A program made the translations under genes and the position numbers. Shown here piece after piece: positions 1 to 29,225 of a DNA stretch of 29,225 nucleotides. How positions within the stretch are numbered: the first letter of the stretch is position 1; the number at the start of each line of letters is the position of its first letter. Under the pieces are notes generated by a model. That model was given only the letters and a program-made list of their open reading frames with translations. It searched no databases and was not told the origin of the DNA. The stretch lies in IMG/VR virus record IMGVR_UViG_3300046007_003157, positions 1 through 29,225 of that record; one strand, written 5' to 3'. This stretch comes from a virus.

Positions 1-22
1 TCAACAACGCAAAGAGGTAAAC
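1..22 (+). promoter_or_regulatory. Conserved early leader, copy 1 (truncated by window edge)
   Basis: The first bases read TCAACAACGCAAAGAGGTAA just before the ATG at 23. The same arrangement (AACAACG box, AAGG-type ribosome site, ATGAC start) recurs before the genes at 2360 and 4620. Both of those copies also carry a TACAAT -10-like box about 30 bases upstream of the start. By analogy the -10 of this copy lies just outside the window. The AGAGG ribosome-binding site is seen directly; the promoter is inferred. Confidence 0.45.
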
Positions 23-304
23 ATGACACCAGTAACCAACGCAGAACTGGACCAGTTTTATGGTCGTGAAGTGACAGAGATTGACCGCCACATGGCTATT
101 GGTCAAGCATCTACAGAGGTAGACCAAGACATTTATTCAGACATTGCATTTGAACATTCAGAAGCAATTGCTGACAACATTGGTGACCCGTACATGATTG
201 GGCGCATCATCATTGCAGCGCGCAAACAGTGGATAGCTGACCATGCAAGCCGTGCACTGTACGGTAAAGCGGGATTGATTAAAGCTGATGAGGTGAATCT
301 GTGA
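23..304 (+). CDS. Hypothetical early phage protein
   Basis: A 93-residue, slightly acidic, soluble protein, first in the visible early operon. The ATG follows AAAGAGG at good spacing, so the start is well supported. No catalytic motif, Cys pair or membrane segment is visible. The last third has an amphipathic helix (roughly residues 58-80, IGRIIIAARKQWIADHASRA). It is translationally coupled to the next gene by a GTGA overlap. I do not recognise the family, and its function is unknown. Confidence 0.75.
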   Translation: MTPVTNAELDQFYGREVTEIDRHMAIGQASTEVDQDIYSDIAFEHSEAIADNIGDPYMIGRIIIAARKQWIADHASRALYGKAGLIKADEVNL

Positions 305-495
305 AAGTCTATTTTTCAGGCTACCGCTGCGACTGCACAATTTTGGAAAAAACACCAGAGGCTATCCCAAGCCGTTGCCCTGTGCATGATTCTGAAATTA
401 TTTATGGCTTTGGCGGTGCGCGTCAGGAAGTAGAGGTGGACGCATGGCAACCGCTTGGGTTGTTTGAAAAGAAATTAGAAGGGGCTACAGCATGA
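301..495 (+). CDS. Small Cys-rich (zinc-knuckle-like) hypothetical protein
   Basis: A 64-residue protein starting at a GTG that overlaps the previous stop (GTGA). Cys10, Cys12, Cys26 and His29 give a CxC-x13-CPVH pattern that could hold one zinc ion; this is inferred from spacing only. The C-terminal half is acidic with no recognisable domain. It is coupled to the gene at 492 by an ATGA overlap. Tiny Cys-rich proteins of this kind are common in early phage operons, mostly without known function. Confidence 0.7.
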   Translation: MKVYFSGYRCDCTILEKTPEAIPSRCPVHDSEIIYGFGGARQEVEVDAWQPLGLFEKKLEGATA

Positions 496-728
496 AAACA
501 ATCTACGTGATATTTGCAGTGCTGTGCGCTTATCTAAGCGTGACAGACCCAAGCGATACACAAACTACAGCCACGCTAGACGGCATCAAAGCCACCAAAG
601 CCGAGTTACGTACTGACGCAGGTAAGCAGCGAGCTTGCGGGCCGAATGCGTCATGGCGTGAGATTGACGAAAAAACTATTCAGTGCGTAAGCAAGAAAAA
701 TAAACCAACAGTAAAGGTAGAACTATGA
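492..728 (+). CDS. Small exported protein with a probable disulfide
   Basis: A 78-residue protein with a typical N-terminal signal sequence: Lys2, then a hydrophobic stretch at residues 4-17. The mature part is polar and has two cysteines (Cys49, Cys65) around a conserved-looking ACGPNASW segment, which suggests a periplasmic protein with one disulfide. Its presence in an early operon next to a single-pass membrane protein (725-934) suggests an envelope role such as superinfection exclusion. That role is inference from context; no family was recognised with certainty. Its ATG overlaps the preceding stop. Confidence 0.7.
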   Translation: MKTIYVIFAVLCAYLSVTDPSDTQTTATLDGIKATKAELRTDAGKQRACGPNASWREIDEKTIQCVSKKNKPTVKVEL

Positions 729-934
729 GCGAATATGAAGTTATTTTTTGGATTGTTATCGCCGTTATGGCTTTCCTGGCATTTGGCCTTTGGCTGGCTG
801 AGGTGCTTGGAAAATCAGAGTCGCAAAAACGGATTGACAGAATAAACAAAGAAGCTGACGAATTAATCAAGCAAGCGCAGGCAAAGTTAGACAAGCGTGA
901 GCGGCTAGATACAAATGGGGTGAGCTATGACTAA
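725..934 (+). CDS. Small single-pass membrane protein
   Basis: A 69-residue protein with one clear transmembrane segment at about residues 7-28 (IFWIVIAVMAFLAFGLWLA). A highly charged helical tail follows (residues 30-62, rich in Lys, Glu and Gln) that may form a coiled coil. The likely topology is N-out with the charged tail in the cytoplasm. It overlaps both neighbours, so it is translated with the exported protein encoded just upstream. The function is unknown; an envelope or host-takeover role is possible. Confidence 0.7.
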   Translation: MSEYEVIFWIVIAVMAFLAFGLWLAEVLGKSESQKRIDRINKEADELIKQAQAKLDKRERLDTNGVSYD

Positions 935-1091
935 GCAAGAAATAATTTTTATGCTGTACGCCATAGGCATGGAATCTGGCACGGCTTGCAAGCACATGAA
1001 ATATTTGTGCGCGGCGTTTAAAGTGCCATACCCGCCAAACCCATCAATTGAAGTAAAGGCAAACCAGCAGCCTATTAATGCTGGCATTTAA
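927..1091 (+). CDS. Hypothetical 54-residue protein
   Basis: A short ORF that starts at an ATG 8 bases before the end of the previous gene, preceded by GGGGTGAG. Translation gives MTKQEIIFMLYAIG at the N-terminus, then two cysteines (21, 28) and a Pro-rich segment (VPYPPNPS). It fills the space between two well-supported genes on the coding strand, and its start and coupling match the rest of the operon. No function is recognised. Confidence 0.6.
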   Translation: MTKQEIIFMLYAIGMESGTACKHMKYLCAAFKVPYPPNPSIEVKANQQPINAGI

Positions 1092-1105
1092 CTAAAGGAA
1101 ACATC

Positions 1106-1747
1106 ATGGCATTTATTGCAACAGACAGTGGCGGCGGCAACTTTAAGCGCGTCCCGCAAGGCGTGTTCATTGGGCGCTGCTACTCGCTTATTGATTTGGG
1201 CACACAGCTAACAAATGGGCAATACGGCGAAAAACTACAGCACAAAATCCGCATTGCATGGGAGCTATTTGGAGAGGATGAGCAGGGCGCACCGCTTACC
1301 GTTGACGTTGACGGCAAAGAAATGCCAATGACAATCAGCAAGAGCTACACGGTTAGCCTTCACGAAAAGGCTGGCCTGCGCCGTGATTTGGCAGCATGGC
1401 GTGGGCGCGACTTTACCGAGGAAGAGGCGAAGGCGTTTGATGTGTCGAAGCTATTGGGCGCATTTTGCATGATTAATGTCACCACTAGCGAAACCAACGG
1501 AAAAACGTACAGCAACGTCAACGGCATCACTCCGCTACCGGGTGCGCTTAAAAATTCAAAGCCTGCACCAGTGCATGAAAATGTAATTTTTGACCTTGAC
1601 AAACCTGATATGCAAGTTTTTGAAAATTTCCACGAAAAGCTACAGGAAGCCATAAAGAAGTCACCAGAATGGGCAAAGGCAACAAAAGCGCCTATCGGTA
1701 GCACTGGCAGCGGTTTTGACGATATGCCAGAAGATTGCCCATTCTGA
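1106..1747 (+). CDS. Single-stranded DNA-binding-like protein
   Basis: A 213-residue protein with a strong ribosome site (AAAGGAAAC). The N-terminal two thirds look like a beta-rich OB-type fold (FKRVPQGVFIGRCYSLIDLG onward). The protein ends in an acidic, disordered tail closing with DDMPEDCPF. That ending copies the tip of bacterial SSB proteins (acidic residues followed by PF), which docks replication and repair partners. Homologues I recall are phage proteins next to recombination or replication genes. Here the next gene is a Gp157-family protein, often found beside recombination proteins. SSB function is inferred from the tail and context. Confidence 0.65.
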   Translation: MAFIATDSGGGNFKRVPQGVFIGRCYSLIDLGTQLTNGQYGEKLQHKIRIAWELFGEDEQGAPLTVDVDGKEMPMTISKSYTVSLHEKAGLRRDLAAWRGRDFTEEEAKAFDVSKLLGAFCMINVTTSETNGKTYSNVNGITPLPGALKNSKPAPVHENVIFDLDKPDMQVFENFHEKLQEAIKKSPEWAKATKAPIGSTGSGFDDMPEDCPF

Positions 1748-1766
1748 TTTACGGGGGAAAGTGGCA

Positions 1767-2297
1767 ATGCGCCGTGAGTACCTTTACACCATGAACCTCT
1801 ACCGACTAACCGAAGCCCAGCACGCCCTGCACACACGTTTAGAGCTGGCAGGCTTTGACGAACAGACAATCGCCGATTCGCTTGAGGGCGACGACAACAC
1901 GGATGCATTGCGCGAGAAACGGCTTGGCTATGTCGCCATCATCAAAAATAAGCGGGCACTAGCGCAGGCTAGGGCAGCGGCTGCGGATGATATGGCACTG
2001 CTTGCTGAAAAAGAAACTCAAGATGCTGACAGGCTGGAAAACGTGCTATTTGAGAGCATGCTAAAAACCGGCGACACTGAGCTTATAGGCGTGGAATTTG
2101 AGGCAAAAATAAAGGGTAAGGCAGCTAGTGTCATCATAAAAGATGCAGCGGCCATACCAGCGCAATATATGCGAATGCCAAAGCCAACTCCGCCTAAAGC
2201 TGTGCCGGACAAAAAAGCAATTGGTGAAGCAATGAAGCGCGGAGAATTTGTAGCAGGCTGCGAACTGGGCACAAATAAAAAGTTAGTTATAGGGTAA
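1767..2297 (+). CDS. Gp157-family protein (Siphovirus Gp157, PF05565)
   Basis: A 176-residue protein from the ATG at 1767, which follows GGGGGAAAG at good spacing; an internal ATG at 1791 (MNLYRLTEAQ) is the alternative. The layout matches the family: an N-terminal MNLYxLTE segment, a long central coiled coil (about residues 50-95), then a beta segment with ASVIIKD, IPAQYMR and the PDKKAIGEAMKRGE motif near the end. Some Gp157 proteins are linked to resistance against phage infection, but the biochemical role is unclear. It follows the SSB-like gene by 19 bases and probably shares its transcript. Confidence 0.85.
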   Translation: MRREYLYTMNLYRLTEAQHALHTRLELAGFDEQTIADSLEGDDNTDALREKRLGYVAIIKNKRALAQARAAAADDMALLAEKETQDADRLENVLFESMLKTGDTELIGVEFEAKIKGKAASVIIKDAAAIPAQYMRMPKPTPPKAVPDKKAIGEAMKRGEFVAGCELGTNKKLVIG

Positions 2298-2302
2298 ACC
2301 CC

Positions 2303-2359
2303 TAGAAAATAGCTGTAGTTTTGCGCTACAATATCAGAATCAACAACGAAAAGGTAAAT
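2303..2359 (+). promoter_or_regulatory. Putative internal early promoter and leader, copy 2
   Basis: This stretch separates the Gp157 stop from the ATG at 2360. A TACAAT box at 2327-2332 lies 18 bases downstream of TAGAAA (2303-2308, 4 of 6 matches to TTGACA). A shared AACAACG box (2342-2348) and an AAAAGGT ribosome site follow. The words GCGCTACAATA and AACAACG recur in copy 3 (4585-4602), which supports a functional, repeated promoter/leader unit. Promoter activity is inferred. Confidence 0.5.
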
Positions 2360-3016
2360 ATGACTACAACCACTAACCTGATAGAGCTTTTAACCGACGC
2401 AAAGAAAAACAACATCGGGATAGGTGAATGCTGGAACCTGATGGACGAAGCCGCAGACTTGTTAGCAGCCCAAGCCAAGCAGATAAAGACGCTGCAAACC
2501 AAGCTATCCAAAACCGAGGCTCAGTTTGCCAAAGCAGTCGCATCTTGGAAAACGAACGAAACCACGCAAGAAGAAATTATCGCTGGCCTGCAAGCCAAGC
2601 TATCCGCGATTGAAGCGCAGGAGCCAGTTGCTCAACGGTTAATGATGTTTGACGGGAGCGTATTTTTTGATGAAGACCCACCCACTGAATATGAGCGGTC
2701 TATTGGATGGATGCCGCTCTACGCCGCCCCCGTAGCACCCGCCCAGTCAGTGAATGAACTGGTGGAGGCGTTGCAAGCATACCGGTGCACTGAAACTGTA
2801 GACGAGGAAGGGGAAGGTCTTCCGTTGGTTGATGTCCTGACGCATGGTAACGATATTGGGCCGGGATTGCGTGAGCTTGAATTTCTTGCAGACCACCTTT
2901 ACGACTACGCCGCCCCCGTAGCACCCGCCCAGCCACTCACCAAAGAGCAGCTAAGAGAGCGCACGCCAGATGAAGTTAACGAAGCAATCGAAATAATGAA
3001 AGGGGTGAGGGGATGA
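2360..3016 (+). CDS. Modular hypothetical phage protein with duplicated linker
   Basis: A 218-residue protein. The ATG at 2360 is preferred over the in-frame TTG at 2321 because it follows AAAAGGTAAAT and matches the conserved leader start. It has an N-terminal helical/coiled-coil region (about residues 10-80), then EPVAQRLM and GWMPLYAAP, a segment common in modular phage proteins. The peptide YAAPVAPAQ occurs twice (about residues 121-129 and 183-191), encoded by an identical 28-base direct repeat. A short helical C-terminus follows. The function is unknown. The mosaic look suggests recombination among related accessory genes. Confidence 0.75.
   Translation: MTTTTNLIELLTDAKKNNIGIGECWNLMDEAADLLAAQAKQIKTLQTKLSKTEAQFAKAVASWKTNETTQEEIIAGLQAKLSAIEAQEPVAQRLMMFDGSVFFDEDPPTEYERSIGWMPLYAAPVAPAQSVNELVEALQAYRCTETVDEEGEGLPLVDVLTHGNDIGPGLRELEFLADHLYDYAAPVAPAQPLTKEQLRERTPDEVNEAIEIMKGVRG
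2719..2746 (+). repeat. 28-bp direct repeat, copy A
   Basis: Identical to 2905-2932. It encodes YAAPVAPAQ inside one gene and lies 186 bases (62 codons) from its partner, so recombination between the copies would delete an in-frame module. Confidence 0.85.
2905..2932 (+). repeat. 28-bp direct repeat, copy B
   Basis: Exact second copy of 2719-2746 in the same reading frame. See copy A for the consequence. Confidence 0.85.
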
Positions 3017-3126
3017 CTTGCAATCACAACGAAGTCACAAGCTACGGCAAGGGCTGGGTTTGTGCAAGCTGCGGGGTGCGCCTGCTTTCTCTAATGCTGC
3101 CAATTCCAATTAAGGCTTCAAAATGA
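3013..3126 (+). CDS. 37-residue Cys-rich (zinc-ribbon-like) protein
   Basis: A very short ORF overlapping the previous stop (ATGA) and the next start (ATGA), so it sits exactly in the operon's coupling pattern, with GAGGGG upstream. Translation begins MTCNHNEVTSYGKGWVCASC. Cys3, His5, Cys17 and Cys20 form a plausible single zinc site, with CASCG as one knuckle. The rest is a short hydrophobic tail. No family is named; it is probably a real small zinc protein. Confidence 0.6.
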   Translation: MTCNHNEVTSYGKGWVCASCGVRLLSLMLPIPIKASK

Positions 3127-3536
3127 CCCCACAAAACTTTGTCACATTACCCCGCGAGGTGGTGGAGCAAGCGCTAAACCTTGTAGCTGGGCCAAATTGG
3201 GGGACGGTAGGGTACATGGATATGCAAGTCTATAACGATGCATCAAAACTTGAAAAGCAACTCCGCGCAGCACTTACCGAGCAGGTACAACCAGCGCAAG
3301 GGACAGCGGGCGCAAAGATGCCATGCGGCGCTGTGGTTACCAATGTTTACGATGCGTATGAGGCAGGCAAGAAAGCCGCCCTCCTGCAATCCAACGCAGA
3401 GCGGGTGCCGCTAAGTGATGAGCAGATTAATAGACTTTGGAACGATTCTTTTATTGGTGCAGACCCTACAAGCGGCAACCAGAGGTTTAAGTTCGCCCGC
3501 GCTATCGAAGCTGAAATAAAGAAAGGCCAACAATGA
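3123..3536 (+). CDS. Hypothetical modular early phage protein
   Basis: A 137-residue protein. The N-terminus (VTLPREVVEQALNLV) and the C-terminal block (VPLSDEQINRLWNDSF followed by FARAIEAEIKK) are both segments I recognise from many modular hypothetical phage proteins, joined by a variable, Gln/Pro-rich linker. No catalytic motif is visible. It is coupled by ATGA overlaps to both neighbours. The function is unknown. Confidence 0.75.
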   Translation: MTPQNFVTLPREVVEQALNLVAGPNWGTVGYMDMQVYNDASKLEKQLRAALTEQVQPAQGTAGAKMPCGAVVTNVYDAYEAGKKAALLQSNAERVPLSDEQINRLWNDSFIGADPTSGNQRFKFARAIEAEIKKGQQ

Positions 3537-4042
3537 AAGAATACATTACACAAGAGCAAGCCGGAGAGTTACTTAACTTCGTAGGCGGAACATGGGAGGG
3601 TTGCATCCGAGAGGATAAAGAGTTTTTGCATAAAAGCATGAACGCCGCTATACAGCACTACAGATACAGCCTAGTGGCTGGGGTGGTGTTGCCTGAGCCT
3701 GTTGGGTATCTTGCGTGGAAAGATGGAAAGCCCTGCTGGAAAGGTGATGATTGTGTTTGCGAAGATGCCGTTTACCCGGTTTGTTCTGATGATGACCGGA
3801 CATCGAAAGCCATTTACACAGCCGACCAACTACGCCAAGCAATAGCCGATGCGCTATGTGTAGCTGAAAAAGAAACGGCAGAACTAAGGCTCTATAAGCA
3901 CAACATGGAAGCGCGATTTAAGGGTTTGAATAGCATGCTTAAGGATGCGCTGGCGAAGCAAGTTACCCGCGCTCCAATGTTTGAATTCAGAGAGTGTGAG
4001 GATTCTCAAGCAGCCGCACCAGACCCAAAGGAGGCGCAATGA
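3533..4042 (+). CDS. Hypothetical modular early phage protein
   Basis: A 169-residue protein. The central EPVGYLAWKDGKPCW segment and the downstream AIYTADQLRQAIADA helix are shared building blocks of modular phage proteins of unknown role. A cluster of cysteines (CWKGDDCVCEDAVYPVC) may bind a metal or simply be variable. The C-terminal third is a long charged helix. It overlaps both neighbours by 4 bases. Function not known. Confidence 0.75.
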   Translation: MKEYITQEQAGELLNFVGGTWEGCIREDKEFLHKSMNAAIQHYRYSLVAGVVLPEPVGYLAWKDGKPCWKGDDCVCEDAVYPVCSDDDRTSKAIYTADQLRQAIADALCVAEKETAELRLYKHNMEARFKGLNSMLKDALAKQVTRAPMFEFRECEDSQAAAPDPKEAQ

Positions 4043-4269
4043 CCTACGAAATTAGAACAACATCCATGACCGTCAAACCTAAAGATGAGCCGATATTCTC
4101 CGAGCAAGCCACTATGGTGGAAATAGTGGATGAGGCCAGCGGTGAGTACGTCGAGGTGTCGCAAAGTGGGCGCACTGACTTTGGAAAGATTGCAATTAAC
4201 CCCGAGGAATGGCCTGCACTTCGCAAGGCTATCAATTCGCTTATTTTGCAATGCAGGGAGGTTGTATGA
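4039..4269 (+). CDS. Conserved small early phage protein
   Basis: A 76-residue protein, starting in an ATGA overlap after GGAGGCGCA (a good ribosome site). The sequence alternates short beta segments (residues 1-10, 25-32, 37-42) and ends in a helix with a PEEWPALRKAIN motif that resembles a family of small phage proteins of unknown function. No metal site or membrane segment is visible. Confidence 0.75.
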   Translation: MTYEIRTTSMTVKPKDEPIFSEQATMVEIVDEASGEYVEVSQSGRTDFGKIAINPEEWPALRKAINSLILQCREVV

Positions 4270-4424
4270 CTAAAAATCAAATTTTAGACACGATCAAGCT
4301 ACTTAGCGCACTAGAGGCGTGGAGCTTCGCGGAAAAGCACCGCTTGCCTGATTACCTGCTTGAGAATTTAGACAAGACTATTGAGGTGCTTAGTGCGGAG
4401 GTGTTAAATGACAAGCCCGTTTAA
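4266..4424 (+). CDS. Small helical hypothetical protein
   Basis: A 52-residue protein. The ATG at 4266 overlaps the previous stop and follows AGGGAGG; an in-frame upstream ATG at 4209 lies well inside the preceding gene and is less likely. It is predicted almost entirely helical (ILDTIKLLSALEAWSFAE). No family was recognised. It overlaps the next gene by 17 bases. Confidence 0.65.
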   Translation: MTKNQILDTIKLLSALEAWSFAEKHRLPDYLLENLDKTIEVLSAEVLNDKPV

Positions 4425-4596
4425 CTGGCAAGGCAAGCCATCGATATTCAGCGACCAACGCGCTTATAACGGCATTGATACCCGGGTATCAGTTATTGCA
4501 AGTGCCAAGGCTAAAAACACAATCGCGCTACCCGGCTCAAGTAAGCCAAAAAAACTTAAGGATGTGGCGCAAACTGCCAAAAGTGCGCTACAATAA
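4408..4596 (+). CDS. Hypothetical protein with basic C-terminus
   Basis: A 62-residue protein starting after GGAGGTGTTAA, a near-ideal ribosome site inside the end of the previous gene. The N-terminal half is polar with a Trp; the C-terminal half is Lys-rich (SSKPKKLKDVAQTAKSA) and may touch nucleic acid. Its last codons and stop overlap the TACAAT box of leader copy 3, so gene end and promoter share sequence. Function unknown. Confidence 0.6.
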   Translation: MTSPFNWQGKPSIFSDQRAYNGIDTRVSVIASAKAKNTIALPGSSKPKKLKDVAQTAKSALQ

Positions 4597-4619
4597 ACAA
4601 CGCATCTAAAAAGGAAAAT
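4585..4619 (+). promoter_or_regulatory. Putative internal early promoter and leader, copy 3
   Basis: TACAAT (4589-4594) overlaps the stop codon of the preceding gene and is followed by AACAACG (4596-4602) and AAAAAGG before the ATG at 4620. GCGCTACAATA is identical to copy 2. No good -35 hexamer is visible, so the box may need an activator or may be a weak promoter. Function inferred from repetition. Confidence 0.45.
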
Positions 4620-4796
4620 ATGACCAAAGCAAAAACAGCAAAGTACCCAACGCTACGGGCGCGGGTTACACAAGAGCAATACGACAAGGCATACCGTAAC
4701 GGCTGGCCTAATTCGGTAAAAGAGTTTATCAACAACATCAAGGAAAAAACAAATGACAAAAAAGCAAAAACCAGCGCCGTCCCAGCTAATAAATAA
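4620..4796 (+). CDS. 58-residue basic early protein
   Basis: A short ORF directly behind leader copy 3, with AAAAAGG as ribosome site. The product is Lys-rich (N-terminus MTKAKTAKYPTLRARV, later a YDKAYRNGWPNSVKEFI helix) and may bind nucleic acid. It overlaps the next gene by 44 bases in another frame. That overlap contains a second AACAACATCAAGG leader-like stretch serving the next start. The function is unknown. Confidence 0.6.
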   Translation: MTKAKTAKYPTLRARVTQEQYDKAYRNGWPNSVKEFINNIKEKTNDKKAKTSAVPANK

Positions 4797-4959
4797 GATG
4801 GCAGGCAAGTATGATGGTGCAGAATTGCGCCCGTATTGTGGCAGGCCCGGTGCAATGGATGCATTTAGCAAGCCTTCGCGCATTGGCGATAATTTCATTG
4901 AACACCGCCCACCCATGGGAATTAGTAGCAGTGTTGTATCGGCTGGCTATGAAAAATGA
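4753..4959 (+). CDS. Hypothetical protein, GRPGAMDAF family
   Basis: A 68-residue protein whose start follows TCAACAACATCAAGG. The core YDGAELRPYCGRPGAMDAF, followed by a short SRIGD segment, matches a family I associate with Burkholderiales phages and prophages, where it is usually encoded just before a protein like the one at 4956, as here. No enzymatic motif is visible. Function unknown. Confidence 0.75.
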   Translation: MTKKQKPAPSQLINKMAGKYDGAELRPYCGRPGAMDAFSKPSRIGDNFIEHRPPMGISSSVVSAGYEK

Positions 4960-5411
4960 AAAAAAAGTGCAAGCGTAAGGTCTATCCGATAATAAACACG
5001 ATAGCCCACGCTATTGAAGGCGCTTGCATAACTGAGGATGCGCACCTAGAGCTACTGAAGGCGCATGAATTGAAAATGATTGATGCGCTTAGTGGTAACG
5101 ACGATGGTTTAAGTGGTTACTACGGGCTATGTGAGCTACTTGGATGCGCTGAAACAATGGCAAAAGCAGGCATTGGACCGGAAGTGCTAGAGCCATGCGC
5201 CAATGCTCAAGCGGTGCTGATTAAACTGCACACTCGCTTCAAGCGGTGGAATAAATGGGACATTACGCCAAGCGAAAAGCAAACGCTTATCGACTTGATG
5301 GAGTGGCACCATTTACAGCGCACAAGCTTGGCCCGTAGTGAGTATGAGAGCTATTTGAAACTTGCAATAAACAAAATGCGCTCACGTGCGCCGGGAGTTA
5401 TTGAGCTATGA
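4956..5411 (+). CDS. Conserved hypothetical early phage protein
   Basis: A 151-residue, mostly helical protein with a basic N-terminus (MKKKCKRKVYPIINTIAHAI). Recognisable blocks are IAHAIEGA, ELLGCAETMAKAGIGPEVLE and a C-terminal helical region. The pairing with the GRPGAMDAF protein upstream (ATGA overlap) is typical of related phage operons. The role is unknown; the conserved pairing suggests that the two proteins act together. Confidence 0.75.
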   Translation: MKKKCKRKVYPIINTIAHAIEGACITEDAHLELLKAHELKMIDALSGNDDGLSGYYGLCELLGCAETMAKAGIGPEVLEPCANAQAVLIKLHTRFKRWNKWDITPSEKQTLIDLMEWHHLQRTSLARSEYESYLKLAINKMRSRAPGVIEL

Positions 5412-5713
5412 ATGATAAAGAATTGCTATATCTTGCGGCTAAGGCTGCTGGTATTGAGGTGGTAACGCCAACAATGCTGGAATATGGCAAATGGAACCCA
5501 TTAGAAGACGATGGCGATGCGCTAAGGCTGGCTGTTAACTTGCGACTTAAGATTTCTACGCCAACTACTGATACAGATTGCGCTTTGGCAGGAAATGGTG
5601 ATTTTTCTTCATATTCTGAGGATGTTGAAAAAATAACAATAACAGATTTATACGCCGCCACACGCCGCGCAATAGTCCGTGCAGCCGCTGAAATAGGCAA
5701 AGCAATGCCATGA
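5408..5713 (+). CDS. Hypothetical early phage protein
   Basis: A 101-residue protein. The segment WNPLEDDGDALRLAV is a hallmark of a widespread group of small phage proteins of unknown function; the rest is an N-terminal helix and a C-terminal Ala-rich helix (YAATRRAIVRAAAEIG). It overlaps both neighbours by 4 bases. The DUF number is not certain to me. Confidence 0.75.
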   Translation: MNDKELLYLAAKAAGIEVVTPTMLEYGKWNPLEDDGDALRLAVNLRLKISTPTTDTDCALAGNGDFSSYSEDVEKITITDLYAATRRAIVRAAAEIGKAMP

Positions 5714-5892
5714 AGTGCGCTATTTGTGGTCGGCAATTAAAGTCCACAACAAAACATCACTTTATAGGCGGTATGCCAATTGGCCCTACTTGCTATGCAC
5801 GGCTAGACACTAAGAAGGTGCGAATTGTGCAAAGCAAAGTGATAGCAAACGATCAACCTGATTTATTCAAAGATGAACCACAAACCAAGTAG
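5710..5892 (+). CDS. Small zinc-type protein with a clamp-motif-like tail
   Basis: A 60-residue protein. CAIC (Cys3, Cys6) and a later PIGPTCY (Cys28), with a nearby His pair at 16-17, indicate one zinc site. Near the C-terminus the pentapeptide QPDLF resembles the QL(S/D)LF motif by which bacterial proteins bind the DNA polymerase sliding clamp (4 of 5 positions). The clamp idea is inference only. It starts in an ATGA overlap and runs 20 bases into the next gene. Confidence 0.7.
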   Translation: MKCAICGRQLKSTTKHHFIGGMPIGPTCYARLDTKKVRIVQSKVIANDQPDLFKDEPQTK

Positions 5893-6079
5893 CGACGGAT
5901 GCGCCATAGTCTGCACTGATTATCATTGGCTAGAGATAAACGACGATACGCCTACCAATGCCATGATGCTGCTGATAAACAAGCCTAGTGGAGTGCTGCA
6001 CAAGGGCACTCACAATAAGCTAAACAATTTTTTTACACATTGGGCACCATTGCCTACTTTTAAGAAAGATAAAAAATGA
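5873..6079 (+). CDS. DUF551-like small phage protein
   Basis: A 68-residue protein. The ending FFTHWAPLPTF matches the C-terminal signature of DUF551-type phage proteins (THWMPLP), and the middle (WLEINDDTP then MMLLINKPSG) fits the same short beta-rich fold. The start lies inside the preceding gene and has no convincing ribosome site, so it could begin later, but coupling by overlap is possible. Function unknown. Confidence 0.6.
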   Translation: MNHKPSSDGCAIVCTDYHWLEINDDTPTNAMMLLINKPSGVLHKGTHNKLNNFFTHWAPLPTFKKDKK

Positions 6080-6141
6080 ACTTTGCAGATGTAGGTTATT
6101 TACTCGGTGTTGAGTTAGCCAGCATGGTGTTCTTCGACTGA
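6076..6141 (+). CDS. Possible 21-residue terminal ORF of the early operon
   Basis: ATGA overlap with the previous gene, product MNFADVGYLLGVELASMVFF plus Asp. It follows the operon's coupling style, but it is very short, has only a weak ribosome site (AAGA), and its last 46 bases lie over the 3' end of the convergent holin gene. It may be a real micro-protein or read-through noise. Confidence 0.2.
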   Translation: MNFADVGYLLGVELASMVFFD

Positions 6142-6602
6142 CTGCCGTGGGTGGTGCCGAACCAAAAAGCCACAGAACTTGTCCAAGCTGTAGCGAGTGA
6201 GCCAAGCATAATCATCAACGGTGCTGACTCCTTGACCTCTGGCTTAAAGAACATCAACCCCAGCACCGAAAAAAACCCTACGGTCAGGAAGAACGTCAAC
6301 CATGCCGGAACACTAGACCGAACATTGATCTGCATGGAGCGCGCCGAGTCGCGGTCACCGGCTGCAATCTCTTCCAGCTTTATATCGTTTTCCTTGAGAA
6401 ACTTTTGAAAGTCGATTTCAGCCAGTTTGATGCTGCCAAGTTGCTCTGGTGACATTTTCCCGCTATTGAGAACGTCCGTCACGGCCTCAATAGTCTTTGA
6501 TTCGATGCCCAGCTTATCAGCAATGAATGATGCAGCAGCGCCGCCTAACGGCCCGCCAAGGGCTGTGCCTAGCAATGGGGCGAGTGTTTTAAGCCATTCC
6601 AT
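6096..6602 (-). CDS. Holin, GTA 3TM type (PF11351-like)
   Basis: A 168-residue membrane protein that would form lesions in the inner membrane to release the endolysin. A Gly/Ala-rich hydrophobic N-terminal segment (about residues 7-28) and two clear membrane spans (about 99-119 and 129-148) bracket a polar helical domain with the motif AGDRDSAR (81-88), characteristic of the 3TM holins first named in gene transfer agents. It is the last gene of the late unit, 9 bases after the endopeptidase gene, and converges with the early operon. Confidence 0.85.
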   Translation of the reverse strand: MEWLKTLAPLLGTALGGPLGGAAASFIADKLGIESKTIEAVTDVLNSGKMSPEQLGSIKLAEIDFQKFLKENDIKLEEIAAGDRDSARSMQINVRSSVPAWLTFFLTVGFFSVLGLMFFKPEVKESAPLMIMLGSLATAWTSSVAFWFGTTHGSQSKNTMLANSTPSK

Positions 6603-6611
6603 GTGTATCTC

Positions 6612-7025
6612 CTAGGGTTGAAATATCCTGTTGCCCGAACGTGGTGCGCGTGTGGTCATGTGACACCATCCCTGTGTTGCTTCTGGAGCCTCGATGTAGA
6701 TGCCGTGGTGCTCAAGGCGCTTGACGTTAGCCACACACCATGCGTCGATTGTGTTTTTCGGGTCGAACAGGTCGATGCCCTGCCCTTGTTTGTGGCTGCT
6801 GTTGGGTGCGCCTTGCGTAGCGGCTTGCGGGCGAAACCCTCCGAGCGTCTTGCCGCTAATCTGGCTACGTGTCGCTGGGTTCATCTGCATCACTAACCCG
6901 TCAGCTTGCATCTCGCTACACAGTGCGTTCACCTTGTCCAGCAAGGTCATTGCCGCCTTTTGGCGCTCGAACGTCCAGTCCTTAGACTGCGCGTGAACTC
7001 CGACATACTGGGCTAGGGTAATCAT
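6612..7025 (-). CDS. Peptidoglycan endopeptidase, M15 (VanY-like) endolysin
   Basis: A 137-residue endolysin predicted to cut peptide crosslinks of peptidoglycan. The M15 zinc signature SxHxxGxAxD appears as SSHKQGQGID (His78 and Asp85 as ligands, Gly for Ala), and the third ligand is His122 in GWCHM. The start at 7025 is chosen because it overlaps the previous stop (ATGA); an upstream in-frame start at 7097 would run deep into the neighbouring gene. No signal peptide is visible, so export relies on the holin that follows. Confidence 0.9.
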   Translation of the reverse strand: MITLAQYVGVHAQSKDWTFERQKAAMTLLDKVNALCSEMQADGLVMQMNPATRSQISGKTLGGFRPQAATQGAPNSSHKQGQGIDLFDPKNTIDAWCVANVKRLEHHGIYIEAPEATQGWCHMTTRAPRSGNRIFQP

Positions 7026-7390
7026 TTTAGCCCGACCTTCACCGCTAGAAAAGAAACAGCAGCACCCGCTGCGGCCCACACTACGGAGAGCATCCAATCG
7101 CTTGTTTTCTTTTGCAATGGCGCGGCTGTCTCTAATACCGCGACGCGGGAAGCCACCGCCTTGACGTCATCTTTCACGCTGCCAATCTCTTTGAACGCTC
7201 GTTCCTGAGCTTGCACACCGCTAGATAGACGCTCCTCTACTACTGCCAGCCTTGTGATGGCGATGGCTAGGTCTTTAAGTCCTGATTTCATGTCGCCCAC
7301 ATCTTTGTGCAGCGTTTCCAATCGTGCAGCAATTAGGTTTAGCGCGGGGTCGCCTTTGCGTCGATCTTCGACTTTGATGAATTCGGTCAT
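7022..7390 (-). CDS. Coiled-coil membrane protein, XhlA-like lysis accessory
   Basis: A 122-residue protein with a long helical, coiled-coil-like region (residues 15-92) and one C-terminal membrane span (about 99-118, then Lys/Gly). This layout resembles haemolysin XhlA-type proteins found in phage lysis cassettes. It overlaps the endolysin start by 4 bases. It could act as a holin partner; a spanin role is less likely because the coiled coil would lie on the cytoplasmic side. The family call is tentative. Confidence 0.6.
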   Translation of the reverse strand: MTEFIKVEDRRKGDPALNLIAARLETLHKDVGDMKSGLKDLAIAITRLAVVEERLSSGVQAQERAFKEIGSVKDDVKAVASRVAVLETAAPLQKKTSDWMLSVVWAAAGAAVSFLAVKVGLK

Positions 7391-7713
7391 TTGATTGCTG
7401 CCTTGATGTGTCCGGGGGATACGTTATTGATAGCCCACGCCAGCAGCATGGCCTCGTAATTTTCTTCGCGGTAAAGCCGCTCTAGGGTGTGGCTGATAGT
7501 CCACTCTCCGCGCTTGGGGAAGCCGAACTTGTGCACCATGAGCGTATGTGCCATCACCATGTCTGCAATCCAAACGAACAAGGTGTACGCGACAAGGAAG
7601 GGCCATGCGACAAGAGCCTTCCAGTTTTTAGCCTGCCACGGCCAGTAGAAGTTGTCCGCGAAGACAATCGCCGGGGCCACGTATGGCAGTAGCTTGATGA
7701 GGAAGTCGATCAT
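7387..7713 (-). CDS. Membrane protein of the lysis module
   Basis: A 108-residue protein with a hydrophobic N-terminal helix (2-18), a Trp-rich stretch, and a stronger membrane span at about residues 32-53. A soluble C-terminal half carries FPKRGEWTISHTLERL and ends in HIKAAIK. Its small size, two membrane segments and position just before the other lysis genes suggest a holin-like or lysis-control role. No family is certain. It is coupled by ATGA overlaps to both neighbours. Confidence 0.6.
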   Translation of the reverse strand: MIDFLIKLLPYVAPAIVFADNFYWPWQAKNWKALVAWPFLVAYTLFVWIADMVMAHTLMVHKFGFPKRGEWTISHTLERLYREENYEAMLLAWAINNVSPGHIKAAIK

Positions 7714-8093
7714 GGTATCTGCGCCCGCAGTGGCTCAATGGCTTGCTCAAGCTCCCACATGAGCTTGAAGCCGGGGTCTTTTTGGATTAGGTATGCAGTA
7801 GCAGCAGCTTTTGCTTGTTCCTGAGTCATGCCTGCGGCGAGTGCTTGGCCCTCTGGTGTTGTCAGCGCAATGGCTACGGTCTGCATAAGCAGCGCCTGCC
7901 TTGTAATCTTCGCCACTTTGTCAGCATTCGTCGCCTCTAGTGCGCGGATTTGATCTATTGGGCTAGGCGGCTCAGGTAGAACCCGGCGCGATTCTTGTAT
8001 AGCTTCAAACTCTTGAAGTGTTATCTCTACCCAGCCATCAGGCGCGGTTTCTGCAAGACAAGTATCGTTGTTTGGTGCTTTGAATATTGGCAT
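7710..8093 (-). CDS. Tail fibre assembly-like protein
   Basis: A 127-residue protein encoded 6 bases after the tail fibre gene, the usual place for fibre chaperones. The N-terminus (MPIFKAPNNDTCLAETAPDGWVE) is a compact beta segment. The rest is helical: a Pro-rich linker (LPEPPSPIDQIRALE), then an Ala-rich region (AAGMTQEQAKAAATAYL). I infer an assembly role from context and layout; direct homology to the classic Tfa family is not obvious. Confidence 0.55.
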   Translation of the reverse strand: MPIFKAPNNDTCLAETAPDGWVEITLQEFEAIQESRRVLPEPPSPIDQIRALEATNADKVAKITRQALLMQTVAIALTTPEGQALAAGMTQEQAKAAATAYLIQKDPGFKLMWELEQAIEPLRAQIP

Positions 8094-8099
8094 GATTTT

Positions 8100-9497
8100 T
8101 TACCTAAAAAATGCAACAGAGATACGTGGCACATCTACTAGAACGACTACAGATGTGCCAAATGTTTGGAAACGAAACGCCTTATTTGTTGGGGAAGTTC
8201 CAGTAGAATTACTGCCAAGAATTATTGACCTATCAGTCGTATCAAGCGCGTGTCCGACAAATGCGTAATTGGCATCTGGCATTGATGTTGAAAGGTTTAT
8301 TGTGTAATCTCCTGCTGCGTTTCTTGTCACCGAGGTAACGCCTCTACCCGCAGTTGGTGCGTTAGTACCGGCAGTGGTTCCGTTAAACACCGCCCAAGCC
8401 ACCAGACCCTGAGATTGAATTAGTGCTTGGCCTCCAGCGCCTTGGATGGTGCTAGGTGCTGTTGCCCATGTGCCTGCTGTAGCTTGTGTGCTTTCGATAT
8501 ATCCAATCACACGATAAGCAACATTAGTACGAGCAGTAGTTGAATACGCAACAGTGCCGCTATCGGCAGCGCCTGCGCCACCCTCTGCGGTTGTACTAAT
8601 TAACCCTGTTTCGGAAAGATCAACACCAGCAGCGTTTGCGGCGGCAAGCTCTATAGTGCCTGCGTTGTTCAGTGCCAATACTGCGATGCGAGATTGCACA
8701 GCGCTAGTAGTTCCAAGGGTTGATCCACTTGAAATAACTAAATTTGCAGGCGTACCTTTAACAAATGAAACAGCACCACTTCCAAGTGTACTAGAGCGAA
8801 ACTGCAAAGCTAAAGCCGAAGCGCTAATAGTTAAAGCATTAGCTGCAACCGATGCGCTGATAGGTTGAATTTGGCGAATTTCTGTTACTGGTGAAGTTAA
8901 GCCACCAAGACTGGCAATGTCTGTATTTGCACCAGACAAAGCAAAACCAGTTGTGACTACAGGGAATCCACTTGCACGCTGATATGCTACAACTTGCCAG
9001 CCACCAGAGATAGGTATTGCAATGGCACAATCATTTGCAACAGTGGTAATGTTTGCAGCACCCGGCAAAACCAAAGTCGCCGAATGAGTAAGCAATAAAG
9101 CGCCTGAAAATATTAAAAACCTTGGACCGTTGTAATTTGTGCCAAAAGATGTAATTGTTGTGGTTCCTGTTACTTGCAGGAAGTTAGACAATTGAGCGCC
9201 AATATCTGTAGTCGTGGCACTAGCAATGCTAGTCAATGTGCCTTGGCTAAAAAGCTGCTCAAATCGCAAAGATTGACCAGTGCCAACACCAGCGCCCAAG
9301 CCTGTGAGCTTATTTCCACCCATAGCCAAATTGCCTGTGATTGGCGTTTGACCGTCAGCGCTAACCGATTGTTGTAGTGCTGTGGCAACATCGTTAATAA
9401 GAGATTGCCAATCTGCGGCTGTGGCAGATACGCCATTTACCGCAGGATTCCAGCTATTTACTGGTAAACTGTACCCACCTGATCCGTTACGAGACAT
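8100..9497 (-). CDS. Tail fibre protein
   Basis: A 465-residue receptor-binding fibre. The N-terminus (MSRNGSGGYSLPVNSWNPAV, then TPITGNLAMGGNKLTGLGAG) is the familiar phage fibre attachment segment. The body is rich in Ser, Thr, Ala and Gly with short beta repeats, as in trimeric beta-helical fibres. The C-terminus (NKAFRFQTFGTS to VAFFR) is a compact beta tip. The ribosome site AAAGGAC precedes the start. No reverse transcriptase or template repeat is nearby, so there is no sign of targeted diversification. Confidence 0.85.
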   Translation of the reverse strand: MSRNGSGGYSLPVNSWNPAVNGVSATAADWQSLINDVATALQQSVSADGQTPITGNLAMGGNKLTGLGAGVGTGQSLRFEQLFSQGTLTSIASATTTDIGAQLSNFLQVTGTTTITSFGTNYNGPRFLIFSGALLLTHSATLVLPGAANITTVANDCAIAIPISGGWQVVAYQRASGFPVVTTGFALSGANTDIASLGGLTSPVTEIRQIQPISASVAANALTISASALALQFRSSTLGSGAVSFVKGTPANLVISSGSTLGTTSAVQSRIAVLALNNAGTIELAAANAAGVDLSETGLISTTAEGGAGAADSGTVAYSTTARTNVAYRVIGYIESTQATAGTWATAPSTIQGAGGQALIQSQGLVAWAVFNGTTAGTNAPTAGRGVTSVTRNAAGDYTINLSTSMPDANYAFVGHALDTTDRSIILGSNSTGTSPTNKAFRFQTFGTSVVVLVDVPRISVAFFR

Positions 9498-9554
9498 TTG
9501 TTTGTCCTTTAATTAACATGATTGAATCTTTTTTAATTGCGTTTTTTTTATATC

Positions 9555-11312
9555 TTATTGTGACTGGGATTCTTGAATCCCTGCAATAGGCGAAGTCATA
9601 TAAGTTGCTTTTCTCAATGCTTTTATTAGCTCTGGGTCAACTTTCCCAGCAACTTTTCCAGCGGTATAGAATGTTTCACCCATAAGCCTCGGTGATGAAA
9701 TAGCAGCCAAACCAGCAGCCGCAGGCAAGTTTCCTGTTAAAGCCAATCCAGCACCACCAGTTCCAACGCCTGCACGCTGTATTCCTCTAGGCATAAAATC
9801 GTTTAGAGCTTGCCCTGCCAAAGATGGCATAAAATCTTGGCCCCCGGCTTGTATCATTTCTTGCGCCAAATCTGCGCGTTGCCCGTAATTTGCATTTACG
9901 TTGTTTCGCATCAGTGATTGAAGTTTTCGCATTGATGTGTCTGCGCTTGCTTTTTGACCAAGAGACAATGCTTTTTCTATTTCTTTAATTGTGTCTGAGG
10001 CTTCGCTGTAGCCCTTCATTACCTTAGCGTATTCTGGTGCTTGTTTGCTTATTTCTCCACGCAAAGAGTCGTAAACCTTACCAGCAGCCGTGCGTGCAGT
10101 TTTTTGCTCAAAAGGTATTTCTTCAAGAATGCCGCCAATTTTTTGCTTTAGCGCATCTAAGCCTTCTGGTGTATGAAATTCAGCAGGATCTAAACTTTTC
10201 CAATTATCAATCTCACCTTTAATTTGCGACAAAGCAGACGCCGCTTTTTCGTTTTTAATTTGGCCTTTAAATGTAGCCATTCCAATAGCATCGTTTACAG
10301 CTTGATCTACATTTTTCAAATCTAGAACTGTTTTGTCTGCTTTTATTCCGGCCATTCCTTGACGATATGCGGCTTGCTTTTGTTGCCCCATTGCTTCTAG
10401 ATTTTGTTTTGCCATTGTCAAAACATCATCCATGCTAGATTCGCCACGCATAGCTTGTGTAAAGTTTTGCGCAACTTTGCCGCCTTCTTTTCCGGCGCGC
10501 AAGGCTTGTGTTAATGCTGCATCTCCAACACCAGTAGTAGCGCCGATAGCTTTTTTTATCAATGTTCCTGTGCCTGCAATAGCTTTTCCAGCTACAGGAA
10601 TAGCAGCGCCAATTGTTGCACCAGTGCCAATTTGTTCGGGGTCTGCTAAAGCCGCCGCGCCGCCACCAGCACCGGCACCACCAGCAGCACGAACCGCCAA
10701 ACCTTTAGCACCAGTCACGCCGCCAGCATTAAAGCCACCAGTCCGCAAAGCCTGCACCCACGGAGCCGCTTTAGCCGCCACGCCCGGTAGCATGGCTACG
10801 CCTTTAGCCAAAGCCCCACCAACTCCTAGCGTACCTAAAACCTCAGTACCTAGCTTTGTGCCCTTGAAGACCAGTGAGTCAGGATTTGCGCCCAAACTTC
10901 TAAGCCCAGCATCCATATCAGCACGGCGCTCCGCGTCTCTATCGCGTAGCTCTACAGGTGGCGGCTTACCTTGGAATTTTGCAATGGCATTGCGTGATAT
11001 GTCTATTGCCTCTGGAACTTTGTCAAATGGGGTAAGGCTAAGTAAAGTGGAGCCGATAGAACCCGGCCCACGAAAAAAGCCGCCGCCTATGTTTTGCGCA
11101 GTACCGCCCTTTTCAAAAAAACCCGGCCCAGCGTCTTTGCGGGCTTGCACCTGTTGCAGATAGGTGTCTCTGTCTATGACGTTGGGCGCGTTTGGTCCTT
11201 TAGGCGCATCTTGTACACCTAGGCGCTGCTTTACAACCCGCTGAATTACATCGGGCGAAGTCCCCTCGGGGAACTCTAAAACCGTGCCATCAGGTAGTTC
11301 GGCTTCGATCAT
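9555..11312 (-). CDS. Internal virion (DNA ejection) protein
   Basis: A 585-residue protein. It starts with the ELPDGTVLEFPEGTSPDVI segment found at the N-terminus of several phage ejection or core proteins. The middle (about residues 150-270) is unusually rich in Gly, Ala and Val with hydrophobic, membrane-prone stretches. Then comes a long helical part (290-480) and a Gly/Ala-rich C-terminal region. Such proteins are packaged in the head and ejected to form a channel across the envelope. It is the last of three consecutive ejection-type genes and overlaps the one before by 4 bases. Confidence 0.75.
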   Translation of the reverse strand: MIEAELPDGTVLEFPEGTSPDVIQRVVKQRLGVQDAPKGPNAPNVIDRDTYLQQVQARKDAGPGFFEKGGTAQNIGGGFFRGPGSIGSTLLSLTPFDKVPEAIDISRNAIAKFQGKPPPVELRDRDAERRADMDAGLRSLGANPDSLVFKGTKLGTEVLGTLGVGGALAKGVAMLPGVAAKAAPWVQALRTGGFNAGGVTGAKGLAVRAAGGAGAGGGAAALADPEQIGTGATIGAAIPVAGKAIAGTGTLIKKAIGATTGVGDAALTQALRAGKEGGKVAQNFTQAMRGESSMDDVLTMAKQNLEAMGQQKQAAYRQGMAGIKADKTVLDLKNVDQAVNDAIGMATFKGQIKNEKAASALSQIKGEIDNWKSLDPAEFHTPEGLDALKQKIGGILEEIPFEQKTARTAAGKVYDSLRGEISKQAPEYAKVMKGYSEASDTIKEIEKALSLGQKASADTSMRKLQSLMRNNVNANYGQRADLAQEMIQAGGQDFMPSLAGQALNDFMPRGIQRAGVGTGGAGLALTGNLPAAAGLAAISSPRLMGETFYTAGKVAGKVDPELIKALRKATYMTSPIAGIQESQSQ

Positions 11313-12682
11313 GGGATGATATTTCCTTGAGCATCAAAACGAATGCGGGGCTTTGGTTGCGCTGGCTGTGCGGAGCCTGCTGCATTTTTTGCGCGATTAA
11401 CACCCATGCGGATAACGTCTTGGAACTCTTTAGCGGCCTTAACAAATTCTTGTTCACTGCCTGCTGCGTCCATGCGTGCAATTGCGTCAGTAGCTTTCTT
11501 GCCTTCCATTTCGGTAATAGCGCCGCCGCCTTTAAGCGATTCAAACGCTTGCAGGAATTGCTGGCCTTTAAGTTGGTCAAGGCGAATGTCAAAGTCTTTT
11601 GCGGCAGTGCCGGGAACTCTTTGCAATTGCAGCAACCGGCTAGCGCCCACCGCTTGTTTAAAACCGGGAGCCTTTAGCAATTCATCAACAAGCCGAATTG
11701 AATCCTCGCCTTGCTGGATAGCCTTCGGAGCGTCTAAACGCGCTTCGGTACGTAGCTTGCCCTCAGTAGATGCCACCGCCTTAGAACCTGCAATAGCGCC
11801 TTGCAATGCTGGGTCTACAGCCGCGCCAACAATTGGCCTACCATCCGGCCCCATAACTGGCTCAACACGCCCTGTGCGTGCGTTAAATGCCATAACCCCA
11901 GCGCCAGTTTGCACTGGGCTAAAGAATGGCGTAGCAGGTGCAGTTGACCGGCCAGCCGCTGCAATGGCCTTCTTAGCATCCACCAATGGCTGATTAAGAA
12001 TTAAGCCGCCTTTGCCATCAGGGATTAGCAAATCTTCGGACATGTTTGGCATTGGTGTAACACGCTGACCAATAGGTTCGCCGGTCACTGGATTGACAAG
12101 TTGCCCATTGATAACCACGCCTTTTTCTTTGCCAAGATTTTTATCAAAATAGTTTTTAGCAACATCAACAGGCACGCCAGCAGCAATAGCCTCTTGTGGG
12201 CTTTGTGCTGACTGCAAAATGCCTACAAGTCTTTGTTGCTCTTGTGAGGACTGCGTTCTTTTTGCTTGATCTTGTGCTAAAGACATAACCCCTTGCAGCC
12301 CCATTTGGCGCAAGTCTGGCGATTGCATTAGTGCGCCATAAGCAGCTTCCATATTAGGAGCTTGCGCAGGCATTACAGGGCCAACGCCATCTTGCGGTGC
12401 GTTTGCTGGTGTGCCTTTGGAATTGCGCAAAAACTCAGCAAGAGCTTTATTTGTGCTTTCCGTGCGCTGTTGCATTACATCTTTAATTTCTTGATCTGCG
12501 CTTTCTGCATCTTTTTTGCCAGAGTACATGCGCAAGCCCTGAATCAAAGAATCAGATATTGAAGGCTTGATATAAACACCACCAACCATTTGGCCTTGTG
12601 GCGTTTGAAAACTTTGCAATGCATCTTGCCCAGCTTTACGCTTTGCTAGTGCATTTTGTAAACGTAGATCAAATTCGTTCAT
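11309..12682 (-). CDS. Internal virion / ejection-associated protein
   Basis: A 457-residue, largely helical Gln- and Ala-rich protein. Its C-terminal block (about residues 360-435, QLKGQQFLQAFESLKGGGAI then EMEGKKATDAIARMD) is a conserved segment found in virion proteins of several podophages. The centre carries a short beta region (VVINGQLVNPVTGEPIG). The start follows GAGGTGAAGC. Its position between two other ejection-type genes supports an internal core role. The exact function is not known. Confidence 0.7.
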   Translation of the reverse strand: MNEFDLRLQNALAKRKAGQDALQSFQTPQGQMVGGVYIKPSISDSLIQGLRMYSGKKDAESADQEIKDVMQQRTESTNKALAEFLRNSKGTPANAPQDGVGPVMPAQAPNMEAAYGALMQSPDLRQMGLQGVMSLAQDQAKRTQSSQEQQRLVGILQSAQSPQEAIAAGVPVDVAKNYFDKNLGKEKGVVINGQLVNPVTGEPIGQRVTPMPNMSEDLLIPDGKGGLILNQPLVDAKKAIAAAGRSTAPATPFFSPVQTGAGVMAFNARTGRVEPVMGPDGRPIVGAAVDPALQGAIAGSKAVASTEGKLRTEARLDAPKAIQQGEDSIRLVDELLKAPGFKQAVGASRLLQLQRVPGTAAKDFDIRLDQLKGQQFLQAFESLKGGGAITEMEGKKATDAIARMDAAGSEQEFVKAAKEFQDVIRMGVNRAKNAAGSAQPAQPKPRIRFDAQGNIIP

Positions 12683-12690
12683 GCTTCACC

Positions 12691-13560
12691 TCAAAACGAG
12701 CGACCTATACTAGAGCCTATTTGAGCGCCCATCATTGCAGCCTCTGGACTCATTCCGTACATACCTCCAAGTGCAGCACCTCCAATACCAAACAAGCCGC
12801 TCATCATATTGCTGTTGCTTGCTTGATTTGCGTTGTAGTTGTTTAGCTGTGCGCCATAGTTTGCTTGCGCTGCGCCCAAATAATCAGCGCCTTGCGTCGG
12901 ATTTTGCATGGCGTAACTTTGAAATTGAGGAGATTGCACTTGAGCGCCAGATCGAAGTGCATTTACAAGGTTTAGCGGCCGATCTTGGACATATGCCTGC
13001 TCTTGCAATGCACTTGCGCGGTTTGCTTGGTCTAGGTTAATTCCTTGCAAAGCTGCTTGTAGCTGTAAGTCATTACTGCGCTGGCCTTGGGCTGTCATTT
13101 CTTTACCATAAGCATCGGAGCCTAATGTAATGCCTTGGTTGGCTAAACGTGTGCGTAATGCTTCCTCTTGCTGTGCAAGATTGGGCTGTAAACGCGACAT
13201 AATAGCTTGCTGTGCAGTTTGACCTACATCAATAGCGCGAGTTGGAAGTTGTGACATATCCAATTCTGGATTGGATAAAAGCCCTTTGATCTTGTCAAAA
13301 CCTACACTTGCAGTATCTGCATATTGGTTTGACAAAGCCATTTGCTTATCTAGCGTGGATTGGGCTTGTGGTGAAAGTGTTTGGGTTTGTGTCCACCGAC
13401 CATCAGGCGATTCTTCATAAGTCAAATTGCCGTAGGGCGTGATTTGATTTACTCGATTGGCCTTAGTAGTGTATTTAGCAGCTTCAAGATTGCCAATTGC
13501 AGTTTTTTCTGCTGCTGCGCTGTAATCTGGCGGTGGCGGTGGAGAACTACTTTTTCCCAT
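12691..13560 (-). CDS. Podophage internal/tail structural protein
   Basis: A 289-residue protein with a poly-Pro N-terminus (SSSPPPPPDYSAAAEKTA) and the conserved TPYGNLTYEESPDGRW segment, followed by Gln/Ala-rich helices and a Gly/Met-rich hydrophobic C-terminus (about 250-289). This arrangement recurs directly downstream of tail hub genes in short-tailed phages and is thought to be virion-associated. The hydrophobic end may insert into membrane during ejection (inference). It overlaps the acetyltransferase gene by 14 bases. Confidence 0.75.
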   Translation of the reverse strand: MGKSSSPPPPPDYSAAAEKTAIGNLEAAKYTTKANRVNQITPYGNLTYEESPDGRWTQTQTLSPQAQSTLDKQMALSNQYADTASVGFDKIKGLLSNPELDMSQLPTRAIDVGQTAQQAIMSRLQPNLAQQEEALRTRLANQGITLGSDAYGKEMTAQGQRSNDLQLQAALQGINLDQANRASALQEQAYVQDRPLNLVNALRSGAQVQSPQFQSYAMQNPTQGADYLGAAQANYGAQLNNYNANQASNSNMMSGLFGIGGAALGGMYGMSPEAAMMGAQIGSSIGRSF

Positions 13561-13987
13561 AATATCTATCCTCTAAAAATTTGCATTCGGACTTGTACAT
13601 CCGATATAGAAGCAAATCACCATCAGGGATAGCCTGCGCCAGTGTTGCGTCAATTATAAAGCCTAATTTCTCTAATAACAACCGTGCTTTGTCATTGTTT
13701 GAATTTACAGGCGCTGTAATCCTTTTGGCTCCGATTTGGTTAAATGGATAATCAAATATTAAACCCAAGAACCCTTTACTTGCCCATCCATCTAAACCAG
13801 CAATATGCCCTACAATGTTTGCGCCATTCCAATCTTCATACAAGACACCAGCAACCAAATTGCCATTTTCATTTAATTTGCCAATAGCAGTGCCGCGCCC
13901 TTTTGTCCATGTGCCGCCAGTTTTTGAACATACCCAAGGGCCAATTAAATCAGCATCAAAGGTAACTTCATTGCCCCATACTTTCAC
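13547..13987 (-). CDS. GNAT-family N-acetyltransferase
   Basis: A 146-residue enzyme-like protein starting at a GTG that overlaps the tail hub stop (GTGA). GNAT features are the beta strands AIGKLNENGNLVAGVLYEDW (34-53), a central helix/strand region (about 70-95) and the closing NNDKARLLLEKLGF motif (97-110) that forms the acetyl-CoA pocket side. The substrate is unknown. Its place inside the tail gene block is striking and recurs in related podophages. It may modify a virion or host protein (inference). Confidence 0.75.
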   Translation of the reverse strand: MKVWGNEVTFDADLIGPWVCSKTGGTWTKGRGTAIGKLNENGNLVAGVLYEDWNGANIVGHIAGLDGWASKGFLGLIFDYPFNQIGAKRITAPVNSNNDKARLLLEKLGFIIDATLAQAIPDGDLLLYRMYKSECKFLEDRYYGKK

Positions 13988-15507
13988 AGTACGCTGTTTC
14001 CTTGCTGGTACAAATAGTCCATATTTGTAAATCTAACATCATTGCCATTGTTTTGGACTTTCATGCGTACAGCCGCAGAATTAGCAACTGCGCCAACTGT
14101 TTGCCATGCTGTAATTGCAGTTAAACTACCGCCCCAAGTCATCAATCCCCACACCATAGACCCCCAAGTCATACCAGTAGGGGGTGTATAGCTTAATGTG
14201 CCTTGAGGCTCGCTGACATTAAAGTCAGTGTTTATTCCATACAATACTGACGGATTACCAGAGCTTTGCAAATACGGGCGCACCATCGTAAAGTATTTAT
14301 TGCGCGCTTTGTTGCCAAAATAACTAAATGCCGGAAGTACATCCGCTTGTATTGGGGTGGTATTGTCTAAGTTGCCAACCCATGCTTTTTTAACAGAGTT
14401 TGTATCTCCATAATACAAGCCATTAGCAGAATTTAGCCAAACTGTAGCGTTCCAACCTGTTAATTTAGTCCAAGCTCCTGTAATTGTGTTTTGTGCATAT
14501 TGAAAATTCATGCTATTGCCAGCAGGAATGTTCAATATAAGCATATTGTTGTCTGGATATTGGCAAAGCTGCCAGCCGTAATTAGTAGGGTATGAGTTTG
14601 CAGCCTGACTAACTGAATTTTGTATTTTGTCAGTTAAAGCAACACGCCGATCTACTGATGCAGACAATAGACCTTTACCCAATGGAAAAACGCCTTCCAT
14701 GCAATTAATGGCTAGATCACCGCCAAACTTAATGCCGCAGCGCCTGCCTATTGGTCTGCCAAGTGTAAACACACCTACCAAACGCCAATCAGCGGCGCTT
14801 GAGGGGTCAGTGCCAGAATATACAGCCACCTCTCCATTGGTTGACAGTATTACAAAATGATCGTCAGAGCCGCTGCCAGCGTCAATAGTCCATGTGTAGC
14901 AGGCTTGTATTGAACCGCCCAATCTGAAAATAGAACCCAAATCCAATTGTGACGCTGCACCACCAATAGAATTTACTGGCAAATACCACACTCGCATTGA
15001 GTTATTTTCAACAAAAAAAAGACGGTTTTTAAATAGTTGAATGTGAACTAATAATGTAGTTGTAACGCCTGTAATTGCAGGTACTGATGCACCTGTAATT
15101 GCTGTCCAAGTAGCTCCATCCCAAAGCCTTGGCGAATCAACACCGTTGACCATGTAAAGAAAAGATCCACCCGGCGTAGTTATTTGTGCGTGCTGCCACC
15201 TTGCATTTGATAACCCTGTAACTACAGCCGCACCTACAGCGCCAGCAGTAGTTACATTGTAAAAAGATGTGCCAGCAGCAGCAAAAAGCGTAGAACCTCC
15301 GCTAGTAGGCAAATACTCTACAAGTGTTTCCACTGTTGCAGGAATGCCAGTAACGTGGTCAGAACTTCCTTTGCGGATGCCCAAATACGATGGATAAGGC
15401 CACCAATTTTCAAGGATTACCGCATCGCTAGGCGGCATATCTGCTATGCCGTCACGGTCATTCAAACCGCCTACTGGCGCTGGAATAGAAGTCGCTGATG
15501 CGTTCAT
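13984..15507 (-). CDS. Tail hub / DNA-stabilisation protein (P22 gp10-like)
   Basis: A 507-residue beta-rich protein. The ATG at 15507, right after the adaptor stop, is preferred over an in-frame TTG at 15522. The N-terminus APVGGLNDRDGIADMPPSDA then ENWWPYPSYLGIRKG is characteristic of podophage hub proteins that close the head-tail channel. The middle shows repeated beta-propeller-like strands (ILSTNGEVAVYSG, YYGDTNSVKKAW). Gene order (adaptor, then hub, then ejection proteins) fits. The assignment rests on fold-like features and synteny. Confidence 0.75.
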   Translation of the reverse strand: MNASATSIPAPVGGLNDRDGIADMPPSDAVILENWWPYPSYLGIRKGSSDHVTGIPATVETLVEYLPTSGGSTLFAAAGTSFYNVTTAGAVGAAVVTGLSNARWQHAQITTPGGSFLYMVNGVDSPRLWDGATWTAITGASVPAITGVTTTLLVHIQLFKNRLFFVENNSMRVWYLPVNSIGGAASQLDLGSIFRLGGSIQACYTWTIDAGSGSDDHFVILSTNGEVAVYSGTDPSSAADWRLVGVFTLGRPIGRRCGIKFGGDLAINCMEGVFPLGKGLLSASVDRRVALTDKIQNSVSQAANSYPTNYGWQLCQYPDNNMLILNIPAGNSMNFQYAQNTITGAWTKLTGWNATVWLNSANGLYYGDTNSVKKAWVGNLDNTTPIQADVLPAFSYFGNKARNKYFTMVRPYLQSSGNPSVLYGINTDFNVSEPQGTLSYTPPTGMTWGSMVWGLMTWGGSLTAITAWQTVGAVANSAAVRMKVQNNGNDVRFTNMDYLYQQGNSVL

Positions 15508-15509
15508 TT

Positions 15510-16406
15510 TTAGCTTGGCCAATTGCCATCAGGCAAATTCATTGTAGTGAGCAACACGGAGCTACCAATAGGCGCAAGAGATAGTTTTGGATAGCTTTTG
15601 TCTTGAGATTTATTGCTTTCTAACAAACTTCTAAACTCTGACAAATCAAATGATGCGTCTAGCCCTTTTGCTTGTTTCCACTGAGTTTTTAGTCCAGTAA
15701 TTAGCAGGCTATCGGTAAATATAAATGTATCGCTATCCGAACCAAAAGCAGTAAGAGCTACACCAACAGGTGAGTAAATCCACGCTTTAGAAACATACTC
15801 CATTGCAAACACTAGCCCATTAGGAGGCGGTGGATTAATTGCGTAGGTGTTTCCAACAATTCTAAAGCGCTCACGAGGGCCAGCATAAACAATGCCGGAC
15901 TTGAACGATTGCCAATCTTGCGCAGACTGTGGCCCCATCAAAGGCCAGCGGTTAGTTCTGTCCCATTCGGTTTGAGGGATTTCTCTATCCCAGTCTGATG
16001 GAAGGTTGTATTGAACTTGTGAAAACTCCAAAGTAACAGTGCCTGAAGCTGTGGCAGGCATGTTCATTGTTACTTGCGTGGCGTTGTCTACAGTGACGAT
16101 CTGCGCAAAAGGCTCTACACCTACGCCAGCAATGCCAAATTGTGTAGATAAGGCTGATGTATCACTGATGCCTGTAATTACGCTAGAGCCAAGCGTAGTA
16201 GTGCCTGTAAGCGAATAGGCAACGGTCTGCAAGATGTACTCTTTATTCAGCCGCTGCCATTCAAATTGCTTAACAAGATCGTTACCAAGCCTATACAACA
16301 AAGCAGACATTTGGCGTATCTGCGGGTCAGTCGTGCCTACTACAACAGTAGGGCGATTAATTGCGAGTTCATCGCATACTTGTTGTATTAGGCTGAGTAG
16401 GTTCAT
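15510..16406 (-). CDS. Head-tail adaptor (gp4 / tail tubular A-like)
   Basis: A 298-residue protein that would attach below the portal ring. Typical features are the helical N-terminus (MNLLSLIQQVCDELAINRP), the MSALLYRLGNDLVKQFEWQR helix, a beta insert, and LPSDWDREIPQTEWDR followed by a C-terminal segment with FIFTDSLLITGLKTQWK. The gene follows capsid genes and precedes the hub gene, as expected. It is coupled to the upstream 68-residue ORF by ATGA. Confidence 0.8.
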   Translation of the reverse strand: MNLLSLIQQVCDELAINRPTVVVGTTDPQIRQMSALLYRLGNDLVKQFEWQRLNKEYILQTVAYSLTGTTTLGSSVITGISDTSALSTQFGIAGVGVEPFAQIVTVDNATQVTMNMPATASGTVTLEFSQVQYNLPSDWDREIPQTEWDRTNRWPLMGPQSAQDWQSFKSGIVYAGPRERFRIVGNTYAINPPPPNGLVFAMEYVSKAWIYSPVGVALTAFGSDSDTFIFTDSLLITGLKTQWKQAKGLDASFDLSEFRSLLESNKSQDKSYPKLSLAPIGSSVLLTTMNLPDGNWPS

Positions 16407-16609
16407 TTCATCACTTCTATATAGCGTTTACCATAAAAATAGGTAACCGCCTTAGTGTCGCTCAATTTTACCTGCTCTTGTTGAGACTTTTGCAAGCAAG
16501 AAAGATACTCGCCAAACATTTCTTTTGATACAGGCATGGTATCTTTTTTCGGGTTATTCCGAAAGAATACGACCATATCACGGCAGATTGTTTGCAGGCG
16601 TTCTGTCAT
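16403..16609 (-). CDS. Small hypothetical protein of the head-tail region
   Basis: A 68-residue basic protein (MTERLQTICRDMVVFFRNN) coupled by 4-base overlaps on both sides. Two cysteines (9 and 33) and a helical middle are visible, with no known motif. Its strict coupling between two structural genes suggests a virion or assembly role, unproven. Confidence 0.65.
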   Translation of the reverse strand: MTERLQTICRDMVVFFRNNPKKDTMPVSKEMFGEYLSCLQKSQQEQVKLSDTKAVTYFYGKRYIEVMK

Positions 16610-17172
16610 GCTTGCACCTCTTTCTCTTTACGTGGTCTGCCGGGTGTCTTAATTCCTGCGTCTACTGTATTTTTACCAGCAATCATGGCGCGAAGCTCTG
16701 CCATTTCTTGGCGTAGGCGATCATTTTCCAGTGCTTGCGCCGTAGCCGCTGCGGTAGATTCTGCGACTCCTAGATAAGCCTTAGCCTTTTCTCGCAGTTC
16801 ACGAAAGCCCATGCCCATCTTTTGGCAATGTGCGTCTGTCAATCCAGCCAATTGCTCTACAGTGTGGCACTCAAAATACTTTGATTCTTTTACTTGCGAG
16901 CGCGTGATTTGGGGCCACTGCTCTAGTGGCGTACCAGTAAAGCCAGAGCTTTCGCCTCGTTGAAATTCTGCCCATGCGTGAGGGTATTTTTGCTTATCTT
17001 GTTCGCTTAGTTTGCGCTCAATGATGTTATTAGTGTCACCCGGGATAGTGATTCGGATATGCGGAATGTCCTTAAAAATAGGACGGCCTGCTTTTTCGGA
17101 TTCTGATTTAAGCTCTACAGCGTCAGTGTAGATTGATACAAATACGTGCGATTCGAGGTGAGGATTACTCAT
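16606..17172 (-). CDS. Conserved head-region phage protein with AT-hook-like tail
   Basis: A 188-residue protein. The N-terminal half is beta-rich (HVFVSIYTDAVELKSESEKA, HIRITIPGDTNNII). The middle carries the conserved GTPLEQWPQITRSQV and TVEQLAGLTDAHCQKMG blocks. A coiled coil (about 135-168) follows, and the end is a basic TPGRPRKEKE stretch resembling an AT-hook. Similar proteins lie between capsid and connector genes in many phages; their role is unknown. A DNA-touching tail is inference. Confidence 0.7.
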   Translation of the reverse strand: MSNPHLESHVFVSIYTDAVELKSESEKAGRPIFKDIPHIRITIPGDTNNIIERKLSEQDKQKYPHAWAEFQRGESSGFTGTPLEQWPQITRSQVKESKYFECHTVEQLAGLTDAHCQKMGMGFRELREKAKAYLGVAESTAAATAQALENDRLRQEMAELRAMIAGKNTVDAGIKTPGRPRKEKEVQA

Positions 17173-17196
17173 TCTGATCTTTCGGTAGTTAATGGG

Positions 17197-17220
17197 AGGA
17201 TAGCCCCGAAGGGCTACCCT
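17197..17220 (-). terminator. UUCG-capped hairpin after the decoration gene
   Basis: On the - strand, AGGGTAGCCC, a TTCG loop and GGGCTATCCT form a 10-bp stem with one G.U pair, 10 bases after the stop of the decoration-like gene. No U-run follows, so it is more likely an mRNA 3'-end stabiliser or weak pause site than a full intrinsic terminator. Confidence 0.55.
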
Positions 17221-17230
17221 ATTCTAAGCG

Positions 17231-17722
17231 TTAAGCCGCCAATCCGTCATCCATCAAAGGATATTGGATTTCAAATTCTGCCAAGCCAGCAGAAGGCGTG
17301 CCAACAGCAGAAGCGCCTTTGGCAGATTTAACGCGGTCACCGGCTACTACAGCATCATCAACACTGCCAGCCGTAGCGGTAGCATAGACGTTTGCATTGT
17401 CAACAAAGCCAGCAAGTGCTTTACCTACGGCTTTACCGTAGATCTGATACCAGCCGTGTTGATTAGCCACGTTTGCAGACATAGCAACAGCGACAGGGCC
17501 AATTGCATTTGCTGCCAAAAGCGCAGTAGTGTTGTCATCTTGGTTAAAAGTAACCCAAGAACCAACCTCAGTAGAGGCCACGCCATGCAAGTAAATAAAC
17601 TCACCCACCATATAGGTAGAGTCGTGAGCTTGTACGCGAGTGCCTAATGGGTGATTTTGGGTTGTATCAGTCGATGCGATAGGTTGAAAACCTAGAGTTG
17701 GGTTTGTAACTACAAAAGTCAT
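17231..17722 (-). CDS. Head decoration-like structural protein
   Basis: A 163-residue beta-rich, Ala/Val-rich protein directly after the coat gene, the usual place for a capsid decoration (cement) protein. GTRVQAHDSTYMVGEFIYLH forms the N-terminal strands, then GPVAVAMSANVANQHGWYQI and a DNANVYATATAGSVDD region. It has a strong ribosome site within AATTTAAGGAA, the same leader as the coat gene. Hairpins flank it on both sides. The decoration role is inferred from fold and position. Confidence 0.65.
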   Translation of the reverse strand: MTFVVTNPTLGFQPIASTDTTQNHPLGTRVQAHDSTYMVGEFIYLHGVASTEVGSWVTFNQDDNTTALLAANAIGPVAVAMSANVANQHGWYQIYGKAVGKALAGFVDNANVYATATAGSVDDAVVAGDRVKSAKGASAVGTPSAGLAEFEIQYPLMDDGLAA

Positions 17723-17744
17723 GATTGTTTCCTTAAATTAAGTT

Positions 17745-17764
17745 AAAGAGGCCGAAGCCTCTTT
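17745..17764 (-). terminator. UUCG-capped hairpin between coat and decoration genes
   Basis: On the - strand, AAAGAGGC, TTCG, GCCTCTTT form a perfect 8-bp stem 2 bases after the coat stop, followed by the U-rich TTAACTTAATTT. It looks like a leaky intrinsic terminator or mRNA stabiliser that would raise coat expression relative to downstream genes. Confidence 0.65.
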
Positions 17765-17766
17765 GA

Positions 17767-18759
17767 TTAGTCTGCCAAAACGCCTTGGAACTGAGCGCCA
17801 GAGCAGGTCAAGTTACCAGCCCAGCCCATCAAGCGCACGATGGCGTCTTGGTTGACAGACTGACGGTCGCCACCGATTGGCACAAAGTTGCGGTCACGAT
17901 GTGGGCGCAAGAACAAGAACTTGCTGTTAATGAAGTACATGCGGTTAATTGGAATAGAACCACCAATACCGCCATCCAAGAACACATCGCAGTTCAAGCC
18001 TGCGCCCATGTACTTGATAGATGTAAAGCCAGCCGCAGCGCTAGATTCGGAAGTCACGCGCTGGATAGCTTGCAACGATTCCAAGAACAAGCGGTAGTAG
18101 TTGTTATCAGCCACAATCATATCGGGGCGATCTGTACCGCGAACCAACTGCACAGCCACACGGTTCATGTAGCTTTGAATGTTGGCAGAAGTAGCAGCAG
18201 CGCCGCCGTCTGTGGTTGCATCAAATGCTACGTTGCGCCAGAAGCTCCATGTAGCGCGGTTAATGCCACCATAAGTGCCAGAGCTAGGAGATGTGCTGAT
18301 AGCAGCAGCCAAACCGGTAATATCCTTACCAGAGTTGCCAGTACCATCAGAATACACGCCAGCGCTGATTTGGTTCATCAACTGAGCCTCAGCCACTTGA
18401 ACGCGGCCTTCAAGCATGTCAATGATCTGTTCTTTACCAGCGTTTTGCAGTTGCTCTAGACCAGAGATAGACACCGCAGCAGCGTATTGCTTCAAGTCAA
18501 ATTGAGCAGCGCTGATTGGGCTATTTGGCGTAATGTCGATAGTGTCGTAACCGGAGTACGATGAAGCATTCTGGGTAGACGCATCGTTGTACATTAGTTC
18601 CTGCAAAATCACGTTACCGCCGCTAAACGGCTTGACGTTGCCGCGCTCTTTTAGCTTGGCAAGCAGTGCATTGTTTTTGGTTACGGAATCCGCAAGGGTT
18701 CCGCTGCGAGATTGAATGGTTGTCGAAATAATATCCGACAGATTGGCGAATGTTGCCAT
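17767..18759 (-). CDS. Major capsid protein (HK97-type fold)
   Basis: A 330-residue coat protein. It starts MATFANLSDIISTTIQ and contains blocks typical of phage coat proteins of this size: GGNVILQELMYND, AAVSISGLEQLQNAGKEQI (spine helix region), GKDITGLAAAIST, PDMIVADNNYYRLFLESLQ and a C-terminal RPHRDRNFVPIG. It follows the scaffold gene and precedes the decoration-like gene. The ribosome site AATTTAAGGAAC is shared with the next gene, and a tight hairpin follows the stop. No N-terminal protease-cleaved extension is evident, in keeping with a separate scaffold. Confidence 0.85.
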   Translation of the reverse strand: MATFANLSDIISTTIQSRSGTLADSVTKNNALLAKLKERGNVKPFSGGNVILQELMYNDASTQNASSYSGYDTIDITPNSPISAAQFDLKQYAAAVSISGLEQLQNAGKEQIIDMLEGRVQVAEAQLMNQISAGVYSDGTGNSGKDITGLAAAISTSPSSGTYGGINRATWSFWRNVAFDATTDGGAAATSANIQSYMNRVAVQLVRGTDRPDMIVADNNYYRLFLESLQAIQRVTSESSAAAGFTSIKYMGAGLNCDVFLDGGIGGSIPINRMYFINSKFLFLRPHRDRNFVPIGGDRQSVNQDAIVRLMGWAGNLTCSGAQFQGVLAD

Positions 18760-18781
18760 AGTTCAGGTTCCTTAAATTGAA

Positions 18782-19789
18782 TTAGCCAAATTGACTTGCA
18801 ATCAAAGACCGCAAATCACTTCCGTTGGTTTGAACGCCGCCAGCGCTAGGACTAGAACTCTTTACCGATACCGCCGCAGTTTTTGCGCGTAGGGATTGAG
18901 CCTCTGCCATTGCTTTTTTCTGAGCATCTAACCGTTGCTGTTCAATCAGGGATTGCCTGATGTCTGGATTCATCCAAACAGCCTTCTCGTATGCATCTTG
19001 TAGTGATGTGGCTTTACCAGTCTCTAGTAAATCTGCCATATCACCCCGCACAGCATCGAAATGTGCGTTCCCAGCTTGAGAAAACTGCTCTAGCTCTTGA
19101 CTAGCGCGTGCTTGCTCTTGCTGTTGGATACTATTATGCCACTGTTGCTGATTTTGACGCAACTCATTTAATTGTTGCATTAAATACTGGGTTTGCGGGT
19201 CAACTTGGGGCGCATTTTGTACCGCTTGCAAATCAATACCGTATTGTTGCGCAAGTTGCTGGAAATATTGCGTTTTAGTAGCTTGGTCTGAATATCTTAG
19301 AGTATGGTCAGCTTTTAATAGTGCACTAATTGCAGTAGGAGCATCTACGCCCAATTGCTGTAATGTTTGCTGATAAGGCGCAATTACAGCCTCGTACGCT
19401 TTGGCCTTTTGCGCGTGAGTTTTAAATTCTTCCACTCCACGGTGAAAATCGGATTCGCGGCGGTTTGCCTCATTTGTAAGAATCCGCACTTCCTCTGGTG
19501 TCAACGCTTCGCCACGTTCAGCCTTTAAATAAGCCTCTTGTGCGGCAGGCTTCCAGCTTGAAGGGGCTTTTATTGGCTTGGATTCCTCTGTAGGCGCAGC
19601 TACAGGCTCAGGCACTTTTTCTTTTGCCGCAAACCTTCCTGCATCATCCCTAGCACGTTGCTCTGCGCTTGTCTCTAAGGGTTTATCCTGAGTTACTTCT
19701 GTAGGTGTTGACTGTACGCTATCAACTGGGGAAGTTTCTTCTGTTTTATCTTCAAAAGCAGATTCTAGGGCTGTGCGGAGGTCTGTCAT
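18782..19789 (-). CDS. Capsid scaffolding protein
   Basis: A 335-residue, highly charged, Gln-rich, mostly helical protein encoded just before the coat gene. The N-terminal third is acidic and disordered (EDKTEETSPVDSVQS). The centre holds long coiled coils (QQQQW and EQARASQELEQFSQ regions), and the C-terminus is Ser/Gly-rich, ending LRSLIASQFG. This composition and position are typical of podophage scaffolds that guide procapsid assembly and then leave. The ribosome site is AGGAAAACC. Confidence 0.85.
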   Translation of the reverse strand: MTDLRTALESAFEDKTEETSPVDSVQSTPTEVTQDKPLETSAEQRARDDAGRFAAKEKVPEPVAAPTEESKPIKAPSSWKPAAQEAYLKAERGEALTPEEVRILTNEANRRESDFHRGVEEFKTHAQKAKAYEAVIAPYQQTLQQLGVDAPTAISALLKADHTLRYSDQATKTQYFQQLAQQYGIDLQAVQNAPQVDPQTQYLMQQLNELRQNQQQWHNSIQQQEQARASQELEQFSQAGNAHFDAVRGDMADLLETGKATSLQDAYEKAVWMNPDIRQSLIEQQRLDAQKKAMAEAQSLRAKTAAVSVKSSSPSAGGVQTNGSDLRSLIASQFG

Positions 19790-19813
19790 AGGGTTTTCCT
19801 AGTGGTTAATAAA

Positions 19814-20122
19814 CTATCCAATAATGCTATTTACTGCATTAATAATATCGCGCTTAATTGTTGGGTCTTTTTTAGGCGTTTGCGGTTTTATCTTTTCGTT
19901 GCCAAGTTCAATTAAACCGTGCTGCTTCAAATGCGCCCGGTGCGATGACCTAGAGCTAATATATTCACCAGTCGCCATTGATCTATAGCCCTGAATATCT
20001 GGTATGAAATGGTGAACCTTTGGAGGTCTAGCGTGCATTTCTTGTTTTGCAGCCCATTGGCGCTCTCCCTCTTCCCCTGAAAGATTCCAAAGCTCTAGCC
20101 ATTTCTCTTTGTCTGTTTTCAT
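19814..20122 (-). CDS. Conserved small phage protein upstream of scaffold
   Basis: A 102-residue protein. The central block YRSMATGEYISSRSSHRAHL followed by KQHGLIELGNE is a conserved segment that I recall from many phage genomes near portal or scaffold genes; its role is not known to me. The His/Arg richness (KVHHF, SSHRAHLKQH) may reflect metal or nucleic-acid contact. It overlaps the previous gene by ATGA. Confidence 0.75.
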   Translation of the reverse strand: MKTDKEKWLELWNLSGEEGERQWAAKQEMHARPPKVHHFIPDIQGYRSMATGEYISSRSSHRAHLKQHGLIELGNEKIKPQTPKKDPTIKRDIINAVNSIIG

Positions 20123-20577
20123 AGTAGCAATAAGATTTCTATATCTTCTTCCTCTTGCGCGATTCTAATATGTTGTATTTTTATTGCAACAATTATTTGA
20201 TTAGCGATGTTTTCTGCTAATTTTTCATTGATTTTGAGAGTTTCTGGCTGAATTGAGGCATATTTTGTTGCGACTGTTGCGGCCACTTCTATAGCTTGCT
20301 CTGGTTCTTCCTCAATGAACTCTATGACTTCTTCAATGTCCGGGGTTTTGGTTTCCCACTGTTTTGCCCATTTTTTACGCCAAAACTCGTAATAATAGCC
20401 TCCGGTAGTCTGCTCTTCACCATTGACCGTGCCGCCATAGAATATCTGCGTATTGTTTAAGCGGACGGTTTGCGTTACTGTCTGCGTAACAGTGCCACCA
20501 TAAAAAGTCTGGGCATTGTTAAACCTTGCGGTTTGCGTTAAGGTTTGAGTAGTCGGCTGGAAAAACAGCAGCAGCAT
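20119..20577 (-). CDS. Repeat-bearing probable structural protein
   Basis: A 152-residue protein whose start overlaps the preceding stop (TAATG). Residues 11-30 and 32-51 are near-copies (15 of 20 identical) built around RxNNxQxFYGGTV, a pattern used in tandem by several phage surface proteins. A Trp/Tyr-rich segment (YYYEFWRKKWAKQW) and an acidic helical C-terminus (about 78-152) follow. The role is unknown; a head-surface function is inferred from neighbours. Confidence 0.65.
   Translation of the reverse strand: MLLLFFQPTTQTLTQTARFNNAQTFYGGTVTQTVTQTVRLNNTQIFYGGTVNGEEQTTGGYYYEFWRKKWAKQWETKTPDIEEVIEFIEEEPEQAIEVAATVATKYASIQPETLKINEKLAENIANQIIVAIKIQHIRIAQEEEDIEILLLL
20425..20547 (-). repeat. 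Imperfect 63-nt tandem repeat inside a CDS
   Basis: Two consecutive units encode QTLTQTARFNNAQTFYGGTV and QTVTQTVRLNNTQIFYGGTV, separated by one residue. The DNA copies have diverged but align without gaps, indicating an in-gene tandem duplication. Confidence 0.75.
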
Positions 20578-20741
20578 TAAATCAGGCTAGTAAGTTGATT
20601 TAATGTTGTTTGTGTGCTTGTAATTTCTGCGTCAATACGTTCGATCTGGCTAATGTCGCCAATTTCCGAAGCAGATGCACGCTGCACGGTCAAATGATTC
20701 AACCGCTTTTTACACATATCAATTAAAAATTCAAGTTTCAT
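20577..20741 (-). CDS. Small coiled-coil hypothetical protein
   Basis: A 54-residue protein from the ATG at 20741, which follows TGAGGAAT formed by the stop of the upstream gene. An in-frame GTG at 20780, preceded by GGGGGTGA, would give 67 residues and overlap that gene by 32 bases; both are possible. The product is helical with heptad-like spacing (IGDISQIERIDAEITSTQTT). No family was recognised. Confidence 0.6.
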   Translation of the reverse strand: MKLEFLIDMCKKRLNHLTVQRASASEIGDISQIERIDAEITSTQTTLNQLTSLI

Positions 20742-20748
20742 ATATTCC

Positions 20749-22320
20749 TCATGCAAAAATTGCAAATCCGGTAACGTCACCTAACGTCACCCCCGTGTTA
20801 TTTGTCAGCCCTTGACCGCCTGTAATCATTATTGTTATTGCAGTGGAGAATGCTGCGCCACCTTCGAACGTAAATTTAATAGTTTGCCCCGCTTTAATGC
20901 CGACTTGAGACAATGCCGAAGTAGTACCAGGTGTGACGGATGCGGAAGTAGCATTAAAAAGTTTCAGCCATCTATCTGATGTTGAAGTGTTTGTTAAAAC
21001 TATGCCTATTAAACGTCCAGCCGTTCCTTTTAACTGTTGTGCTACAGGTGTGGCTGGACAGTTCACATTAGTTAAAGTACCTGCGCCTGTCGCACTGGCG
21101 CGGTATTGAACACCAAAGTCAGCAGCTAAGTTTGTGCCTGCCGCTAGTGTTGGTGTATTAGTTGCCAACGAGACCGGCTGCGTGGCCTGCCAAAACGTGC
21201 CACTTACCGGCTGCGCTGTCGGAAACACTACGGGAAGCGGGGATGAAAACCCTTGCTGTCGAATTCCCGCTAAGTAAACAGGTGTATTTACAACATCTTC
21301 AACCGCTACAAAGCCCACTGTCCATGTTGTCGTACTAGCTGGAGCAGTTGAACCGTTGAACGCCCATAAGTACATAAATAACTCGATTTCATCATCGGGA
21401 ATATTCACGTATCTGTGACCACGTACCGCTACCGCAGGCGTGGTGCTTGAAGCCACCAACGTATCGGAAAAATAGATATTTCGACCGTCAATTGCCGTCT
21501 GCGCCATGTGACCCGGCGAAGCGGTTGTATTGATTGTCGCTGTCGTGTCGCCGCTGTTCCAACCATATCTCTGAGCATCAATTGCAGCGGCAGTGGCAGT
21601 CGTGCCTGAATACAACCACCGTACATAGTTCCAGCCAAATAGGTCAACCGTGCATGAACCAGAGGCAGGCCAGCCAGCGACGGTGAAAGTAATGGTATTG
21701 ACTGACGGAATTGAGGCAATGGCGTACCTACCCGGCACTCCGTTCGCGCCGTTAATAGCGCCAACATTCATAGACTGGCCAACATTCGCCGTAGTGAAAC
21801 CGTGCGCCGTCACTGTTACCGTGATGCTTGTAGCGCTGTTAATCGTACACGACGCACCTTCAGCAATACGGTCAGCCAGTAATACCGCGAAGTTGTTGTT
21901 GGCAATACGCTGGCTCAATATAGTCTGGTGTCGCTCAATAAGTGCGCCGTTAAATGTAACGGTAGAGCGTGCTAAAAATTCACTGTTTGCCGTTGTTCCT
22001 GTCGTCACTACCAGATTACCTGCCGATTGCGAAACACCCATGCCAGCACCGAGCCTGCGCTGCGTCATTTCCGGGCTATTGAATTGCGAGGCACTTACTT
22101 GCGTAAAACTCACTGACCATGTGTCTTGGGGTGTCGGACGAACAACAATGCCAGCGTCGGTAACGTCTGCGTTTGTCGCTTTTACTCTCGCAGGTACGGT
22201 AGATTCTTCTAAGCCATCAGTGATTTTTATGCGCTGGTAGTGTGAGTTATTCGGTGCTGTACCTATGTCATCGGTAGCTATTGGCTGACCAGTACCGGGC
22301 AAAATTACGTTATTAGCCAT
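20749..22320 (-). CDS. Virion structural protein (large, beta-rich)
   Basis: A 523-residue protein rich in Thr, Ala, Ser and Gly with few Lys and no catalytic motif, typical of phage surface proteins. Blocks such as GTGQPIATDDIG at the N-terminus, IERHQTILSQRIANNNFAVL and the C-terminal Ig-like part (KLFNATSASVTPGTTSAL) fit a head-fibre or baseplate-like adhesin. Cys residues occur in short beta inserts (SCTINSATSITVTVTAHGF). It lies between portal and scaffold genes, so a head-associated role is likely. Function unproven. Confidence 0.7.
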   Translation of the reverse strand: MANNVILPGTGQPIATDDIGTAPNNSHYQRIKITDGLEESTVPARVKATNADVTDAGIVVRPTPQDTWSVSFTQVSASQFNSPEMTQRRLGAGMGVSQSAGNLVVTTGTTANSEFLARSTVTFNGALIERHQTILSQRIANNNFAVLLADRIAEGASCTINSATSITVTVTAHGFTTANVGQSMNVGAINGANGVPGRYAIASIPSVNTITFTVAGWPASGSCTVDLFGWNYVRWLYSGTTATAAAIDAQRYGWNSGDTTATINTTASPGHMAQTAIDGRNIYFSDTLVASSTTPAVAVRGHRYVNIPDDEIELFMYLWAFNGSTAPASTTTWTVGFVAVEDVVNTPVYLAGIRQQGFSSPLPVVFPTAQPVSGTFWQATQPVSLATNTPTLAAGTNLAADFGVQYRASATGAGTLTNVNCPATPVAQQLKGTAGRLIGIVLTNTSTSDRWLKLFNATSASVTPGTTSALSQVGIKAGQTIKFTFEGGAAFSTAITIMITGGQGLTNNTGVTLGDVTGFAIFA

Positions 22321-22329
22321 TTTTTTCCC

Positions 22330-22728
22330 TTATAGTGCAAAAATACCGGAAGCGTTGAATGAAAGCGTAATATCGCCGCCGTTAGGTGTAACGGGAAGTC
22401 CACTAAAACCATTGTCGATGTAAGAAACCAGTCTCGATGTTGCCGCCGTTCCAGTGTCGATATAAAAAACCAGTGCCTCTGCGCTGTTTCCGGTCGCTGC
22501 GGTATACGTCACGTTTGCGCCGCCAAACACGCCATCAGTGAACGTCTTGGAGCCTACCGTTTGCGCGGTTCCGACCACACCCGTCAAACTTGTTAGAAAC
22601 TCGTGGGCTGCGCTGTAGGTATAAACACCAGTATCTACTAACGCCACTCTAACGGTTCCAGTCAGCGAAGAGTTATCCGCATGTTGTAATAGTGCTTCTT
22701 TATACTTTGGGTAAATTGCGTTAGGCAT
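22330..22728 (-). CDS. Conserved virion-associated protein
   Basis: A 132-residue protein. The ATG at 22728 overlaps the portal stop (TGATG) and follows GAGGAAGAT; a TTG one codon upstream is unlikely. The blocks YPKYKEALLQ, VRVALVDTGVYTYSAAHEFL and GLPVTPNGGDITLSF form a compact beta protein that I recognise from many tailed-phage structural regions. It may decorate the head or join the neck; the exact role is unknown. Confidence 0.75.
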   Translation of the reverse strand: MPNAIYPKYKEALLQHADNSSLTGTVRVALVDTGVYTYSAAHEFLTSLTGVVGTAQTVGSKTFTDGVFGGANVTYTAATGNSAEALVFYIDTGTAATSRLVSYIDNGFSGLPVTPNGGDITLSFNASGIFAL

Positions 22729-24923
22729 CAATCTTCCTCAATTTCAATCACGCCAATTGCTCTACCATCTTCGCCGCGTTGCAGCAACTTGCGTCTAGGT
22801 TTGTTCATCTTGCCAACGGATTCGGCAAGCATTTCGACGGCTTGCAATACTGCACTTTGTTGCATGTCAGCCATTTGTTTTACTTGCTCACCTATTTTAC
22901 TTAGTTTTTCCTCACCAGCAATTTCGACTGATACGGCTTGCTTTTCAGATAAACTGGACTGCATTTCGGCAATTTGTAGCTTAGTGTCTGCCTCAATCTG
23001 GGCTTTCATTTGCAAGCGTTGCGTCTCGGCTTCTTGTCTGACTTGCTCTCTAGCCAATTCGTATTCTTGACGCATTTGCTCCAGTTCTTTAGCCTGTTCA
23101 GCCTTAAATTGCTCAATCTGCCCCTGAGTTTGTATTTTTGCCTGTTCTAGCTGCATCTTGCCCTGTTCAACCTGCATCATGGCTTCGGCTTTCATCTGCT
23201 CAGGGTCTGGCTGTGGCGGGGCGGGGGGTTTAGGCTCGTTCATCTTGGCAATGGTTGTTTCCAGCACATTCTCAAGCTGTCGCCCACCCTTAAACGTGCG
23301 AACTACAAATTGCAGCACTTCGCCCACTAATGCGCCCATCTCAGGGGCAGCTTGCACCATAGGCACTGCATCGCGCAAGACAGTACCGAAAGCAGTCATA
23401 AACTCGGTGCGGCTTTGCTTTTCTCCGATTTCGTCCATCTCTACCAGAGAATCAGCGGCAACTTCAATGCGGAATGAACGGCTTGGCTCCTGTTTAATCA
23501 GTGCAATAGCCTTTTCTGCGTATTGCGCGTCGTCCGTCCCCATAATGCCCGACATTTCAATTAGGCTCTCAGGGCTGTACAGGTCGCACATCATTTGTGC
23601 TTTGATGCGTAGCAAATCTGAGCAAAATTGCGCCACTTCGGTTTGCATCCGTTTTAGGCGAAGGCTTGCATATTGGCTTTTAATCTGTTGGGCTGTGGCA
23701 GTCTCGGAGGCCATAGACGCGCCTCGAATAATGTCTGACAGTCCAGTAACCTCGTAAACTACCTGCTTCGCTTGCTCCCGCGCTGTGTAACAGTGATTAA
23801 GGGCGTTTACCACTTGGTCAAGCGGCAAGAAATCAATTGTGCCTTTTAAGCCGCCTTTTTCACCAAAAGCAGCCCAAGAATCTACGCCAATCAGGGTATT
23901 ATTTACGCCCTCATTCAGCATTCGTGCGATAGCTGGCTGGCTTGCATCGTAAACACCTACCACCTTTAGAGCTTCGGCTAAGTTACCAATACGCTGCGTA
24001 AGCATATCGATTTCTTCGGCTTGGTCTTGATAGAGCGCGTAGTCAGGTACAGGTACTAGGGTATCTGTGGTCTGGGTAGCGAACAGAGGCTTAGGGCAAG
24101 GCCAGAAGTTATCTAATCCGTATGGGTCTTCCTTGCTGTCCAATAGCTTGTTGTGGCCTTCTGCTACCCAGTAAACCCGCTTATCGCCCTTGCTCCATAT
24201 TTCCCAAACAATCGCCTTCTTTAGGCTTTCCTGCTCGGCCTGGCTTGCGCCTGCTTTGCTCAGGTCATCCAGTCCGATAGGCTCATGGGCTAGGGGTACT
24301 TCTTTGAAATCATCACCGAAACGCTTAACGCCATCGGCGCGTGTCATGTAAATGCGGCGTGCTACCCATGTAACCTCATCCCATGTGCGAGCCGGGGAGC
24401 AGCGAAAATCTTTCCAAAATACGTAATCAGTAGGGGTGCATTCATAGGTCATGTCAGGCTGTTCGCCCATCACATCCTCAGTAGGCTCTTCAATTACTTC
24501 TGCCTCTGCCACTTCCTTGGTTTCAAATCGCACCCATGCAGTGCCACGACCGGGCAATAATCGGTCTAATACTGCGTGTTTGTTGGTGTTGTCAAAATCT
24601 CCATAATGGTCAATCTCGTATTGCAGTGCGCGCTCAAGGATAACCGCCGCAGTGCGTCCCACTGGGTCTTTATCTTTCCAGCGTCTCTCTACTTGTGCGC
24701 GTGGTGTACGCCCGTACAGTGCAGGCAGCATGGTTTGAATGTTTGCCCAGAGAATGTTGTAGCGTTTGCCCGTGTCGCTCCACCCTTGGCGCTCGTCGCG
24801 GTAGCGCTTAACGATCTTATCCCCGCGCTTTAACCACTTTTTATCCTCCTCCGCTGCAAGTTTTAGCTCTTGCGTCCAGCGACGATGTTCGTCTATAGGG
24901 TTTATTTCTTCTTTGTCAATCAT
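22728..24923 (-). CDS. Portal protein
   Basis: A 731-residue portal, whose dodecamer forms the DNA entry ring. Supporting segments are YNILWANIQTMLPALYGRTP (clip/stem start), GRGTAWVRFE, the TDYVFWKDFRCSPARTWDEV block and VVYEVTGLSDIIRGASMASE with TATAQQIKSQYASLRLKRMQ, all typical of podophage portals. The C-terminal 130 residues are an exceptionally Gln/Glu-rich coiled coil (about 590-690) like the barrel of P22-type portals that extends into the head. It is coupled by ATGA to the small ORF before it. Confidence 0.9.
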   Translation of the reverse strand: MIDKEEINPIDEHRRWTQELKLAAEEDKKWLKRGDKIVKRYRDERQGWSDTGKRYNILWANIQTMLPALYGRTPRAQVERRWKDKDPVGRTAAVILERALQYEIDHYGDFDNTNKHAVLDRLLPGRGTAWVRFETKEVAEAEVIEEPTEDVMGEQPDMTYECTPTDYVFWKDFRCSPARTWDEVTWVARRIYMTRADGVKRFGDDFKEVPLAHEPIGLDDLSKAGASQAEQESLKKAIVWEIWSKGDKRVYWVAEGHNKLLDSKEDPYGLDNFWPCPKPLFATQTTDTLVPVPDYALYQDQAEEIDMLTQRIGNLAEALKVVGVYDASQPAIARMLNEGVNNTLIGVDSWAAFGEKGGLKGTIDFLPLDQVVNALNHCYTAREQAKQVVYEVTGLSDIIRGASMASETATAQQIKSQYASLRLKRMQTEVAQFCSDLLRIKAQMMCDLYSPESLIEMSGIMGTDDAQYAEKAIALIKQEPSRSFRIEVAADSLVEMDEIGEKQSRTEFMTAFGTVLRDAVPMVQAAPEMGALVGEVLQFVVRTFKGGRQLENVLETTIAKMNEPKPPAPPQPDPEQMKAEAMMQVEQGKMQLEQAKIQTQGQIEQFKAEQAKELEQMRQEYELAREQVRQEAETQRLQMKAQIEADTKLQIAEMQSSLSEKQAVSVEIAGEEKLSKIGEQVKQMADMQQSAVLQAVEMLAESVGKMNKPRRKLLQRGEDGRAIGVIEIEED

Positions 24924-25108
24924 GGGATGATTCCTGCGCGCTTTTTGGATTGAAATTGTTTTTTAAGTCTGCAAAACCGCTTGAATTGCTTGTTGCTTAG
25001 GATTTTTGCATCCGTATTGATGTATAGCGTGGCACTCTTAAACATTCCCTGCATTCCCATGTAATGCAATTCCAATCCACTAACGCAACGATTATGTACT
25101 GATCTCAT
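24920..25108 (-). CDS. Small basic protein, paralog 2 of the terminase-flanking pair
   Basis: A 62-residue basic protein starting directly after the terminase stop (TAGATG) behind AGAGGTTTT. Residues 8-47 (VSGLELHYMGMQGMFK onward, with INTDA and KQFKRFCR) align without gaps to the 58-residue product at 27271-27447, with 18 of 40 positions identical. The function is unknown; its charge suggests nucleic-acid binding. It sits between terminase and portal, so a packaging-linked role is conceivable. Confidence 0.7.
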   Translation of the reverse strand: MRSVHNRCVSGLELHYMGMQGMFKSATLYINTDAKILSNKQFKRFCRLKKQFQSKKRAGIIP

Positions 25109-26449
25109 CTAAAACCTCTCGCGCTTTGTAGGTGTTTCAGCCCATAGTTTATCTAAACTTTGCGTGATTATGCGCCCATTTTGCCCTTTTATGGCAAATT
25201 CTGCGGGTTTTTCTGGTTCTTTTGGCTTGTTTTCACGCCACGCTATAGCCATCATGCGAAAACCGTCTGCGCAGTGGCTAGTAAAATCATGGCGTGGTTT
25301 ATCTCTAAACGCCTTTTTATCGTCATCCCATTCGCGCTGATATTGCTTTAATAGCTCTACCGCTTCCTCGGTTCTTTCCTTATCAAACCACACACGGGGC
25401 AGCATAGCTCTGGCGGCTTGGATACCATCTTGTACCGACAGGCTTGGAACTATTGCCATTTTTGCCACGGTTAAATGCTTGCCTAGCTGCTCAATAATAG
25501 ATTTTCCCCCACTAGCCAGAGTTTTTGCCCTTGCATCATGTGGCAACCAGTGGCGCTCGTACTTATAAGGTTTTGACAATACCGCGCTGGCGTAGTCATC
25601 AATAGATAGCCCTGAGCCGCTGTAATAATCAATACAGTGAATCTCAGTTGGCGTGACTTGATAGAACCATATCGCCGTGTCGTCGTGATAGCCCAAGTCC
25701 CATGCTGTAAAGACTGGAAGTTTCGGGTCGTAGTCCACCTCAGTGACGCGCCCTTGTTCTTCCAATACTCGCAACTCTTTGCCGTAGTACGCTCCAAGAA
25801 TAGCGGCCTCAAATGAGCACTCAAACTCTTGCTCATACTGGTCATCGCTCATGCCTTGGCTGGCATCTTTCAGTTCGTCAGGGCTAATCAGGCCGGAGGT
25901 GCTGGCCCTTATGGATGTTGCAAACCAGTTATCAGAAGCGTTAGCAGTTTTCCAAATGTCGTAAAAGAAGTTATGCCCCTTTGGTGTGCCAATGAATACA
26001 GCCCAGCCCCCACGGTCAGCAAGTAAGGGCCGGATGATTTCACCCCATACACGGGGGCGCATGTCTGCCACTTCGTCCAGTATCACCCCATCTAGGTACA
26101 TTCCTCGCAGTGCGTCAGGGTTATCTGCGCCAAATAGCCGAATTCTTGCGCCATTGAACAGTTCAACCCACAACTCTGAAGCGTTCGCGGTAGTACGCAC
26201 ATCAGCAGTGTATCTAAGCAGGTAATCCCATGCGATTGATTTTGCTTGCGAGTGATATGGGGCAATGTAAGCATAGCGCCCGTTTTCTTTTCCGTCTGTA
26301 TATGCCCGTTTTATCAGGTCATTGATGCAGGCAACTGTTTTGCCAGCACGCCTATGGGCCACAAGGCACGCCCAGCGAGTGCGCCTATTGTGAAAGTCTA
26401 CAAACGCGCCTCGGGGCTTATAGCCAATAATTATCCTTTTAACTTGCAT
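25109..26449 (-). CDS. terL: Terminase large subunit (packaging ATPase-nuclease)
   Basis: A 446-residue motor protein that pumps DNA into the procapsid and cuts it. The Walker A-like AHRRAGKT is at residues 31-38, Walker B GVILDE at 121-126, and the coupling motif GTPKG at 154-158. The nuclease domain starts at TAWDLGYHDD (Asp251 as a metal ligand), with HDFTSHCADGFRM near the end supplying the last acidic residue. The N-terminal 11 bases overlap the HNH gene, and only a weak ribosome site (AAAGAAAA) precedes the ATG. Confidence 0.93.
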   Translation of the reverse strand: MQVKRIIIGYKPRGAFVDFHNRRTRWACLVAHRRAGKTVACINDLIKRAYTDGKENGRYAYIAPYHSQAKSIAWDYLLRYTADVRTTANASELWVELFNGARIRLFGADNPDALRGMYLDGVILDEVADMRPRVWGEIIRPLLADRGGWAVFIGTPKGHNFFYDIWKTANASDNWFATSIRASTSGLISPDELKDASQGMSDDQYEQEFECSFEAAILGAYYGKELRVLEEQGRVTEVDYDPKLPVFTAWDLGYHDDTAIWFYQVTPTEIHCIDYYSGSGLSIDDYASAVLSKPYKYERHWLPHDARAKTLASGGKSIIEQLGKHLTVAKMAIVPSLSVQDGIQAARAMLPRVWFDKERTEEAVELLKQYQREWDDDKKAFRDKPRHDFTSHCADGFRMMAIAWRENKPKEPEKPAEFAIKGQNGRIITQSLDKLWAETPTKRERF

Positions 26450-26831
26450 TTTTCTTTTTGAACTGGCCTTTTGTTTTGCCTAGTACGTAGGTTGAATGCA
26501 GTAGATTTTGCGATCTAGTGACTATCTCCAAGTTGCTCAATTCGTTATTGTGTTTGTTTCCATCTTTGTGATTAACGCACATGTCGCCAATTTCACCTAT
26601 GAAGGATTCCACAACCAACCTATGGATGTAGTAGTTTTTGCCGCGAAACAAAAACCTTATCCCCAAATAACTTCCAGCTTTGTATGTAGACAAAATTTTG
26701 CCTGATTTTTTTCTTTCGCAAAGCTGACCCCATCTAGACCGAATTATAGAAACAGAATCTTTTGATCTGACTCTACCAAGGCTGCTTATTTCGTGGTTTT
26801 CATGCCCTTTGATTGGCTTCCAATCTTCCAT
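26439..26831 (-). CDS. HNH homing endonuclease with NUMOD4
   Basis: A 130-residue free-standing nuclease. The ATG at 26831 is chosen because GGAG lies 6 bases upstream and NUMOD4 proteins start this way; an ATG at 26843 is also in frame. NUMOD4: WKPIKGHENHEISSLGRVRS (4-23). HNH core: His70, VNHKDGNKHNN (86-96) and LSNLEIVTRSQN. The Lys-rich tail runs 11 bases into terL. It is richer in A+T than its neighbours, which suggests recent insertion between the two terminase genes. Confidence 0.9.
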   Translation of the reverse strand: MEDWKPIKGHENHEISSLGRVRSKDSVSIIRSRWGQLCERKKSGKILSTYKAGSYLGIRFLFRGKNYYIHRLVVESFIGEIGDMCVNHKDGNKHNNELSNLEIVTRSQNLLHSTYVLGKTKGQFKKKNAS

Positions 26832-26860
26832 GTGAATCTCCATGAATGAATCCAGAAAGA

Positions 26861-26909
26861 TGTGGCAGGCGGGGATTCAATCCGCTTTTCGCTCCGTCGA
26901 GCTATCCAC
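26861..26909 (-). other. tRNA-like remnant lacking an anticodon arm
   Basis: Between terS and the HNH gene the - strand reads like a tRNA without its middle: 5' GTGG pairs with 3' CCAC (acceptor-like). A D-arm-like TAGCTCGACGGAGC has GCTC/GAGC paired. A T-arm-like GCGGATTGAATCCCCGC follows after only a few A residues. The T-loop has G where tRNAs carry C56, and no CCA is encoded. It is not a functional tRNA gene; it may be a relic, or a structural or homing site. Confidence 0.4.
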
Positions 26910-26923
26910 CCCTATATTTTAAC

Positions 26924-27244
26924 CTATGGTTGCCACTCAATCACCGTCTTAATCGGTGCATCTGGGTCGCCTGCTACCTCTGCGCGGGATAGCTTAGGCG
27001 CTGCAAACTCTGCCAGCTTTGCCAATAGGTCTAGTGCTTTAGCTGGGTCTGCCTTATCTGGGTCACCCCCACCTGTAGCAACTTGATCTAGCCATATAGC
27101 GACGTTTTCACTGTTACCCTCTAGCAACCTAGTAACAGTCTCTCTAAACGCAGTGGTGGCCTTATTAGGTATGCCCTTGGGCCTTCCCGGGCCTGCACCT
27201 AATGCAGCCGCGCCTGATGGTTTTCGTTTCGTTTGTTTTTCCAT
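26924..27244 (-). CDS. Terminase small subunit-like protein
   Basis: A 106-residue protein. The ATG at 27244 follows GAGG at 6 bases; the longer TTG form from 27274 is less likely. The N-terminus is basic and Gly-rich with an AT-hook-like GPGRPKGIPNKAT, then a helical core (FRETVTRLLEGNSENVAIWL, PAKALDLLAKLAEFAAPKL). Proteins of this type lie before terL and recognise phage DNA. The assignment rests on position and the GRPKG-helix layout; no HTH is certain. Confidence 0.7.
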   Translation of the reverse strand: MEKQTKRKPSGAAALGAGPGRPKGIPNKATTAFRETVTRLLEGNSENVAIWLDQVATGGGDPDKADPAKALDLLAKLAEFAAPKLSRAEVAGDPDAPIKTVIEWQP

Positions 27245-27270
27245 GTCATACCTCGGGTTTTCCGTGATAG

Positions 27271-27447
27271 TCAATTATAGGCATGGATTGTGCTATGGGC
27301 AACCGCCTCCGCTCTTCTAAAGCGCTTATATTGTCTACTGTCTAGCCATATCGCGTCTATATTTATTCGTTTGCGGTTTTTCTTAAAATGCTTCGACATT
27401 CCAGCAACACATAGTCTTAGACCGCTTATCCACTGTTTTCTTCGCAT
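27271..27447 (-). CDS. Small basic protein, paralog 1 of the terminase-flanking pair
   Basis: A 58-residue ORF between the structured segment and terS. The product begins MRRKQWISGLRLCVAGMSKH and contains INIDA and RQYKRFRR. It aligns without gaps over 40 residues with the protein at 24920-25108 (18 identical), which is good evidence that it is a real gene. It is strongly basic in its first half. The ribosome site is weak (AGAAG). Function unknown; the pair brackets terS-HNH-terL. Confidence 0.65.
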   Translation of the reverse strand: MRRKQWISGLRLCVAGMSKHFKKNRKRINIDAIWLDSRQYKRFRRAEAVAHSTIHAYN

Positions 27448-27460
27448 ATTGCTTCTTTGT

Positions 27461-28060
27461 TGATTAAGCTGGGCCAGTGCTGATCTCTGGCATTGACTCT
27501 CTCGTACTATTTCAGCGGGCCTAGTGGGTCACAGCGCCGCAATGTGCGCATCAGCCTGCGCATTCCAGCTTATGGGTAGAGACTACTTACTAGCTATGCG
27601 TTTACCGGCTCAAGCATGGCCGCGCAATCATCACTTTCAACCAATCTCTACTCATAAGCTGATAGCGCCAGCACTATACCGCTGGACGCATATATCTCGA
27701 CTTTCCGGGTTTTGGTGCACCGCCGCCCTTCCTAGTAATATGCCTCACGTTGTTGGGTGAATAACGGCCTTGCGGGGTATTCATAGCCCTCACTATCATG
27801 AAAGCGGGCAGGGCTTGATACCTGCTAAAGCGGCATGAGTAAAGTGCATCATCGTTATCACACTTTAGCTCTGCAAGTAGCTAGCTTGCTTTTTATGCCT
27901 TACCTGCTGTAGTCAATAACGCATTACCACAGTCTGTAGCGTTTCCTTCAACGCCGCCGCTTTGATGATAGCCCCCGCTACTTTGCCGGGGTGGTCATGA
28001 TGGCGACCGGGCATTCCCAATCCTACAAATATCCCGCTACGCAGTTTATTTGCTTAACCA
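27461..28060 (-). ncRNA. Candidate 600-nt structured phage RNA
   Basis: This is the only long gene-free stretch in the window, and it fills the gap between two - strand genes almost exactly. Its ends pair: 28052-28060 with 27461-27469 (9 bp). Nested inside are 28033-28039 with 27513-27519 (7 bp) and 28023-28029 with 27933-27939 (7 bp), then a hairpin 27926-27932/27907-27913 (7 bp). Each of these four helices has one G.U that would be A.C on the other strand, so the RNA is probably - strand. Further stems are 27840-27846/27861-27867, 27785-27790/27810-27815, 27758-27763/27778-27783 with a GCAA tetraloop, 27665-27672/27681-27689 and a 16-bp arm 27566-27581/27646-27661. Size and phage setting resemble ROOL/GOLLD RNAs, but class membership is untested. 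A cis-acting late-operon or packaging element is also possible. Confidence 0.6.
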
Positions 28061-28065
28061 TCAGC

Positions 28066-28377
28066 CTACATTGTAGCACTAATTCCAAGCGCCCAAACAC
28101 TATTTATTATGCATTTTGGCGGTTTCGGTTTTCTTACTGGCCTGACTGCTGCGCTCTTGTGTATCTTGTTTTGCCAATCAGGCGCACTTGTGTAAATCCT
28201 GCGATCTCCGCTATTGTCCACAGTGGCAAGCCCTAGCTTTACAGCCCTTCGCAGATATGTAGACGTGTTTGTCGGGTCTAGTATGCCCATATGCATGGCT
28301 ACGTGGCTGTATTGGCTTGGGCCTTCGCGGTCTAGTATTTCCATTGCTGCAATTATTCGTTTGCCTACTGGCCTCAT
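28066..28377 (-). CDS. Winged-helix DNA-binding protein
   Basis: A 103-residue probable regulator. Residues 1-70 fit a winged helix: an N-terminal helix (KRIIAAMEILDREGPSQYSH), a recognition-helix region (TSTYLRRAVKLGLATV) and a beta wing (NSGDRRIYTSAPDW). A basic linker (VRPVRKPKPPK) and the short INSVWALG end, seen in other phage regulators, follow. It starts one base after the alpha-CTD-like gene stops and directly precedes the structured segment. A late-transcription role is inferred. Confidence 0.7.
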   Translation of the reverse strand: MRPVGKRIIAAMEILDREGPSQYSHVAMHMGILDPTNTSTYLRRAVKLGLATVDNSGDRRIYTSAPDWQNKIHKSAAVRPVRKPKPPKCIINSVWALGISATM

Positions 28378-28761
28378 TTAGAAGTATTCCTTATGCTCTC
28401 GCAGCAATCTCAAAGAACGCTCGTCGTGGTTTTGCCACAATTGCAGTCCTCTAGCCCTTAAATGTTCCTCAACTTCATTAAGGCATTTTTTACCAAAATT
28501 AGGCCATTTACGCATCTCACTGCGGCTATACATGCATAAATGCCGGACTGTATAGGGCGGCTCAATGTCGTACATTCCAGTACCTGCCGAACGGTCAAAA
28601 CTGCCAAGCTCCAATCGTATGACGTTTGCGGCTCTTGTAGACAAGTCTGCTAAAAATATCTCTATTGGAAAGTCTAACGGGTGAATCTTGCGAAGTTGCG
28701 GGGCCTCCATTTTTTGGATACCCTTTTCTTTTATAGCTTCAATATTTTGATAATCGCTCAT
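28378..28761 (-). CDS. RNA polymerase alpha-CTD-like protein
   Basis: A 127-residue protein whose residues 38-109 match the C-terminal domain of the bacterial RNA polymerase alpha subunit, with an insert of about 12 residues. LSTRAANVIR matches LTVRSANCLK, and KWPNFGKKCLNEVEEHLRARG matches the PNLGKKSLTEIKDVLASRG region. Residues equivalent to the UP-element contacts Arg265, Asn268, Asn294, Gly296, Lys298 and Glu302 are kept (Arg43, Asn46, Asn88, Gly90, Lys92, Glu96); Ser299 is Cys93. No dimerisation domain is present, so it would act alone as a DNA-binding or activator-docking module. The ribosome site AAAGG is well placed. Confidence 0.8.
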   Translation of the reverse strand: MSDYQNIEAIKEKGIQKMEAPQLRKIHPLDFPIEIFLADLSTRAANVIRLELGSFDRSAGTGMYDIEPPYTVRHLCMYSRSEMRKWPNFGKKCLNEVEEHLRARGLQLWQNHDERSLRLLREHKEYF

Positions 28762-28783
28762 TTAACTACCTTTAATGTTGATA

Positions 28784-28833
28784 AAGTTGCCGGGGTCTTA
28801 CGATATACGCGCCCCCGGCTGCACGCTCAACTT
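28784..28833 (-). promoter_or_regulatory. Strong hairpin in the leader of the alpha-CTD gene
   Basis: The 130-base gap between the DUF1364 and alpha-CTD-like genes contains an inverted repeat: AAGTTG+CCGGGG (28784-28795) pairs with CCCCGG (28813-28818) and CAACTT (28828-28833), 12 bp with a 9-base bulge. No U-run follows on the - strand. Upstream (28870-28900) is very A+T-rich and could hold a promoter, but no good -35/-10 pair is visible. It may be a regulatory leader. Confidence 0.5.
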
Positions 28834-28891
28834 GGCAGGAGGGAATTGCAACCCGTAGACCAATTCGTAAGTTGTTTATATTTTAACTCTT

Positions 28892-29225
28892 TTATTCCAA
28901 ATTATCCAGCGCCCACCTAGCGGCCTTTTGATCTTTTTCCTTGCTGTTGTAGCTTTCCTTTATCTTGCGCCATTCTGCCTTTTGTCGATCATGGGCAGCA
29001 TTAAAAGCCCTTCGCTTTTCTGCCAATGGTGCGCCTGACTGGTCATACCACGTATGGCATGGCTCACAGGCCCACACGGTCATAAAGTCGTGCTGCTTCA
29101 TTGCTTTACCTTTGCCCTCGTTCTGGTGCGCCGCCACGGTTGTGGCTCCATAGATTGTTTGGCAGTTATGCACCGCCTGCAATAAGCACCGCTGGCCTCG
29201 TGCCATGTCTAGTAGGTGCTGATTG
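28892..29225 (-). CDS. DUF1364-type HNH-like nuclease (5' end beyond the window)
   Basis: The frame is open to the window edge, and the residues before the ATG at 29206 (HLLD, then MARGQRC) fit the family's N-terminus, so the gene very likely starts outside the window. Conserved features are RGQRCLLQ, a second Cys in NCQ, TTVAAH, and WACEPCHTWYD, the Cys/His set of this HNH-like phage nuclease family (recombination-linked in lambdoid phages). The C-terminus is a charged helix. It is the most upstream gene of the visible late unit. Confidence 0.8.
   Translation of the reverse strand, partial: NQHLLDMARGQRCLLQAVHNCQTIYGATTVAAHQNEGKGKAMKQHDFMTVWACEPCHTWYDQSGAPLAEKRRAFNAAHDRQKAEWRKIKESYNSKEKDQKAARWALDNLE

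Follow-up and report, generated by a model that had tools for sequence, protein, structure and literature searches.

Evidence for a modular structured phage RNA with tRNA-like and loop-complementary clamp modules and exchangeable inserts

In the stretch of viral DNA studied here (IMG/VR record IMGVR_UViG_3300046007_003157, 29,225 nucleotides, termed the window as a whole), a gene-free segment almost certainly encodes a conserved structured RNA on the minus strand (Table 1). The earlier proposal of a large structured phage RNA read from this strand is upheld by covariation and by the homologues that unrelated phages carry, and both secondary structure and strand are well supported. The segment matches no family in Rfam 15 and, together with its homologues, seems to represent a widespread superfamily of structured phage RNAs that has so far been unannotated. 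Judged from sequence comparison, we consider it rather probable that the RNA acts in trans, and we lean slightly toward the fuller reading, in which the segment is a gene for a large non-coding RNA that is modular, acts in trans and displays swappable inserts on clamps.

Table 1. Features of the RNA-encoding segment, with positions in the window and the basis of assignment.
Feature	Position	Strand	Basis
Gene-free segment, putative structured RNA gene	27448-28065	-	gene calls, fold, homologues
Motif AGGATTGGGAATGCCCGGTCGCC, GGG/CCC hairpin and its conserved flanking strands	28002-28024	-	GGATTGGGNNTRCCCGGTCGC scan
Small hairpin CCCCGGCAAAGTAGCGGGG, directly before class I closing helix	27973-27991	-	sequence comparison
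Class I (tRNA-like) module	27792-27972	-	covariance model, covariation
Hairpin A, D-arm-like, GCGTT-GAAGGA-AACGC	27939-27954	-	covariation, model
Variable insert of 113 nt that separates hairpins A and B	27826-27938	-	comparison with L045
Hairpin B, T-arm-like, GCAGG-TATCAAGC-CCTGC, abuts P1	27808-27825	-	18-mer scan, covariation
Block ACCCAACAACG...GCTATCA, conserved with L045	27660-27759	-	alignment
Class II module	27465-27572	-	blastn to CASP1/PhiPLPE, covariation, further members
Class II first hairpin AUGCGCAGGCUGAUGCGC	27562-27545	-	
Class II conserved core ACUAGGCCCGCUGAAAUAGNACGAGAG	27525-27499	-	
Class II second hairpin GCCAG(AGAUCAGCA)CUGGC	27491-27473	-	

Location, strand and searches of RNA catalogues

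The segment is bordered by a minus-strand gene for 103 amino acids (28066-28377), the stop of which lies just above it, and by a minus-strand open reading frame of 58 amino acids (27271-27447) that starts just below it. Further downstream come a terS-like gene, one for an HNH endonuclease, and terL. The position of the gene-free stretch of 600 nucleotides claimed in an earlier note on this DNA is confirmed, and no gene of its own was found inside. With regard to a protein-coding signal, which the same note had set against an RNA, the homologues keep the RNA pairing and not the reading frame.

Folding of the minus strand surpassed 20 of 20 dinucleotide shuffles (z -3.9). As the plus strand folds nearly as well (z -3.45), folding energy alone leaves the strand unsettled. 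The minus-strand assignment is, on the other hand, corroborated by a covariance model (R1) derived from 69 other copies of the class I module described below, which matches the window on this strand only (27964-27800, 70.2 bits, E 7.5e-13) and thereby places the window copy among the class I clamp RNAs; the E-values of R1 are rough, by too little to matter for this match. A 9-bp pairing between the two ends of the segment (28060-28052 with 27469-27461), which had also been claimed, is indeed part of the minimum-energy fold but finds support in no homologue. It shares bases with the covariation-backed closing helix of the 3' domain, i.e., the class II closing helix (27572-27565 with 27472-27465), and the end-to-end helix therefore appears to be an alternative pairing at best.

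No Rfam 15 family matched the segment at E-values up to 10, so that the suggested relation to ROOL or GOLLD is not supported. Models for GOLLD and ROOL were likewise without match in the homologues L004-L006, L169, L230-L232 and L234-L238, and an Rfam scan of the homologues returned only adjacent tRNAs and tmRNAs in addition to weak matches below gathering scores. ARAGORN detected no tRNA anywhere in the window, tmRNA models did not match within the segment, and the class I domain was recognised neither by ARAGORN nor by the Rfam models for tRNA (RF00005) and tmRNA. The int-alpA model (RF02996) found no match inside the segment; its match at 26840-26912 on the minus strand (38.8 bits, above the gathering score) lies about 550 bases away between the HNH and the terS-like genes, and it is this int-alpA RNA that had been taken for a tRNA-like remnant. 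No earlier description was encountered in the open-access literature. On the basis of Rfam 15 and this literature, the RNA is probably novel.

Homologues and the two module classes

Among named phages, blastn matched the 3' part of the segment to Alcaligenes phage CASP1 (E 7e-21) and Iodobacter phage PhiPLPE (E 2e-15) and its middle to Alcaligenes phage QDWS595 (E 4e-5). The matched stretch is intergenic in all three phages, the DNA of which is otherwise unrelated, with tRNA genes following it in CASP1. Megablast with 9 kb around the segment returned no match among named phages, which indicates that the RNA modules alone are common to these phages and the window. In IMG/VR, an 18-mer from the middle of the segment (GCAGGTATCAAGCCCTGC, hairpin B) occurs exactly in 70 viral contigs, with about 2 expected by chance, and a 21-mer from the 3' part has exact matches in 20 contigs. 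Across the 18-mer contig set, GCGTGGAWGGACACGC recurs upstream of the 18-mer, and outside these two elements the flanks are complementary though their sequence varies from contig to contig.

The class I module consists of a closing helix (P1), a CG linker, hairpin A (GCGUG-GAWGGA-CACGC), an insert, hairpin B (consensus GCNGG-UNUCRARY-CCNGC) and, directly after the latter, the second strand of P1. In the window, P1 extends over 16 positions with one C.C mismatch (27972-27957 with 27807-27792), and hairpin A carries a compensatory U-A for the G-C of most copies. At least 120 matches were obtained in IMG/VR for each of the two module types, for class I by a scan with hairpin A alone and for class II with the 22-mer described below. 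In a set of 69 class I copies, from which the window was excluded and which was chosen partly by P1 complementarity, 99.4% of cells are paired, 13 of 18 pairs are changed on both sides, and the covariation score amounts to 0.582 as compared to 0.119 for shuffled and at most 0.10 for slid partners. When copies were selected by hairpin B only and not by P1, 48 of 53 paired in at least seven of eight P1 positions, while shuffled partners averaged 4.4. The length of P1 is bimodal, with 8-10 bp in most isolated copies and 15-16 bp in several multi-module RNAs. R1 detected no class I copy in loci containing motif A only or in class II loci from Pseudomonas, Enterobacteria and other named phages. Two variants were noted, one with the loop pair GAAAGCGGA and GGUAGCGU (L220, 2503-2656) and one with AGUAGCGC in the B loop (L033, 4746-4886), which suggests that the two class I loops change together.

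The order of parts in class I is that of tRNA: an acceptor-like helix, a 2-nt linker, a D-arm-like hairpin, an insert and a T-arm-like hairpin that abuts the acceptor-like helix. This order, together with a conserved GG in the D-like loop and the UNUCRARY of the T-like loop, establishes a tRNA-like fold at the level of secondary structure by covariation. An insert that replaces the anticodon arm is likewise a feature of tmRNA. Differences are also evident. The T-like loop has eight nucleotides, one base more than the UUCRANY of tRNA T-loops, the D-like stem of 5 bp carries a 6-nt loop, the closing helix comprises 8-10 or 15-17 bp, and neither a conserved CCA end nor a conserved terminator was found 3' of it. 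A contact between the D-like and T-like loops, comparable to the tRNA elbow, may be expected from the order of parts.

The link to tRNA that had been guessed from the window thus holds for the topology of the core domain, and some copies in fact lie between tRNA genes. Class I copies reside between tRNA genes in L029 and L220, in L029 as two copies between tRNA-Leu, tRNA-Lys and tRNA-Arg. Ochrobactrum phage POI1126 features tRNA-Met, a class I module and tRNA-Gln in succession, and class II modules occur in a tRNA setting in L012/L015. The copies in the tRNA islands of L029, L220 and L012 are read on the tRNA strand. A tRNA on the same strand within 500 nt was present for 15 of 119 class I copies, as compared to 3.3% of random positions. 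Canonical T-arms were detected inside five of 138 inserts with 0.045 expected, and in Pseudanabaena phage Pan3 the insert harbours a sequence resembling tRNA. L205 carries on its minus strand (at about 8840-8955 in reverse-complement numbering) an embedded tRNA-like element whose insert is long and whose acceptor stem is extended by CCATCAT/ATGATGG, the end sequence of the neighbouring clamp modules. Genes for tmRNA were noticed near the modular RNA in QDWS595 (L006, 572-948, tag ANDNVYAAAA) and Bordetella phage PHB04 (L235, 1138-1475); both are matched by the permuted-tmRNA model RF04321.

Class II follows the same plan with other hairpins, i.e., helix, hairpin, insert, hairpin and helix. In the window, CASP1, PhiPLPE and about ten further distinct sequences, conservation extends to the insert (UGCGGCGC ... 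ACUAGGCCCGCUGAAAUAGNACGAGAG). In an alignment of 12 sequences, 96.0% of cells are paired, 16 of 33 pairs are doubly changed, and covariation reaches 0.426 as compared to 0.130 after shuffling. The derived model (R2) includes the window row, so that its score for the window is not independent. The loops of the two hairpins are complementary to each other (GCUGAU/AUCAGC), and PhiPLPE shows concerted changes in the pair (ACUGAU/AUCAGU); on these grounds the loops probably kiss. In the window, the hairpins with complementary loops are enclosed by the covarying closing helix. Among the matches listed for a 22-mer from the first hairpin, the second hairpin follows within 400 nt in 90 of 128 cases, with about 1.3% expected by chance, and for the 76 distinct class II matches listed, pairing of the closing helix outside the probe averages 4.38 of 5 positions versus 3.07 when shuffled (never above 3.38).

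All or part of a 55-nt probe of the class II junction is matched in 220 named phage records. In the lambdoid phages HK620 and HK633, class II is situated between pR'/qut and the holin gene, in Aeromonas phage ST4 it occupies part of a kilobase that is devoid of genes and next to three tRNA genes, and in PHB04 it lies in a gene-poor region of 2.5 kb together with tRNA and tmRNA genes. Of 5,426 complete genomes of E. coli, 108 contain the HK620 form, and the matches listed overlap no annotated feature.

Mosaic architecture, exchange of inserts and distribution

As judged from a shared motif, a block in common with L045 and the combinations of class I and class II, the window RNA is a mosaic of modules. 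The motif AGGATTGGGAATGCCCGGTCGCC is common to unrelated viral contigs, in several of them near terminase genes, and its portion GGATTGGGNNTRCCCGGTCGC occurs, mostly alone, in 11 viral contigs with about 1 expected. A 30-nt probe of the conserved block between class I and class II had L045 as its only match in viral_contigs, and hairpins similar to CCCCGGCAAAGTAGCGGGG are found at the equivalent place in L046, L069, L075, L082 and L205. Class I is followed by class II after a gap of a single nucleotide in PhiPLPE, L073, L123, L205 and the bacterial genome locus L242, and at a spacing of 218-227 nt in L176 and the window. In L169, tRNA-Arg is preceded by a pair of class I modules and by other domains that have the same end sequence. 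Both module types are encountered singly, within phage tRNA islands and side by side.

Some observations on neighbouring elements may be added. In L221-L227, contigs that lack class I, GGATTGGGNNTRCCCGGTCGC stands alone as a hairpin, the outer stem of which varies and is for the most part complementary, and in L221 this hairpin is located shortly before a terS-like gene. AATCCATACGGTCGGTGGAAGTCCGAGCCGGAGACGTAACCGGCACCCT is nearly identical in two unrelated phages (L169, about 6010-6058; L235, about 2183-2231) and is probably a further module. The TerL proteins of the window and L045 differ and have an identical C-terminal tail, KPTEFAIKGQNGRIITQSLDKLWAETPTKRERF (25112-25210 and 7670-7768, respectively, both minus strand), a sign of recombination within terL.

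Comparison of related loci points to an exchange of inserts that is frequent but not constant, in which closing helix and hairpins are kept and the insert is swapped as a whole. The window and its close relative L045 have P1 and the hairpins in common and a flanking protein that is 82% identical, and their inserts (113 and 52 nt) are 36% alike as compared to 37% after shuffling. Inserts no closer than shuffled sequences were likewise observed for L133/L211 with flanks of 76-83% identity, for L065/L176 with 5' flanks of 91% identity and for L035/L058/L080, the cores of which are identical. The reverse case is represented by L085/L095, where inserts of 82% identity reside under different closing helices (P1 1/8), and by L074/L211, which share an insert and have different closing helices. 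In other related pairs the insert has been retained (97% in L117/L215, 82% in L055/L186).

The modules are limited mostly to phages and prophages. Among 20 whole phage records, 15 contain one class I copy and three contain two. In bacteria, a 20-mer of hairpin B was found in only ten contigs in 257 Gb, the three copies inspected lie beside terminase, portal or repressor genes, and five of 300 genomes of one bacterial order possess a class I copy; this rarity and the phage genes in the neighbourhood fit prophages. Neighbouring genes vary and encode terminase, portal, primase, NinG, primosomal and other proteins, and annotation with PHROGs revealed no constant neighbour. Many isolated class I copies occupy tight gaps between co-directional protein genes, as in L167, where the copy starts 19 nt after the portal gene and ends 15 nt before the next gene. 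A transposon-associated guide RNA was considered on account of a 'transposase' beside the copy in Caulobacter phage DMCA and was rejected, as other copies are without such a gene.

Possible functions and comparison with known systems

A separate transcript, tertiary contacts, action in trans and the nature of a partner are what we infer from the features described. Each clamp module would be composed of a closing helix and two hairpins, with loops opposed to one another, that hold a variable insert between them. The class I hairpins would correspond to D-arm and T-arm, with the T-arm-like hairpin abutting the closing helix in the manner of the acceptor/T stack of tRNA; in class II, the complementary loops would kiss. 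The clamp would set the geometry and present the insert, recombination would replace the insert, and the insert would determine which partner is bound or decoyed. A tRNA-like elbow could dock the RNA at sites for tRNA, be it on processing or cleaving enzymes, including those of host defences, or on the translation machinery. A constant clamp with an exchanged tip is the pattern expected of a displayed variable part in a host-virus conflict, and the tRNA-like clamp points to tRNA-handling partners. Evasion of tRNA-targeting defences by phage tRNAs is already known (PMC10264068, PMC11555353). A tRNA-directed decoy or docking role is proposed as a tentative idea, and similarly speculative is the notion that tRNA-elbow clamps with interchangeable RNA cassettes are swapped in an arms race against host factors, among which tRNA-cleaving or tRNA-handling defence proteins would be the most likely. 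If true, cassette clamps would be the equivalent, made of RNA, of those protein scaffolds that bear hypervariable tips.

Several observations speak against a trans-acting display RNA: 104 of the 119 class I copies have no recognised tRNA within 500 nt, no promoter stands out above chance before the window copy, the B loop and the 3' end depart from tRNA as outlined above, and the replacement of inserts is not constant (L117/L215 and L055/L186). The copies squeezed between co-directional genes would suit a cis-acting mRNA element equally well, a possibility to which we assign low but appreciable weight. The tRNA-like module would then serve as a processing or stability signal in late mRNAs with the insert as filler, and RNase P or another tRNA-processing enzyme would cut the polycistronic message at the acceptor/T-like stack, or the fold would block exonucleases. 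In agreement with such a signal, the window copy also lies between genes of the same strand, and the closing helix of 8-10 bp adjoining a 5-bp T-arm-like stem, present in 67 of 119 copies, comes near to a pre-tRNA. On the other hand, neighbouring gene and distance to the start codon are both variable, closing helices of 15-17 bp and arrays of several modules exceed the size known for processing signals, whole-insert replacement beside conserved flanks is unexpected of filler, and members also occur within tRNA arrays.

It is improbable that the segment specifies a structural RNA in which the clamps serve as assembly joints of a homo-oligomer or cage, in the manner of GOLLD and ROOL. Size class, the setting in phages and tRNA islands and the interacting loops do resemble these RNAs, and the repeated end sequence of adjoining modules (CACCAUCA/UGAUGGUG in L205 and L169) would allow strand exchange, be it among modules or among molecules. 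However, the GOLLD and ROOL models do not match, many copies consist of just one module of about 100-150 nt and are too small for such cages, and kissing pairs suit an intramolecular contact just as well.

Very hard to sustain is the alternative raised in the earlier note, a cis-acting element next to terS that would serve packaging or antitermination where the late operon begins: some members do lie near terminase genes, in the window and a few other cases, or in the late leader of HK620 and HK633, but the domains also accompany portal, primase, NinG and primosomal genes or reside in tRNA islands, and antitermination has no need of a hypervariable insert. Equally remote is a DNA-level element, in which the closing-helix sequences would be recombination or replication sites and their pairing incidental; modules are indeed shuffled between phages with ends that are often alike (CACCATCA...TGATGGTG), but the conservation of unpaired D-loop-like and T-loop-like bases and the covarying class II loops argue for RNA, G.U pairs of several copies would be mismatches on the other strand, and the tRNA-island copies follow the strand of the tRNAs.

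Returning to the preferred reading of a modular trans-acting RNA, members in culturable phages render its function accessible to deletion tests, and the covariance models provide a ready means of annotating clamp RNAs. Phages and prophages also encode GOLLD and ROOL, large structured RNAs of unknown function that form RNA-only cages and frequently lie close to tRNA genes (PMC12286853). In GOLLD the 3' part is conserved and the 5' part variable, and its occurrence in a tRNA cluster together with a gene for an HNH endonuclease has been reported (PMC6582537). An HNH gene is also located near the RNA in the window (26442-26843, minus strand) and in PhiPLPE (L005, 1461-1958). Unlike in GOLLD and ROOL, the unit is here a clamp of about 100 nt that is also found alone. 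The int-alpA RNA present in the window represents a separate family of 71 nt and is no part of the clamp RNA. With regard to late leader RNAs of the lambda 6S type, class II of HK620 and HK633 is similarly positioned between pR' and the late terminator/holin gene; unlike such a leader, class II is structured, modular and conserved in other phage types too.
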